Shown: positions 1 to 64,000 of the stretch, one piece after another
Layout of the letters: each line of letters begins with the position of its first letter
How positions within the stretch are numbered: the stretch's first letter is position 1
NCBI GenBank assembly: GCA_020059465.1
Contig: JAGVBZ010000042.1
Span: forward strand, 1-64,000
Length of the DNA stretch: 64,000 bases
Origin: Brevinematales bacterium
GTDB lineage: Bacteria; Spirochaetota; Brevinematia; Brevinematales; GWF1-51-8
Direction: 5' to 3'
Notes under the pieces: generated by a model
What the model was told of the DNA's origin: nothing
Seen by the model: the letters and a program-made list of their open reading frames with translations, nothing else
Database searches by the model: none
Program-made: the position numbers and the translations under genes

Positions 1-880
1 CGGATATCCCGATGTATGTTATGCTGCGGGATCGGCTTATAACGATATGAAGACTTGGATGAACTGGCTCAAGGTTGCGGCAAACGCAGGTTTCGACAGC
101 TGGAGATTCGACTATGTTAAGGGTGTTCCCACATGGGCGGTAAAAGATATGCGCGCGGCGACCGGGAACCCGTTCTCTGTCGGCGAATATTGGGATGCGA
201 ACACCTCCACATTGGATTGGTGGGCAGGCGCTTCCACAGCTCAGGTATTCGACTTCGCTCTCTATTATACGATGAAAGACATTTGCAATAATACCGGCGG
301 CGGCGGCTATCTTCCTAACGTATTCGATTACAGCAAATCCTATGCTGCGAAGAATTACGGTAAAGCGGTTACCTTCGTAGGCAACCATGACACCGATGAG
401 ATCTACAGCGACAAAATGATGGCTTATGCGTTCATCCTGACCTACAAGGGATATCCTTGTATCTTCTGGAAAGATTATTATAACTACGGCTTGGCGACCG
501 GCGGCGGATCGGGGACAGGCTGGGGTAACGGTATCAAGCAGTTGGTATGGTGCCGTGAGAAACTCGCCTCGGGCGGGCCGAACATTTCGGTTCTGAAGAG
601 CAACGACGGCGACTGGATTGCTTATCAGAGCGGCGGCTATTCAACATCTGCTCCCGGTTACATCGTAATCATCAACGACAACTCTTCCGCGTGGAAGGGC
701 GGATCGGTGGTAACCAGCAATAGCTATCTCAAGAACAAGACCCTGAAGGCGTACGCATGGTCGTCCTCGAAGACCGGACAGAACTATGCTCCCGCCAATC
801 AGTATTGCGATGCGAGCGGAAATGTTCAGGTTTGGGCAGCTCCCCGCGGTTATGCTGTTTACTCTGTAAACGGATTATAA
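1..880 (+). CDS. GH13 alpha-amylase, C-terminal part (5' end outside window)
   Basis: The reading frame is open from base 2 to the TAA at 878-880, so only the C-terminal part is present. It shows the GH13 catalytic signatures in order: GFDSWRFDYVKG with the nucleophile Asp (codon at 110-112), FSVGEYW with the acid/base Glu, and FVGNHDTDE with the third carboxylate. A beta-sandwich C-terminal domain follows and ends in APRGYAVYSVNGL, typical of extracellular alpha-amylases that cleave internal alpha-1,4 glucan bonds. The start and any signal peptide lie upstream of the window. A strong intrinsic terminator follows directly, so this gene ends its own transcription unit. The family is certain from the motifs; the exact GH13 subfamily is not resolved here. 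Confidence 0.93.
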   Translation, partial: GYPDVCYAAGSAYNDMKTWMNWLKVAANAGFDSWRFDYVKGVPTWAVKDMRAATGNPFSVGEYWDANTSTLDWWAGASTAQVFDFALYYTMKDICNNTGGGGYLPNVFDYSKSYAAKNYGKAVTFVGNHDTDEIYSDKMMAYAFILTYKGYPCIFWKDYYNYGLATGGGSGTGWGNGIKQLVWCREKLASGGPNISVLKSNDGDWIAYQSGGYSTSAPGYIVIINDNSSAWKGGSVVTSNSYLKNKTLKAYAWSSSKTGQNYAPANQYCDASGNVQVWAAPRGYAVYSVNGL

Positions 881-907
881 GTTTATCATCTGAATACTAT
901 TTAGAGG

Positions 908-935
908 TTGACGATACCGCCACATATGATATAAT
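908..935 (+). promoter_or_regulatory. Sigma70-type promoter overlapping the amylase terminator
   Basis: TTGACG (908-913), a 16-base spacer and TATAAT (930-935) form a near-consensus promoter. The -10 box lies across the loop and 3' arm of the terminator hairpin at 917-944. Initiation would fall around 942, so the new transcript would lack the hairpin's 5' arm and escape termination. It would drive the lipoprotein gene at 972 and probably the two genes after it. Confidence 0.6.
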
Positions 936-950
936 ATGTGGCGGTTTTTT
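917..950 (+). terminator. Intrinsic terminator of the amylase gene
   Basis: A perfect 11-bp stem (917-927 with 934-944) closes a 6-base loop and is followed directly by six T residues (945-950). It stands 36 bases after the amylase stop codon. Confidence 0.93.
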
Positions 951-971
951 ATTTTCAAATTGGAGGATTTT

Positions 972-2057
972 ATGAAATATAATTTTTTGATCTTAGGTTT
1001 GGTGATGATGATGGCGGCTTGCGGAAATTCGGGGACTGGTATGAAAAATAACGATCAACAGATTGCGGCATATATAACATTGCCGGGGGTACTCAGTACA
1101 AACGGAATAGAAGTGACAGCAAAACTGACTGCTATCGGTTCGGATGGGAGATTGAAGCTTGAGGTAAAGATAAAAAATAATACGCAGAAAAAACTTTCGA
1201 TTAATCCCGCTGTAGCCACAATTCAGGGGGATACGGTGAATAACACGCCGTACTCGTTCGAAGGCGGAGAAACAGGACTTGTCCCGGGCGGGGAATCTTC
1301 TTTCATCAGTATTTATAAACCGATCAATAATCCATTCCTGATGCAGAAGTATAATATCAGGGGCGATTTGAAAAAAGCTTATTCGATGGATTTATCGTTT
1401 ATCGGGGACGTAAGCGGGCAGCCTCTTGTCAGCTCGAAAGTTGATTTCGAGATCGCCGATCAGGAATATGCCGATTATTTATCGAAGTTCGGGATTGAAA
1501 AAGATTTTCAGGGATATAATCTTGCTCTCAATCGGGAAATATTCACGTCCATGCAGAAAAAGTACATGCTTGAAAACAAAATATATGTAGTAAACGACCA
1601 CGATGCCCATGAAGGTCACGACGGGCATGAAGAACATTCTGATGAAAAGCCGGATTCTATGAATGAGATCAGTCTTGTTGTCTCCGGAAACGAGGTGATG
1701 ATTGACAATATTATGATGAAAGCAGTAGGTTATAAAATAAAGGATACCTTTACGGTTTTCTTCCGTATTATTAATAGGAAACCCGAGGTGTTAACTATCG
1801 ATGTGAAGAAGTTTATTCTGAAAACGGAAGGGAAGGAGTACAACCCGGCAAACGATTTTCTTAAGGATAATCCCGGTATCCCGAACACGAACGGGGTAAT
1901 TCGTTTGGACCTGAATGAAAGGATTGAGTTTATTTTTGAATACAAATTTGGCCCCTCCCCGAAACTGCTCGAATGGTATCTTGCCGGATTTATGAATAGT
2001 AAAGGCATCAAGATGATCTATACCAATTTTGTATTCAGCAATGTAGGAAAGATGTAG
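972..2057 (+). CDS. Predicted lipoprotein with His/Asp-rich linker, function unknown
   Basis: A 361-residue protein that I do not recognise. ATG 972 is chosen because GGAGG lies just upstream and translation then opens with a lipoprotein signal (MKYNFLILGLVMMMAACG, lipid Cys in MAAC). The mature part looks like two similar beta-rich halves. One (about 45-190) holds LKLEVKIKNNT and GLVPGGESSF; the other (about 240-355) holds FTVFFRIINRK and RIEFIFEYKFG. They recall DUF4352-type extracellular domains. Between them, residues 209-222 are a His/Asp/Glu cluster (HDAHEGHDGHEEH), a plausible divalent-metal binding stretch. The gene is followed after 59 bases by the caspase-like gene on the same strand, so co-transcription is possible. 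The periplasmic or outer-membrane location is inferred from the signal only. Confidence 0.8.
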   Translation: MKYNFLILGLVMMMAACGNSGTGMKNNDQQIAAYITLPGVLSTNGIEVTAKLTAIGSDGRLKLEVKIKNNTQKKLSINPAVATIQGDTVNNTPYSFEGGETGLVPGGESSFISIYKPINNPFLMQKYNIRGDLKKAYSMDLSFIGDVSGQPLVSSKVDFEIADQEYADYLSKFGIEKDFQGYNLALNREIFTSMQKKYMLENKIYVVNDHDAHEGHDGHEEHSDEKPDSMNEISLVVSGNEVMIDNIMMKAVGYKIKDTFTVFFRIINRKPEVLTIDVKKFILKTEGKEYNPANDFLKDNPGIPNTNGVIRLDLNERIEFIFEYKFGPSPKLLEWYLAGFMNSKGIKMIYTNFVFSNVGKM

Positions 2058-2116
2058 CAGCTTGAAAAGGACGGTTATTTGATGGTAAACTGTTTCTATA
2101 CGACAGGAGAACCTGA

Positions 2117-3244
2117 ATGAAACGTGCGGGTTTGTTTTTTCTACTTTTACTGCTCATTGTACCGTCCTTTTCCCAGCTTTTTGCCGTGACCCTGAAAACC
2201 TTGATTATTATTCAAGACAAGTATAATTACAAGAAACTAAACGATATCGCCCAGGGTGTACGGGTTAACTACAAACACCTGAAAAAGCTGCTGCGAGTAC
2301 TTGAGGATAACGATATTCTTGATGTCGATGAAACCGTGATCAGCGGAAAGGATGCGACAAAGAAAAATATCCTGAAGGCAATCGCGGATATTAAAGTGGA
2401 CAGAGACGAGTTATTGTTGGTTTATTTTGCCGGGCATGGCGGCATGAAGAAAGGCAAAACCTTTTTCTCCACATCCGAAGGGGGAATTATTTACCGAAAG
2501 GATTTCGAGAAAGTGGTCGAAGAGAAGCCCGCAAAACTGAAAATTCTGATTACAGACGCCTGCAGCGCGTCTATTGAGGAATTGGCGCATAAAGGCTTGC
2601 TGGATAGCGTCGCGCCAAAAGAAGCTGATGTAAATCCCGAAGTATACAGGAATCTCTTCCTCAATTATAAGGGATTCCTTCATATTTCCGCCGCCACCGA
2701 GGGCGAATTTGCATGGGTATCCCCCGCAAAGGGCGGATTTTTTTCTTATGCGTTATTCTATATGACACTCTACCGGAATCCAGCCGATACATGGGAAGAA
2801 GTGGTCGCCAAGGCGAAAAGTTTCACCCTGAAAAGCTATAAAAAAATGTACAATTCCGGTAAAATTCCTAAAAAAATTCTCAAAGAGATTAAAAAGCTGG
2901 GGATCAAGGGGCAGACGCCGAAGGTCTACTCGATGCCGGTAATGGTGAAGCCGGTTAATGACAAGAGTTTGCCGAAAAACAGCGATACGGTTGTAGAATT
3001 AAAAAACCTGACCGACCGGCAGGTGGTTTACTATGTAGTCTCGGGATACGGAAAACCGGAAAAGAATATTATTAAGCCCGGAGAGATTCAGACGATCGAA
3101 CAACCGGGTACGATAAAAATATCTCTGCTGGACCCGGAGGTAAAGAAATCGCTGATAGTTCTGGACAACGGCAAGTATAATTTTTATACCGGCCGGAACG
3201 GCGATTTGGAACTGCAATCCGCCGGCGAACCGGCTATTCGTTGA
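2117..3244 (+). CDS. Secreted caspase-like (peptidase C14 family) protein
   Basis: A 375-residue protein with an N-terminal signal peptide (hydrophobic residues 5-22). The caspase-fold hallmarks are visible: VYFAGHGG with His107 and LITDACSAS with Cys149, each after a hydrophobic beta strand, and a later strand in HISAATEGEFAWVS. Such clan CD proteins cleave after acidic or basic residues; the specificity cannot be read here. Residues about 255-375 form a separate C-terminal part, possibly a beta domain (RQVVYYVVSGYG). The start has a GGAGA ribosome site. The gene lies 24 bases upstream of the deaminase gene, implying one transcript. Export makes a direct cytosolic suicide role unlikely unless the signal is not cleaved or used. 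Family assignment is firm; protease activity and partner are unknown. Confidence 0.82.
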   Translation: MKRAGLFFLLLLLIVPSFSQLFAVTLKTLIIIQDKYNYKKLNDIAQGVRVNYKHLKKLLRVLEDNDILDVDETVISGKDATKKNILKAIADIKVDRDELLLVYFAGHGGMKKGKTFFSTSEGGIIYRKDFEKVVEEKPAKLKILITDACSASIEELAHKGLLDSVAPKEADVNPEVYRNLFLNYKGFLHISAATEGEFAWVSPAKGGFFSYALFYMTLYRNPADTWEEVVAKAKSFTLKSYKKMYNSGKIPKKILKEIKKLGIKGQTPKVYSMPVMVKPVNDKSLPKNSDTVVELKNLTDRQVVYYVVSGYGKPEKNIIKPGEIQTIEQPGTIKISLLDPEVKKSLIVLDNGKYNFYTGRNGDLELQSAGEPAIR

Positions 3245-3268
3245 ATTTCCCGACTTCGAGGGGGATAG

Positions 3269-5119
3269 ATGCGCGATTTACCATTGTTGATATTAGGTTT
3301 GACCGGGCCGATGGGCGCCGGCTGTACTCGTCTGGCGCGTGATATCAGTAAAATGGAGCCCGGCAAGGTAATAAAAAAACGCGGGCTTCTCGATGTTGTT
3401 TCACGGGATATCGCTGAACTCAGCCGCCGGATGCGGGAACTGCAGCCTTCAGTACAGTCGAGCGGCGTACAAAAACAATCCGATTACATGGGGTTGAAGC
3501 GGTTAAACCGCAGTCTGGCAGAAAAACTTGCCGAACGCGCCTGCTTGAATGTTATCGCGAAATCCGCGCTGCCGGAGCCGGTCTATATCTCGATCACTAC
3601 CATCATTCTAAAACTTGCCGCTGAAAGTATTACTACCCCGGAATTCCAGGAATGGGCGAAGGACCATGCCAAGGCCGCGGATTTGCTTAAATGGCTGCGC
3701 GGAAAATGGGAAAGCGAGCTAACCCTGTACGATTCGTGGGAACATGACGCGAGCCGATTCTCTCACGAGGAACTTTCCCGGATGGACGGGATGTTTGCGG
3801 ATTTCGAGAACACGGGCGACAGTATGACGCTCGAACAGCTTGAATCCTTCTTCGGAAAACGGAAAAACGAGTTCTATCTCCGCGACTTCGGGGAAAATAT
3901 CCGCCTGACCGGCAATCCGTTCAACTCTAGGAATGGGCATGACCCTGTCGCTTACGCCAGCGAATCGCTGGTAAGAATTGCCTACGAATCCGACCGTTTT
4001 ATCCGGTATTACCGCACACGTTCCGATGAAAAGAAATCGCAATTCTTTATCATAGATGAGATTAAGAATCCCGGCGAAGCGGAATTTTTCCGGGCGCGTC
4101 ACCAGCATTTTTACCTGATATCCATTTATTCCAATTCCGAACTGAGGGCCGCCCGCCTTCGGAAGACCTTATCGGATAAGGTTACATTCAGCGATTCGGA
4201 ATTCTCCCATCTCTTCAGGGAACTCGATTCGCGGGACTGGGGTTTCGAGGATTTCGACGCGCAAGGATTGCACCGGCAGAATATTTATCGCTGCTTCAAT
4301 CTCGCGGATATCGCGATCAATAACGATATAGAGGACGAGCGTTTCTCGGAGATGCTGTTCGATAAATTCATCCGTTATTATGCCCTGATGCTGTCGCCCG
4401 GATGTGTACAGCCGACCGTGCAGGAGACATATATGAATACGGCGTATTCGCTCTCCCTCCGTTCGACATGCATTTCCCGTCAGGTCGGGGCGGTGATTAC
4501 CGACAACGAGAACCGCATCTTGAGCCTCGGATGGAACGAGGTGCCGGAGGGGCAGATCGGGTGCGGATTGAAGATAAAAAGCGACTATACGGCCAAGGAG
4601 AACAGGTTATTCGAGATGGAAATCTGGGAGCATGTAATCAGCGGGGACGACCTCGCGGTGTGGGCGGACAACGATTCGGTATGCGTCAAGGATATTCTCT
4701 CGCGTATCGAGATCAAGTCCAAACTGAAAAGCACGGACCTTACCCCCGAACAGAGGAACGAAGTGGCGCGCGGCCTTCGCATCAAACGGCTGGAGTACTC
4801 GCGTTCCCTGCACGCCGAGGAAAACGCTATCCTGCAGGTGGCCTCGCGCGGCGGGGTCGGTCTGAAGGACGGCGTGATCTATGTGACAACGTTCCCGTGC
4901 GAACTCTGCTCGAAAAAAATCTATCAGGTCGGGATATCGAAAATCTACTACACCGAGCCGTACCCGAACAGTATATCGGAAAAGGTGATCCTGAAGGACG
5001 GGATAAGAAGCATCAAAATACTTCAATTCGAGGGCGTGAAAAGCTACAGCTATTTCAAACTCTTTAAGCCCGAATTTGACAAAAAGGACGCCCAGATGCT
5101 TGAAGGGCGGGGAATGTAG
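3269..5119 (+). CDS. P-loop NTPase/deoxycytidylate deaminase fusion (AvcD / anti-phage dCTP deaminase type)
   Basis: A 616-residue two-domain protein. The N-terminus has a nucleotide-kinase-like P-loop, GLTGPMGAGCT, with Cys where Walker A normally has Lys. The middle (about 60-380) is helical and charged. The C-terminal part (about 385-600) is a zinc-dependent cytidine/deoxycytidylate deaminase domain: RSTCISRQVGAV, then HAEENA with zinc ligand His515 and catalytic Glu517, and FPCELC with zinc ligands Cys544 and Cys547. A charged insertion of about 70 residues separates the first strand from HAE. This arrangement matches AvcD and related defence deaminases, which deplete dCTP/dCMP during phage infection and are held inactive by an upstream RNA (AvcI) in Vibrio. 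Only 24 bases separate it from the caspase-like gene, so any AvcI-like RNA would have to overlap that gene. A housekeeping dCMP deaminase is about 150-180 residues, so this is not the ordinary enzyme. Confidence 0.8.
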   Translation: MRDLPLLILGLTGPMGAGCTRLARDISKMEPGKVIKKRGLLDVVSRDIAELSRRMRELQPSVQSSGVQKQSDYMGLKRLNRSLAEKLAERACLNVIAKSALPEPVYISITTIILKLAAESITTPEFQEWAKDHAKAADLLKWLRGKWESELTLYDSWEHDASRFSHEELSRMDGMFADFENTGDSMTLEQLESFFGKRKNEFYLRDFGENIRLTGNPFNSRNGHDPVAYASESLVRIAYESDRFIRYYRTRSDEKKSQFFIIDEIKNPGEAEFFRARHQHFYLISIYSNSELRAARLRKTLSDKVTFSDSEFSHLFRELDSRDWGFEDFDAQGLHRQNIYRCFNLADIAINNDIEDERFSEMLFDKFIRYYALMLSPGCVQPTVQETYMNTAYSLSLRSTCISRQVGAVITDNENRILSLGWNEVPEGQIGCGLKIKSDYTAKENRLFEMEIWEHVISGDDLAVWADNDSVCVKDILSRIEIKSKLKSTDLTPEQRNEVARGLRIKRLEYSRSLHAEENAILQVASRGGVGLKDGVIYVTTFPCELCSKKIYQVGISKIYYTEPYPNSISEKVILKDGIRSIKILQFEGVKSYSYFKLFKPEFDKKDAQMLEGRGM

Positions 5120-5141
5120 CGATATCTTTCCCATACATAAT

Positions 5142-5170
5142 TTGTTGAAACTTTTATCAAGTGGTATAAT
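5142..5170 (+). promoter_or_regulatory. Candidate promoter upstream of the structured leader
   Basis: A perfect TATAAT (5165-5170) has TTGTTG 17 bases upstream (5142-5147). The -35 match is poor, but this is the first promoter-like element after the deaminase gene. It would give a leader of about 130 bases before the gene at 5306. Confidence 0.45.
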
Positions 5171-5305
5171 ATTGAAATGAAAGGAAAATGCGGTAAAATT
5201 TATTTTTCCGCATTGTATTGAGGGTCCGCCCGAGGGAAACTCTCAAAGGATGAGAGAATGTATTTTGGAATAACGACATAAAAACGAAATAGAGCGGGAA
5301 AAATT
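5171..5305 (+). promoter_or_regulatory. Structured 5' leader of unknown type
   Basis: This 135-base leader contains two hairpins. The first is 5187-5214: a 7-bp stem AATGCGG/CCGCATT, a T-T mismatch, then an A4/T4 stem closed by TTTA. The second, at about 5240-5256, is CTCTC-AAAGGAT-GAGAG. Between them is a GC-rich segment, GGGTCCGCCCGAGGGAAAC. No U-run follows either stem, so they are not plain terminators. I could not match the segment to a known riboswitch class: the glycine aptamer shares only a superficial ACTCTC motif. Confidence 0.4.
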
Positions 5306-5956
5306 ATGAAAGTATTATTGTTTCTCAATGTGTTTTTTTTCGTATTATATGGAAGCCTGTCCGCGCAGACCGGAGAATTTACCGACAGTTTCGTGATGCC
5401 TCATCTGGAAATAGGATGGGCGATGGGCAATATCGGCGATCCGGGGTCGTTATATACCCTTACAGGCCGCAGTCTGGTGATGGCGGCGCAGACCGGCGAG
5501 CATGGATTCGATTTAAATGTAAATTTCGGTGCGCTGAAAATCGCGCGGGATTGTCCCCCGAATTTCATCGCCGAAACGAAAATTCTCGTAAAACCGTCGG
5601 CTGCGATACAGGGCGCGGGTATATTTTATTATCAGGATGAACGGAACTATATCAAATTATTCCGTGTCCAGCAGGACGGCGCGAAACAGACAGTGATGCT
5701 CGAAGGATATATCAACGGGGAGAAAATCGCACCTCAATGGCTCGATTTCGCGGACAGTTCTGTTATTCTCCGCCTGATTTGTATCGGCGGTAAAATTTCC
5801 GGGTGGTGCAGTATTGCCGGAACGGAATGGCAAAGGGTAGGCGAACTGGCGGCAGGATTTGGTGAAGGGATGAGAATCGGGCTTTTTTTGGAGAATCAGT
5901 GGCAGGATACTCCGTTTTCGGCGGAATTCGACTACTTTAAGTTATACAAAAAATAA
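5306..5956 (+). CDS. Secreted concanavalin-like (DUF1349/LamG-like) protein, first of a paralogous pair
   Basis: A 216-residue protein with a signal peptide (hydrophobic residues 2-17, likely cleavage after SLSA). The rest looks like one concanavalin-type beta-sandwich: FTDSF near the start, IQGAGIFYYQDERNYIKLFRV in the middle, VILRLICIGGKISGWCSIAGTEWQRVG, and a final AEFDYFKLYKK strand. Such folds occur in carbohydrate-binding and glycosidase-accessory proteins (family knowledge). No catalytic residues can be assigned. The next gene encodes a paralogue with the same layout, only 17 bases downstream, so the two are probably one operon. It follows a long structured leader. A glycan-binding role is inference from the fold and neighbourhood. 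Confidence 0.7.
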   Translation: MKVLLFLNVFFFVLYGSLSAQTGEFTDSFVMPHLEIGWAMGNIGDPGSLYTLTGRSLVMAAQTGEHGFDLNVNFGALKIARDCPPNFIAETKILVKPSAAIQGAGIFYYQDERNYIKLFRVQQDGAKQTVMLEGYINGEKIAPQWLDFADSSVILRLICIGGKISGWCSIAGTEWQRVGELAAGFGEGMRIGLFLENQWQDTPFSAEFDYFKLYKK

Positions 5957-5973
5957 TGTTCGGAGGATATGTA

Positions 5974-6612
5974 ATGATGAAAAAAGCGATGTTTTTCGTA
6001 ATCTTTCTCGGGTTGGCTTTAGGAATTAAACCGCTTTTTGCCGCGGAAGAGATTTTTTATAGCGACGGGTTTTCATTGCCCGTATTGAATGGGGTTTGGC
6101 AATGGGTCGATGAGCTGGGGACAGCCCAATATAGTCTTTCGAAAAATCCCGGTAATCTTTCGATAGTATCCTCCGGGCAGGCCGCCTTTACCCGTGTCGT
6201 ACAGTTCTGTTCGGGGTCGTTTACCGCGGAGGCTGAAGTCTCGATAAAAGCTCAAGCTGATATTCAGGGCGCGGGCCTGATCGTATGGGAGCAGGACGGG
6301 AATAATATGCTTCTGGTACGCGGTATTAAGGACGGGAAACATGTCATCGATTTTACCGCAGTCAGCGATGGCGAGATTACCGAGCATTTTGAGGTCGAGT
6401 ATGCGGAAAGCTATGTTTTCCTCCGACTTGTCCGTATCGGCGATTCGTTTACGGGATGGTATTCTAAAAACGGGACGGATTGGATTCGCCTCGGTACGAT
6501 TCAGGTAATGTTTAAGCCTACTGTAAAAACCGGGGTTTTTATGGTAAACAGCCAGGAAAACATGAAACTTCAGGCGGATTTCAATTATTTCCGTGTCCAT
6601 AAACAGAAATAA
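5974..6612 (+). CDS. Secreted concanavalin-like protein, second of the pair
   Basis: A 212-residue paralogue of the preceding protein. It shares a signal peptide, the FYSDGF opening (FTDSF in the first), IQGAGLIVWEQDGNNMLLVRG, VFLRLVRIGDSFTGWYSKNGTDWIRLG and the closing ADFNYFRVHKQK. ATG 5974 is preferred over the upstream in-frame ATG at 5956 because GGAGG at 5962-5966 sits seven bases before it. The core Gly-Trp-Tyr-Ser and Asp-Trp pattern matches DUF1349-like sandwich domains that bind or act near polysaccharide. No catalytic residues are assignable. The pair looks like a local duplication that has since diverged widely. Confidence 0.7.
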   Translation: MMKKAMFFVIFLGLALGIKPLFAAEEIFYSDGFSLPVLNGVWQWVDELGTAQYSLSKNPGNLSIVSSGQAAFTRVVQFCSGSFTAEAEVSIKAQADIQGAGLIVWEQDGNNMLLVRGIKDGKHVIDFTAVSDGEITEHFEVEYAESYVFLRLVRIGDSFTGWYSKNGTDWIRLGTIQVMFKPTVKTGVFMVNSQENMKLQADFNYFRVHKQK

Positions 6613-6685
6613 TGCCGGATAGAGTGATATTTGTACCGATGTAGTCATCCATAGATGATTATTTCGACTTTGAAAAATTAAACGG

Positions 6686-6709
6686 GTGCGGTATCTGCGG
6701 ATACCGCAC
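6686..6709 (+). terminator. Hairpin after the concanavalin-like pair, weak terminator candidate
   Basis: A perfect 10-bp stem (6686-6695 with 6700-6709) closes a TGCG tetraloop. The plus-strand tail TTATTGCGATT is not a proper U-tract, so termination may be weak or may need Rho. The position, 73 bases after the stop, fits an operon end. Confidence 0.5.
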
Positions 6710-6754
6710 TTATTGCGATTAACGGGAACAATTCTGGTTTTTTTGATTTGCATG

Positions 6755-6763
6755 TGATATAAT
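6755..6763 (+). promoter_or_regulatory. Extended -10 promoter for the SGNH hydrolase operon
   Basis: TGATATAAT (6755-6763) combines a TG extension with a perfect TATAAT, 29 bases before the ATG at 6793. No good -35 box lies 17 bases upstream, which is common for extended -10 promoters. Confidence 0.55.
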
Positions 6764-6792
6764 GGTGATAGATTACTAAAAAAGGGGATTTC

Positions 6793-7635
6793 ATGAAACG
6801 GCTGATTATCGGAGTAATGTTTCTATTTTCGTGCGCATTATTATATATAACCTGCGCGCCTGCGGCTATAGGAAACACGACGCCGCCTAAGAATATCAAT
6901 ACGAACTTTATTTTCCCCGGCGGTACTAATATCAGCATAATTCTACTGCATCACAGTACGGGCGGATGCGTATGGGCGGGGGGAGTGCCCGAATGGTTCA
7001 CGGCGTATAACTCGTCGAATCAGGTAAATTATGCGATCACGGAGCGCGCCTATCCTAAATCGTCCCCCTACGGATGGGAGAATTATCCGTACGATTACTG
7101 GAATATCTGGGTCAATCACGCCGGGTACTCGCAGTATCTGGATGAGGATACGTTGGAACTTCTTACGCCCAACTATGATGTGATTGTTTTCAAACACTGC
7201 TTCCCTGTCAGCGGTTTAGGTTCCGATCCGGGAAATGCCGATATCGCGTCCGACACGAAGACTATCGAAAACTATAAGCTCCAATATAACGCTCTGAAAA
7301 CGAAGATGCATGAGTTCAGCAGCAACCGTTTTATTATATGGACAGGAGCGGCCTTATTGGAGGCGAACACTACCCCGGAGCAGGCGACTAATGCATTCAA
7401 TTTCTTCGAATGGGTAAAAAATATATGGGACGAGCCGGGGGATAATATTTTCGTATGGGATTTCTATACCCTTGAAACAGGCGGCGGGATTTATCTTGTA
7501 CTGAGCAACGCCGAAAACGCCTCCGACGATCATCCGAACACAAACTTCTGTAAATCGGTCGCGCCGTATTTCGGACAGAGGGTGGTAAATGTCATCATCG
7601 GGAACGGCGATACGTCAAGCATCACGGGTCAGTAA
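6793..7635 (+). CDS. SGNH/GDSL-like hydrolase, predicted lipoprotein
   Basis: A 280-residue protein whose signal ends in LLYITC, a loose lipobox with Cys21 (Thr at -1 is unusual but tolerated in spirochaete-type lipoproteins). LLHHSTGG supplies the probable nucleophile Ser55 of an SGNH hydrolase, and DDHPN (Asp245/Asp246, His247) near the C-terminus the matching Asp-x-His block. YDVIVFKHCFPVSG and IIWTGAALLE occupy the places of the central blocks. These enzymes are often carbohydrate or acyl esterases. It is followed 19 bases later by a GH29 fucosidase, so deacylation of a fucosylated glycan is a reasonable but untested role. An extended -10 promoter lies just upstream. Confidence 0.68.
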   Translation: MKRLIIGVMFLFSCALLYITCAPAAIGNTTPPKNINTNFIFPGGTNISIILLHHSTGGCVWAGGVPEWFTAYNSSNQVNYAITERAYPKSSPYGWENYPYDYWNIWVNHAGYSQYLDEDTLELLTPNYDVIVFKHCFPVSGLGSDPGNADIASDTKTIENYKLQYNALKTKMHEFSSNRFIIWTGAALLEANTTPEQATNAFNFFEWVKNIWDEPGDNIFVWDFYTLETGGGIYLVLSNAENASDDHPNTNFCKSVAPYFGQRVVNVIIGNGDTSSITGQ

Positions 7636-7654
7636 ATAATATAAAGGAGACCGG

Positions 7655-8785
7655 ATGTCTTTCAGGAATAGGGAACTGCCGAATTGGTTTAAACGGTCCG
7701 GCATCGGAATTATGATAAACTGGGGCCCTGCGTCGATTCCCGGATGGGCGCCGTTATGGAACGATTCCGGCGACGAAAGCACCCGTGCATGGTTCCGGAA
7801 CAATCCCTACGCTGAATGGTACTATAATTCGATCTATATCAACGGCAGTCCCGCTCAGGAACATCATATGGATAAGTACGGAAAAAAATTCTCGTACGAG
7901 GACTTTATCCCGCTATTCAACGAGTCCGCCGATAAATGGAACGCGTTCGAATGGGTTTCTGCCTGCCGCCGCGCGGGCGCGAAATATGTGATAGTTACCG
8001 CGAAACACCACGACGGTTATTGTCTTTGGCCGACGAAGCTGGAGAACCCGCGCCGTAAAACAAACCATCCCGATAAGGATATCTTAGGAGAGCTTGCCTC
8101 AGAGGTTCGGGCGATCGGAATGAAGTTCGGAGTGTATTACTCCGGCGGATTGGATGTGACATTCAACGACTCTGTGATAACAGATATGGACTGGCTGGTA
8201 AACGCAATCCCGTCTACGGAGGATTACGCGGAATATGTGGATGCGCAGTACCGCGAGCTGATCGACCTATACGCCCCGGATATACTCTGGAACGATATCG
8301 CAGTTCCCCAGAGTTTGGATATCGATTCGCTGCTGGAATACTACTATTCCCGCGTACCGCAGGGAGTGGTAAACGACCGTTTCAGGAAGATTACATCGGA
8401 CGACGGGCTGAATGAGATACAGGCGATGGAGCTTCTGCCTTCCTTTACGGCGAAATTCCGCGATGCGGGAAGTTCAGTTTTACGGAGGGGCGCGAACGAT
8501 TTCATCTGTATCGAGAGGAATCTGCATCATGGGGAAATAAAACAGAAATGGGAACTTACCCGCGGATTGACCCGTTCGCACTTCCATAACATCAACGAAA
8601 CCCCTCAAACAGCGATCACTCCGGACGCGCTGATAAAACTTTTTATCGAGATAACCGGGGGCGGAGGAAATCTCCTTGTCTCGATCGGGCCGGACGATCA
8701 GGGAAGGATTCCGGCTTACGCGCGCGATACGATTGCCGGGCTGGGGGATTATATCGGATTGAAGGATTCGATCGAGATTTTCTAA
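7655..8785 (+). CDS. GH29 alpha-L-fucosidase
   Basis: A 376-residue TIM-barrel hydrolase that removes alpha-L-fucose from glycans. GH29 hallmarks: RSGIGIMINWGPASIPGW at the N-terminus, YEDFIPLFNESADKWNAFEW, YVIVTAKHHDGYCLWPT, and PDILWND, where Asp214 after LWN aligns with the known nucleophile. The acid/base residue is poorly conserved in this family and cannot be assigned by eye. There is no signal peptide, so the enzyme is predicted to be cytoplasmic. It lacks the C-terminal beta domain of larger relatives. The start has AAAGGAG eight bases upstream. It sits between the SGNH lipoprotein (19-base gap) and a small membrane-anchored protein (9-base gap), implying one operon for handling fucose-containing material. 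Confidence 0.9.
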   Translation: MSFRNRELPNWFKRSGIGIMINWGPASIPGWAPLWNDSGDESTRAWFRNNPYAEWYYNSIYINGSPAQEHHMDKYGKKFSYEDFIPLFNESADKWNAFEWVSACRRAGAKYVIVTAKHHDGYCLWPTKLENPRRKTNHPDKDILGELASEVRAIGMKFGVYYSGGLDVTFNDSVITDMDWLVNAIPSTEDYAEYVDAQYRELIDLYAPDILWNDIAVPQSLDIDSLLEYYYSRVPQGVVNDRFRKITSDDGLNEIQAMELLPSFTAKFRDAGSSVLRRGANDFICIERNLHHGEIKQKWELTRGLTRSHFHNINETPQTAITPDALIKLFIEITGGGGNLLVSIGPDDQGRIPAYARDTIAGLGDYIGLKDSIEIF

Positions 8786-8794
8786 GGAATAGAT

Positions 8795-9304
8795 ATGGAA
8801 AACACGGTTTCAGGAAAAAAGCGCCTTCTTACCCTGATTATCATTTTAGGATTATTATTCCTTTCCGGAACACTACTTCTACTCTGGCTCAAGTTTCAGT
8901 CGGAATCCATGCTAAAGCGGGCAATGATGGCGTACTGCCGGAATTCGCTCGGATTGGAACTTCCCGGCGATTACCAGCTGATTCAGCGGAAAGCCCTGGC
9001 GGATCACGGATTCTACGCCATTATTCAATTGCCTTCGAATACTATGCCCGCGCTGTCGGCGCAGGTCTCCGGCAATAGCCGCTGGATGCCCTTACCGGTA
9101 CCCGCAAACTGGGTGGTGCCCGATGAATACAGTTCTGCTGATTATCCGATCCCGGTGAGTTCGACGAACGGATACTATTTTGCGGAATCGTGGGGACTGA
9201 TTTCCATATCGAACGATAGTTTTCCATGCTGTATCTTTTCCTTGCTCGACCTTCGGGACTGTAGATTATTTATTATCAGCAGAAACGTCAATAAAAAGGA
9301 GTAA
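8795..9304 (+). CDS. Membrane-anchored protein of unknown function
   Basis: A 169-residue protein with one N-terminal transmembrane helix (about residues 11-32, Leu/Ile-rich) after a short basic cytoplasmic start (KKR). The remaining 130 or so residues would lie outside the membrane and contain no motif I recognise. It follows the fucosidase stop by 9 bases and is followed after 6 bases by the SH3-like protein, so it belongs to the same operon. No function is assigned. Confidence 0.7.
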   Translation: MENTVSGKKRLLTLIIILGLLFLSGTLLLLWLKFQSESMLKRAMMAYCRNSLGLELPGDYQLIQRKALADHGFYAIIQLPSNTMPALSAQVSGNSRWMPLPVPANWVVPDEYSSADYPIPVSSTNGYYFAESWGLISISNDSFPCCIFSLLDLRDCRLFIISRNVNKKE

Positions 9305-9310
9305 ACAGTT

Positions 9311-9913
9311 ATGAAAAATACCGCGATTGTTTTTATGATTTTTGTATGTACGGTCGGAATACTTTCCGGCGCGGAAAACAATGTAATATCTGGGGATTAT
9401 GACGGTCTGCTTTTCGCGGTTAGTCCAGACGCTAAACAGGTTTCCGGGTATTATATGAACGCTGCCGGATATGACGAAAAAACCGATTCGCCGAAATTTA
9501 TCTGCGAGTTCTATTTCATGGGAAAGAAAAACGGGGCGAAGTACAATATTAAACTAGTTACCTCCGACGGAACCGTGGTTACCGACGGGGTATTGACGCC
9601 GCTTAGCGATGCGGTAAAAATACGTCTGACCGAAGAACCCGGCGGGTGCTGGAATGTCGTGGAAGGTCTTACATCGAAAGAAGGCGCGGTTTTCAGCGGA
9701 TGCATCCCTGCTAAATGGATAGAAATCCGTTTGGTTGCATCGCCGAAGGCTTATTTCCACTCAGCGCCCGATGTCTCGAAAAAGTTGAAAAGCTACGTGA
9801 TCAAGGGCGATGTACTCAGAATCTACGAGAAGAAAAACGGATGGGTGCTCGCCGAATTCGCCGGTAAGAAAACGGTCAAGGGCTGGATCAAGGAATCGGA
9901 TGTCGTGAAATGA
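9311..9913 (+). CDS. Secreted protein with C-terminal SH3-like (SH3b) domain
   Basis: A 200-residue protein with a signal peptide (hydrophobic residues 4-19, cleavage near ILSGA). Residues about 139-200 resemble a bacterial SH3 domain: AYFHSAPDVSKKLKSYVIKGD, then VLRIYEKKNGWVLAEF, then KGWIKESDVVK. Such domains often bind cell wall or surface ligands. The N-terminal 120 residues are beta-rich (GDYDGLLFAVSPDAKQVSGYY) and unrecognised. AAAAAGGAG precedes the ATG. It is the last gene of the plus-strand set; its stop lies three bases from the stop of convergent glmS. Confidence 0.72.
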   Translation: MKNTAIVFMIFVCTVGILSGAENNVISGDYDGLLFAVSPDAKQVSGYYMNAAGYDEKTDSPKFICEFYFMGKKNGAKYNIKLVTSDGTVVTDGVLTPLSDAVKIRLTEEPGGCWNVVEGLTSKEGAVFSGCIPAKWIEIRLVASPKAYFHSAPDVSKKLKSYVIKGDVLRIYEKKNGWVLAEFAGKKTVKGWIKESDVVK

Positions 9914-9916
9914 CCT

Positions 9917-11761
9917 TTATTCTACCGTAACGCTCTTCGCAAGGTTGCGGGGCTTGTCCACATCCAGATTTTTCGCCATCGCGATATAGTATGCGATCAA
10001 CTGCAGCGGAATGATGTTTATCATCGGCGAGAATTCCTCGATTGTACCGGGGACATAGATAATATCGTCGGCTTTCGTTTTCATCACGGCGTCGTCATGG
10101 TCGGTGATCACGATAACCCTTCCCGAACGGGCTTTCACTTCCTCGATATTACTCATGATTTTCTCATAAAGCGAATCCTTAGGCGCAATAAAAACTACCG
10201 GCATATTTTCATCGATGAGAGCGATAGGGCCGTGCTTCATCTCGGCCGCGGGATATCCTTCCGCGTGGATATATGAGATTTCCTTAAGCTTGAGCGCGCC
10301 CTCAAGTGCGATAGGGTAATTAAATCCCCGTCCGAGATAAAGGAAATTGGAATTATTCACATATTTCAGCGCGATCTTTTTTATACTTTCCGCCTGTTTC
10401 AGGACTTCGCTGATCCTCTGGGGTATCAGCGACAATTCTTCGAGAAGACGTTCCCCCTCATAGAGCGGCATATTTTTCAGACGCCCGATATAAATTGCGA
10501 GCATTGCGAGAGTCATAAGCTGGTTCGAGAACGCCTTGGTGGAGGCTACCCCGATTTCCGGGCCGGCGTGCAGGTAGATACCGCCGTCGGACTCCTTCGC
10601 GATCGTGCTGCCGATGACGTTCGTGATACCGATCACTTTCGCACCTTTGCGTTTCGCCTCGCGGAGGGCTTCCAGCGTATCGGCGGTCTCCCCGGATTGG
10701 CTGATCACGATCACCAGATTATTTTTCCCAAGGACAGGGTTGCGGTAACGGAACTCCGACGCATAATCGACCTCGACCGGAATTTCAGCGAAACGTTCAA
10801 TCATATATTTGCCCACAAGGCTGGAATGCCAGCTGGTTCCGCAGGCGGTGATAATCACTTTATCGATATTCTTTGCCTGCTCAGGGGTCAGGTCGAGACC
10901 CCCGAATTTTACCACACCGTCGCGAGCATGAACGCGGCCTCTGAGAGAGTTGACGATAGCGTCGGGCTGTTCGAATATCTCCTTGAGCATATATGTCTCG
11001 CAGTCGCCCTTCGAGATGGCGTCGACATCCCAATCGACGATAGTTATTGCTTTTTCGATCCTCTGGTAATCCAACGTGTAGGTCTTGAATTTCTCGGATT
11101 TGATGACGACCACTTCTTTATCTTCGATATAGACAACGTTTTTAGTATAAGGCATGATCGCGTTGACGTCGGACGCGATGAACATTTCGTTATCGCCGAT
11201 ACCAAGCACGAGCGGAGAACCGTTACGCGCACCGACAATTTTATAAGGTTCGTCGATGCAGATAGCCGCAAGTCCGTAAGTGCCCTCAACTAGTTTTAAT
11301 GCCGCGACCACTGCGGACTGCAGATTGCGCTCTTCCTCTTTATAGAATTCCTCGATCAGGTGGACAAGCACTTCCGAATCGGTCTCCGATGAAAAACTGT
11401 GACCTTTATCGGTTAAAATTTTCCGAAGCACCTGATAGTTCTCGATAATACCGTTATGCACGATAGCGAAACGTTTCTTGGAATCGCAATGAGGATGCGC
11501 GTTCTGCTTGGTAACCTTCCCGTGGGTCGCCCAGCGTGTATGTCCGATTCCGAGCTGACTGTTCACATCGCCGTTATATTTAAAGACCTCGTTGCGAAGG
11601 TTATCGATACGTCCGACTTCCTTCTGAACAACCATATTCTTTTTCTCATCGATCAGCGCGATCCCGGCGGAGTCATAACCCCTGTACTCCAGTCTCTGCA
11701 ATGAATCCAGGATGATTTCCTTCGCGTCACGGTTTCCGATGTATCCGACAATTCCGCACAT
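9917..11761 (-). CDS. glmS: Glutamine--fructose-6-phosphate aminotransferase (isomerizing)
   Basis: A 614-residue full-length GlmS, which makes glucosamine-6-phosphate from fructose-6-phosphate and glutamine, the entry step to UDP-GlcNAc for peptidoglycan and LPS. The N-terminal glutaminase domain starts MCGIVGYIGN with catalytic Cys after the initiator Met, and contains GHTRWATHG and HNGIIENY. Two SIS sugar-isomerase domains follow (TACGTSWHSSLVGKYM, SQSGETADTL, GPEIGVASTKAF, LGRGFNYPIALEGALKLKE), ending in the typical KSVTVE. An AAAGGAG site precedes the ATG. The -10 box lies only about 30 bases upstream, so no glmS ribozyme can be present in the leader. It converges with the SH3-like gene with a 3-base gap. 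Confidence 0.98.
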   Translation of the reverse strand: MCGIVGYIGNRDAKEIILDSLQRLEYRGYDSAGIALIDEKKNMVVQKEVGRIDNLRNEVFKYNGDVNSQLGIGHTRWATHGKVTKQNAHPHCDSKKRFAIVHNGIIENYQVLRKILTDKGHSFSSETDSEVLVHLIEEFYKEEERNLQSAVVAALKLVEGTYGLAAICIDEPYKIVGARNGSPLVLGIGDNEMFIASDVNAIMPYTKNVVYIEDKEVVVIKSEKFKTYTLDYQRIEKAITIVDWDVDAISKGDCETYMLKEIFEQPDAIVNSLRGRVHARDGVVKFGGLDLTPEQAKNIDKVIITACGTSWHSSLVGKYMIERFAEIPVEVDYASEFRYRNPVLGKNNLVIVISQSGETADTLEALREAKRKGAKVIGITNVIGSTIAKESDGGIYLHAGPEIGVASTKAFSNQLMTLAMLAIYIGRLKNMPLYEGERLLEELSLIPQRISEVLKQAESIKKIALKYVNNSNFLYLGRGFNYPIALEGALKLKEISYIHAEGYPAAEMKHGPIALIDENMPVVFIAPKDSLYEKIMSNIEEVKARSGRVIVITDHDDAVMKTKADDIIYVPGTIEEFSPMINIIPLQLIAYYIAMAKNLDVDKPRNLAKSVTVE

Positions 11762-11790
11762 ATTTGATACTCCTTTAAAAATACCGGTAT

Positions 11791-11819
11791 ATTATAACAC
11801 TATTTTTTCAATATGGAAA
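11791..11819 (-). promoter_or_regulatory. glmS promoter
   Basis: On the minus strand, TTTCCA (11819-11814), a 17-base spacer and a perfect TATAAT (11796-11791) stand 30 bases before the glmS ATG. Confidence 0.65.
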
Positions 11820-11895
11820 ATCTGAGACTTGTTTATAGAATGGGGTTAGAATTTATGGAATTAATTCTGAACAGGGCAGGCGTCGGTATTTTCAG

Positions 11896-11924
11896 TTGTA
11901 TTTCCGGTAAAAATAATTTATAAT
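11896..11924 (+). promoter_or_regulatory. Candidate promoter of the glycyl-tRNA synthetase gene
   Basis: TTGTAT (11896-11901), a 17-base spacer and TATAAT (11919-11924). The leader to the GTG start is about 55 bases, too short for a T-box. Confidence 0.5.
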
Positions 11925-11985
11925 TATCTTTCAATTCTGAGCGGATATTAGATAGATATAAAATACAAATGTTGGAGGCTGAAAA

Positions 11986-13362
11986 GTGCCGGCGAAAACA
12001 ATGGACTCACTGGTAGCGCTTTGTAAACGACGGGGTTTTATTTTTCCGAGTTCGGAGATATACGGCGGACTTCAGGGTGTGTACGATTACGGCCCCCTCG
12101 GAGTGGAACTGAAAAATAACCTGAAATCATCCTGGTGGCGTTCGATGGTTTATGAACGTGACGATATCGAAGGTCTTGACGCGGCGATCCTCACTCACCG
12201 TTATGTTCTGCGCCACTCCGGGCATGAAGCGACATTTACCGACCCGATGGTCGATTGCAGGGACTGTAAGAGCCGGTGGCGCGCGGATTTGATAAAAAAC
12301 GGGCGCTGCGAGCGATGCGGGGGAAATAATCTGACCGAACCGAGACCGTTCAACCTGATGTTCAAAACTACAGTAGGGCCTATCGCCGATGAAAATAATT
12401 ACGCCTATCTGCGCCCCGAAACCGCGCAGGGTATTTTCAGCAACTTTAAAAATGTGGCGGATTCCACCTCGCGCAGATTGCCGTTCGGTATCGCGCAGAT
12501 CGGGAAGGCTTTCAGAAACGAGATTACCCCGCGAAATTTCGTTTTCCGTGTACGCGAATTCGAACAGATGGAATTGGAATATTTTGTACGTCCCGGTACG
12601 GACGAGGATTGGCATAAAAAATGGGTGGACGAGCGCGTGCAATGGTGGAAGAATCAGGGATTGAACAGCGATAACCTTCAATTATATTATCAGGAGAAAA
12701 GCGAACTTGCGCATTATGCGAAAGCGACCGTTGATATTCTCTACCGTTTTCCGCATGGGGTCGAGGAGTTGGAGGGGGTCGCAAACCGTACCGATTTCGA
12801 TCTGGGTTCGCATTCCAAAAACTCCGCAGAATTGAACCTGACTGCACGGGTGGACGCGAACGAGGATTCTATTGCGAAACTGACCGTCATGGATGGGCAG
12901 GACAATACTCCGGTAGTACCGTTCGTAATCGAACCGTCGGCGGGAGTCGACAGGGGAGTTCTCGCGGTTCTCACCGAGGCTTATACCGAGGAACAACTGG
13001 AGAACGGTACACAGCGTATCGTACTGAAGCTCAGACCGCATCTTTCCCCGATAAAAGTCGCGGTAATACCGTTGGCGCGGAACAATCCGGATATAGTAGC
13101 GGCCGCGAAAAAGATAAAACAGACCCTCCTCGGTCTGGGTATCGGACGGATATTTTACGAGGATAGCGGCAATATCGGGAAGAGCTATAGGAGGCATGAC
13201 GAGGTGGGCACCCCGCTCTGTATCACAGTGGATTTTGATACTATCGGCAAGGATGATAAAACCGAATTGATTGATACTATAACGGTCAGGGATAGAGATA
13301 CCATGAATCAGATACGTATGGCGATCGATAAGCTGCCGGATTACCTTCGGGAATATTTTTAG
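11986..13362 (+). CDS. glyQS: Glycyl-tRNA synthetase, single-chain (alpha2) type
   Basis: A 458-residue class II synthetase that charges tRNA-Gly. The N-terminus carries [24 protein letters not shown] zinc-knuckle-like CRDC...CERCGG occurs at about residues 91-110. Motif 2 lies in [25 protein letters not shown] and motif 3 is [14 protein letters not shown]. The C-terminal anticodon-binding domain spans about 355-458 ([19 protein letters not shown]). The start is GTG at 11986, because GGAGG lies eight bases upstream; ATG at 12001 would be too far from that site. This is the dimeric type found in Gram-positives, spirochaetes and others, not the alpha2beta2 type of proteobacteria. Confidence 0.96.
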
Positions 13363-13427
13363 TAAACCCTAATCGCATACTGAATATCATTTATCCATGA
13401 GCGGCGTTAGAGAACACTTCCGGTTTT

Positions 13428-13456
13428 TTTACGCATCCCGTTTTCTATGCTATAAT
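13428..13456 (+). promoter_or_regulatory. Promoter of the TPR/beta-propeller gene
   Basis: TTTACG (13428-13433), a 17-base spacer and TATAAT (13451-13456), 28 bases before the ATG at 13484. Confidence 0.65.
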
Positions 13457-13483
13457 AATTCAATTCATTTACGGAGCGAATAC

Positions 13484-14824
13484 ATGAAGAAGCAAGCATT
13501 ATTCTGGATAATATATTTTCTCTTTCCGCTCGTTATGTTCGGATGGAAGGCGGAGGATGTCAAGGATAAAAAAATCACCCATAAGCAATTGAAGGAGATG
13601 ATCCGCGAGATGGGCGCTATCGACCAGCTTAAAGAACTGGAACGATGGAAAAAAGTATACCCGGGGAGTTTCGAGGGACTTGACTGGGTACAGGCGTATT
13701 TTGAGATCGGAAAGGAATACTACGATAAAAATCTCGAAATGCTCGCCCTCAAGACGTTCCTGAAGGGATTCGAGTGGTTCGGGGAATCGTCCTATAAGAC
13801 CGACTGCGCGTTCTATCTCTCGAAAATATTCTACAAGCAGGCCAACCGGGAGAGCGCGCTTTATTATATCAACAAGGCGCTTGTCACAATCGACAGCAAT
13901 AACACTGAAATGATGAAACTCGCGCTCGACCTGAAAAAACGCATACGATGGCAGTACTTCTCCATGTTCGAGGGGCTGCCCGATAACAGTATCTGCGATA
14001 TCGAGTTCGACGGCGACGACGTATGGATCGGGATGTGGACCGGCGGTATCGCCCGTTTTACACGCAGTTCCTACACGATGGCGTTGTTCCGGCAGAAATC
14101 GGGCGGGCTGATCTCCGACCATGTCCGCGATATCGAGATCATCGGCAGGTTCGTATGGGTCGGGACTTACGGCGGACTCTGCCGTTATGATAAAATGACC
14201 GGGCTATGGGACAGGCCGTACGGCACGCTGAAAAGCGCGGTGATCAAGAAACTCAAGCAAATCGACGGGCGGATGTATGCGGCGACTATCGGAAAGGGTC
14301 TTTTTTATATGGATATTCTATCTCAGCAGTGGGCGCCGTTCTTTTCACTCGCCCCGAATGTCACGGACGTACTACATGTCAGCAATAAGATTTATATAGC
14401 GACGCTGGATAACGGGATTTATTTCTATCAGGACGGAAAGTTCCGGCAGCTCCTGCCGGGGAAATCGTTCAAGTGCCTTATCGAGTTCGAGGGAAAGGTT
14501 TGGGCCGGCAGTTACGGGGAAGGGATATATATCATCGACCCATTAAAAAACGAGGTCTCCGGGAACCTGACGAAAAAGAACGGTATGACGTCGGATATGG
14601 TCGAATCGATGTGCGTGATTCCCGGAAAGGTGATTGTCGGCTCAATCGGAGGCGGCGTAAACGTGTACCATGCGGATAACGGGAAGTTTAATAACTTCTC
14701 GGTACTCCAAGGCCTCCCCAGCCCCGATGTGGTTGAGGTGGTTGTCGAGAAACATTGGGTCTGGTTCGGCACACTCAGCGGAGGTGTGGGAATCCTGCTG
14801 ACTGAAAACTTTCAGGATATATAG
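13484..14824 (+). CDS. Secreted TPR plus Reg_prop-type beta-propeller protein
   Basis: A 446-residue protein. ATG 13484 is chosen over an upstream in-frame start because it follows an ACGGAG site and a promoter and opens with a signal peptide (KKQALFWIIYFLFPLVMFG). Residues about 70-155 are helical, in TPR style (YFEIGKEYYDKNLEMLALKTFLKGFEWFG). From about residue 165 come repeated propeller blades of the two-component-regulator (Reg_prop) type: GLPDNSICDIEFDGDDVWIGMW, GGLISDHVRDIEIIGRFVWVGT, GMTSDMVESMC, GLPSPDVVEVVVEKHWVWFGT. No kinase or output domain is attached, so it is probably a periplasmic binding or sensing module. It converges with the lipoprotein array 8 bases downstream. Confidence 0.82.
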   Translation: MKKQALFWIIYFLFPLVMFGWKAEDVKDKKITHKQLKEMIREMGAIDQLKELERWKKVYPGSFEGLDWVQAYFEIGKEYYDKNLEMLALKTFLKGFEWFGESSYKTDCAFYLSKIFYKQANRESALYYINKALVTIDSNNTEMMKLALDLKKRIRWQYFSMFEGLPDNSICDIEFDGDDVWIGMWTGGIARFTRSSYTMALFRQKSGGLISDHVRDIEIIGRFVWVGTYGGLCRYDKMTGLWDRPYGTLKSAVIKKLKQIDGRMYAATIGKGLFYMDILSQQWAPFFSLAPNVTDVLHVSNKIYIATLDNGIYFYQDGKFRQLLPGKSFKCLIEFEGKVWAGSYGEGIYIIDPLKNEVSGNLTKKNGMTSDMVESMCVIPGKVIVGSIGGGVNVYHADNGKFNNFSVLQGLPSPDVVEVVVEKHWVWFGTLSGGVGILLTENFQDI

Positions 14825-14832
14825 TATCCGCG

Positions 14833-16053
14833 TTAATTAGTAATTACTGTCTGGACGGTATTGGTAGCGGAAAACCGATAGAACACATCTATCCCGTATA
14901 CCTTTATCGAATGAGTTCCAGCGGGAACAGCTAAATAAGAATAAGCCCACCCTGTACCAGGAATCATTTTTACAAACGGGTTGTTATCGAGGGCGCAATA
15001 CATCTCCATCAATTGGATTTTCGTCGCCATAGCTTTATCCGCATTCACGGAAATCGAATCAAGGTAATTGGTGTAATTTTGAGTAGGTACATTAATTACG
15101 ATTCCCGGGGCGGGACTCCACGAATAAAGCGGTACAACCTCGGGAAGTTTGTTGAAGGTATATACATTGTAACGATAGAGATCGTAGTTTCCATTACCGT
15201 AACGGTCGGACGCGAAATAAACCTTAAACCCTCCAACCTGATCGATGAACGGGGTGATATCATTGAATTTTGAACCGTAATCAGGTGTCGATATAGCTAG
15301 AGGTACTTTTTGAAAACCCATTCCGACAATATTATGATAAAATATTCCTTCGGCAGATAGTTGTTTTTTCCCGTTTATTGACACTTCTTCGATAAACAAA
15401 TCTATATAGTCCATATTAGTATGTTTTATAGATATACCATTTATAGAATGAACCGGTTTCGATAAAATGATATTAGTTGAAAGATAGTAATCAAGCTGAT
15501 TAAATATATAGTATTCAATCTGAGAGTCGTTTCCATGAGAGAGAAGAAGATAAATATTAAAACCCTCTTTATACAGGCCTAACCCGGTAAAATTCCCTGA
15601 AACACTGGTAGGAACCCCGGTCTGAGGATTCGCTAATGCCAGATTATCCACCTGATAAGGGATTAGATTTGTCTGATTATTCGATATCCTTAAAAATGCT
15701 ATGATATAAGAAGCCATTGTACCGGGCCTTAAAATTGGAAAAAGTTCATCGGAATTAGTCCCATTAACAGGACTTGGTAATCGGATAGGATCTTGAAATG
15801 TTCCGTCGGGATTCATCACTGAGAAATATATATCATAACTCCCTTGCCGATCCGAGGAAAAGAATAAGTAATTTGTACCGGTAGAGTCCCTGAATAAAAA
15901 TGGGCACTTTTCATTATAATCATCCGTACTGAGATACCCTCCGCTTGTTAGAGCGAGGGTCGAGATATTATTATCGTTCCCCCCGTCGATAAAAAACAGC
16001 CCGCATGACGAGAAGAGTATTACTAACACCGATAACCCGATAAAATTTTTCAT
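14833..16053 (-). CDS. PD40-repeat lipoprotein, array member 1
   Basis: A 406-residue predicted lipoprotein, function unknown. The signal peptide ends in LFSSCG (lipid Cys17). The family layout is visible: GGYLSTDDYNE; a first TolB/PD40-like repeat (YLFFSSDRQGSYDIYFSVMN); a variable middle; FNDITPFID followed by a second PD40 repeat (KVYFASDRYGNGNYDLYRYN); then a C-terminal Ig-like strand-rich part. PD40 repeats build beta-propellers that bind protein or glycan partners. Its N-terminus is nearly identical to member 2, so these two are the closest pair. AAAGGAGG precedes the ATG, and a promoter with a perfect TTGACA lies upstream. Confidence 0.85.
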   Translation of the reverse strand: MKNFIGLSVLVILFSSCGLFFIDGGNDNNISTLALTSGGYLSTDDYNEKCPFLFRDSTGTNYLFFSSDRQGSYDIYFSVMNPDGTFQDPIRLPSPVNGTNSDELFPILRPGTMASYIIAFLRISNNQTNLIPYQVDNLALANPQTGVPTSVSGNFTGLGLYKEGFNIYLLLSHGNDSQIEYYIFNQLDYYLSTNIILSKPVHSINGISIKHTNMDYIDLFIEEVSINGKKQLSAEGIFYHNIVGMGFQKVPLAISTPDYGSKFNDITPFIDQVGGFKVYFASDRYGNGNYDLYRYNVYTFNKLPEVVPLYSWSPAPGIVINVPTQNYTNYLDSISVNADKAMATKIQLMEMYCALDNNPFVKMIPGTGWAYSYLAVPAGTHSIKVYGIDVFYRFSATNTVQTVITN

Positions 16054-16088
16054 TCGCCGCCTCCTTTCTTATAACCATACACCTCAAT

Positions 16089-16117
16089 AAGTTATCATCA
16101 TCTCGGCGGAATGTCAA
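16089..16117 (-). promoter_or_regulatory. Candidate promoter of array member 1
   Basis: On the minus strand, a perfect TTGACA (16117-16112) and a 17-base spacer lead to a weak -10, TAACTT (16094-16089). The -35 box lies inside the end of the short reading frame at 16098-16289, which argues that frame may be non-functional. Confidence 0.45.
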
Positions 16118-16289
16118 GGAATGAGTGAAATATCGGTACTTTATTTATTACTCCAGCCGGAATATATACGCCAAATCCTAAACTGTCGCCCCTTAAATTA
16201 AGACCGGGTTTGATAGCGATAGTGGTATTGGCATATACTATACCCCAATAGAATAACAATAATAAGGGTAATAATAGAATACGTTTCAT
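16098..16289 (-). pseudogene. Short secreted-protein remnant between array members 1 and 2
   Basis: A 63-residue reading frame starts at ATG 16289 with a clear signal peptide (MKRILLLPLLLLFYWGIVYA). It continues NTTIAIKPGLNLRGDSLGFG, which resembles the first strands of an outer-membrane beta-barrel, then ends abruptly. The Shine-Dalgarno match is weak, and a promoter for member 1 overlaps its 3' end. It could be a genuine small exported protein; a truncated remnant is more likely. The rest of the gap up to 16404 holds a terminator hairpin and nothing else I can identify. Confidence 0.4.
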
Positions 16290-16341
16290 TTTACTTACCG
16301 CCCCGCTAACGCTGCTTTGCATGATACTTAGTTTGTCAAAC

Positions 16342-16380
16342 AAAACGGGTAAGTAGAAGACGTCTAATTATCCCGTTTTT
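16342..16380 (-). terminator. Terminator after array member 2
   Basis: AAAACGGGTAA (16342-16352) pairs with TTA-T-CCCGTTTT (16368-16379) with one bulged T and a 15-base loop. The minus-strand tail is U-rich (TTTTGTTTG). It stands 24 bases past the member 2 stop. The A/T flanks are symmetrical, so it may work in both directions. Confidence 0.7.
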
Positions 16381-16403
16381 ATCTATTACAGGTTTATACT
16401 TTT

Positions 16404-17636
16404 TTAGGACGGCCAAACAATTGTAAACGATGCACTATTTGTTTCCGTGTAATTCCCGAAAGCATCCATACCATAAACACGTATTCTATGCAAACCGGGA
16501 AGTATGGAAGGATACGAGTGACTCCAATCGCCGTCTTCGCCCATAAGAACGAACGGCGCATCATCTAACGAACAATAGACTTTAGCCGAGTAGAACATTT
16601 CAACCCCAGAAGTGTTTGAATTTGCGACATAAATCGTTAAAAATGAGTTTGTGATTGTTTGCCCGTTAGCAGGGTAATAGAAATCAATTTTTGGCGGGGT
16701 AGTATCCCATGAGAATAGCTGCTTGACTTCAGGCAGCTTATTGAAAGTATAGGTATTATATCTGTATAGGTCGAAGTTGCCCTTCCCGTAACGGTCGGAG
16801 GCGAAATACACCTTAAACCCGCCGTCCTGATCGATAAACGGAGTAATATCGTTGAATATAGAATTATAATCGGGGGTTGATATAGTAAAAGGATTATATA
16901 CAGTATTTGAACCGGTATAGTGAGATGAGATTCCTTCAGCACTTAGACTCGATTTTCCCTTGGAAGAAACCTGCTCGATATAGAAATCGATATAATCATC
17001 ATAGTTTGTGCGAACGGATATTGAATTTACGGCATAGGGGCTATTTATCAGATTATTTGTAGATGCAAAACTTGTATCCCAGATAGGGTTGTAGTAATAA
17101 CTGTAGGAAATGATTTTAGAGTTCCCGAAGCTCATCAGTAGATACGGAGAACTGTAGTTATAAAAAATTCCTAAGCTTTTAGGCGCCTTGGCGATAACCT
17201 GCGAGTTCCCGTTAGTTAATAAACTGTTTGTATCTATCACATAAGCAAGCACATTTGTGGTATTGGTTACGATACGAATAAAGGTAAGAGTGAAGCTCGA
17301 TGAAGAATCAAGCGCTACAGGAAATATTTCTTTGGAATTATCTTCATTTATAGGGCTTGGTACTCGTACTGGGGGATAAAAAGCCCCTTTTTCATCCATC
17401 GCAGATATATAGATGTCGTAACTTCCACTCCGGTCGGATGAAAAGAAAAGATATGCCTTTCCATTATCCATCCGAAGCAAAAACGGGCATATTTCATTAT
17501 AGTCGTCCGTACTCAGGTATCCCCCGCCTGTTAACGCAAGGGTGGAAACTACCTTATCATTCGCCCCGTCGATAAAAAATAACCCGCACGAAGAGAAAAG
17601 TATTACTAACACTGATAATCCGACAATATTTTTCAT
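16404..17636 (-). CDS. PD40-repeat lipoprotein, array member 2
   Basis: A 410-residue predicted lipoprotein of the array. The signal ends in LFSSCG, then GGYLSTDDYNE, a first PD40-like repeat (YLFFSSDRSGSYDIYISAMD), a divergent middle, FNDITPFID with a second repeat (KVYFASDRYGKGNFDLYRYN), and a C-terminal domain beginning DTTPPKIDFYYPANGQTI, which looks like a bacterial Ig fold. The first 80 residues closely match member 1, while the middle is largely different. It has its own promoter upstream and its own terminator downstream, so it is probably monocistronic. GGAGGG precedes the ATG. Function unknown; surface or periplasmic location is inferred. Confidence 0.85.
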   Translation of the reverse strand: MKNIVGLSVLVILFSSCGLFFIDGANDKVVSTLALTGGGYLSTDDYNEICPFLLRMDNGKAYLFFSSDRSGSYDIYISAMDEKGAFYPPVRVPSPINEDNSKEIFPVALDSSSSFTLTFIRIVTNTTNVLAYVIDTNSLLTNGNSQVIAKAPKSLGIFYNYSSPYLLMSFGNSKIISYSYYYNPIWDTSFASTNNLINSPYAVNSISVRTNYDDYIDFYIEQVSSKGKSSLSAEGISSHYTGSNTVYNPFTISTPDYNSIFNDITPFIDQDGGFKVYFASDRYGKGNFDLYRYNTYTFNKLPEVKQLFSWDTTPPKIDFYYPANGQTITNSFLTIYVANSNTSGVEMFYSAKVYCSLDDAPFVLMGEDGDWSHSYPSILPGLHRIRVYGMDAFGNYTETNSASFTIVWPS

Positions 17637-17662
17637 TTTACCCTCCTTTCACCCCACAAGGA

Positions 17663-17691
17663 AATATATCACTATTTTGATAAAAAATCAA
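17663..17691 (-). promoter_or_regulatory. Promoter of array member 2
   Basis: On the minus strand, TTGATT (17691-17686), a 17-base spacer and TATATT (17668-17663), 27 bases before the ATG at 17636. Confidence 0.6.
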
Positions 17692-17901
17692 ATCTTTTCA
17701 TGAATATTACGAACAATAGTATACATACATGGATGGTTTGATTAACTGGCGGGAAAAAATCGAATTATCTATGGCGTTTTTGCGCCGCGCCTCGATATAC
17801 TCTGCAGCGCGGCCGCGGCAGAAATCAAAGGCTTCTACATAGGTTATCAGAACATTATCTCGATGTCATTGATATATAGGCAGGAAAACATCAATTCACT
17901 T

Positions 17902-19107
17902 TTATTTCCCGATAACGGTAATACTATTCGTTTTCGAGAAATTTCCCGCTTTATCGACGGCATATGCTTTTATGTCATTATTACCGAATTGTACATAAAC
18001 AAGCGTATTATATCCGTTGGAATATGGTATTTCAATAAATATACTATTATTCAGGGAATAGTATACACCGAATACTCCGCTTCCCCCGGCATTATCCGTT
18101 ACGTCTAACAAAAGTGAATCCGGACCTGTCGAGACCATCTGTCCGTTCGCAGGATAGATATTTGATATCGACGGAGGGGTCATATCCCATGCTGTCAGCG
18201 CTTTTACATCCGGCAGCGCGTTCAGTGTAAAGACATTATAACGGTATAAATCGTAGTTCCCTTTCCCGAAACGGTCGGACGCAAAATAAATCTTACCCCC
18301 GCCGGCGAAATCGACGAACGGCGAGATATCGTTGAATCCGGAACTGTATATAGTATCGTTTATCGCAATATTACTGATCAGCGCGAATGTTCCATAATCT
18401 ATCTTGAGCGTACCCTCGAGCAATAACTGGTGCTTGTTTTTTACCAGAGTGTCTTTAATAAAAATTTCTGCGGAGCCGTTCGTCTGTATGATATACTTGG
18501 TATTAGCAAGCGCGTAGATATTCCCGGTTAGATTATTGGTATTGGTGTATGGGTTTTCTATCATCGAATTGTCGAAATTCAATTCGAGTATGGAGTTATT
18601 TCCAAGCAGAATGAGTAAAATCGAGGTAAAACTCCGTTTAATATAACCCAATCCCGTCGCGTTCAATTTTATTCCACCGGATGCAAAAATATTGGTAAGA
18701 TCCGGCAGGTCAATATTATACACGCTTAAATTTGTATTTGTACTTGAGACGCGAAGAAACGCAAGCCGTGTGCCCATGGATGTATAAGCGAAAACAGGAT
18801 ATATCTCATCGTCAGCGGTGTTGATCGGGCTATTCAGTTTCACCGGAGCGCTGAAATTACCGTTTTTATCCATGATCGCATAGTAAATGTCATAGCTTCC
18901 GGCACGGTCGGATGAAAAGAAAAGATAGTTTGTACCGCTCGATGCCCGGAATAAAAACGGGCTGATTTCATTATGATTATCCGTACTGAGATACCCTCCG
19001 CCGGACAGCGCGAGGGTGCTGACCTCTTTAGGTTCGCTTGTCGTGAATAATAGCCCGCAGGACGTCATAAACATCAATGCGCCGAAAATGAGAATATTGT
19101 TTTTCAT
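17902..19107 (-). CDS. PD40-repeat lipoprotein, array member 3
   Basis: A 401-residue predicted lipoprotein. Start ATG 19107 is preferred over the ATG at 19128 because GGAGG lies between the two, seven bases before 19107. The signal ends in MTSCG. Then come GGYLSTDNHNE, a first PD40 repeat (YLFFSSDRAGSYDIYYAIMD), a middle unlike the others, FNDISPFVD with a second repeat (KIYFASDRFGKGNYDLYRYN), and an Ig-like C-terminus (MTPPSISNIYPANGQMV, DNAGGSGVFGVYYS). It begins 34 bases after the member 4 stop with no promoter of its own visible, so members 5, 4 and 3 probably share a transcript. Function unknown. Confidence 0.85.
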   Translation of the reverse strand: MKNNILIFGALMFMTSCGLLFTTSEPKEVSTLALSGGGYLSTDNHNEISPFLFRASSGTNYLFFSSDRAGSYDIYYAIMDKNGNFSAPVKLNSPINTADDEIYPVFAYTSMGTRLAFLRVSSTNTNLSVYNIDLPDLTNIFASGGIKLNATGLGYIKRSFTSILLILLGNNSILELNFDNSMIENPYTNTNNLTGNIYALANTKYIIQTNGSAEIFIKDTLVKNKHQLLLEGTLKIDYGTFALISNIAINDTIYSSGFNDISPFVDFAGGGKIYFASDRFGKGNYDLYRYNVFTLNALPDVKALTAWDMTPPSISNIYPANGQMVSTGPDSLLLDVTDNAGGSGVFGVYYSLNNSIFIEIPYSNGYNTLVYVQFGNNDIKAYAVDKAGNFSKTNSITVIGK

Positions 19108-19141
19108 TATTGTTCCTCCATACTTCACTTTTGAAAAATTT

Positions 19142-20440
19142 TTAAGGAGCCGTATTCATCAGAGTAATTTTATTGGTTAATGAAACGTTTCCGAACCAGT
19201 CGACAGCATAGGAATAAAACGAGTACATCCCCATAGATGGAAATGAAAAATAATAGTACCATGCTGACGGATAATAATTATTATAATCAGAATAGGGTAT
19301 TTCTGAAAAGTTCGTCCCATCAAAACCGAAGTATAATTTAATATAAGGAGGTGTACAGAAGTTATCGGATGTCGATATATGAAAATAAATATAAGTATCA
19401 CCGATTGAATCCATGTCAGATATCCCGACATAAGTTACCGTCGGCTTGGTCTTATCAGCCGGCAATATCCCTGCTGTCGATGGGAGATTGAAAAACGTCG
19501 TGACGTTATAGCGGTACAGATCGTAGTCGCCCTTGTGACTGTCGCCGCTATAGCGGTCGGACGCAAAATAGACTTTATAATCGTCCTTTGTATCCACGAA
19601 CGGCGAGATATCGTTGAATTTAGAGAGATAGGCGTCGACCGAAACAGTTGTTGGAATTAACGTGGAAATATTTGTAATATTCGTTACGATAAATGGTGGT
19701 AATGTTTGTGTAAGCGTGATCGATGTTTTACTGAGCATTTCCGCGGCGAGCTGGAATTTTATACCGGTCTTCACCGTTTTGATGAATACATCGCTATACC
19801 CGTTCTGAACCGGGATTGCAAAGCCGTTCGCGGAGTAACATGAAGTTAATAGGTTCGTACTTTGATTAACAACAAACCCGTCGGGATCGAGAATCATAAA
19901 GTTAATAGTAGAGCTTTTGTTTATTGTCATGAGCGGAAATGCGCCGGACTCGTTTTCGATAAGTCCCAAACCGGTTATATTTGTTAAAATGTTCTTGCCG
20001 ATTAATTCATAGTCCTTCAATAACGAAACGCTTGTCCGGACTGCGAAAAGGTTGGTGGTATTGCTCGAGATGCTGAGAAAAGCGATCTTATAGAAAGGGC
20101 TTTCTATATATACGACCGGATATATCTCATCGGAATTTGCCCCATTGATTAAATTCGTCATCATGACGGGCTGCTCGAACGTACCGTCGGTATTCATTAT
20201 GGAGTAATAGATATCGTAACTACCGGCACGGTCGGACGAAAAGAACAGGTAGGCAATACCGTTAGTGTCGCGGAATACGAACGGGGTGATTTCATTAAAT
20301 TCGTCTGTGCTGAGATATCCGCCATCTGAGAGCGCAAGGGGGTTAACGGACTTGGTTTCGCTTGTCGTGAATAATAGCCCGCAGGAGGCGAGCAGCAGAC
20401 CCGCGCTGATAAAAAGCACAAAGTATTGAAGTTTTTTCAT
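19142..20440 (-). CDS. PD40-repeat lipoprotein, array member 4
   Basis: A 432-residue predicted lipoprotein. Start ATG 20440 is chosen because translation then opens with a signal ending in LLASCG, behind a GGAG site; the longer frame upstream adds a charged stretch overlapping member 5. It has GGYLSTDEFNE, a first PD40 repeat (YLFFSSDRAGSYDIYYSIMN), and FNDISPFVD with a second repeat (KVYFASDRYSGDSHKGDYDL). The block LLTSCYSANGF...VQNGYSDVFIKTVKTG...FQLAAEML in the middle is shared only with member 5, showing these two duplicated last. The C-terminal part is aromatic-rich. It lies 41 bases downstream of member 5. Confidence 0.85.
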   Translation of the reverse strand: MKKLQYFVLFISAGLLLASCGLLFTTSETKSVNPLALSDGGYLSTDEFNEITPFVFRDTNGIAYLFFSSDRAGSYDIYYSIMNTDGTFEQPVMMTNLINGANSDEIYPVVYIESPFYKIAFLSISSNTTNLFAVRTSVSLLKDYELIGKNILTNITGLGLIENESGAFPLMTINKSSTINFMILDPDGFVVNQSTNLLTSCYSANGFAIPVQNGYSDVFIKTVKTGIKFQLAAEMLSKTSITLTQTLPPFIVTNITNISTLIPTTVSVDAYLSKFNDISPFVDTKDDYKVYFASDRYSGDSHKGDYDLYRYNVTTFFNLPSTAGILPADKTKPTVTYVGISDMDSIGDTYIYFHISTSDNFCTPPYIKLYFGFDGTNFSEIPYSDYNNYYPSAWYYYFSFPSMGMYSFYSYAVDWFGNVSLTNKITLMNTAP

Positions 20441-20481
20441 TTTTAGCTCCTTAATATAATTTAAATATAACTTTTCCCAAA

Positions 20482-21729
20482 TCAACTGCCGTTTTCGTAG
20501 ATGGTTATGAAGTTCGTAGCGGAAATATTTCCGAACCAATCTTGTGCATAGATATAGATATCCATAAAAGACCCCATTCCGGGAAGATTAACAATCCAAT
20601 AACCGAAACGGGAATCATAATATAATTCTGTGAGTTGATGGATATTAGATCCCCCGTACACTTTTAGGAAGGAGGGATTACAAAAATTGTCATTCGCATA
20701 TACAGGTAGTGTATAGTAAAAAACCTGGTTATTTGTTGCATCGCCGAAATTGACTGAGGGCGCGGATTTATCAACCGCGAGAAGATTTTTCGTAGCAGGG
20801 AGATTAAAAAACGTATCGATATTATAGCGGTATAGGTCGTAGTTGCCCTTGCCGTAGCGGTCGGACGCGAAATACACCTTAAACTTGTCCGTCGTATCCA
20901 CGAACGGGGACATGTCGTTGAATTTGGAGAGATAGGCCTCGACCGGTATGGAATTGGAAATAGTCTGTGTGTTCGTGATACTAAAATTCGAAGGAAAAGT
21001 AAAATCCTGAATAACAGTCGTTCTGCTGAGCATTTCCGCGGCGAGCTGAAATTTCTCGCCGGTCTTCACTGTCTTGATAAATATATCGCTATACCCGTTC
21101 TGAATGGGGATAGTAAACCCGTTCGCGGAGTAGCAGGATGTCAGGAGTCTCATCCGCGTATCGATCAGAATACCGTCGCTGAATCCTAAGCGATACATCC
21201 ATGAGGTCTTATTGGAAATCATCATAGGATAGGAGTAATCCCCGTTCACAAAATATCCCAGCCCGGTGATACTATAGGGGTCGGAATAGTTTTGATTTGC
21301 AATATTGGTGAATTGTAAACCGATTAAATCGTAAGCCTGCATATTGGTGATATTGCTCGATACCCGGATCAGGCCGAGGTAGTACATTTCCATGGAAGAG
21401 TCATAAAATATCACGGGATACATCTCGTCCGAATTTGTTTCGTTCACAGGCGATGGGAGTCTCACGGGATTCTCGAATGTGCCGTCGGTATTCATCAGGG
21501 AATACCAGATATCGTAGGTACCGGCGCGGTCGGACGAAAAGAACAGATAGGCAATACCGTTTGTGTCGCGGAATACGAAAGGGGTGATTTCATTATATTC
21601 GTCTGTGCTGAGATATCCGCCTCCGCTGAGCTGGAGTGTATTGAGCGAAGCATTATTATTTGTGGTAAAAAGCAGGCCGCATGACATAAATGCCAGACCT
21701 GTAAATAGAATAACAAAAATATTCTTCAT
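20482..21729 (-). CDS. PD40-repeat lipoprotein, array member 5 (promoter-proximal)
   Basis: A 415-residue predicted lipoprotein, first gene of the minus-strand array. The signal ends in FMSCG. GGYLSTDEYNE, a PD40 repeat (YLFFSSDRAGTYDIWYSLMN), FNDMSPFVD and a second repeat (KVYFASDRYGKGNYDLYRYN) follow the family plan. The middle block TSCYSANGF...IQNGYSDIFIKTVKTGEKFQ matches member 4. A GGAGGA site precedes the ATG, and a good promoter with an overlapping inverted repeat lies upstream, back-to-back with the strong promoter of the ribosomal supercluster. Function unknown. Confidence 0.86.
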   Translation of the reverse strand: MKNIFVILFTGLAFMSCGLLFTTNNNASLNTLQLSGGGYLSTDEYNEITPFVFRDTNGIAYLFFSSDRAGTYDIWYSLMNTDGTFENPVRLPSPVNETNSDEMYPVIFYDSSMEMYYLGLIRVSSNITNMQAYDLIGLQFTNIANQNYSDPYSITGLGYFVNGDYSYPMMISNKTSWMYRLGFSDGILIDTRMRLLTSCYSANGFTIPIQNGYSDIFIKTVKTGEKFQLAAEMLSRTTVIQDFTFPSNFSITNTQTISNSIPVEAYLSKFNDMSPFVDTTDKFKVYFASDRYGKGNYDLYRYNIDTFFNLPATKNLLAVDKSAPSVNFGDATNNQVFYYTLPVYANDNFCNPSFLKVYGGSNIHQLTELYYDSRFGYWIVNLPGMGSFMDIYIYAQDWFGNISATNFITIYENGS

Positions 21730-21755
21730 TATCCATCCTCCTTCCCTTCTATCTT

Positions 21756-21782
21756 ATTATTTTACATAAAAAGTAAAATAAT
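21756..21782. repeat. AT-rich inverted repeat across the array promoter
   Basis: ATTATTTTAC (21756-21765) and GTAAAATAAT (21773-21782) form a perfect 10-bp inverted repeat with a 7-base centre, and GTAAAATAA recurs at 21783-21791. It covers the -10 region of the member 5 promoter and is a candidate operator. Confidence 0.55.
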
Positions 21783-21787
21783 GTAAA
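21759..21787 (-). promoter_or_regulatory. Promoter of array members 5-4-3
   Basis: On the minus strand, TTTACA (21787-21782), a 17-base spacer and TAAAAT (21764-21759). Both boxes match the consensus at five of six positions, 30 bases before the member 5 ATG. Confidence 0.65.
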
Positions 21788-21875
21788 ATAAACGTAGCAT
21801 TCTTTAAATATTCGACATAATGAGTTCTCACGCGAAAAAACTTGTCGAACGTTAATAAAAAGACTCATCGGTTTC

Positions 21876-21905
21876 TTGACATTTAAGCGGGAGTCGATGT
21901 ATAAT
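21876..21905 (+). promoter_or_regulatory. Strong promoter of the tRNA-Thr/rpmG/secE/nusG/beta supercluster
   Basis: Perfect TTGACA (21876-21881) and perfect TATAAT (21900-21905) with an 18-base spacer, ending 15 bases before the tRNA-Thr gene. Confidence 0.9.
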
Positions 21906-21920
21906 ATCAAACTTTCTTAA

Positions 21921-21993
21921 GCCCTTATAGCTCAGTCGGTAGAGCACCTCCATGGTAAGGAGGGGGTCGTCGGTTCAATTCCGACTGAGGGCT
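21921..21993 (+). tRNA. tRNA-Thr (anticodon GGT)
   Basis: Full cloverleaf: a 7-bp acceptor stem (GCCCTTA/TGAGGGC, one G-T pair), D-stem GCTC/GAGC, anticodon stem CCTCC/GGAGG with loop ATGGTAA, and T-stem GTCGG/CCGAC with TTCAATT. Discriminator T; the 3' CCA is not encoded. It is first in the transcript, before rpmG. Confidence 0.97.
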
Positions 21994-22022
21994 CAGGACT
22001 GATTTAGAGAACGAGGTGAAAA

Positions 22023-22178
22023 ATGGCACAGATTGTAACGCTGGAATGCGAAGTTTGCGGTGAACGTAACTATACAACGACCAAATCGAAGAACATGATG
22101 CTTCAGCGCACTAAGCTTCATCTGAAGAAGTATTGTCCCCGTGATAAAAAGCATACGATGCATAAGGAAGTAAAATAA
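22023..22178 (+). CDS. rpmG: 50S ribosomal protein L33
   Basis: A 51-residue protein of the large subunit. The sequence begins [21 protein letters not shown] and ends [16 protein letters not shown]. It retains a Cys-x-x-Cys at 9-12 but only one later Cys, so the four-Cys zinc site of C+ L33 is incomplete. A GAGGTG ribosome site precedes the ATG. It sits between tRNA-Thr and tRNA-Trp, the classic tRNA-rpmG-tRNA-secE-nusG arrangement; the flanking tRNAs must be cut out of the shared transcript. Confidence 0.96.
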
Positions 22179-22183
22179 CAATT

Positions 22184-22256
22184 AGGGCAGTAGCTCTAAC
22201 GGTAGAGCGGCGGTCTCCAAAACCGCGGGCTGGGGGTTCAAATCCCTCCTGCCCTG
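22184..22256 (+). tRNA. tRNA-Trp (anticodon CCA)
   Basis: Full cloverleaf: a perfect 7-bp acceptor stem AGGGCAG/CTGCCCT, D-stem GCTC/GAGC, anticodon stem GCGGT/ACCGC with loop CTCCAAA, T-stem GGGGG/CCCTC (one G-T pair), and the Trp-specific discriminator G. The 3' CCA is not encoded. Confidence 0.97.
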
Positions 22257-22285
22257 ATTTTTTTATTTTTTATTCGGAGAGTACT

Positions 22286-22477
22286 ATGCGTGTTTTTTCT
22301 AGAATCGCTAGCTTTATAAAAGAAAGCATCGAGGAACTTAAAAAGGTTACTTGGCCTTCGAAAGACGAGGCGATTAGCTCTTCGATCATTGTAATCGGGT
22401 TCATTGTGATATTTTCTGTATTTCTTTCTTTGATCGATTGGGTGGTGGAATTCTTAATTTTAGCTTTGGTGAGATAG
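22286..22477 (+). CDS. secE: Preprotein translocase subunit SecE
   Basis: A 63-residue single-span subunit of the SecYEG channel. The conserved amphipathic segment (FIKESIEELKKVTWPSKDEA) precedes one transmembrane helix (about 30-60). This is the short SecE form, without the two extra N-terminal helices of E. coli. A GGAGAG site precedes the ATG. nusG starts one base after its stop. Confidence 0.96.
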   Translation: MRVFSRIASFIKESIEELKKVTWPSKDEAISSSIIVIGFIVIFSVFLSLIDWVVEFLILALVR

Positions 22478-22478
22478 T

Positions 22479-23039
22479 ATGACGAGAGGTTGGTTTGTAG
22501 TTCAGGTATACACCGGGTTTGAAAACAGTGTCTACCATAAACTTTTAGCGAAAAAGAATATCGATGCGTTGAAAGACGTTTTGCTCGACGTACGTGTTCC
22601 CGAAGAGGAATATACGGTCGAGAAGAAGAATAAAAAGGTTGTCCTGAAGCGGAAGATTTATCCGGGCTATGTGCTTGTTGAGCTTGACCTTCCCGAGGAT
22701 GACGCGGCATGGAAAAAAATCTACGCCGAGATAAAGTCCGTTAACGGTGTGGGGATGTTCCTCAACGCCGGGGGCGGCAACAAGAGGCCTGTCCCGCTGA
22801 ATTATGAAGAGGTGAAATCCATCTTCGAACGTACCGGCGATATCAAAACCGATCTCGGGAAGCTCGAATCGGGCTTCGAGGTAGGCGAGCGTGTACGGAT
22901 CGGCGAAGGACCGTTTAAAGACTTCGAGGGCGAAGTGGAACTGATTTCCCATGAAAAGAATAGCCTCACCGTGAGGGTGGAGATCTTCGGGCGTCTTACG
23001 CCGGTCGAACTCGGCTTCTTGCAGGTGCATAAGATATAA
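22479..23039 (+). CDS. nusG: Transcription termination/antitermination factor NusG
   Basis: A 186-residue NusG with the NGN domain (WFVVQVYTGFENSVYHKLL, then RKIYPGYVLVELDL) and a C-terminal KOW domain (EVGERVRIGEGPFKDFEGEVE). It binds RNA polymerase and links it to Rho or to ribosomal S10. A moderately charged linker (EEYTVEKKNKKVVLKRK) is typical. It starts one base after secE, implying translational coupling. Confidence 0.98.
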   Translation: MTRGWFVVQVYTGFENSVYHKLLAKKNIDALKDVLLDVRVPEEEYTVEKKNKKVVLKRKIYPGYVLVELDLPEDDAAWKKIYAEIKSVNGVGMFLNAGGGNKRPVPLNYEEVKSIFERTGDIKTDLGKLESGFEVGERVRIGEGPFKDFEGEVELISHEKNSLTVRVEIFGRLTPVELGFLQVHKI

Positions 23040-23065
23040 TACGTGTTTCTTAAGGAGAACGAGAA

Positions 23066-23494
23066 ATGGCAAAGAAGAAAGTAAAGGCTGAGGTAAAACT
23101 CCAGTTGGAAGCGACAAAGGCGAATCCCGCTCCTCCTGTGGGTACCGCGCTCGGTCCTTACGGCATACAGCTTATGGAATTCTGTAAGCAGTTCAATGAA
23201 GCGACGAAAGATAAAGTCGGTTTCGTTATTCCGGTGGTAATCACCATATTCGACGACCGGTCTTTCACCTTCATCCTGAAGACACCCCCGGCCTCCAACT
23301 TAATAAAGAAGGAACTGGGTATTGAAAAAGGCTCGCCTATGCCGAACAAAGAAAAAATGGGCAAACTGACACAGGAACAATTGAAAAAAATCGCTCAGAT
23401 AAAAATGCCCGATCTCAACGCGAACTCGGTGGAAGCCGGTATGCGGATTGTGGCGGGTACCGCCCGGAATATGGGCGTTGAAGTCGAGGAGTAA
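23066..23494 (+). CDS. rplK: 50S ribosomal protein L11
   Basis: A 142-residue protein of the GTPase-associated centre that binds 23S rRNA near L10/L12 and the thiostrepton site. It contains the N-terminal Pro-rich [11 protein letters not shown] and the C-terminal rRNA-binding domain ending [12 protein letters not shown]. An AAGGAG site precedes the ATG. rplA starts three bases after its stop. Confidence 0.98.
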
Positions 23495-23497
23495 ACG

Positions 23498-24217
23498 ATG
23501 CCGAAAAAAATACTTGTTAAAGACGGAATAACCTATAAAGGGACGAAGCGTTATCTCGCTATGCTCGAGAAGCACGATGTTAACCAGATTTACCCTGTCG
23601 AAGACGCGGTAAAGCGTGTCCGCGAGGTCGCGACCGCCAAGTTTGACGAGACGATCGAACTGCATTATCTGCTGAACATCAAGCAGAAGCACACGATCCG
23701 CGACGTCCTTGTTATGCCTCATTCGGTAGGCAAAGAGAAAAAGGTGCTGGTATTCGCCCAGGGCGATAAAGCGACCGAGGCGAAAGACGCAGGCGCTGAT
23801 TATATCGGCGGAGACGATCTTGCCGAGAAGATTCTCGGCGGATGGCTGGATTTTGACGCGGTTATCGCGACTCCCGATATGATGAAAGTCGTCGGTAAGC
23901 TCGGCGCGATACTCGGCCGCCGTAAAATGATGCCGAACCCTAAAACCGGTACGGTAACTATGGACATAGCGAAAGTGGTCAAAGAGTACAAGGCCGGACG
24001 TGTGGAAATACGCGCCGATAAGACGGGAAATATCCACGCGATAGTCGGTAAGAAATCGACTTCCGAACAGGCGATATTGGAAAACACCCTTGCGATCCAT
24101 AAACTCCTGATGAAGAACCGTCCGACGGATCTCAAAGGTGAGTATATGGCGAGTATGAATCTTGCGCCTACGATGGGGCTTGCGGTACCGGTGGATTTTA
24201 AGAAGTTATCCGTTTAA
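23498..24217 (+). CDS. rplA: 50S ribosomal protein L1
   Basis: A 239-residue L1, builder of the mobile L1 stalk at the E site. Conserved pieces include [28 protein letters not shown] and the [13 protein letters not shown] loop. Its ribosome site (GAGGAG) lies inside the end of rplK. L1 usually represses its own operon by binding an mRNA mimic; I could not identify the site by eye here. Confidence 0.98.
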
Positions 24218-24243
24218 TAATTTCATAAAGAAAGGATACTGTC

Positions 24244-24759
24244 ATGCAGAAAAATGAAAAGAGTAAAGTAATAGAAACGATGACCGCTACTTTAAAGGAC
24301 GCCGATGGCTTTATTGTGGCGAACTTTAAGGGATTGACTGTCCCGGAGATGGAAAGCCTTCGCCGGGATGTTCGTCAGCTCGGCGGCGGGTCGAATATTA
24401 TCAAAAACCGTCTTCTGAAGCGCGCCCTCGATCAGATCGAAGTCAAGGGAATGGAGCCTTATCTGAAAGAAAACACGATGTTGATCTATTCGAAAACTGA
24501 TATCATCGCGTGTCTGAAGGCGCTGGTCGTTTTCGGAAAGAAGAATGACAAGTTCCAGATAAAGGGCGGATTGGTCTCGAATGCCGCATATGATAAACAG
24601 CAGGTCATCGAGATATCCAAACTCCCGGGCAGAAAGGAAATGATCGCGATTATCGCGGGCGACCTGACTGCTGTTATCGGTAAGTTTGCGGGTGTGCTGA
24701 ACAGTATCATGACAACATTCGTCGGCACTGTCGAAGCATTGGAAAAGAAGAAAGCGTAA
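24244..24759 (+). CDS. rplJ: 50S ribosomal protein L10
   Basis: A 171-residue L10, the anchor of the L7/L12 stalk. The N-terminal rRNA-binding part (GFIVANFKGLTVPEMESLRRD, KNRLLKRAL) and the C-terminal helix (FAGVLNSIMTTFVGTVEAL) that carries L12 dimers are present. Only 26 bases separate it from rplA, so the long L10 autoregulatory leader and separate promoter seen in E. coli are absent; it must be read from the rplKA transcript. Confidence 0.97.
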   Translation: MQKNEKSKVIETMTATLKDADGFIVANFKGLTVPEMESLRRDVRQLGGGSNIIKNRLLKRALDQIEVKGMEPYLKENTMLIYSKTDIIACLKALVVFGKKNDKFQIKGGLVSNAAYDKQQVIEISKLPGRKEMIAIIAGDLTAVIGKFAGVLNSIMTTFVGTVEALEKKKA

Positions 24760-24788
24760 ATTATAGAAAATAATTGAGGAGTAACAAA

Positions 24789-25181
24789 ATGGCTCAGGAC
24801 AAGATTACTCAGGTGATCGATATTATTAGCGAAATGACTGTACTGGAACTGAACGAGCTTAGAAAAGCTATTGAAGAGAAGTTTGATGTAAAAGCTGCTG
24901 CTCCCGTAGCAATGGCTGCTGCTGCGGCTCCCGCAGGCGGCGGTGACGGCGCTAAGGAAGAGGAAGCAAGCACGGTTTCCGTTTTCATCAAATCTCCCGG
25001 CGATAAGAAAGTGGAAGTCATCAAAGTCGTTAGAAATATTACCGGTCTTCCCCTGAAAGAAGCAAAAGATCTTACCGAATCCGCCGGTGCCACTCCTGTA
25101 AAGGAAAACATCGAGAAAGCGGACGCGGAAAAGCTCAAAAAAGAATTAGAAGCAGCCGGGGCGGTGGTTGAAATCAAGTAA
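24789..25181 (+). CDS. rplL: 50S ribosomal protein L7/L12
   Basis: A 130-residue stalk protein that recruits translation GTPases. The start is ATG 24789, seven bases after GAGGAG; an upstream in-frame start would add five residues. It has the N-terminal dimer domain, an Ala/Gly hinge ([10 protein letters not shown]) and the C-terminal factor-binding domain ([20 protein letters not shown]). A hairpin follows in the gap to rpoB, likely to set the ratio of L12 to RNA polymerase. Confidence 0.98.
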
Positions 25182-25239
25182 GCTTGACTTCCCGTTTGCT
25201 GCATCTCTTTTATTCGCACAATAATATTGTCGAAGATAG

Positions 25240-25271
25240 CATTCCCCTTCTCGTTTGAATGAAGGGGAATG
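25240..25271 (+). terminator. Attenuator-like hairpin between rplL and rpoB
   Basis: A perfect 11-bp stem (25240-25250 with 25261-25271) closes a 10-base loop. The 3' flank TGTATTTAATTTG is only partly U-rich, so partial termination or an RNase III processing site fits better than a full stop. E. coli has an attenuator and RNase III site at the same place. Confidence 0.65.
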
Positions 25272-25305
25272 TGTATTTAATTTGATAAAACAGTCGGAGA
25301 CAAAT

Positions 25306-28839
<3,534 letters not shown>

Positions 28840-28860
28840 TATAAAAAAGGGAGTTTATTT

Positions 28861-31800
28861 ATGAAGGGAACGACTACTTTCGGTTCCGTTTCTATACATC
28901 TTGCTTCATCCGACCTGGTCGAAAGTTTATCCTACGGCGAGGTCAAGAAGCCGGAGACTATCAACTACCGGACTCTGCGGCCCGAGAGAGACGGATTGTT
29001 CTGTGAGCGTATATTCGGCCCTACCAAGGATTTCGAATGTACCTGCGGAAAATTCCGCTCGATCCGCTACAAAGGGATTGTCTGCGATAAATGCGGCGTG
29101 GAAGTGACCGAATCGAAGGTGCGCCGTTACAGAACGGGGCATATCAATCTCGCGGCGCCTATCGCGCACATCTGGTACTACCGGATCGTGCCGTCGAAGA
29201 TCGCCCTGCTTCTCGAAGTGCCGCCGTCGGATATCCAAAGTATTCTCTATTTCGAGAAATATATCGTGATAGATACCGGTGAGACCGACCTGATGCAGAA
29301 TCAGGTGCTGACCGACGAAGAGTACGACGAGTACCGCGATAAATACAAGGAAGCGTTCCAGGCCGACACAGGCGCTGTCGCTATCCAGAAGATACTCAAG
29401 AATATGGATCTCGACGCTCTTTCCGACGAACTCCGCGAATTGGTCGAGCATAAGCCGAAAGTGGATAAAAAGGTACTCAAGCGTCTGGAACTGGTAGAGG
29501 AACTCCGGAAATCGAATAATAAGCCCGAATGGATGATTCTCGATATTATCCCGGTTATTCCGCCCGATCTGCGCCCGATGGTGCCGCTTGACGGCGGCCG
29601 TTTCGCGACATCCGATATCAACGACCTTTACCGCAGGCTGATCAACCGGAACAACCGTCTGAAGAAGCTGAAGCAGGTCAACGCTCCCGATATCATCATC
29701 AAGAACGAAATGCGTATGGTACAGGACGCGGTGGATTCGTTGTTCGACAACTCCCGCCGCACGCATCCGGTTACCGGGAACGGCGACCGGCCGCTTAAGT
29801 CCTTGTCCGATATATTGAAAGGAAAACAGGGACGGTTCCGCCAGAACCTGCTCGGTAAACGTGTGGACTACTCCGGCCGTTCGGTTATCATAGTCGGCCC
29901 GAGCCTCAAGCTCCACCAGTGCGGACTCCCCAAACAGATGGCGCTCGAACTCTTCAAGCCGTTCGTCATGCGCGGACTGGTCGATCAGGGTTACGCCCAC
30001 AACATCAAGGCCGCGAAGCGGATGATCGAAATGGAACACGAGTTGGTGTGGGGTATCCTTGAAGAAGTGGTGCGCGACCATCCGGTGCTTCTCAACCGCG
30101 CTCCTACGCTGCACAGATTGGGTATTCAGGCGTTCGAGCCTATACTAATAGAAGAGAAAGCGATCCAGCTCCATCCGCTCGTCTGTCATGCATATAACGC
30201 CGACTTCGACGGAGACCAGATGGCTGTCCATGTCCCGCTCACGCCGGAAGCTCAGGTGGAAGCGTGGATGCTGATGCTTTCCTCGCGCAACCTGCTGAAC
30301 CCCGCGAACGGTAAACCGATTGTTTACCCGACTCAGGACATGGTGCTCGGTATCTATTATCTGACAAAGAAACTGAATGAAGAAAACGATCCTAAAACCC
30401 TGCGTTCGTACGACCGTATCGAAGAAATTATCTTCGCGGTCGAAAGCGGCGTAATCGATTATAATACCGCGATCAATTTTAAAATGGACGGGGTATGGAG
30501 AAAGGATACGACTGTAGGGCGGGTGATATTCAACCAGATCGTACCGGAGAAACTCCGGTATGTCGAAGACACGATGAACAGCAAGAAGCTCGAAGCGTCT
30601 ATCTCCAGATGTTATAAACTCTACGGTATCAAGGAAACCGCGCGTTATGTGGACGAACTGAAGAACGCGGGATACACCTACGCGACACGTTTCGGCGTAA
30701 CGATCGCCATTTCCGATGTGGAAGTGCCCGAAGAAAAATACAATATCGTGCAGGAAACAGAGAAGGCTGTGAAGCGTATCGAAGAGAACGCCCGCAGCGG
30801 GCTGATCACCCACGATGAAAAGTATAACCAGGTCGTCGACCTATGGGCGGGCGCGAACGAAAGAATCAAGCGCCATGTGGAAAATAAACTGAAAAACAGT
30901 TTCGGCGGGTTCAACTCGCTGTATATTATGATGGACTCCGGCGCCCGCGGAAGCCGCGAACAGATTCGTCAGCTCGCCGGTATGCGCGGATTGATGGCCA
31001 AGCCGTCCGGTGAAATCATCGAACTCGCTATCAAGTCGAACTTTAAAGAAGGACTCTCGGTGCTCGAGTACTTTATCTCCAGCCACGGAGCCCGTAAGGG
31101 TCTCGCCGATACAGCCCTCAAAACCGCCGATGCGGGTTATCTGACCCGTAAGCTGGTGGATATATCCCAGGATGTGGTAATCGCTACGATCGACTGCGGT
31201 ACGGTAAAAGGTATCGATATGGGCGCTATCAAGCAGGGCGATGAAATAGTCAAGCCCCTGCGCGACAGGATTGTCGGGCGTACGGTCGTATCGAATATCT
31301 ACGATCCCAGAAACGGCGAATTGCTGGTCAAGGCGAACGAAACCCTCGACGAAGATGCGTCGGAGGCGATCGAGAACGCCGGTATCGAAAGCATCAAGAT
31401 CAGAAGCGTTCTCACATGCGAAGCGAAGCATGGGGTGTGCGCGAAGTGTTACGGATGGGATTTGTCGCAGAGATTGCTTGTCAATATCGGGGAAGCGGTG
31501 GGTATTATCGCCGCGGAATCGATCGGACAGCCGGGTACTCAGTTGACCATGAGAACCTTCCATATCGGAGGTATCGCCGCGACCCAGATGGGGGAAAGCG
31601 AAGTCAAACTGAATTACGATGCGTTTGTTGTCGGATCGCCTCATTTTAACCCTAAAACCCAGAAGATCATGGGCAACGAGGAAGTACGGCAGTTTGCGAA
31701 GAACGCGTTCTCGGAGAGCGAATTCAAAGAACTCGAAGCGGCGCAGAGATTTTCGCCCACATTCTTCAATACCCTGAATCCTTATTTGGATAAAAAAGAC

Positions 31801-33282
31801 TTTTATAAACTGATACCGTTCGAACGCCTCGGAAAGGCTTACGATATGACGGTTGCGAAAGATATCGCGTCCATGCTGGACGGCGAAGAACTTGCGCATT
31901 TCAACAGTTGGTTATTCGAACGCACCTACCGCGACTCGATCAATTCCGAGGAGAGCGGACTGCCGGACAACCTGATCTATCATTTCGACCGCGAGGGAAA
32001 ACCCGAACTGGTCAACCCGAGAAAATCGTTCATCCGCGTACGGAAGTTGATAAATTCATATGATATCAAGGATCTCCAGCCGGCTGATTTCAAATCTCTC
32101 GCCGATAGTGAGTTCAACAGCGAAGAAGTGGTGTTCTCATTAAAGGACGGCACACCGGTCAAATTCGGGAGCCGCGTATTCGTTGTGGTTAAGCCCAACG
32201 AGGGTATGATTCATGTAATGGATAACGATATCCACGAATACTCGATCAAGGTCGGTTCGACCTTGTATGTCCGGAAGGGGCGCGTATCGAAGAAGGGCGA
32301 GAAACTCGCGGACTTCGACCCGTATAACGAACTGTACCTGAGCGAATACGACGGTATTGTCGGATACGCGATGGAAGGACCGTCGGGCAACGAGACTAAG
32401 AATAAAAATATCATTATTTTACGGGACGAGGAAAAGAATCCTCTCGACCGAATTGTGGTGATGCCCGGGACGACGCTTGCGGTACCGGAGGACACTCCTG
32501 TAAAGGCCGGGGACGTACTCGCCCGCAGACCCGCAGGCAGAAAACGCGCGAGGGACATCGTAGGAGGTCTCCCTCGTGTTACCGAATTATTCGAATCGCG
32601 GAAGCCTAAGAGTGTTTCCGTTATTTCGAAGGTCAGCGGTGAAGTCTCGGATATCGAACAGAAGAAAGGAAAATATGTTGTATCCATACGCGCGAAGAAC
32701 GGCCAGATATTCGCGCACCTCATTCCCAGCGGAAAGAATATTTATGTCCGTATAGGTGATAAGGTGCAGGCGGGCGATCAGCTCAGCGAAGGTGTCATCA
32801 GTTCGCACGATATCCTGCGTGTGCAGGGATATACCGCAGTCGAGGAATTCCTCCTGAACGAGATACAGGGCGTGTACCGTCTGCAGGGTGTGGATATCAA
32901 CGAGAAGCATATCAGTATCATCATCCGACAGATGCTGAAGAAAGTCGAGATAGTGGACGCCGGGGATACGGAATTCATTATCGGCCAGAATGTAGATAAA
33001 ATTGTATTTAATAGGGAAAATGAAAGCGTAATCAGCCAGGGAGGGCAGCCTGCCAAGGCCCGGCCTATCCTAATGGGGTTGACGAAAGCCTCCCTCTTCA
33101 CGGAGAGTTTTTTCTCCGCCGCGTCGTTCCAGGAAACACCGCGTGTGCTTTCCACCGCCGCGTTAAGAGGAGCAATCGACAAACTTCAGGGACTGAAGGA
33201 AAACCTCGTTATCGGACAGTTAATTCCCGCTGGAACGGGAATTAAATTCTATCAGGGAATCAAACTCCGTACGAACGAGTGA
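28861..33282 (+). CDS. rpoC: DNA-directed RNA polymerase subunit beta', with large trigger-loop insertion
   Basis: A 1473-residue catalytic subunit. The N-terminal zinc ribbon ([20 protein letters not shown]), the clamp, the magnesium-binding [12 protein letters not shown] (about residues 446-457), the second zinc site ([13 protein letters not shown]) and the trigger loop [14 protein letters not shown] (about 888-903) are all present. The second trigger-loop half resumes at DIVGGLPRV (residue 1232). The intervening 330 or so residues exceed the E. coli SI3 insertion of about 190. They comprise a first part (about 925-1115) with no family I recognise ([32 protein letters not shown]) and a second sandwich-barrel-like part ([38 protein letters not shown]). 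All of it is in frame and undamaged. Confidence 0.98.
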
Positions 33283-33333
33283 GCCTGAATTTTCCGCATT
33301 TGAAGATTGGCGCAAAACAAATATGTCTAAAAA

Positions 33334-33362
33334 TTGACAAACGAAAAACGGCTCGATATAAT
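33334..33362 (+). promoter_or_regulatory. Perfect-consensus promoter upstream of the str operon
   Basis: TTGACA (33334-33339), exactly 17 bases, and TATAAT (33357-33362): both boxes and the spacing are consensus. It lies 45 bases before rpsL, after rpoC. A short inverted element (AAACG...CGTTT) follows within the leader and could be a regulatory site. Confidence 0.93.
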
Positions 33363-33406
33363 AAACGTCACCGTTTACGCTTTAATATTGAGAAGAGGTA
33401 AAAAGT

Positions 33407-33781
33407 ATGCCGACGATTAACCAGTTGGTTCGTTTCGGAAGAGAACTAGTCAAGAAGAAAACAAAATCTCCCGCTTTGAAGGGTAATCCCCAGAAGCGCG
33501 GTGTTTGTGTTAAAGTGACCACGATGACCCCTAAAAAACCGAACTCGGCGTTGCGTAAAATCGCGCGTGTCCGGTTAAGCCATGGTATCGAAGTCACCGC
33601 TTATATTCCCGTTATCGGCCACAACCTTCAGGAACACTCGGTTGTGCTTATCCGCGGAGGCCGTGTAAAAGACCTTCCCGGTGTCCGTTACCATATTATT
33701 CGCGGTACTCTCGACGCGATGGGTGTGGAGAAGCGTATGACCAGCCGCTCCAAGTATGGAGCCAAGAAGCCCAAGTCATAA
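33407..33781 (+). CDS. rpsL: 30S ribosomal protein S12
   Basis: A 124-residue decoding-centre protein. [17 protein letters not shown] and [26 protein letters not shown] are intact, and the Lys residues equivalent to E. coli Lys43 and Lys88 are present, so no streptomycin-resistance change is seen. It is the first gene after the consensus promoter; AAGAGG precedes the ATG. rpsG follows 13 bases downstream. Confidence 0.99.
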
Positions 33782-33794
33782 GGAGTGAAGGATT

Positions 33795-34268
33795 ATGCCT
33801 AGGAAAAAGAATAAAGTCCATCGGCAACCGATACAGCCGGACTATAAATATGGGAGCCTACTGGTAACTAAAATCGTGAACCAGATCATGTGGGCCGGCA
33901 AGAAATCGACCGCGACCGAGATCGTATACGGCGCGATGGATTTCCTTGCGCAGAAGACAGGCGAGCCCGCATTACAGGCTCTCGAAAAGGCGATGGAGAA
34001 CATTAAACCGCCGATCGAAGTCCGTTCACGGCGTGTCGGCGGCGCGACCTATCAGGTGCCTGTCGAAGTCAGGCCCGCGAGACAAAACTCGCTTTCCATA
34101 CGCTGGCTGGTAAACACCTCGCGTACGAGAAAGGAACATTCGATGGCTGAAAAACTCGGGAAGGAATTAATCGACGCGTTTAACAATACGGGTACGGTTA
34201 TTAAGAAAAAAGTTGACACTATTAAAATGGCCGAAGCTAACAAAGCCTTCGCTCATTATCGCTGGTAA
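33795..34268 (+). CDS. rpsG: 30S ribosomal protein S7
   Basis: A 157-residue 3' major-domain primary binder of 16S rRNA. It contains [44 protein letters not shown] and [13 protein letters not shown] at the end. AAGGAG precedes the start. S7 is the usual autorepressor of the str operon; no site could be assigned in the 13-base gap from rpsL. Confidence 0.99.
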
Positions 34269-34280
34269 GGGGTTTTTTGC

Positions 34281-36359
34281 ATGGCAGCTGAAAAGAAAAT
34301 TTCTATTGAGAATGTAAGGAATATCGGGATCGCCGCGCATATCGATGCGGGTAAAACGACGGTCTCCGAACGTATTTTATATTATACCGGGAAAACGCAC
34401 AAGATCGGCGAAGTTCATGAAGGCGCCGCGGAGATGGACTGGATGATACAGGAAAAGGAACGCGGTATTACGATTACCAGCGCCGCGACCACTTGTTTCT
34501 GGAAAGAGCATAAAATAAATATCATCGACACTCCCGGGCACGTCGATTTTACCGCAGAGGTTGAGCGGTCGTTACGTGTACTCGACGGCGCGGTTGCGGT
34601 TTTTGACGGCGGCGAGGGTGTGGAGCCCCAGTCTGAAACTGTTTGGCGTCAGGCTGACAAGTATAATGTTCCGCGTATTGCGTTTGTGAATAAAATGGAT
34701 AAGATCGGCGCCGACTTCTACATGTGTGTCAAATCGATGGAGAAGAAGCTCGGTGTTACCGCGATACCGTTGCAGCTGCCGATTGGCGCTGAAAACGAAT
34801 TTGTCGGGATGATCGACCTGATTACTAAGAAGGCGTATGTCTGGACAGGAAAAGACAAAGACGAGCAGTATGAGGAAAAGGATTATCCGCCCGAGATGAA
34901 GGATAAGGTCGAAAAATACCGTCTGATCATGGTGGAAGCCATCTGCGACGGAAACGACGACCTGATGGAAAAGTACTTAGAAGGCGAGGAACTCACTGAA
35001 GAGGAAATGATTCGCGGTATCCGCAATTCTACGGTTAACGGGAAAATGTACCCAGTGCTCTGCGGTTCCGCTTTGAAGAATAAAGGCGTACAGTTATTGC
35101 TGGATGCGGTGGTGAATTTTCTGCCGTCGCCGATGGATATACCCCCGCTCAAGGGTATCAACCCGATCACCGGAAAGGAAGAGACCCGGAAACCGTTGGA
35201 TAGCGAGCCGTTGACGGCGCTTGCGTTCAAGGTTATGGTCGATACCCATGTAGGAAAGCTTGTTTTCGCCCGTGTATACGCAGGAAAACTTGAAAAGGGA
35301 AGTTATATCTATAATGTTTCAAAGCAGAAAAAGGAACGTGTAGCGCGATTATTGCGTATGCATGCGAATAAAAGAGAAGAAGTGGATGTGGTATACGCAG
35401 GCGACATTATAGCATTGGTGGGATTTAAGGATACGAGCACCGGCGATAGTGTGGTGGACGAGAATAGACCGATTATATTAGAGTCGATCGATTTCCCGGA
35501 TCCCGTTATCTCTGTTGCCATCGAACCGAAGACGAAAGACGATATTAATAAACTGAGCGAAGTGCTCGGAAAGCTTCAGGAAGAAGACCCCACGTTTAAG
35601 GTGAAAACCGACGACGAAACCGGACAGACATTGATCTACGGGATGGGCGAACTTCATCTTGAAATTCTGGTCGACCGTATGATTCGCGAGTTTAATGTTC
35701 AGGCGAATGTCGGTAAACCGCAGGTTGCGTACCGTGAGACGATCAAACGTCATGCGAAGGCAGAGAGCAAGTATATCCGTCAGTCCGGCGGACGCGGTCA
35801 GTACGGACATGTCTTGATGGAAGTCGAACCGCTTGAGACCGGAAAGGGCTTCGAATTCGAAGATCGTGTTGTCGGCGGTAGAATACCGAAGGAATACATC
35901 CCCGCTATTAAGAAGGGGGTTGAGGAAGCGATCGAAAGCGGCGTAGTCGGCGGGTTTCAGGTTGTGGATGTTAAGGTGATATTAATAGACGGTTCGTATC
36001 ATGAAGTGGACTCTTCGGAAATCGCGTTCAAAATCGCGGCGTCGAAGGGCTTCAAGGATGCAATGGAACAAGCAGATCCTATAATCCTCGAACCGGTCAT
36101 GAAAACGGATGTCACGGTTCCCGAAGATTATCTCGGCGATGTTATCGGGGATTTAAGTTCCCGCCGCGCGAAGATAGTCGGAATGGATCCGAAGGGCGGT
36201 GCGCGTATGATTACCGGGCACGTGCCTCTCGGAGAAATGTTCGGGTATACCACGGTTCTCCGTTCGTTAACTCAGGGACGCGCTACATCGGTAATGACTT
36301 TCGATCATTACGCTGAGCTGCCCAAGAGTTTATGGGATAATGTATTAAAAGCTGAATAA
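34281..36359 (+). CDS. fusA: Elongation factor G
   Basis: A 692-residue translocase GTPase. G1 AHIDAGKTT, the G2 region [11 protein letters not shown]3 DTPGHVDFT and G4 [10 protein letters not shown] are all intact. Domain III-V signatures include [14 protein letters not shown] and [10 protein letters not shown]. It has normal length and its position in rpsL-rpsG-fusA-tuf fits the main translation factor rather than an EF-G2 paralogue. A weak AAGGGG site precedes the ATG. Confidence 0.99.
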
Positions 36360-36385
36360 AGAAAACCAGCAGGAGGAATAATAAA

Positions 36386-37585
36386 ATGGCTGAAGGGAAA
36401 TTCGAACGTAAAAAAGCGCACCTGAACGTTGGAACTATAGGTCACGTGGATCATGGTAAGACCACCTTGACCGCAACAATAACAATGTATCTCGCTAGTA
36501 AAGGGGGTGCAAAGGTCAAGAAATATGATGAAATCGATAATGCGCCGGAAGAGAAGGCAAGAGGTATAACGATCAATACCGCGCACGTCGAATATGAGAC
36601 CGATAAGCGCCATTACGCGCATATCGATTGTCCGGGCCACGCCGATTATATCAAGAATATGATCACCGGTGCCGCCCAGATGGACGGTGCTGTTCTCGTT
36701 GTCGCGGCGACTGACGGTGTTATGCCCCAGACCCGCGAGCACGTGCTTCTCGCGCGTCAGGTTAACGTGCCGAATATCATCGTATTTTTAAATAAGTGCG
36801 ATCAGATATCCAAGGAAGACGCTGAGTTGATCGACCTGGTGGAAATGGATGTACGCGAACTTCTGAACCAGTATAAATTCCCCGGCGACGACACCCCGAT
36901 TATCCGCGGTTCCGCCCTCAAGGCGATGGAAGCTCCCAACGCTGCCGATCCTGCGTATGAATGTATCAAGGAATTGACCGAGGCGATGGACTCCTACTTC
37001 CCCGATCCCGTACGTGCGACCGATAAGCCCTTCCTGATGTCGATAGAAGATATCTTCTCGATCACAGGCCGCGGTACGGTTGCCACCGGAGGTATCGAGC
37101 GCGGTATCATCCATGTAAACGATCCTGTAGAAATCATCGGATATAAAGATACCACCACCTCGGTCGTAACCGGTGTGGAAATGTTCCGCAAGCTTCTTGA
37201 CGAAGGTATGGCGGGCGATAACGTAGGATTGCTCCTGCGCGGTGTCGATAAGGACGCTATTCGCCGCGGTATGATAGTCGCGAAGCCGAAGTCCATTACT
37301 CCGCACACGAAGTTCGAAGCCGAAGTGCTGGTGCTGAAGCCCGAAGAAGGCGGCCGTAAGACCCCGTTCCATGTCGGGTACCGCCCTCAGTTCTTTATCC
37401 GCACTGCTGATGTTACCGGAAATATTGCCGGAATCAAAGGCGCTGATATGGTTATGCCCGGCGATAACGTCAATATGACGATCGAACTGATAGTGCCTGT
37501 GGCTATCGAAAAGGGTATGCGCTTCGCTATTCGCGAAGGCGGCCGCACCGTAGGTGCTGGTGTTGTTACCGATATAACCGCGTAA
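36386..37585 (+). CDS. tuf: Elongation factor Tu
   Basis: A 399-residue GTPase that delivers aminoacyl-tRNA. [41 protein letters not shown] and NKCDQ are intact, with the C-terminal barrel domains ([46 protein letters not shown]). Strong AGGAGG before the ATG. rpsJ follows 12 bases later, so the str and S10 operons are fused. Confidence 0.99.
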
Positions 37586-37597
37586 TAAGAGGCGTCT

Positions 37598-37900
37598 GTG
37601 AGTAGAATTAGAGTACGTTTAAAATCTTTCGACGCCCGCCTGATCGATAAATCCGCTAAGGCGATAGTTGAATCTGTAAAAAGTAAAGGGGGTAGGGTCT
37701 CCGGCCCTATCCCGTTACCTACCTTGACAAAAAAGTATACGGTGCTGCGTTCTCCGCATGTAAACGCGAACTCGCGCGAACAGTTCGAGTCGAGAACTCA
37801 TAAGCGCCTGATCGATATCTACGAGCCGACTAATGACCTGATCAACGCTCTGATGGAGCTGCAGTTGCCGGCCGGTGTGGATGTTGAAATTAAGCAATAA
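37598..37900 (+). CDS. rpsJ: 30S ribosomal protein S10
   Basis: A 100-residue protein of the 30S head that also binds NusB/NusG in antitermination. It starts with GTG (37598) behind AAGAGG. The long loop [22 protein letters not shown] and the RTHKRLIDI stretch are conserved. In many bacteria a promoter and L4-regulated leader precede rpsJ; here only 12 bases separate it from tuf. Confidence 0.98.
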
Positions 37901-37921
37901 TTAGGGAACAGGTGGCTAAAA

Positions 37922-38527
37922 ATGAAGGCTAATAAAGTCGGCATAATCGGGAAGAAACTCGGTATGACCCAGGTCTATGATAACGGCGTAATGACCGGAG
38001 TTACGGTGATCGATTTTTCCGATATGGAATTAATCGGGAAACGTACCATGGAAAAAGACGGTTACACGGCTGCTGTACTGGGATACGATTTCAAGACCGT
38101 ACGCCGGAAGGATAAAGAGTTCAAGAAACCGAAATTCGCCCGCGAATTCAGAATCGAGGATACTGCAGTCTATGAGGACGAAGCTAAATTATCCGAAGTG
38201 ATGGGTTCGGTAAAGACTATGGACGTATCCGGTATCATGAAGGGACGCGGTTTTGCGGGCGCGATCAAACGCCATCATTTCAGCGGCGGTCCCGCTACTC
38301 ATGGTGCTAAGATGCATCGCCGGACGGGATCGATCGGTCAGCATACTTTTCCCGCACGTGTTTTCAAGGGTAAGAAGATGCCCGGACATATGGGAAATAC
38401 CCGTGTGACTGTATTGGGTCAGAAGCTGGTGAAGTTCGACGCTGAAAAACGTCTGCTCTTTATCCGCGGCCAAGTACCCGGCGCGAATAACGGTTATGTT
38501 ATGGTTCGCGACGCTATTAAAGCATAA
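37922..38527 (+). CDS. rplC: 50S ribosomal protein L3
   Basis: A 201-residue primary 23S binder near the peptidyl transferase centre. The start GIIGKKLGMTQVYDNG, the central loop GRGFAGAIKRHHFSGGPATHG, and GSIGQHTFPARVFKGKKMPGH are conserved. A GGAACAGGTGG stretch precedes the ATG. Confidence 0.98.
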   Translation: MKANKVGIIGKKLGMTQVYDNGVMTGVTVIDFSDMELIGKRTMEKDGYTAAVLGYDFKTVRRKDKEFKKPKFAREFRIEDTAVYEDEAKLSEVMGSVKTMDVSGIMKGRGFAGAIKRHHFSGGPATHGAKMHRRTGSIGQHTFPARVFKGKKMPGHMGNTRVTVLGQKLVKFDAEKRLLFIRGQVPGANNGYVMVRDAIKA

Positions 38528-38538
38528 GGAACGGAATT

Positions 38539-39177
38539 ATGAAGATAGAAGTTTACGAAGGGAAAACCAAGACAAACGATCTGAAGCTGTCGAAAGTGTG
38601 GGACGATGTTACCGATAAGGTACTTCACCAGGTGGTAGTCGCGCGTTTGGCGAACGACCGTCAGGGCAACGCCAGCACCAAGACTAAATCTGAAATACGC
38701 GGCGGCGGACGCAAGCCGTTTAAACAGAAAGGTCTGGGCCGCGCGCGCGCAGGCAGCACACGTTCTCCTCTATGGAGGGGCGGCGGTGTGATATTCGGGC
38801 CGAAACCCCGCGATTTTGCTCAGTCGATCAATAAGAAGCAGAAGGCCAAAGCGTATTTATACGTATTCAATAAAATGAATGAAATCGGCCGGCTTTCCGT
38901 GATCGGTTCGTTTAAGGTTGAAAGCCATAAAACAAAGGATTTCCTGAAAGCGTTATCCGCGTTGACGGATAATGTTCAGGAGAGAATCGTGGTAGTAGTT
39001 CCCGATTATGATAAAAATATGATCCTTGGCGCGCAGAATTTACCCAACGTAACCTGTCTGTCGGTGGATAATCTCGATATACTCCCTCTGGTTTACGCGG
39101 CGAGAATCTTCGTGGTGGAAGCCGCAATGAAGAAGCTGGATGAGAAGTTTTCGAATATATTAAACGTGGAGAAATAA
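38539..39177 (+). CDS. rplD: 50S ribosomal protein L4
   Basis: A 212-residue protein lining the exit tunnel. The tunnel loop region STKTKSEIRGGGRKPFKQKGLGRARAGSTRSP... is intact, followed by GGGVIFGPKPRDF. L4 represses the S10 operon in gammaproteobacteria; no such leader is present here. It lies 11 bases after rplC and rplW begins one base after its stop. Confidence 0.98.
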   Translation: MKIEVYEGKTKTNDLKLSKVWDDVTDKVLHQVVVARLANDRQGNASTKTKSEIRGGGRKPFKQKGLGRARAGSTRSPLWRGGGVIFGPKPRDFAQSINKKQKAKAYLYVFNKMNEIGRLSVIGSFKVESHKTKDFLKALSALTDNVQERIVVVVPDYDKNMILGAQNLPNVTCLSVDNLDILPLVYAARIFVVEAAMKKLDEKFSNILNVEK

Positions 39178-39178
39178 A

Positions 39179-39508
39179 ATGTCGTTGGCGAATGAAATCC
39201 TGATCAGGCCGGTCATCACCGAAAAAGTGAGCGAAATGAACGCCGATGAGAAGAAATCCGGTAAGAAAAAAGGTAAAAAAGACGTACTCAAAAAGTACGC
39301 GTTTGAAGTCAGTAAAGATGCGAATAAGATTGAAATCACCCGGGCAATCGAGCAATTATTCAAGGTCGAAGTCGACAAAGTGAATACTATCCTCGTAAAA
39401 CCCAAAAGAAAACGTCTTCGCAATCAGAGAGTGCCCGGTTACACTAATACCTGGAAGAAAGCGATTGTTACCCTGAAGAAGGGTGAGATCGATGTCTTCA
39501 AGGCATAA
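39179..39508 (+). CDS. rplW: 50S ribosomal protein L23, with Lys-rich insert
   Basis: A 109-residue protein at the tunnel exit that docks trigger factor and SRP. The family core ([50 protein letters not shown]) is present. A basic insert ([17 protein letters not shown], residues about 22-38) lies between the first helix and second strand, where most L23 proteins have only a few residues. It starts one base after rplD. Confidence 0.97.
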
Positions 39509-39519
39509 GCGAGGTTAAT

Positions 39520-40353
39520 ATGGGAATCAAACGATTTAAGCCGATAAATCCCGGTCTTCGGCATAAGGTCAGCTTCGATTTCGTTGAAATCACGGCGACC
39601 GAGCCTGAGAAGACCCTTATCGCTGGAATGAAGCGCGGACGCGGCGACGGCAGAAACAGCCAGGGCCGTATTACCGCAAAACACCGCGGCGGCGGAAGCA
39701 AGCGTTACTACCGCATCATCGACTTCAAGCGCGATAAGCGCGATGTCGAGGCTAAGGTAATGACGATCGAATACGATCCTAACCGTAGCGCCAGAATTGC
39801 CCTCCTCCATTATGTGGACGGAGAGAAACGGTATATACTTGCGCCCAAGGGTATGGAAGTCGGCACCCGTATTATCGCGGGCGATCACGCCGATATTCTT
39901 CCCGGGAACGCGCTGCCGTTGAAGGCGATCCCTGTGGGTACGATTGTACATAATATAGAACTCAAGCCGGGAAAGGGCGGCCAGATGGCCCGTTCAGCAG
40001 GTTCGTTTGCGAAACTCGAAGGTAAGGAGGGCAAGTACGCCATCCTGAGAATGCCGTCCGGAGAAATCCGTATGGTATTGATAGAATGTTACGCTACTGT
40101 CGGGGAAGTCGGCAACGCGGATAATTCGAACATTGTGTTCGGTAAAGCGGGAAAAAGCCGTCACCTCGGTATCCGCCCCACCGTACGCGGTATGGCGATG
40201 AATACGCACGATCACCCCCATGGAGGCGGACGCGGTAAGCAGAAGGGTTACAAGACGCCTGTCAGCCGCACGGGAGTACCTGCAAAGGGATACAAGACCC
40301 GTGATAAAAAGAAGACGACAAGTAAGTATATTCTTTCCAGACGCAAGAAATAA
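39520..40353 (+). CDS. rplB: 50S ribosomal protein L2
   Basis: A 277-residue core protein of the peptidyl transferase region. [22 protein letters not shown], the conserved [19 protein letters not shown] and the C-terminal [21 protein letters not shown] are intact; the last contains the His essential for activity in E. coli L2 (equivalent to His229). GAGGT precedes the ATG. Confidence 0.99.
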
Positions 40354-40369
40354 ACGCGGGAGAACATGA

Positions 40370-40657
40370 ATGTCACGTTCGGTAAAAAAAGGTCCCTATG
40401 TGGACGCAAAATTATACAAGAAAGCGGTAGTCGCTCAGGAAGCGACCGGCGGCGATAAAAAGACGATTAAGACCTGGTCGCGCCGTTCGACAATAATTCC
40501 TGAGATGATTGGCTTGACAATTCAGGTATATAATGGTAAAATATTCATCCCTGTTTTCGTGAATGAGAACATGGTGGGCCACAAACTTGGGGAATTTTCG
40601 CCGACCCGCGTATTTCGCGGACATTCCGGCGCAAAGAAAGCGGTAGCCGCTAAATAA
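40370..40657 (+). CDS. rpsS: 30S ribosomal protein S19
   Basis: A 95-residue 30S head protein that contacts the A-site finger. [40 protein letters not shown] and [16 protein letters not shown] are conserved. A GGGAG site precedes the ATG. Confidence 0.98.
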
Positions 40658-40674
40658 CAGCATAGGATTAAAAA

Positions 40675-41025
40675 ATGGAAGCGAAAGCAATCGGGAGATA
40701 TCTCCGCATTTCTGTACTGAAGCTGAGAAAAATTATCAATATCGTACGCGGTAAAAGTGTAAAAGACGCGCTTGCGATGCTGCGTGTATTGCCGAACAAA
40801 GGCGCGAAGATGGCATATAAAGTGATTCATTCGGCGCAGGCAAACTATAAAAATGTTTACCCCGAAGAGACCGCCGATGGTCTTGTGATCACTAAAATTT
40901 GCGCGGATCAGGCGCCTTATCTGAAAAGATGGCTTCCCCGTGCGAGAGGCCGTGCGGATATGCTGATGAAGGGTAATTCGCATTTGATAGTAACAGTTGC
41001 GCTTCCCGCGCCTGAAGAGAAGTAG
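40675..41025 (+). CDS. rplV: 50S ribosomal protein L22
   Basis: A 116-residue protein whose long loop lines the exit tunnel. It has KAIGRYLRISVLKLRKIINIVRG and the loop tip LKRWLPRARGRADML with no deletion of the type linked to macrolide resistance. Its ribosome site is weak (AGGAT). Confidence 0.97.
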   Translation: MEAKAIGRYLRISVLKLRKIINIVRGKSVKDALAMLRVLPNKGAKMAYKVIHSAQANYKNVYPEETADGLVITKICADQAPYLKRWLPRARGRADMLMKGNSHLIVTVALPAPEEK

Positions 41026-41040
41026 TAAGGAGAATTTCCG

Positions 41041-41655
41041 ATGGGACAGAAAGTTAATCCCCAGAGCATTCGCATAGGAGTTATTCGCACATGGGATTCT
41101 ATGTGGTTCAGCGAGAAGGAATATGTTAATTATCTGAAAGAGGATTTTATCATCCGGAAGTATCTTAAAAAAGAATACGGCCGGGCGTTTATATCTCGAA
41201 TTGAAATCGCTCGTTTTCCGCAGTTGGTCAATGTGACCGTAAGCTGCGCGAAACCGGGTATCCTGATCGGCCGCAAGGGCGCGGAGATCGAGGAACTCAA
41301 CAAGAAACTCGAAAAACTTGTCCCGAATAAAAAGATCAATCTTTCCGTGAAGGAAATAAAAGTTCCCGAGCTTGACGCATCGGTCGCCGGGCAGGATATA
41401 GCCCGCCAGATCGAACGCCGTATTTCGTATAAGCGCGCGATCCGTATGGCGATCAAGAATTCGATGAAAGCCGGGGCGAAGGGTATAAAAATCCGTATTT
41501 CAGGCCGTCTCAACGGAGCTGAAATCGCACGTACAGAAGAATTTAAAGAGGGTAGAATCCCGTTGAGCACTCTCAACGCGGATATCGATTACTGCGTTTC
41601 CCTGTCCTATACGGAAATGGGTGTGGTTGGTATCAAAGTGTGGATCTGCCGGTAA
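41041..41655 (+). CDS. rpsC: 30S ribosomal protein S3
   Basis: A 204-residue mRNA-entry protein. MGQKVNPQSIRIGVIRTWDS and the KH domain with GILIGRKGAEIEELNKKL are present, and the C-terminal domain ends at VVGIKVWICR. It is shorter than the 230-residue E. coli form because the charged tail is absent. AAGGAG precedes the ATG. Confidence 0.98.
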   Translation: MGQKVNPQSIRIGVIRTWDSMWFSEKEYVNYLKEDFIIRKYLKKEYGRAFISRIEIARFPQLVNVTVSCAKPGILIGRKGAEIEELNKKLEKLVPNKKINLSVKEIKVPELDASVAGQDIARQIERRISYKRAIRMAIKNSMKAGAKGIKIRISGRLNGAEIARTEEFKEGRIPLSTLNADIDYCVSLSYTEMGVVGIKVWICR

Positions 41656-41676
41656 ACATAGAATAAGGAGACAACG

Positions 41677-42093
41677 ATGCTTTTCCCGAATAAGACAAAA
41701 TACCGCAAGCAGCAGCGCGGCGGAACGATAAAGGGCAACGCAAACAAGGGCGACAAGGTAAATTTCGGTGATTTCGGGATTATCGCGCTCGAGCCGAAAT
41801 GGATCACCGAACGCCAGATCGAGGCCGCCCGTGTAGCCGCAAACCGTAAGCTCACCAAGGGTGCGAAGATGTGGATACGTGTATTTCCCGATAAGCCTTA
41901 CACGGCGAAAGGGGAAGGCGTACGTATGGGTAAAGGTAAAGGCCAGCCCGAGGGTTGGGTGGCGGTTGTCAAGCCCGGACGTGTCATGTTCGAGGTAGGC
42001 GGCGTAGATGAAGCGACCGCGAAGGCGGCGTTCAGACTCGCAGGACACAAACTTCCGATACTTGTGAAGTTTGTCTCGCGTGTTGGAATATAA
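41677..42093 (+). CDS. rplP: 50S ribosomal protein L16
   Basis: A 138-residue protein that positions A-site tRNA. It has the start [31 protein letters not shown], the conserved Arg loop ([19 protein letters not shown]) and [12 protein letters not shown]. Strong AAGGAG precedes the ATG. Confidence 0.98.
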
Positions 42094-42104
42094 GGGGTAC
42101 CGAA

Positions 42105-42341
42105 ATGTCGAAGAAAATGAAAGAACTTTTAGATTTGAATTCGGACGAACTGAAGAAGATGCGCGGCGATCTGCAGAACAAGATCATGCTGTTCCGCTTC
42201 AAATCGAAAATAGAGCCGCCGAAGAATTTTATGGAAAAGCGGGAAATGAAGAAAACGGTTTCCCGTATCAACACTATTTTAACGCAGTATGAAAAGAATG
42301 GCGAAGCCCCTGTCGCCGTAACGAATACGAAAAAGAAATAG
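42105..42341 (+). CDS. rpmC: 50S ribosomal protein L29
   Basis: A 78-residue two-helix protein near the tunnel exit. It has MKELLDLNSDELKKMRGDLQ and RREMKKTVSRINTI-type helices (here KREMKKTVSRINTILTQ). A short basic C-terminal tail (NGEAPVAVTNTKKK) extends the usual 65 or so residues. AAGGGG precedes the ATG. Confidence 0.96.
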   Translation: MSKKMKELLDLNSDELKKMRGDLQNKIMLFRFKSKIEPPKNFMEKREMKKTVSRINTILTQYEKNGEAPVAVTNTKKK

Positions 42342-42353
42342 GCCGAGGGAAAA

Positions 42354-42605
42354 ATGGAAACGAATAGAAAACAGATGACATGTCTTGTGGTCAGCGATAA
42401 GATGGAGAAATCTTGTGTTGTCGCGCACGACAGAAAGAAAAAACATCCCCTCTACGGGAAGTATGTGAAGATCAGAAAGAAATTTATGGTTCATGATGAG
42501 AATAACGAATGCCGCAAGGGCGATACTGTACTGATCGAGGAATCCAGGCCGCTGAGCAAAAACAAGCGCTGGACACTCGTGAAAGTTGTGACGAAAGCGG
42601 AGTAG
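42354..42605 (+). CDS. rpsQ: 30S ribosomal protein S17
   Basis: An 83-residue primary 16S binder with the OB-fold: [30 protein letters not shown], then [30 protein letters not shown] precedes the ATG; rplN follows after 10 bases. Confidence 0.98.
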
Positions 42606-42615
42606 GAGGCGTCTT

Positions 42616-42984
42616 ATGATAATGCTCGGAACTCGCATGGATGTCGCTGACAACAGCGGTGCGAAAGAAATTGTTTGTATTCATGTAGAAGGAAGCTCCA
42701 AAAGACGTTATGCCCACGTCGGCGATACGGTTGTTGCGTCCGTAAAGACCGCTATCCCTAATTCGCCTATCAAGAAAGGTGAAGTCGTCCGCGCAGTTGT
42801 GGTGCGTACAAAAAAGGAACTAAACCGCCGGGACGGTTCGTCGATACGTTTCGATAGAAATTCCGCGGTTATTATAAACAAGCAGGGCGACCCTACCGGA
42901 ACCCGTATATTCGGCCCGGTAGCCCGCGAACTTCGTGAAAAGAATTTTATGAAGATCGTTTCCTTAGCCCCCGAAGTGTTTTAG
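42616..42984 (+). CDS. rplN: 50S ribosomal protein L14
   Basis: A 122-residue interface protein. It has [21 protein letters not shown], the [20 protein letters not shown] core and [22 protein letters not shown] at the end. The start is ATG 42616 by the AGGAGG seven bases upstream; Met codon 42622 is an alternative. Confidence 0.98.
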
Positions 42985-42993
42985 GAGAAGATG

Positions 42994-43320
42994 ATGCCAA
43001 AATTGAAAGTAAAAAAAGGCGATACGGTAATCGTAATAGCCGGAAGCGAGAAAGGTAAGAAGGGTGAAATCATCCGCGCCGTGCCGTCACAGAATAAAGT
43101 GGTGATCAAGGGCGTTAACTATGTAAAAAAGACGATTAAGAAATCTAAAGAAAACCCCAGCGGCGGATTTTTAGAGATCGAAGCGCCGATCCATGTTTCC
43201 AACGTGATGCTGTTTTGCCCGAAGAACGGGAAGGGAGTTCGCGTCGGATATACGACGAATAAGAACGGTGAAAAGAAACGCAAGGCCAGAGCCAAAGGCG
43301 TTGATTATATATTCGAATAA
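42994..43320 (+). CDS. rplX: 50S ribosomal protein L24
   Basis: A 108-residue assembly-initiator protein with a KOW motif: KVKKGDTVIVIAGSEKGKKGEI, then GFLEIEAPIHVSNVML. Two ATG codons stand in tandem (42991, 42994); the second is chosen because AGGAG is then six bases away rather than three. Confidence 0.97.
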   Translation: MPKLKVKKGDTVIVIAGSEKGKKGEIIRAVPSQNKVVIKGVNYVKKTIKKSKENPSGGFLEIEAPIHVSNVMLFCPKNGKGVRVGYTTNKNGEKKRKARAKGVDYIFE

Positions 43321-43339
43321 GCAGAGAGGTTGAAAAGCA

Positions 43340-44065
43340 ATGGCTGACAAGATAGAGAAACCGGCAAAGGATAGTGCTGCCGAGCCTAAAACAGAAAAGA
43401 AGACAGCGCCGAAAGCCGAAAAGGCTGCCGAGCCGAAGACCGAAAAGGCTTCAGCGCCGAAAGCTGAAAAAGCTGCCGAGCCGAAAGCCGAGAAAAAGTC
43501 TTCAGCGCCTAAGGAAAAGTACGTACCGAGATTAAGAGCGAAGTACGATAAAGAAGTGAAAAAGGCTTTAATGGAAGAATTTAAGTATTCTTCGCCCATG
43601 GCGTTACCGAAGGTCGAAAGAATCTCGGTAAATATGGGTGTAGGCGAGGCCATCAACGACAAAAATATACTTGACGCCGCCGCCGACGAACTTTCGCTGA
43701 TTGCCGGACAGCACGCGGTAAAGACTTTAGCAAGAAAGTCCATATCGAACTTCAAGCTCCGTCAGGGTATGCCCATCGGCGCGAGAGTCACGCTTCGCGG
43801 CGACCGGATGTACGATTTTCTTGATAAGCTGATCGCGGTGGCTCTCCCTCGTGTACGCGACTTCAACGGACTGAAGATGTCCAGTTTCGACGGACGCGGG
43901 AACTACAGCATGGGTTTGAAGGAACAGATAGTATTTCCCGAAATCGATTATGATAAAATCAGCAAGGTTCGCGGGATGGATATTACGATTGTGACTACGG
44001 CGAAGACGGACGAAGAGGCTTATAAGCTGCTGTCGTTTCTCGGCATGCCGTTTAAAGAAAAGTAA
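43340..44065 (+). CDS. rplE: 50S ribosomal protein L5 with low-complexity basic N-terminal extension
   Basis: 241 residues against a usual 180 or so. Residues about 60-241 are a normal L5 ([81 protein letters not shown]), which contacts 5S rRNA and P-site tRNA. Residues about 8-57 are a repetitive Lys/Ala/Glu/Pro tail: units resembling [16 protein letters not shown] occur three times. The reading frame, ribosome site (GAGAGG) and spacing from rplX support ATG 43340, so the tail appears to be translated. The repeated DNA could grow or shrink by slippage. Tail function is unknown. Confidence 0.96.
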
Positions 44066-44077
44066 GCGGAGGATTTG

Positions 44078-44263
44078 ATGGCCAAGACATCGATTGTCGA
44101 AAAGTGGAAAAGAACGCCTAAATTCAAGGTAAGAAAATATAACCGCTGCAATATCTGCGGGAGACCCCGCGGTTATATGCGCGATTTCGGGATATGCCGT
44201 ATTTGCTTTAGAAATTTCGCGAGCGAAGGGCTTATTCCCGGTGTGACCAAGTCCAGTTGGTAA
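44078..44263 (+). CDS. rpsZ: 30S ribosomal protein S14, zinc-binding type Z
   Basis: A 61-residue short S14. [20 protein letters not shown] gives the four-Cys zinc knuckle, and the protein ends [11 protein letters not shown]. The start is ATG 44078 behind GCGGAGG. The zinc-free, roughly 100-residue S14 paralogue is not in this operon. Confidence 0.98.
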
Positions 44264-44283
44264 AATGACAGACGGAGCGGAAA

Positions 44284-44670
44284 ATGGATAAGATCGCAGA
44301 TACCCTAACGAAAATAAGAAATGCCGGGGCAAGAAGAATTACCACGGTTGATGTAGCCAAGAATAACCTGATTGAGGATATATTGAAGATATTGAAAAAA
44401 GAAGGTTATATCATGGATTATTCGCAGAGTAAGGACTCCCCTTACGCATTTACCGTGATCCTGAAATATCAGGCGAACGGGAAATCCGTAATAGCGGGTC
44501 TGAGACGGGTCAGTCACCTGAGCCGCCGCGTTTATGTATCGAAGGATAAAATCCCCAGTGTGTATAATAATATGGGTGTGGCGATACTGACCACTTCGAA
44601 GGGTGTGCTGACTAATAAGGAAGCCCGCGCTATCGGTATCGGTGGCGAAGTTATCTGCTCGGTCTGGTAG
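44284..44670 (+). CDS. rpsH: 30S ribosomal protein S8
   Basis: A 128-residue 16S binder. It has DKIADTLTKIRNAGARRITTVDV, the KSVIAGLRRVSHLSRRVYV core and TTSKGVLTNKEARAIGIGGEVICSVW. In E. coli S8 represses the spc operon at rplE; no site was identified. ACGGAG precedes the ATG. Confidence 0.98.
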   Translation: MDKIADTLTKIRNAGARRITTVDVAKNNLIEDILKILKKEGYIMDYSQSKDSPYAFTVILKYQANGKSVIAGLRRVSHLSRRVYVSKDKIPSVYNNMGVAILTTSKGVLTNKEARAIGIGGEVICSVW

Positions 44671-44680
44671 GAGAGGAAAT

Positions 44681-45226
44681 ATGTCAAGATTAGCGAAAAA
44701 ACCTGTACATATTCCCCAGGGTGTCAACATCCGTATCGACGGGAACAGCATTCTGGTGGAAGGCCCGCTCGGAAAGTTGGAGGAGAAGTTTCTCCCTAAT
44801 TTTATCGGCATAAAAGTGGAAGACGGTAAGGCGATGATCGACCGGAAGAGCGATGTTAACACCGCGAGAGCGCTGCAGGGGCTTTATTGGTCGTTAATCC
44901 GTAATATGGTTATCGGTGTTACTCAGGGCTTCACTATTACAATGGAAATAAAAGGTATCGGTTATAAATGGGAAATGTCCGGGGATAATCTGATGATTAC
45001 AGCCGGTTTCTCGCATCCGATGAAGTTTCCCGTCCCGAAGGGCGTAAAAATGGCCACCGACGGAATTGCGCTTCTCAATATAACCGGCATCGATAAACAG
45101 ATAGTAGGGCAGGTTGCGGCGAATCTCCGTTTTATCCGTCCTCCCGAGCCTTATAAGGGCAAGGGTATCCGTTATAAGAACGAAATGATCCGGCTGAAAG
45201 AAGGGAAAGCCGGCGCTAAAAAATAG
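44681..45226 (+). CDS. rplF: 50S ribosomal protein L6
   Basis: A 181-residue protein near the sarcin-ricin loop with two homologous domains: LAKKPVHIPQGVNIRIDGNSI and GFTITMEIKGIGYKWEMSGD..., ending RPPEPYKGKGIRYKNEMIRLKEG. The start is ATG 44681, 10 bases after rpsH, with AGGAGAGG upstream; a longer in-frame start inside rpsH is rejected. Confidence 0.98.
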   Translation: MSRLAKKPVHIPQGVNIRIDGNSILVEGPLGKLEEKFLPNFIGIKVEDGKAMIDRKSDVNTARALQGLYWSLIRNMVIGVTQGFTITMEIKGIGYKWEMSGDNLMITAGFSHPMKFPVPKGVKMATDGIALLNITGIDKQIVGQVAANLRFIRPPEPYKGKGIRYKNEMIRLKEGKAGAKK

Positions 45227-45246
45227 ACAGTAAGGAGATTTGAAAG

Positions 45247-45615
45247 ATGATAGATGTTATCGCGCATAAAAATGTTCAATATACCAAGCGCCGTCTCCGC
45301 AGTAAGAAGCACCTGAAGACTGCGGCGGATCGTCCGAGGCTGATTGTGACCAAGACGAATAAATATATTTATGCTCAGGTTATCGACGATGCCACTCATA
45401 AGGTGATTTGCAGTATTTCGTCTGTTTCGAAGGAAATGGCCGATAAAAAGCTCGGAAAAAGCATCGAATCCGCCAAGGTTTTAGGCGAAGCGATTGCCAA
45501 GAAACTGAAGAGCAAAAAGATCGATAAAGTTGTTTTCGACAGAAACGGTTACCTGTATCATGGAAAGATAAAAGCGCTCGCGGATAGCTGCCGCGAGGGC
45601 GGAATACAGTTCTAA
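45247..45615 (+). CDS. rplR: 50S ribosomal protein L18
   Basis: A 122-residue 5S rRNA binder: RRLRSKKHLKTAADRPRLIVTKTNKYIYAQVIDD, then VVFDRNGYLYHGKIKALADSCREGGIQF. AAGGAG precedes the ATG. Confidence 0.98.
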   Translation: MIDVIAHKNVQYTKRRLRSKKHLKTAADRPRLIVTKTNKYIYAQVIDDATHKVICSISSVSKEMADKKLGKSIESAKVLGEAIAKKLKSKKIDKVVFDRNGYLYHGKIKALADSCREGGIQF

Positions 45616-45636
45616 AAAAAGAATTTGAGGTGAAAA

Positions 45637-46191
45637 ATGGCGGATAATAAAGGATCCAGGGACAGATTCAAAGACCGGAAAAAGGACAAAGTCGAAAGCG
45701 AATGGGAAGAGAGAGTTGTCAAACTTCGCCGTGTTGCTAAGGTAACCCGCGGAGGAAAACGTTTCCGGTTTAACGCAATTATCGTAGTCGGTAACGGCAA
45801 AGGATTGGTCGGAGTCGGTTACGGGAAGGCGAACGAATTAATGGATGCTATCCGTAAAGCTAAAGATAAAGCGATCAAGGAAGCTAAGCCCGTCTTAAGT
45901 AAGGGTTCGACTATTCCTCACGAGGTAGTCGGCCGCTTTAAAAGCGGCGAGGTCTGGATGAGTCCCGCGTCCCCCGGTACAGGTGTTATAGCAGGCGGAG
46001 CGGTCAGACCGGTTCTTGAAATGGTCGGTCTCAAGGACGTTCTCACCAAGTCCCTGCGTTCCAGTAACGCGTTTAACTTGGTGAAGGCGACGCTTCAGGG
46101 TTTGCATAACCTGATGGATGTAAAGAAGATTGCGGAAAAGCGCGGGAAGACAGTACAGGAAGTCTTCGGAATGCCGGCTAAAGCCGAATAA
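45637..46191 (+). CDS. rpsE: 30S ribosomal protein S5
   Basis: A 184-residue accuracy and mRNA-helicase protein. It has RVVKLRRVAKVTRGGKRFRFNAIIVVGNGKGLVGVGYGKA, the fold 2 HEVVGRFKSGEVWMSPASPGTGVIAGGAVR and LVKATLQGLHNLM. A charged N-terminal extension of about 22 residues precedes the core. rplO follows after 15 bases, where most bacteria have rpmD. Confidence 0.98.
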   Translation: MADNKGSRDRFKDRKKDKVESEWEERVVKLRRVAKVTRGGKRFRFNAIIVVGNGKGLVGVGYGKANELMDAIRKAKDKAIKEAKPVLSKGSTIPHEVVGRFKSGEVWMSPASPGTGVIAGGAVRPVLEMVGLKDVLTKSLRSSNAFNLVKATLQGLHNLMDVKKIAEKRGKTVQEVFGMPAKAE

Positions 46192-46206
46192 GCCTAGGAG
46201 AAAAAA

Positions 46207-46662
46207 ATGAACTATATAGAGATTAAGCCCGTTCCGGGATCGAAAAAAAGCCCCATTCGGCGCGGTAGAGGCGCAGGAAACGGTAAAGGTGTCCGTTGCG
46301 GACGCGGTAACAAGGGCCAGAAGGCCCGCGCGGGCGGCGGGGTACGTCTCGGATTTGAAGGCGGGCAGATGCCGTTATACCGCCGTATGCCGAAGCGCGG
46401 ATTTAAGAATGTTAATAAAGTATATTTTAATATCGTCAACCTTATTGACCTGACCTCGTTTAAGGAAGGTTCCGAGGTGACTATCGAAGCGATCAGAAAG
46501 GCGGGTTTGATAAAATCCAACAACGCTCCGGTAAAACTTTTAGCGAACGGTGAGCTTTCGGTCAAGGGGCTGAAAATTAAAGTGAATGCTTGTTCCGAAA
46601 CCGCGAAGCAGAAGGTTGAACAGTCCGGCGGTTCCGTAGAAATTATCGAATCCCAGCACTAG
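46207..46662 (+). CDS. rplO: 50S ribosomal protein L15
   Basis: A 151-residue late-assembly protein. It has the Gly-rich start KKSPIRRGRGAGNGKGVRCGRGNKGQKARAGGGVRLGFEGGQ..., RRMPKRGFKN and a C-terminal L15e-like domain (APVKLLANGELSVKGLKIKVN). AGGAG precedes the ATG. rpmD (L30) is absent between rpsE and this gene. Confidence 0.98.
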   Translation: MNYIEIKPVPGSKKSPIRRGRGAGNGKGVRCGRGNKGQKARAGGGVRLGFEGGQMPLYRRMPKRGFKNVNKVYFNIVNLIDLTSFKEGSEVTIEAIRKAGLIKSNNAPVKLLANGELSVKGLKIKVNACSETAKQKVEQSGGSVEIIESQH

Positions 46663-46670
46663 GAGAACTC

Positions 46671-48323
46671 ATGCTGAAGACACTCGTCGATATACTCAAG
46701 GTTCCGGATATTAGAAAGAAGATCTTTTTTACGATAGGTCTGATTGTTATCTATCGTATTGGGGTTTATATTCCCGTTCCGGGAATCAGTCTTTCTATCC
46801 TGCAGGATTTCCGTGCGGGCGCTGCCAGCAATCCGTGGACTGATTTTATCAGCTTGTTCACCGGCGGCGGTCTGAAGAACCTCTCCCTGTTCTCGCTCGG
46901 TATCATGCCTTACATCACGACGATGATTATCATGCAGCTGCTGACCTCGGTTGTTCCGCAGCTCGACGCGATGATGAAGGAAGGCCCCGAGGGCAGAAAG
47001 AAGTTCCAGCAGTTCGGCCGTATGGGTACGGTTCTGGTATCGATAGTTCAGGGTGTTATATACGGAAATAATATTATTGCAGATAACGCGGGAACGGCTC
47101 AGAAGTTTATTCTGATTGATAACTTTTCGTTCCTGATACTGTTTATTCTTTCGGTGACAGCGGGTACCCTGATACTGATGTGGATGGGCGAACAGATTAC
47201 GGAACGGGGTATCGGAAACGGTATATCGCTCATCATTATGTGCGGTATTATCGCGAGGCTTCCCGCAGCGATTTACCATCTTGCGACAACGTCCCCGGAT
47301 ACAATCAATGTGCTGATAGTTATTGCGTTATTCGCGATTGTTATCGGAGTAGTTGTTTTCGAGGAATCGGGTTTGCGCCGTATACCGGTGCAGTATGCAA
47401 AAAGAATGGTCGGTTCCGGCGGAGCCGGCGGCCAGGTGTCGTTTTTACCGTTCAAGGTAAACCCCACGGGTGTTATCCCTATTATCTTCGCCTCCGCCAT
47501 ACTGATGGTTCCGGCGCAGATATACCAGTTTATCGGGGAAGGGAATTATGAGGACACAAAAAAGATTAGTATAGCATCGCCCGGATTTGGTGATACCGCC
47601 GGATACCCGATGAACCTGAACGTTACGAATGTGATAAAAGAAGACGGCGCGCGGATGATTATCCTGCATTTCCCGTACTTCCGTTCAGAGAAAGGCAAAG
47701 ATATTCTTTACGTATATGACAAAACGATGAAATCTCCTCAGCAGTTGACGGGGAGTTTCGACGATAAAAGTGTGAGTGTCGCGGGCGATACCGCGTACCT
47801 GATATTTAAGACCGACGGACAGGGGTCGGAAGCCGGATGGCAGATCGATTCCATGCAGGTGCACGGCGTGAGCGGGGTCGCAAGATTTTTCAGCGATATC
47901 ACCAATGCCATGCTGCCGGGTAAACTCTGGTACTCGATCGTGTATTTCATGATGATCATATTCTTCGCGTACTTCTATACTGAAATCGAGTTGAACCCGC
48001 ACGATATCGCGGAGAACCTGAGAAAACAGGGCGGATTTATTCCGGGCATACGTCCGGGACAGAAGACGGAGGAGTATATCGGGTTCGTATTGAGCCGTAT
48101 CACTCTCCCCGGCGCGCTTTTCCTCGGATTTATCGCGCTTATGCCTTCGTTCGTTATTAACAGGCTGGAAATACCCCAGGACATGGGTTACCTCATGGGC
48201 GGTACGTCATTGCTGATTATGGTTGGTGTCGCGCTGGACAGCTTGAAACAGCTGGAATCGCACATGATGATGCATCATTTGGACGGGTTCCTGCATCATA
48301 AGAAAGCGCAGAAAAACAGATAG
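46671..48323 (+). CDS. secY: Preprotein translocase subunit SecY, with extracytoplasmic insertion
   Basis: 550 residues, against about 430-450 in most bacteria. Ten transmembrane segments can be followed. The start (DIRKKIFFTIGLIVIYRIGVYIPVPGI), plug region, GIGNGISLIIMCGI, TM7 (GVIPIIFASAILMVPAQIYQ) and the cytoplasmic loop NLRKQGGFIPGIRPGQKT are conserved. The extra length lies between TM7 and TM8 (about residues 290-415), the extracytoplasmic side. It reads as a soluble beta-rich domain (ARMIILHFPYFRSEKGKDILYV, TAYLIFKTDGQGSEAGWQID). SecY forms the protein-conducting channel with SecE. AGGAG precedes the ATG, and adk follows. Confidence 0.97.
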   Translation: MLKTLVDILKVPDIRKKIFFTIGLIVIYRIGVYIPVPGISLSILQDFRAGAASNPWTDFISLFTGGGLKNLSLFSLGIMPYITTMIIMQLLTSVVPQLDAMMKEGPEGRKKFQQFGRMGTVLVSIVQGVIYGNNIIADNAGTAQKFILIDNFSFLILFILSVTAGTLILMWMGEQITERGIGNGISLIIMCGIIARLPAAIYHLATTSPDTINVLIVIALFAIVIGVVVFEESGLRRIPVQYAKRMVGSGGAGGQVSFLPFKVNPTGVIPIIFASAILMVPAQIYQFIGEGNYEDTKKISIASPGFGDTAGYPMNLNVTNVIKEDGARMIILHFPYFRSEKGKDILYVYDKTMKSPQQLTGSFDDKSVSVAGDTAYLIFKTDGQGSEAGWQIDSMQVHGVSGVARFFSDITNAMLPGKLWYSIVYFMMIIFFAYFYTEIELNPHDIAENLRKQGGFIPGIRPGQKTEEYIGFVLSRITLPGALFLGFIALMPSFVINRLEIPQDMGYLMGGTSLLIMVGVALDSLKQLESHMMMHHLDGFLHHKKAQKNR

Positions 48324-48335
48324 ACGGAAGTGAAA

Positions 48336-48980
48336 ATGTATAATATCGTATTCATAGGGCCTCCCGGAGGCGGAAAAGGTACTCAGGCGGACATGGTCTG
48401 TAAACATCTCGGAATTCCTCATATCTCGACCGGCGATATATTCCGTGCGATGATCAAGGAAGGGAAATCGGAACTTGCCGATATGATACGCGGTTATATG
48501 AGCCGCGGCGAACTGGTTCCCGACGAGGCTGTTGTAGACGTATTATTCGACAGGATCAGCAAGCCCGACTGCAAGAACGGCTACCTGCTCGACGGATTTC
48601 CCCGCAGTCTCAATCAGGCGCAGGTGCTTGACGCGAAGCTGGCCGCGGCGCCGTTGACGCATGTATTTCTGATCGATGTGGACGAGGAACTTCTGATCAA
48701 GCGTCTTACCGGACGCCGTACAGCGGTAAAGAGCGGAAAGATATATAATATCTATTTCAATCCTCCGAAGGTCGAAGGAAAGTGCGACGAATCCGGCGAA
48801 GACCTGATTCTTCGCGACGACGATAAGCCCGAAACGGTCACCAACCGTTTGAAGGTATATAAAGACCAGACGGTCGCGGCGGTCAATTATTACAAAGAAA
48901 AGGGTGTTTTGAAAGTAATAAAAGGCGATAAGAACATAAATGAAGTATTTGCCGACATACAGGAGGTTTTAAAGTCTTGA
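48336..48980 (+). CDS. adk: Adenylate kinase
   Basis: A 214-residue enzyme interconverting ATP + AMP and 2 ADP. P-loop [17 protein letters not shown]-binding [13 protein letters not shown] and [10 protein letters not shown], and the [29 protein letters not shown] mark a full-length enzyme whose LID lacks the four-Cys zinc site. ATG 48336 fits ACGGAAG better than the GTG at 48330. Its stop overlaps the infA start by one base. Confidence 0.97.
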
Positions 48981-49198
48981 TGGACAAAGAAGATGTCATC
49001 CGTCTTGACGGAACGGTCATCGAACAGCTACCCAACGCGATGTTCAGGGTAGAACTCGAGGGGAAACGCCAAATATTGGCACATATCTCGGGAAAAATGC
49101 GGATGAACTACATCAAGATCACCCCCGGAGATAAGGTAAATATCGAACTCTCTCCCTATGATTTGACCAAAGGGAGAATTGTGTATCGCTACAAATGA
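48980..49198 (+). CDS. infA: Translation initiation factor IF-1
   Basis: 72 residues, the standard length. OB-fold sequence [20 protein letters not shown]..., [49 protein letters not shown]. The ATG (48980) shares its A with the adk stop (TGATG); AGGAGG is 14 bases upstream. The map gene often found between adk and infA is absent. Confidence 0.98.
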
Positions 49199-49222
49199 CG
49201 GTAAAAGAATGAGAGGAAAAAT

Positions 49223-49351
49223 ATGAAAGTTCGTGCGTCAGTAAAACCGATTTGCGAGAAATGCCGTGTTATTAAACGGCATGGTGTTGTGCGTATTATT
49301 TGCGAGAATCCTAAGCACAAACAGCGTCAACGCGGTTCGAAACGGGTTTAA
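49223..49351 (+). CDS. rpmJ: 50S ribosomal protein L36
   Basis: A 42-residue zinc ribbon: [19 protein letters not shown], then [21 protein letters not shown]. The Cys-x2-Cys...Cys-x4-His zinc site is intact. It is about five residues longer at the C-terminus than the usual 37. GAGAGG precedes the ATG. Confidence 0.97.
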
Positions 49352-49366
49352 CGGAGGAGGAATAGT

Positions 49367-49738
49367 ATGGCACGTATAGCAGGTCGGGAAGTACCCAATC
49401 ATAAAACAACGATTATCGGTTTGACTTACATTTTCGGAGTCGGCAGTGCAACCGCTAAGAAAATAGTCGAGCTTGCGAAAGTGGAGCCGGATAAAAAAGT
49501 ATCGAGCCTGTCGGAAGACGAATTGGCCCGTATCAGGGAAGTAATCGAGAAGAACTTTAAAGTAGAAGGCGACCTCAGAACGGAAGTCGCGATGAACATT
49601 AAGCGTCTGATCGATATCGCGTGTTATCGCGGTCATAGACATAAAGTCGGTCTTCCAGTACGCGGACAGCGCACGAAGACCAACGCGAGAACCTGGAAAG
49701 GCCCTCGCCAGAACGCAATAGGCGCTAAAAAGAAATAA
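49367..49738 (+). CDS. rpsM: 30S ribosomal protein S13
   Basis: A 123-residue 30S head protein touching the P-site tRNA and 50S bridges: [56 protein letters not shown]. Strong GGAGGAGG precedes the ATG. Confidence 0.98.
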
Positions 49739-49751
49739 CGGAGGATCATGA

Positions 49752-50147
49752 ATGGCAACTAAAAAAGCCGCGGTTTCAAGAAAAAAGAAAGAAAAGAAGA
49801 ACGTACTGGAAGGTATTGTCAATATCCAGGCATCGTTTAATAATACACTGATTACGGTAACCGATTTGAACGGGAACGCGTTAAGCTGGTCGAGCGCTGG
49901 CGTTGCCGGTTTTAAGGGCACCAAGAAAGGTACTCCCTACGCCTCGCAGCTTGCATGTGAAAAAGCGCTGGACGCGGCGAAGTATCATGGTCTCGAATCC
50001 GTACATGTCCGTGTAAAAGGCCCCGGCCCCGGCCGTGAGTCTGCTATCCGTGCGATCGACGCCGCGGGTATCAAGGTAAAAAGCATCCGCGATATCACTC
50101 CGATCCCGCACAATGGATGCCGTCCCAGAAAAAAGAGAAGAGTATAG
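49752..50147 (+). CDS. rpsK: 30S ribosomal protein S11
   Basis: A 131-residue platform protein: [78 protein letters not shown]. Basic N-terminal tail. CGGAGG precedes the start. Confidence 0.98.
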
Positions 50148-50158
50148 GAAGGTAATAA

Positions 50159-50791
50159 ATGGGTAGATATACTGATGCTTCCTGTAGGCAATGCCGCCGC
50201 GAGGGAGTAAGATTGTTCCTAAAGGGCGACCGTTGTTATACCGCTAAATGCGCAGTAACGAAAAGAAAGACGCCTCCCGGCATGATACCGAAGTTTCGTA
50301 AGAAACCGACCGAGTATGCTGTCCAGCTTCGCGAGAAGCAGAAGGTAAAGCGCTACTACGGGCTTTTGGAACGCCAGTTCCGGAAGTATTTCGATACCGC
50401 CAGCCAATTAAAAGGTGTTACGGGTGTATTGCTTTTGCAGATACTCGAACGCCGTTTGGATAACGTGGTTTACCGCGTCGGATTCGCCGCATCGAGAAAG
50501 GCCGCGCGCCAGTTTATCGGGCACGGGCATGTTCAGGTAAACGGTAAGAAGGTGGATATACCTTCCTATCTGGTACGCATAGGCGATACGATCACATTAG
50601 CGGACAAAGGCGCGAAAATGACAATTGTCGAGGATGCGCTCTCAAAGGTAGAAAACCGTATCGTGCCTGTGTGGCTCGAGGCGGATTTTAAGAAAAAGTC
50701 GGTAAAGGTTCTGCATATTCCTGAAAAAGCGGAAATGGCGCTTGAAGTCGAGATTAACGAGCCTTTAATCGTCGAATTGTATTCGAAGTAA
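50159..50791 (+). CDS. rpsD: 30S ribosomal protein S4, zinc-binding form
   Basis: A 210-residue 16S assembly initiator. The N-terminus keeps four Cys (CRQCRREGVRLFLKGDRCYT then AKC), a zinc-binding C+ form. The S4 RNA-binding domain follows (RLDNVVYRVGFAASRKAARQFIGHGHVQVNGKKVDIPSY). AGGAAGG precedes the ATG. S4 often autoregulates the alpha operon; no leader element is seen. Confidence 0.98.
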   Translation: MGRYTDASCRQCRREGVRLFLKGDRCYTAKCAVTKRKTPPGMIPKFRKKPTEYAVQLREKQKVKRYYGLLERQFRKYFDTASQLKGVTGVLLLQILERRLDNVVYRVGFAASRKAARQFIGHGHVQVNGKKVDIPSYLVRIGDTITLADKGAKMTIVEDALSKVENRIVPVWLEADFKKKSVKVLHIPEKAEMALEVEINEPLIVELYSK

Positions 50792-50822
50792 TGCGGATTT
50801 CCTTTTGTAGGGAGGTTTATTA

Positions 50823-51857
50823 ATGGCACATAAAGGACTATTGAAAGATTTAATATTGCCACATGAAATGAAATATGAAAAAAGTTCCTATTCTAATAAT
50901 TATGGAAAATTCAGTATTTACCCGTTCGATAAAGGGGTAGGAATCACTATCGCGAATTCTCTGCGGAGAGTTTTATTGAGTGCCATTCCGGGATACGCGA
51001 TTACCTCCGTTAAAATAGAAGGGATCAATCACGAGTTCGAACCTGTAAAAGGCGTGAAAGAGGATTTGACCGATGTCATCCTCGCTATCAAGAAGATTCG
51101 CATGACATTATTGGATAATTCCGATAAGAAAATTATTCATATTTCGAAAAAAGGGCCGGGTGAGTTTACCGCAAAGGATTTTGCGGTCGATGCGACTGTT
51201 GAAGTTGTTAACCCCGAATTGAAGATCGCCACGCTGAACGCTGACGCCGACCTCTCGCTTGATATACAGATTGAATTCGGACGCGGGTACCGTTCGTCGG
51301 AAGACGCGATGGACTCCAATTCGGTGATTGCGGTTATTCCTGTGGACGCGATTTTCTCACCTATACAGAAAGTAAACTTCATTGTAGAAGATTTCCGTGT
51401 CGGCGAAAAAACGGACTGTGAGAAGATAGTGATGGAAGTATGGTCGGACGGGACGATTTCTCCTGTAGACGCGATGAGCGATGCCGCCTCCATTTTGAAG
51501 AAATACTTCTCGTTGTTCGTCGAGTTCGAAGAGGAAGAGGAAAATATTTCATCGGCTTCGGTTTCGGAAAGCGGTCCCGGCGACGATGTTCTCATGAAGC
51601 CTATTGAGGAACTCGACCTTTCCGTCCGTTCGTATAACTGTCTCAAGAGCGCGGAAATCGATAGTATCGGCGATTTAATCGCTTACGATAAAGATTCGCT
51701 CATGAAGATCAAGAACTTCGGAAAGAAATCCCTGACTGAGATTTCCGAGAAGATAAAAATGTATAATCTGACGCTTGATACCGGGAAGTCCGAAGACGGA
51801 CTTCAGGATATGGATGACGAGGATTATGATGATACAGATGAAGGAGATGAGGAATGA
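50823..51857 (+). CDS. rpoA: DNA-directed RNA polymerase subunit alpha, with acidic tail
   Basis: 344 residues. The N-terminal dimer/assembly domain (YGKFSIYPFDKGVGITIANSLRRVLLSAIPG, HEFEPVKGVKEDLTDVILAIK) and the C-terminal domain (ELDLSVRSYNCLKSAEIDSIGDLI, KIKNFGKKSLTEI) that binds UP elements and activators are intact. The last 20 or so residues are almost wholly Asp/Glu (DMDDEDYDDTDEGDEE), longer and more acidic than usual. GGGAGG precedes the ATG, and the stop overlaps rplQ by four bases (ATGA). Confidence 0.98.
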   Translation: MAHKGLLKDLILPHEMKYEKSSYSNNYGKFSIYPFDKGVGITIANSLRRVLLSAIPGYAITSVKIEGINHEFEPVKGVKEDLTDVILAIKKIRMTLLDNSDKKIIHISKKGPGEFTAKDFAVDATVEVVNPELKIATLNADADLSLDIQIEFGRGYRSSEDAMDSNSVIAVIPVDAIFSPIQKVNFIVEDFRVGEKTDCEKIVMEVWSDGTISPVDAMSDAASILKKYFSLFVEFEEEEENISSASVSESGPGDDVLMKPIEELDLSVRSYNCLKSAEIDSIGDLIAYDKDSLMKIKNFGKKSLTEISEKIKMYNLTLDTGKSEDGLQDMDDEDYDDTDEGDEE

Positions 51858-52309
51858 GACACGGGAAGAAAGTAAGAAAACTCAGCCGTACCGGTTCGCA
51901 TAGAAAAGCCCTGATGCAGAATCTCGCAAGCGCGTTGTTCCAGTATGAAAGCATCACGACTACTATTATGAAAGCGAAGGCGCTTCGTCCGTACGCTGAG
52001 AAATTGATCACTAAAGCGCGCACCGACACTGTCGCTATGCGCCGTCTGCTCGCGCGTACGATCAAGGACGACGAGCTTCTCAGGAAGCTTTTCGGCGATA
52101 TCGCCCTCCGGTATAAAGAACGTCCCGGCGGATACACCCGGATCTTCCGTCTCGGTTTCCGTTCCAACGACGGTACCGAAATGGCGATGATCGAACTGGT
52201 TCCTGAGATGCTGAAGAAAGCGGAAGACCGTAAGCCCAAAGCCGCCGCTGCGGATAAAGCAACCGCTAAGCCGAAGCCTAAAGCTAAAGAAGCAAAAGCT
52301 AAAAAATAA
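51854..52309 (+). CDS. rplQ: 50S ribosomal protein L17, with basic tail
   Basis: A 151-residue protein near the tunnel exit: MRHGKKVRKLSRTGSHRKALMQNLA, TKARTDTVAMRRLLART, ERPGGYTRIFRLGFRSNDGTEMAMIELV. The C-terminal 30 residues are an Ala/Lys/Pro tail (KPKAAAADKATAKPKPKAK), similar in style to the L5 tail. It overlaps rpoA by four bases, and its stop shares a base with the next ATG (TAATG). Confidence 0.98.
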   Translation: MRHGKKVRKLSRTGSHRKALMQNLASALFQYESITTTIMKAKALRPYAEKLITKARTDTVAMRRLLARTIKDDELLRKLFGDIALRYKERPGGYTRIFRLGFRSNDGTEMAMIELVPEMLKKAEDRKPKAAAADKATAKPKPKAKEAKAKK

Positions 52310-52854
52310 TGGCAATTCTGATATTGACATCCCTATCGTTACTTGCGGTAGGGATTTTTTTTATCCCGGAAATCGTCCTCGCGGGGATGATATGCGCTTT
52401 CTTCCTTCTATCCGTTATCATTGCGCCGAAAAAAATCCCGGCTTTATTGAAGCAATTGTTGTTCCTGCTGGTTTTCCTGATACCTCTATTCATCATCAAA
52501 TCTCTGGTCTATTCCGACGGTTTGATTATCCGAATAGGGTTTATCAGCGTGTACTATGAGGGGATGATTAACGGCGCGGTTTCGTCCCTGCGGGTATTCG
52601 CGCTTTTCTGCGCCGTATTTTTTACCTTAAAGGTCATGTTCCCGTTAGAAAAATATAAGGACAAGTATTCGAAGATACGCGCGCTGGCGATCGTATTCTG
52701 GGCGCTGGAAATGTTCCCGGAAATGACGGGCGCTGTCGGGCAGGTAATAAAAGAAAGGCGCGCGAATAATGCGCGGGGAATCGGCTCGTTATTGGACGGG
52801 CTATACCGCAAAGGAATGGAAACGCCGAAGAAGAACGACGTTAACTCTGAATAA
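52309..52854 (+). CDS. EcfT/CbiQ-like multi-pass membrane protein
   Basis: A 181-residue protein with four or five predicted membrane helices in its first 125 residues. The cytoplasmic C-terminal part contains QVIKERRANNARG, resembling the Ala-Arg-Gly coupling helix of EcfT, the transmembrane subunit of energy-coupling-factor vitamin transporters. ecfA/ecfT genes often follow rplQ in Firmicutes, which supports the guess. However, no ATPase (EcfA) gene is present here and the protein is shorter than the usual 260 or so. Its ATG overlaps the rplQ stop (TAATG). An intrinsic terminator lies inside codons 7-18. Its 3' end overlaps the convergent GH13-like gene by 14 bases. Assignment is tentative. 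Confidence 0.5.
   Translation: MAILILTSLSLLAVGIFFIPEIVLAGMICAFFLLSVIIAPKKIPALLKQLLFLLVFLIPLFIIKSLVYSDGLIIRIGFISVYYEGMINGAVSSLRVFALFCAVFFTLKVMFPLEKYKDKYSKIRALAIVFWALEMFPEMTGAVGQVIKERRANNARGIGSLLDGLYRKGMETPKKNDVNSE
52329..52362 (+). terminator. Intrinsic terminator of the ribosomal supercluster, inside the next reading frame
   Basis: A 10-bp stem (52329-52338 with 52346-52355, one G-T pair) closes a 7-base loop and leads into a T8 run (52355-52362). It lies 20 bases after the rplQ stop and within the first codons of the EcfT-like gene. Confidence 0.85.
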
Positions 52855-54820
52855 AAACAATCCTGCATTCGAGGGGCGGCAGTTCGTTGACCAGTAAATG
52901 CGACATCATCCGTTTCTGCCCCGTGTAGGGATTGATCATCGACGCGCACTTGAATACCTTGATTTCCTTTATCAGTATCGACGGGATCGCCGCATGCTCG
53001 GTCAGGTTCACGATAAATACCATCTTCCCCTGATCGTCCTCGAATGTCCAGTATGCCGCTTTCCGCTGAATCGGGGTAAGTCCGAGAAACTTCGCTTTTT
53101 TCAGGCGCGGGAGCAGTTCCTGATAGGTGTTTTCTATATTATGATAGATATCGTTCATTTCCTTGTCGCTTTTCCATTCCACGGAGACAATTTTATTATT
53201 AGCGAGATACAGGCCGGTAGTGCCGTCCTGATTCCCGATCAGTTCGTATTTCGAACGGATAGCGTCGCCCCACCCGGAAAACCGTGCGATAAATATCCGC
53301 ATACCCACGCCCTTCGCGCCGTAGATCAGCATCGGGGTCACATTGAACAGGGGATGCGACGAATCGTGGGTGTCGACCGCGAACTGGATATTGACTTTCT
53401 TTCCGGGCTTCGCGTTCAGTTTCTCTATTTTTTTATTCAGCTTAAACGTATCTTTCAGGAGCGGTAATCCGATCGGTTTGAGAATATCGTCGCCGAGCAG
53501 GAGGTCGAAACCGGCCTTTTTGTATATCTGTATATCGGTACCCATCCGTTCCGCCATCGCGCCGATAAACTTCCTTCCACCCGAACGAGCTTTAGCGATA
53601 GTTTTCTTCAATACATAGGGCGTGATGCGGTCGGAAATCGGGATTTTCCCCGCCTTGTCGCTCACCGAATCCCATACGTGATCGACATAATCGAAACGAA
53701 GGTAATCGAAACGGAATTTTTTATAGAGCGCCGGGAAAATACCCGCGAAATATTTGATCGTCGCCTCGTTTGCCGTGGGCGGATCGGCGGGCTTAGGAAT
53801 ACGGTTCAGCGGCAGGTTGTCGTAAAAACGGAACGGGGTCAGTGTTCCGAACGCATGCTCGCGATGGTCTTCGCCCTCGGTGGACAGGTACTTGAACTCC
53901 GGGAAACCGCACTGTTCCTCGACATAATGGGAATACTCCGGCAGGCCGGCGCCCTTCCATGTATGCGACGGGATTGTCCAGATACCCTCGCCGATCAGTT
54001 CGTCGATCAGTTCGCGGTGCGCTTTCTTGGAAATTGAATCCTTACCGGACTGTTCGAGCGATTTCAGACCATACTTTAACAGCACCTTTTCCCGCAGAGC
54101 CTTAACCGCAGAATGAATTTCCGCCTGTCCGGCGTCCTTCAGCATATCCGACTGTTTCTTCTTTCCTGCAATTTCCTCGCGCGTCTCGGATAAGCGGATC
54201 CACCGAAAATATTCCGGATGTTCCAGAGCGATTCGGGAAAACTGCGATGTATGCGGTTCGATATCGAATCCGACGGTCATGCCGAGAAGATGTGCGAAAT
54301 CGGTGAAGAAACGGACCTGCTCGTCGGGCTTCATCCCCGCCTTCAGGAAATCCTTATTCACCGTATTTTCATCAATTATAGTAAGGCTGTCGATTCCGTA
54401 TATAATCTCGAGGGCGCATTCAAAAAACGGCGCGAGATGGATGGAAGTCACCCGGAGAACGGGCAGAAGCTTCGCGGCGTTGATAAAATCGCCGTGTGTA
54501 TGAGGCGATGCGCCCGTACCCCGAATATTGATAAAGCAGAACGACGATTCCGCCATCCAGTTGGAATTAGGAAGGTTTTCCACAGGCGACTGAATTATTT
54601 CAGGATTATTATGCTTATCCAGAAGATGCCGGAGAAGCGGAATCATGCTGTAATACTCAAGTTTCAGGCTGTCGTGCGGCATCAGCGTGAGATGTCCCTT
54701 CGTTTTATACTCCGCGAGAACCGTCTCGCCGATTTGACGGAGTTCGTTCAGGTCGTACTTTTTTTTCAGCGCGAGTTTTTCCGCTATCGTGAAAAACTTT
54801 TCAAAATGCCGCAATGCCAT
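52841..54820 (-). CDS. GH13-like (alpha-amylase superfamily) protein
   Basis: A 659-residue protein with no signal peptide. The GH13 barrel signatures are all visible but atypical: HLAPFFE for the first conserved region, YLRFDYVDHVWD with the nucleophile Asp, FIGAMAERMG with the acid/base Glu, and FAVDTHDSSHP with the third Asp. About 110 N-terminal residues precede the barrel (LRHFEKFFTIAEKLALKKKYD). A C-terminal sandwich starts at about 585 (WTFEDDQGKMVFIVNLTEHA). The catalytic triad is present, so activity on alpha-glucans is likely; substrate and linkage are unknown. The gene starts 15 bases after hom behind GGGGGA, so the two are co-transcribed. It ends inside the tail of the convergent EcfT-like gene. 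Confidence 0.8.
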   Translation of the reverse strand: MALRHFEKFFTIAEKLALKKKYDLNELRQIGETVLAEYKTKGHLTLMPHDSLKLEYYSMIPLLRHLLDKHNNPEIIQSPVENLPNSNWMAESSFCFINIRGTGASPHTHGDFINAAKLLPVLRVTSIHLAPFFECALEIIYGIDSLTIIDENTVNKDFLKAGMKPDEQVRFFTDFAHLLGMTVGFDIEPHTSQFSRIALEHPEYFRWIRLSETREEIAGKKKQSDMLKDAGQAEIHSAVKALREKVLLKYGLKSLEQSGKDSISKKAHRELIDELIGEGIWTIPSHTWKGAGLPEYSHYVEEQCGFPEFKYLSTEGEDHREHAFGTLTPFRFYDNLPLNRIPKPADPPTANEATIKYFAGIFPALYKKFRFDYLRFDYVDHVWDSVSDKAGKIPISDRITPYVLKKTIAKARSGGRKFIGAMAERMGTDIQIYKKAGFDLLLGDDILKPIGLPLLKDTFKLNKKIEKLNAKPGKKVNIQFAVDTHDSSHPLFNVTPMLIYGAKGVGMRIFIARFSGWGDAIRSKYELIGNQDGTTGLYLANNKIVSVEWKSDKEMNDIYHNIENTYQELLPRLKKAKFLGLTPIQRKAAYWTFEDDQGKMVFIVNLTEHAAIPSILIKEIKVFKCASMINPYTGQKRMMSHLLVNELPPLECRIVFIQS

Positions 54821-54835
54821 CGCTTTCCCCCGTAA

Positions 54836-56125
54836 TTAGTCCAGTATCCTTATCATAATTCCCTTTCCGTTGGAATATTCCAATTTCTCGATTCTTTCCA
54901 GCGCGGTCAGGATGTTTCCTTCCTTCGCCCGATGGGTGGTCAGGATGAGAGGCACATGGTCACCGATCTTTGTCTCGTGCTGAACCACTGAGGATATACT
55001 GATATTGTATTCAGAGAATATTCCCGATATTCCGGATAAGACACCCACCTGATCGCGGACATTGAACCGTAAATAATAACGCGATTCGATATCCGCCATC
55101 GGTTTGACCGGATAATTGTTGAAAACCTGGTATTTCGCGGAACGTTCCGGATTATCGAGCGACCGTCCGATAGAGATGATATCCGACATGACCGCAGTCG
55201 CGGTCGGGGTCGACCCCGCTCCGCGTCCGTAGTAGAGGGATGTACCCAAATACCTGCTCTCTATCATGACAGCATTGAACTCGTTCCTGATCGCAGCAAG
55301 CTGATGCTTCTCGGGAAGGAGGGTGGGATGCACCCTGAACTCGACCCGTTCGTCCGAGTCAATCCGAGCGACACCGATCAGCTTCAATATATACCCCATG
55401 TCTGCCGCATAACTCACGTCCTCAAGATGCACCGAATCGATTCCCTCGACATAAACCTGCTGATAGGGAATAGGGCAATTGAACGCGAGTGCGCCGAGAA
55501 TAGCGATTTTATGCGCGGCATCGAAACCGCCGATATCCAATGTGGGATCGGCCTCGGCGAAACCGAGTTCCTGTGCCTGACGCAGGGCGGTTTTGAAATC
55601 CATCTTTTCTTCGGACATCTTAGTCAGTATATAATTTGTCGTCCCGTTGACAATTCCGTACAGCGCGGTGATATTGTCAGCGGCGAGCGCGTTAGTAACA
55701 GTTCGGATAATCGGGATGCCCCCGGCGACGCTTCCCTCGAAGCCGATGACCATTCCCAGCTCGTTGCGGAGGCCGAAGACCGCGTCCGCCTTTTCGGCAA
55801 GAAGCGCCTTATTCGCGGTCACGATATGTTTCCCGGCGCGAAGCGATTCCTCCACCAGTTTCAGAGCGAAGCCAGTACCGCCGACCAGTTCGATGATGAT
55901 CGCGATTTCGGGGTCTTTCAACGCTTCGGTATAATCCGTGGTCATACGCACCGAAGAATCGGGCATGACCCTGCGGGGCGTTTTTATATCGATATCTACG
56001 ATATACTTCAGGTTGATATCCACTCCGGTACGATTGAGAATCAGTTCCCGGTTGGATTGTAAGATTTCCAGTACTCCGGTTCCGATGGTTCCGAAACCGA
56101 CGAGCGCAACACCGACCTTTGTCAT
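54836..56125 (-). CDS. hom: Homoserine dehydrogenase with ACT domain
   Basis: A 429-residue NAD(P)-dependent enzyme reducing aspartate semialdehyde to homoserine, the branch to threonine, methionine and isoleucine. It has an N-terminal Rossmann motif (VALVGFGTIGTGV), the catalytic region GSVAGGIPIIRTVTNALAADNITALYGIVNGTTNYILTKM..., GFAEADPTLDIGGFDAAHK with the conserved Lys, and a C-terminal ACT domain (about 350-429, YYLRFNVRDQVGVLSGISGIF) for threonine feedback. ATG 56125 is chosen over a GTG at 56146 because AAGGAGG lies between them. It has its own promoter, back-to-back with that of the membrane protein at 56286. Confidence 0.97.
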   Translation of the reverse strand: MTKVGVALVGFGTIGTGVLEILQSNRELILNRTGVDINLKYIVDIDIKTPRRVMPDSSVRMTTDYTEALKDPEIAIIIELVGGTGFALKLVEESLRAGKHIVTANKALLAEKADAVFGLRNELGMVIGFEGSVAGGIPIIRTVTNALAADNITALYGIVNGTTNYILTKMSEEKMDFKTALRQAQELGFAEADPTLDIGGFDAAHKIAILGALAFNCPIPYQQVYVEGIDSVHLEDVSYAADMGYILKLIGVARIDSDERVEFRVHPTLLPEKHQLAAIRNEFNAVMIESRYLGTSLYYGRGAGSTPTATAVMSDIISIGRSLDNPERSAKYQVFNNYPVKPMADIESRYYLRFNVRDQVGVLSGISGIFSEYNISISSVVQHETKIGDHVPLILTTHRAKEGNILTALERIEKLEYSNGKGIMIRILD

Positions 56126-56164
56126 TTCCAGCCTCCTTGGCGTCACAATCGACTAAGAAAGTAG

Positions 56165-56193
56165 ATTATAATTGAAAAAACAGGTTTTAGCAA
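56165..56193 (-). promoter_or_regulatory. hom promoter
   Basis: On the minus strand, TTGCTA (56193-56188), a 17-base spacer and a perfect TATAAT (56170-56165), 40 bases before the hom ATG. Confidence 0.65.
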
Positions 56194-56224
56194 TTTCAGA
56201 CAGCGTTATTTAAGAAGAAAGAGA

Positions 56225-56253
56225 TTGACAGAAGGGGGATGGAGAGATATAAT
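56225..56253 (+). promoter_or_regulatory. Perfect-consensus promoter of the membrane-protein gene
   Basis: TTGACA (56225-56230), exactly 17 bases, and TATAAT (56248-56253), 32 bases before the ATG at 56286. Confidence 0.9.
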
Positions 56254-56285
56254 ACTCTTCCTAACAATGAAGAAATGAGGCGTTT

Positions 56286-57149
56286 ATGTTTTTTGGGATT
56301 ATTAAGCGGACCTTCTGGACATGGTGGGACAATCTTTCCTATTCGATCTTTACTTCAATGCTTGGCGCGGCGAATCCGTTCTATCTGGTTATCATCGCGG
56401 GTTTTCGTTGGCTCTTTGCAGAGGATGTCACTCTGATCCTGCAGTATAAGGATGCGTTCTTTCTGGTTCTGATGGCTTCCATTTTGAATATGCATACCTT
56501 CCCGACAACACTTGCTGCGTATTCGATGCAGGTGAAGCTGATTGACGGCGAAACCAAGTCGTTTTTTCGTGAGTACTGGGGCGAATTGAAAAAGATGTTC
56601 GGAAAGGGTATGATCTTTACGCTGATAAATACCGCGGCGGGACTTGCGCTGGGCTTCTCGATACTGTACTTCCGCGATAAGCTCGTTAATATTTATCCGT
56701 GGAACTATATCCTCATCGGGATATCGGGATGGTTTATATTCAGTTTCCTTCTTTCGCAGTTTATCATGTCGCCGCTTGTGGTTTCCGACCTGGAAGAAAA
56801 AAAAGAAGACAGGCTTAAAATCGGGTCGTATTATATGATATCGCTTTACTGGATGGTGAAAAAAGGGCTTTTAATGCTCGGGGTCGCCCTGATGAACGTG
56901 TTTATTTTTATCCTGTTTACCATTCCGGCGGTTTCCCCGTTCCTGACGGTAATTCCTATATTTGCATACATGGGATTTATCACAACAATGCACACATGGA
57001 CATACCGGTATATTTTCGACGATTTTCCGAAGGGGAAAGATTTTCCAAAACGCTCGGTTCGCGATTTGTTCAGTCCTTTCTCCGGGAAACTGAAGAAACT
57101 GGAAGAGGAGAACGAAGAAAAAGACGAGCAGATTAAAAAAGATAAATAA
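56286..57149 (+). CDS. Multi-pass membrane protein of unknown function
   Basis: A 287-residue protein with about five or six predicted membrane helices (around 15-45, 55-80, 105-127, 135-160, 195-235) and a highly charged cytoplasmic C-terminus (LKKLEEENEEKDEQIKKDK). The N-terminal aromatic-rich start (RTFWTWWDNLSYSIFTSML) and overall layout recall YesL/DUF624 proteins, often linked to sugar transport, but the match is by eye and weak. A perfect-consensus promoter drives it. The sensor-like gene at 57226 follows after 76 bases, so the two may be functionally linked. Confidence 0.65.
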   Translation: MFFGIIKRTFWTWWDNLSYSIFTSMLGAANPFYLVIIAGFRWLFAEDVTLILQYKDAFFLVLMASILNMHTFPTTLAAYSMQVKLIDGETKSFFREYWGELKKMFGKGMIFTLINTAAGLALGFSILYFRDKLVNIYPWNYILIGISGWFIFSFLLSQFIMSPLVVSDLEEKKEDRLKIGSYYMISLYWMVKKGLLMLGVALMNVFIFILFTIPAVSPFLTVIPIFAYMGFITTMHTWTYRYIFDDFPKGKDFPKRSVRDLFSPFSGKLKKLEEENEEKDEQIKKDK

Positions 57150-57225
57150 GAATTGTCTTGCATTTCAATAAAGTTTGAATTAAACTACTATAGAATGAAG
57201 TAAAGGCGGGTGCACAGGGGGCTTT

Positions 57226-58617
57226 GTGACAGAGGAAGACTACCGGAAGGATATTGAGCGGTTAACAAAAGAACTCAAGTCCAAAGATGAAGACATCAAA
57301 TATATGCAGATGGTCTTGCGCGCTTACGGGAATGTCGAGAAAATGACGACGCAGGAATTGATTGAGAAGGAAGAAACAATCAAGACCCAGTCGAAACTCA
57401 GCGATTTCTCCGAACGTGAACTGCGTCTTCGGGATGAAGTCCTCCGCACCATGCTGGAGATCAATAAGAATATCAGTTCCATCCTCGACGAACAGAAACT
57501 CCTTGAAAAAGTCCTTGAAGGACTCATCACCTCGTTAAAAGCCCAGCGCGGCGTCATGTTTTTTTATAATAAGGGAAAGACCGAACCGGTTATATTCAAT
57601 AACATTAATGCCGATGAATTAAACCAGCCGTACTTCCAATTCTGTCTGCTTTATATCGACGAGGTAGCGCGTTACCGGAAACCTGTTTACCGGCTTTTCG
57701 AGGAACTTGAGATCAGCGGGAAAATGGGGACTCTCTCGTTCGTGTGCCTTCCGCTTCTCTATGAAGACAGGCTTATGGGGATTGTTTACGTCGACATTAT
57801 TTCCGAGGATAAAACGTTCCGGATACAGGATCAGGATATTGCGGATTTATTCTGCTCGCAGGCGGCCATCTCGATGAATAACGCCTCGCTGTATCAGAAA
57901 ATAAAAGAACAGAATCTGGAACTCATGAAATTAGTCAATCTGAAGGATCAGTTGATGAACGAAGTGTCAAAAAAATTGAAAAAGCCGTTGGAAGAGGTCG
58001 CGAAACTTCTGAATAAGATTTCTCAGGGCGAGGGATGCAAGGACGAGACGGTTAAAGCCGATATGGATAGGATGACATATCTTGTCCAGCAGTCGGAAAA
58101 AACGGTTGTCCGCGTACTGACCATCCAGGAACTCGAACGGGAAGTCGAGGATCTGTATTCCGACGAGGTTGATTTTAACGCACTGTTCGATTTCATTTTA
58201 GATTTTTATAAGGAAGAAGTAAAAAAGCGGAATATTACAGTCTCGGTCGATATGACGGAGCATTTCAGGGCTTATCATGGAAACCGCCAGATTATGCGTA
58301 CAATTTTCGAAGAACTGATTTCCAACGCTATTTTCTACAACCGTGTGAACGGGAAGATCGAGATACGCGGCTATAAACAGGGAGATTACCTGATGGTCGA
58401 TATTATCGATACGGGGCACGGTATTAAAAAAGGCGATATCCATAATGTATTCGAACAGTTTTACCGCACCGAGTCCTCGCCGACTCTCAACGAAAAGGGC
58501 GCCGGCCTCGGCCTGTTTCTTGTCCGTAAGTTTCTCCGTTATTATAACGGGGATGTCTCGGTCGAGAGTACCTACGGTGTCGGCAGTAAGTTTTCAGCGC
58601 GTCTCCTGCTGAATTAA
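57226..58617 (+). CDS. GAF-domain sensor kinase-like protein lacking the H-box histidine
   Basis: A 463-residue soluble protein. It has an N-terminal coiled coil (about 1-75), a GAF domain (about 80-225, LEGLITSLKAQRGVMFFYN... through FCSQAAISMNNASL), a dimerisation-helix segment (about 232-300) and a HATPase domain (about 340-463) with N-box EELISNAIFYN, G1 DTGHGI and G2 GAGLGLFLV. Where histidine kinases read S-H-E-L-R-x-P-L, this protein reads S-K-K-L-K-K-P-L: the phosphoacceptor is Lys249. ATP binding looks intact, autophosphorylation in the usual manner impossible. The start is GTG 57226 behind CAGGGGG. No response regulator is adjacent. It could be a pseudokinase, a serine kinase of anti-sigma style, or a signalling partner of the nearby SpoIIE phosphatase. 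Confidence 0.85.
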   Translation: MTEEDYRKDIERLTKELKSKDEDIKYMQMVLRAYGNVEKMTTQELIEKEETIKTQSKLSDFSERELRLRDEVLRTMLEINKNISSILDEQKLLEKVLEGLITSLKAQRGVMFFYNKGKTEPVIFNNINADELNQPYFQFCLLYIDEVARYRKPVYRLFEELEISGKMGTLSFVCLPLLYEDRLMGIVYVDIISEDKTFRIQDQDIADLFCSQAAISMNNASLYQKIKEQNLELMKLVNLKDQLMNEVSKKLKKPLEEVAKLLNKISQGEGCKDETVKADMDRMTYLVQQSEKTVVRVLTIQELEREVEDLYSDEVDFNALFDFILDFYKEEVKKRNITVSVDMTEHFRAYHGNRQIMRTIFEELISNAIFYNRVNGKIEIRGYKQGDYLMVDIIDTGHGIKKGDIHNVFEQFYRTESSPTLNEKGAGLGLFLVRKFLRYYNGDVSVESTYGVGSKFSARLLLN

Positions 58618-58634
58618 TTTCCGGATTACCTGTG

Positions 58635-59246
58635 ATGCGAAGATTCTCCCTCGAAACTATAACTCCCCCGCTGGAAGACGTCCTCACCCGCATGGGATAT
58701 AATAAAAAGAAATCCGAACTTCCTCCCGATTTGGAAAAAATGATTACCCGTGAGATACAAGACGCGCGTCCGCTGATCAAACCCTCCGGGCACACCCTCG
58801 ATATGGGGATTGTATCGATGAAAGGAGGGCGTATCGCGCTGGACGGCGGACTGTCGTTCCAATCGGCGAAACTTGCGGCGATTCTCGACGGATGCGGGAA
58901 AGTTACCCTGATGGCGGTCACTGTCGGGGGTATGTGCGAACAGGAAAGCATCCGTATGATCGATTCGGGCGAGTTGACACGGGGGGTGATTCTCGACGCG
59001 ATCGGTTCGGAATCGGTCGAGGCGTTTGCGGACTATGTGAATAATATTCTCGCGCGGGAGTACGGCCTATCCGGGTGGAAACCGGTTATGCGTTATTCCC
59101 CGGGCTACGGCGACCTCGCGCTTTCCAATCAGTCGGTCATCCTCGGTATTCTCGACGGCGATACTATCGGTATCCGCGCCCATCCCGAAACATATCTTCT
59201 CGATCCGCAGAAATCCATCACCGCTGTTATCGGATGGCGGAAATAA
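58635..59246 (+). CDS. Vitamin B12-dependent methionine synthase activation-domain-like protein
   Basis: A 203-residue stand-alone protein resembling the AdoMet-binding reactivation domain of MetH: RYSPGYGDLALSNQ (like the Arg-x-x-x-Gly-Tyr motif that binds AdoMet) and ETYLLDPQKSITAVIGW at the end. Detached versions of this domain reactivate cobalamin-dependent methionine synthases in anaerobes (family knowledge). No metH is in the window. The start is ATG 58635 or the GTG one codon earlier; no clear ribosome site is visible. It follows the kinase-like gene by 17 bases and is probably on the same transcript. Confidence 0.75.
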   Translation: MRRFSLETITPPLEDVLTRMGYNKKKSELPPDLEKMITREIQDARPLIKPSGHTLDMGIVSMKGGRIALDGGLSFQSAKLAAILDGCGKVTLMAVTVGGMCEQESIRMIDSGELTRGVILDAIGSESVEAFADYVNNILAREYGLSGWKPVMRYSPGYGDLALSNQSVILGILDGDTIGIRAHPETYLLDPQKSITAVIGWRK

Positions 59247-59248
59247 CT

Positions 59249-59277
59249 TTGATTTTTTCCGTTTCCCGCGTTATGCT
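59249..59277 (+). promoter_or_regulatory. Candidate promoter of the caspase-like/LamG gene
   Basis: TTGATT (59249-59254), a 17-base spacer and TATGCT (59272-59277), four of six matches each, 25 bases before the ATG at 59303. Confidence 0.4.
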
Positions 59278-59302
59278 GATATATCACACGAGGGAGGATT
59301 CA

Positions 59303-60862
59303 ATGAGAAAACATTTATTATTATCGGGACTGCTATTCGTATTCCTTGCCGTGTTGGGAAACGCGGTCGATTATAAAGATATTTCCGCGCCCGTACCGCC
59401 GAAGATTCCCCAGAAATACGCATCGTCTGTAAAATATGCCTCCAACTATCCCGAACCTACGGTCAAGATCAAGGGATTGAAGGCTGTCCTGCTCGGCGCG
59501 CCGATCGACGGGGATAACGGCAGCTGGACGAAAAGCGAGATCAAGAGCCTCCAGACCGCCGCCGCCATGCTCCGGAAATGCGGGGTGGAGGTCTACGAGT
59601 TCTATACTCCGAATAACGACTGGGAAAAGATCAAGAAAGCCGCCAATGGCGCGCATTTCCTTCTCTATCGCGGGCACGGCGTCTACGACGGCAGTATGCC
59701 CCCGAAATGGGTGGGCGGGTTCTCCCTGAAAAATAAATTCGCATCGCCGGAAGATATCAAGGCAGACCTGAAACTCGCGCAGGGTGCGATTGTGATGCTC
59801 TACGGCTGTTTCACCGCGGGAAACTCGTCCCTCGATATGGGTAAGATCAACGAGACCGAGGCAGAACGCCGTATCGCTATGTATTCCAAGCCGTTCCTCG
59901 AAATGAAATGCTCCGGGTATTACGCCAACTGGTTCGGCGAAGCCTTCCCGGCGTTCATAGCCTACCTCTTCGCGGGGCAGACCCTCGGCGAGGCCTATAA
60001 GAGTTTCTGGGACTTTAATTCTAAAACGGTTTCTTACAATAAACATCCCGATATTCCGGCCGCCGCGTTATGGGTCGACCATGATAATTGGGAAGGCACC
60101 GTATATAATAATGCGTTCGTAGGATATCCCGACAAGACCCTTGAGAACCTGTTCGGTGACGGCGCGGACGGTTTTGTGATAGACGAGCCTGACGATGATG
60201 TGACAGCAGATAAACCCAAAATTGATAATATTGTCAAGCCGGACGGAAAAGACCCCGATGTCAAGCAGAAAATGATTGCCGATTGGAGCTTCAGCGGCGG
60301 CGCAGGAAAGGGGTTGAAGCTGATGAACGGGGCGTACCTCACCCAGGATAAGTCCCAGAAATCCAAAAGCGCGGTCAAACTCGACGGGTATAACGATTTT
60401 ATCGACTGCGGAACAATCTCAGGCGGCGATTTCAGCGGACTGACCGTAACTCTTTGGATGAAATCCTTCGGTTACGTATCCGCCGTCGAGACCCTGATTT
60501 CATGCGGGCAGGACGGGTGGGCGCTTATGCGGAATCCCGGCGGCTCGAAGGTGAAATTCGTACTTTCCCTAAATAAGGGCGGGAAAGTGCTCGATTTCGC
60601 CTCAGGCGCATCCGTATTCGACGGGAACTGGCATCAGGTCACTGTTGCCTATGACCATCAGGACGCGAAAATATATATCGACGGTAAACTGGATGCGTCG
60701 GTATCGGTATCGGGGGCGATGGATTTCGGCAAACTGCCGCTCTATCTCGGCATGGATCCCGGCATTAAGAAATCCAACTTTTACGGGATTATCGATGAGG
60801 TGAAAATTTACAACTACGGATTGACCGATGGGGAAATAAAAGCGCTGTATCAGAAAAAATAG
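59303..60862 (+). CDS. Secreted caspase-like protein with C-terminal LamG domain
   Basis: 519 residues from ATG 59303 (AGGGAGG eight bases or less upstream). It has a signal peptide (LLLSGLLFVFLAVLGNA), then a caspase/gingipain-like fold: LKAVLLGAPIDGDNG, FLLYRGHGVYDG with His125, and AIVMLYGCFTAGNSS with Cys169, then YYANWFGEAFPAFIAYLFAGQT. A Asp/Lys-rich linker (about 285-325) leads to a concanavalin/LamG_3 domain (about 328-519): AVKLDGYNDFIDCG, LTVTLWMKSFG, GNWHQVTVAYDHQDAKIYIDGKLDAS, GIIDEVKIYNYGLTDGEI. LamG domains bind glycans or proteins, so this may be a tethered or targeted clan CD peptidase. It is the second exported caspase-like protein in the window. Activity is unproven. Confidence 0.8.
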   Translation: MRKHLLLSGLLFVFLAVLGNAVDYKDISAPVPPKIPQKYASSVKYASNYPEPTVKIKGLKAVLLGAPIDGDNGSWTKSEIKSLQTAAAMLRKCGVEVYEFYTPNNDWEKIKKAANGAHFLLYRGHGVYDGSMPPKWVGGFSLKNKFASPEDIKADLKLAQGAIVMLYGCFTAGNSSLDMGKINETEAERRIAMYSKPFLEMKCSGYYANWFGEAFPAFIAYLFAGQTLGEAYKSFWDFNSKTVSYNKHPDIPAAALWVDHDNWEGTVYNNAFVGYPDKTLENLFGDGADGFVIDEPDDDVTADKPKIDNIVKPDGKDPDVKQKMIADWSFSGGAGKGLKLMNGAYLTQDKSQKSKSAVKLDGYNDFIDCGTISGGDFSGLTVTLWMKSFGYVSAVETLISCGQDGWALMRNPGGSKVKFVLSLNKGGKVLDFASGASVFDGNWHQVTVAYDHQDAKIYIDGKLDASVSVSGAMDFGKLPLYLGMDPGIKKSNFYGIIDEVKIYNYGLTDGEIKALYQKK

Positions 60863-60927
60863 GAATGATACGAAGGGAGATTCCGCCGGCATAGTACAGT
60901 GTTTCCGGCCTCCCGAATTAACGCCGG

Positions 60928-63303
60928 TTAGAGGATATCGATCATTACAAGCGTCACATCGTCCTCGAACCCGTTGGGTCTGTCCCTCCAGCGGGTAAGG
61001 GTATGAATCAGTTCGTTGCAGAATTCGGCTGAATTCATCTTATCTGAAAATTTCATGAAACGGAAGAGATGTTCCTCGCCGAATTCTTCGCCCTGCGAAT
61101 CGGCGCATTCGGTAATACCGTCGGTATACAGGACGATACGGTCGCCGGATTCTACGGAGACCGTTTTTGTTTGATAAACCTGATCTTCAAAATACCCGAT
61201 TATTCCTCCTTTGGGTTTGAGAGTGATAATATTCCCCTTCTTACGCCGGTGGACAATCAGCGCGGGATGCCCCGCGTTCGCGTAATGAAGCGTCCCGGCA
61301 CGGGTGTCGAGGAAAATGCATCCAGCCGTTAGGAAATGGTTCCCGACGTTTCCGTAGAGTGTGCGGTTCATTCTCCGCAATAATTTATCAGGATGACGGA
61401 TCTCGTCCAGATGGGATGCGAACGATATTTTTACCATTGAAGCGATCTGCGCGGCGGGTATGCCGTGACCGGATACGTCGGCGACCAGCACCCCGAGATT
61501 CCCGTCGTGATCGAAATAAAAATCGTAAAAATCCCCCGCCATCCCGGACATCGGGAGATAACGGCTCTGGATCTTGACGCCCTCTATTGTCGGGATCAGT
61601 TTCGGGAGAATGGACGCATGAATCTTACGGGCGATGTCCACCTCCTGCTGAATGATAATATAATCGCGCTGCGTCTCGTCGATATTCAGTATCATCACGA
61701 TACCCAGCAGGATGAAGTGCACAAAGAGTAAAATATCGACAAACATAAAATTCGCCGCGATCAGGTTGATATTCATCATGAGGTTAAGTATGGTAGCGAA
61801 CCCCATTGCTATCAGCGAGATAAGAAGTATGGCTTTTTTATTATTTTTCGGGGTATGCATGATGTAATAGAGGATCGCGCCAATAGAGAACAGGATTTCT
61901 ACCGCGCGGATAAACTGGTCGGCGAGCCAGAAATCGTTCGTCAGTACCTGCAGGAACGAAAGCGGAATATATACCGCCGCGATCGCGGACTGGACGATTA
62001 TTACGACGAGAAGGAGCTTTTTCCATATCCCCATACCGAACAGTTCGCGGTAGAACGCCGCTAAGAACGGCGATGTGAGAAGGTAGGTGACCGCCATCAG
62101 CTGGTTGTTGTAATAAGGGAGTACGCCGAAAAAGAACGGGAGAAAGTAGGAACTGGAAAGGTCGTTCAGCGAGAAAGAAAAGAAAAACAGGCTGATATAC
62201 AGAAATATTTTTTCTGAGTGGCGGATACGGATCAGGTACACCATCAGGAAAATCACCGAAAGGGTCAGGAACGCGATAAATGAGAAAATATAAAAAGCGC
62301 CTTTTCCGACGACGCTATTCAGGGTATCCTCGCCTTGATGCGCTCCTGTCTGGTACTCGGTAAGTTCGAGATCGAGAATCACGAGCGCGTTTGGGGTATC
62401 GTACGCGATGCGGAAATAAATCGGATGCTCCGCGTAATCCATAGGCAGCGGAATAGTATGATGGGTTAACCTATGGTTTACCGGCACGGGGAACGGCGGC
62501 ATAGTCCCGAAACTGTAAATCCGGTTACTCCCCGAGTATACCTCGAACGCCGGGTAAAAAGTCATAAAGTACAGCGCAGGATTGTCATAATCCCCCGGGG
62601 GGAGAGTTTTGCTCAGCCATTCGTAACCCTGTTCTGGCCTGTCTGAGGGCGGCGCGGACGACCATTCGGCCTGACCGGAGTATGTCCATACCGGAACGCC
62701 GTGCGCGTCTACGGGAGAATCGCCCGTCATGAACCGCCATTTCTTCGATTCAAGTTTTACCGATTTTAACTCGGGTGCAAGGACGGCCAGCATGTTCGAC
62801 GATACCGCGCATACAGCATATATCCTGCCCGGGAAATCGGCGGCATTGGTGCCGGAATGATATCCCGTTATCATCAGCGAATTATCCGCGTCGGCAGTGT
62901 ATAACGGGATTACTGTTTCGCGTATCGTCCCGGGAATACCTCCCCCCGGCGCGGTGTATTCGAAACGGGGCTTATCCCCGATACAGACTGTTAATTTATC
63001 GAAGGAATGAACGATCACAAGAACAGGAGTATCGGGTAATGCGATAGGGAGAACTTTTACCGCCGCGAAGCCTATACCCCTGACTGCCGGGATGCTTGTG
63101 ACATCCCTCATATCGGATAGATTAGAAACAATGAATCCGGGATTTGCCGGTAAGTACTGAAACCCGGAATTGGAAAGCGCGATGAAACGCCAGTTCCGTG
63201 TGAGGTCAGCCTGACAAGCCTCGTTCACGGATCTATCGCATGATAAAAAAGAAATGCCGGATAAAACAAAAAACAGGAAAGCTAATCCCAACCCTTTTTT
63301 CAT
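60928..63303 (-). CDS. 7TM sensor with SpoIIE/RsbU-type PP2C phosphatase domain
   Basis: 791 residues. The N-terminus has a lipobox-like signal (GISFLSC, Cys22). It is followed by an extracytoplasmic region of about 310 residues with sandwich-like strands (PVLVIVHSFDKLTVCIG, YDNPALYFMTFYPAFEVYSGSNRIYSFG) in the style of 7TMR-DISM sensors. Seven or so membrane helices (about 335-540) come next. A linker helix (EVDIARKIHASILPKLIP) leads to the PP2C-like domain (about 575-791): GMAGDFYDFYF, VLVADVSGHGIPAA, LYTDGITECAD, EDDVTLVMID carry the metal-binding Asp residues. Such phosphatases dephosphorylate anti-anti-sigma factors in partner-switching. No STAS or anti-sigma gene is adjacent. It begins 15 bases after the FAD gene behind GAGGGA. 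Confidence 0.9.
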   Translation of the reverse strand: MKKGLGLAFLFFVLSGISFLSCDRSVNEACQADLTRNWRFIALSNSGFQYLPANPGFIVSNLSDMRDVTSIPAVRGIGFAAVKVLPIALPDTPVLVIVHSFDKLTVCIGDKPRFEYTAPGGGIPGTIRETVIPLYTADADNSLMITGYHSGTNAADFPGRIYAVCAVSSNMLAVLAPELKSVKLESKKWRFMTGDSPVDAHGVPVWTYSGQAEWSSAPPSDRPEQGYEWLSKTLPPGDYDNPALYFMTFYPAFEVYSGSNRIYSFGTMPPFPVPVNHRLTHHTIPLPMDYAEHPIYFRIAYDTPNALVILDLELTEYQTGAHQGEDTLNSVVGKGAFYIFSFIAFLTLSVIFLMVYLIRIRHSEKIFLYISLFFFSFSLNDLSSSYFLPFFFGVLPYYNNQLMAVTYLLTSPFLAAFYRELFGMGIWKKLLLVVIIVQSAIAAVYIPLSFLQVLTNDFWLADQFIRAVEILFSIGAILYYIMHTPKNNKKAILLISLIAMGFATILNLMMNINLIAANFMFVDILLFVHFILLGIVMILNIDETQRDYIIIQQEVDIARKIHASILPKLIPTIEGVKIQSRYLPMSGMAGDFYDFYFDHDGNLGVLVADVSGHGIPAAQIASMVKISFASHLDEIRHPDKLLRRMNRTLYGNVGNHFLTAGCIFLDTRAGTLHYANAGHPALIVHRRKKGNIITLKPKGGIIGYFEDQVYQTKTVSVESGDRIVLYTDGITECADSQGEEFGEEHLFRFMKFSDKMNSAEFCNELIHTLTRWRDRPNGFEDDVTLVMIDIL

Positions 63304-63318
63304 CGTCCCTCTATCGGT

Positions 63319-64000
63319 TTATTCGTTTCCCGCAAGTACCCGCCCGATCATGATGCCGTTGATCCCGGCCTGCATCAGTCCGCGCGTAATACCGGCGCCG
63401 TCCCCCGCCGCATACAATCCGTTGACACTCGATTCGAACCGCTTATCGGTAATGAGGCGATTCGAATAGAATTTCACCTCCGCTCCGTAGAGCAGAGTCT
63501 CGTCGCTCGCCATACCGGGAAAGATATTATCGAGCGCCTCGATCATCTCCTTGATATCCAGCATGATGCGGTACGGGAATACGAGGCTCAGGTCGCCCGG
63601 TACGGCGTCCTTCAACGTCGGGCGGATATTGTTCCGCAGGAGCCGCGCGTGAGTGGTGCGCCGCCCGCGCTGGAAATCGCCGAAACGCTGAATGATAACC
63701 TTATTCCCCGACAGCATGTTCGCCAGATGCGCGATATATTTTCCGTACGCGATCGGGTCCTTGAACGGCTCCGTAAAATGATTGGATACCAGAATCGCGA
63801 AATTGGTGTTAGGCGTTTTATATTCTTCGGATTTATAGCTGTGCCCATTGACCAGCGCAAGGCTGCTGTCGTAATACTCCGCTGCGACCATCCCGCCGGG
63901 ATTCTGGCAGAATGTCCGCGCCATATCGTCGAACGTGCGCGTATAATACACGAGCTTGCTCTCGTAAAGTGCCTCGTTTGCCTCGCGCATCAGCTCGTTA
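63319..64000 (-). CDS. FAD-dependent oxidoreductase, C-terminal part (5' end outside window)
   Basis: The frame is open to the right edge, so only the last 227 or so residues are present. The C-terminal flavoprotein signature GLYAAGDGAGITRGLMQAGINGIMIG is clear (the GD motif that contacts FAD). It is preceded by PYRIMLDIKEMIEALDNIFPG and SDETLLYGAEVKFYSNRLIT, as in the large FAD-dependent dehydrogenases sometimes annotated as uncharacterised FAD-dependent proteins. DMARTFCQNPGGMVAAEY occurs upstream. The N-terminal Rossmann motif lies outside. It is co-transcribed with the downstream SpoIIE phosphatase gene (15-base gap). Substrate unknown. Confidence 0.8.
   Translation of the reverse strand, partial: NELMREANEALYESKLVYYTRTFDDMARTFCQNPGGMVAAEYYDSSLALVNGHSYKSEEYKTPNTNFAILVSNHFTEPFKDPIAYGKYIAHLANMLSGNKVIIQRFGDFQRGRRTTHARLLRNNIRPTLKDAVPGDLSLVFPYRIMLDIKEMIEALDNIFPGMASDETLLYGAEVKFYSNRLITDKRFESSVNGLYAAGDGAGITRGLMQAGINGIMIGRVLAGNE

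Follow-up and report, generated by a model that had tools for sequence, protein, structure and literature searches.

Anti-phage dCTP deaminases are usually regarded as mobile defence genes. In a fusion of the AvcD type, the N-terminal domain binds the nucleotide, and dCTP or dCMP is converted to dUTP or dUMP at the zinc site, lowering the deoxycytidine pool. The AvcD of the Vibrio cholerae type is restrained by an RNA, AvcI, which has a minimum of about 171 nt and a transcript of just under 300 nt (PMC10511110). Bacterial C14 caspases (orthocaspases, and the EACC1-associated caspase of NF047832) possess a p20-like domain with the GHGG and D-A-C motifs, and metacaspases likewise have an Asp two residues before the Cys.

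Relatives of both families are neighbours in the DNA analysed here. The window, a stretch of 64,000 nucleotides, lies on contig C45 of genome G000, a spirochaete assembly of 3.19 Mb that is 97% complete. On its plus strand, gene 2117..3244 encodes a caspase-like protein of 375 residues and gene 3269..5119 a P-loop plus deaminase fusion of 616 residues. The first-pass annotation suggested that the two genes, possibly together with an upstream lipoprotein gene, could be an undescribed composite system. We favour, with moderate confidence, a different explanation, namely a vertically fixed AvcD-type deaminase that is co-transcribed with an exported orthocaspase-like protein acting elsewhere.

By its sequence, the fusion is a member of the AvcD/dCTPase superfamily, in the long "GSGC" branch. 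Its N-terminal domain is P-loop kinase-like, with a Walker A at 3305-3328 (GPMGAGCT, residues 13-20) that has no Lys. The C-terminal dCMP/dCTP deaminase domain carries HAE at 4811-4819 (residues 515-517) and PCELC at residues 543-547, with C544 at 4898-4900 and C547 at 4907-4909. The PADLOC dCTPase model matches residues 5-607 with 363.8 bits (E 5.5e-109), and PF00383 of Pfam matches with 77.6 bits. H515, E517, C544, and C547 vary little or not at all in alignments of 13 fusions (that of the window and 12 others) and of 18 (that of the window and 17 from one relative and viral contigs), and the same holds for the zinc/substrate residues S399, S403-A408, and N423. Reading frame, profiles, and alignments all agree with the original description, which gave 616 residues for the fusion and found HAE and PCxxC intact. 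The predicted structure (pLDDT 73.9) contains both domains, and its C-terminal domain matches by fold the solved dCMP deaminases 2hvw and 1vq2 and the bifunctional dCMP/dCTP deaminase 7fh4.

AvcD (PADLOC dCTPase PDLC02373; NF041025) and the window fusion have in common the P-loop and deaminase domains, HAE, PCxxC, and a Walker A without the canonical Lys. Unlike AvcD, the window fusion has a long N-terminal insert and the GSGC loop; it is chromosomal, syntenic, and vertically inherited, with neither an avcI-sized gap nor defence genes beside it. The AvcD designation stands at the level of the superfamily, given the PADLOC match, but the score on NF041025, "anti-phage dCTP deaminase", is 296.7 bits against a cut-off of 400. 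Other long-branch fusions score 254-433 bits on this model, several of them likewise below 400, a sign that this threshold is biased towards the short branch.

A tree of 29 fusions displays two well-supported branches. The short one comprises E. coli, Klebsiella, and Vibrio plasmids; the long one, with a GSGC[ST] P-loop, comprises Pantoea, cyanobacterial, and Lachnospira plasmids and two other spirochaetes. The genus of the window is placed in the long branch with 100/100 support as a separate lineage on a long stem, its fusion being about 28-34% identical to the rest. The same loop, G-x-x-G-[SA]-G-C-[ST], and a similar length are found in Pantoea agglomerans WP_129063485.1, Geminocystis WP_066349598.1, Picosynechococcus, E. 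eligens, and the genomes G152 and G055. Loss of the Walker A Lys was considered as a sign of decay and rejected, since the Lys is absent throughout the long branch. In a PADLOC model search of 393 genomes of the phylum, long fusions outside the genus occur only in G152 and G055, and the other families of the order have no full-length fusion. In contrast to the window, several long-branch fusions adjoin integrases, methylases, CD-NTase/SLATT-like or dGTPase genes; none of them adjoins a caspase.

Judged by eye, the G152 fusion (L046; G152:C15) lies amid genes for an OLD-type ATPase with TOPRIM, DUF262, CD-NTase, and SLATT-like proteins and has the look of a defence island, and the G055 fusion lies amid patatin, DNA methylase, and LexA genes. 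On the Geminocystis plasmid pGM01 (L052:2918-6440), an annotated dGTP triphosphohydrolase gene stands divergently beside that of an anti-phage dCTP deaminase, both being nucleotide-depletion families; in this deaminase, Trp stands where the zinc site would have its first Cys (SPWELC). Another family of the order has a 350-residue fusion (L048:5651-6703; G008:C74), shorter than AvcD, of a kinase-like domain with the canonical P-loop GPNAAGKGE and a dCMP deaminase.

The caspase gene product matches PF00656 of Pfam with 47.5 bits (cut-off 21.4; E 2.3e-12). It comprises a signal sequence (about residues 1-23), a p20-like domain (about 29-232), and a C-terminal beta domain (about 290-368). His107 (2435-2437) stands in a GHGG context and Cys149 (2561-2563) in a DAC (D-x-C) context, and both are kept in 4/4 orthologues and 9/9 paralogue sequences, which bears out the earlier identification of a C14-like protein with this dyad. 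The Asp two residues before the Cys, as in metacaspases, suggests Arg/Lys specificity. The predicted model is poor (pLDDT 48), the beta domain being its sole fairly confident part, and a sequence search of the PDB with the protein gave no match.

The window family differs from orthocaspases and from NF047832 by having a signal sequence or lipobox and a C-terminal beta domain of its own. Its score on NF047832 (NCBIfam) is 43.3 bits against a cut-off of 140, indicating that it is not the effector-associated (EACC1) type used in conflict systems. Every orthologue has a signal-like hydrophobic N-terminus, judged by eye (window: MKRAGLFFLLLLLIVPSFSQLFA). The caution first attached to the signal peptide was thus well placed, and the caspase looks exported. 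We infer that it has an extracytoplasmic target of its own, either periplasmic or outside the cell. It belongs to a set of four paralogue groups, all apparently exported, and would not be expected to encounter the deaminase in the cytosol.

The two genes are probably a single transcription unit. A putative sigma-70 promoter precedes the caspase gene at 2062..2091 on the plus strand (TTGAAA-N18-TAAACT, TG before the -10, 9/12 match), and a promoter-like sequence occupies the same position, after the lipoprotein stop codon and before the caspase gene begins, in 4/4 species of the genus; the G006 copy reads TTGACA-N17-TAGATT. The gap between the caspase and deaminase genes (3245..3268, plus strand) contains the ribosome-binding-like GAGGGGG at 3258-3264. 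It measures 24 nt, as first reported, here and in two other species, and 27 nt in the fourth. A putative promoter of the next transcription unit follows the deaminase gene at 5145..5172 on the same strand (TTGAAA-N16-TAATAT), and a similar promoter-like sequence is present at this place in 4/4 species. Only 186 nt separate the deaminase gene from a GH43-like gene in the window. In three relatives, a DUF6263 lipoprotein gene lies 3′ of the deaminase gene (L003:5874-6818, L004:7190-8131); it is absent at window 5120-5305.

The upstream lipoprotein gene, with its His-rich patch, extends over 936..2057 of the plus strand, with a likely start at 972 and the lipobox MMAAC. It has a promoter-like site of its own at 908-935 (11/12 match) and a strong terminator-like hairpin with a T tail before it at 916-945; with 37% identity to G006, it also evolves faster than either of the other two genes. 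Because of its own site and the conserved promoter before the caspase gene, we rejected it as a third operon member. The proposal of one operon is hence probably right for the caspase and deaminase genes, whereas the lipoprotein gene probably stands outside.

The narrow gap also bears on control of the deaminase. Its superfamily, together with the restraint of V. cholerae-type AvcD by AvcI RNA (PMC10511110), would fit a toxin-antitoxin-like system in which an RNA or a neighbouring protein restrains the enzyme. No avcI-sized RNA gene fits into 24 nt, however, and an Rfam scan of the window at the gathering threshold matched tRNAs only. An avcI-like RNA between the genes was rejected on both counts, and we consider a system of this kind very improbable here. 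With no room of avcI size 5′ of the deaminase gene, control must differ from that by an adjacent AvcI, and perhaps operates through the nucleotide-binding domain, although a restraining RNA encoded elsewhere is possible.

Four species represent the genus: G000 (window), G005, G006, and G007, with genomes that are incomplete (73-97%). The caspase and deaminase genes are adjacent and in the same order in 4/4 of them, inside a block that is syntenic in all four from the amylase to the GH43-like genes and beyond. The neighbours in the window encode an amylase, GH43-like proteins, an alpha-L-fucosidase-like protein, GlmS, and GlyRS. The amylase gene, of which only the 3′ end is visible (window 1-880), is tandemly duplicated in G006 (L004:7-2901).

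Between the window and G007, the deaminase is 90.6% identical, GlmS 92.8%, and GlyRS 89.7%; the caspase is 76% identical, the lipoprotein 68%, and GH43a 70%. The corresponding dN values are 0.057 for the deaminase, 0.044 for GlmS, and 0.063 for GlyRS, and 0.136 for the caspase, 0.195 for the lipoprotein, and 0.209 for the GH43-like protein. With identity and dN close to those of GlmS and GlyRS, the deaminase behaves like a core gene.

A purely housekeeping enzyme, one that provides or controls the dUMP/dUTP used in thymidylate synthesis and plays no part in defence, would account for this core status and GlmS/GlyRS-like rate, as well as for the lack of defence neighbours, and the window's genome encodes ThyX and a dUTPase that could use dUTP/dUMP. 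A ComEB-like dCMP deaminase separate from the fusion is, however, encoded in G000, G006, and G007. With this enzyme, the dUTPase, and ThyX, the cell does not need the fusion to make dUMP; the fusion was accordingly rejected as the sole source of dUMP, and the metabolic reading is weakened. It also fits poorly with the absence of the fusion from other families of the order and with the defence-like or mobile settings of its relatives (G152, G055, plasmids, prophage contigs). We regard pure housekeeping as unlikely, if worth keeping in view. The fusion itself resembles ComEB (TIGR02571) in the fold of the catalytic domain and the zinc motifs, but differs by its P-loop domain and by a large insertion that splits the deaminase motif into two halves, and it scores 70.2 bits on TIGR02571 against a cut-off of 219. 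As the cell's own ComEB-like deaminase, dUTPase, and ThyX leave no evident housekeeping need, a defence role for the fusion is plausible.

On infection, the deaminase of a composite system would deplete deoxycytidine nucleotides in the cytosol, and the co-expressed envelope caspase would be a second, lethal or anti-release arm. The likely common promoter, the spacing of 24-27 nt kept in four species, the dyad intact in all caspase orthologues, and the anti-phage members of the deaminase superfamily agree with this proposal. Kept at near-saturated synonymous divergence, the spacing could reflect a functional tie.

Outside the genus, the gene order does not recur. A motif scan, which recovers all four known caspases, found a caspase motif near 0/37 fusion loci (8 plasmid, 26 viral-contig, and 3 other spirochaete loci); the viral-contig set includes near-duplicate sequences and some loci with truncated flanks, which brings the number of independent loci below 37. 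The one further motif match, in L078, was rejected as a caspase, because it has a different frame context and no GHG pattern. Measured against the refuting condition first named, namely that homologues of the fusion in relatives never adjoin the caspase gene, the outcome is mixed: the pair is constant inside the genus and absent from the loci outside it. A word search of the openly accessible literature found no dCTP deaminase described as paired with a caspase.

The locus does not resemble a defence island either. Comparison of ten nearby proteins with PADLOC gave no defence match, and with the same gene order in 4/4 genus members the setting is neither that of a defence island nor mobile. 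The window deaminase seems to have settled in its chromosome, whereas its family is mobile elsewhere. Its vertical inheritance and housekeeping-level constraint argue against the composite system, as does the predicted location of the two proteins in different compartments.

The caspase paralogues weigh further against it. The genus has four exported paralogue groups with a common C-terminal beta domain (G000:C45, G000:C36, G000:C3, and orthologues), which are confined to it among 198 genomes of the phylum at E 1e-20, save for two weak matches. Group ii adjoins hydrogenase and aminotransferase genes in three genomes, and group iii adjoins lpdA and thioredoxin genes in four. These groups keep their unrelated neighbours as faithfully as the window caspase keeps the deaminase, and synteny extends to the genes around the pair; that two genes stay side by side across this genus is therefore no evidence of a common function. 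The composite system builds on adjacency, and we consider it improbable. Still less probable is its form as a two-compartment abortive infection, in which deoxycytidine depletion would halt phage DNA synthesis while the exported caspase acted in the envelope, allowing neither replication nor phage release.

Another paralogue, a lipoprotein, is encoded directly 3′ of two tandem serpin genes in two relatives (L154:3042-6833, G006:C50; L155:2644-6743, G007:C18). The serpins match PF00079 with 217-311 bits. The window's own genome has a serpin pair without a caspase (L175:6821-9278; G000:C8). In 3/3 species the predicted P1 residue of one of the serpins is Arg (F-R|G), which fits the Arg/Lys specificity expected of a D-x-C caspase. 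A bacterial caspase-serpin pair, that is, a protease-inhibitor pair, is possible, and this arrangement is a better lead than the composite defence system.

The co-transcription of a fixed deaminase with a caspase acting elsewhere, which we favour, can be outlined as follows. One promoter (2062-2091) would drive expression of the exported orthocaspase-like protein and the cytosolic fusion. The caspase would act on its own target in the periplasm or outside the cell, and its link to the deaminase would be one of co-expression. The fusion would bind nucleotide at its N-terminal domain and convert dCTP/dCMP to dUTP/dUMP at the zinc site, drawing the deoxycytidine pool down. Vertically fixed and tightly constrained, it is most likely no mobile defence cassette but a permanent, cell-intrinsic brake on this pool, which may serve against phages, in nucleotide homeostasis, or in both.

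At this locus, a divergent deaminase has become a fixed gene of a genus, lies outside defence islands, and is under constraint similar to that of a tRNA synthetase, although the genome also encodes a normal dCMP deaminase. It may be a domesticated defence enzyme, which can be tested, and it would allow a study of how such an enzyme is controlled with no RNA antitoxin beside it. The family of exported caspases, with one group beside tandem serpins in two species, may in addition provide a protease-inhibitor pair worth testing.
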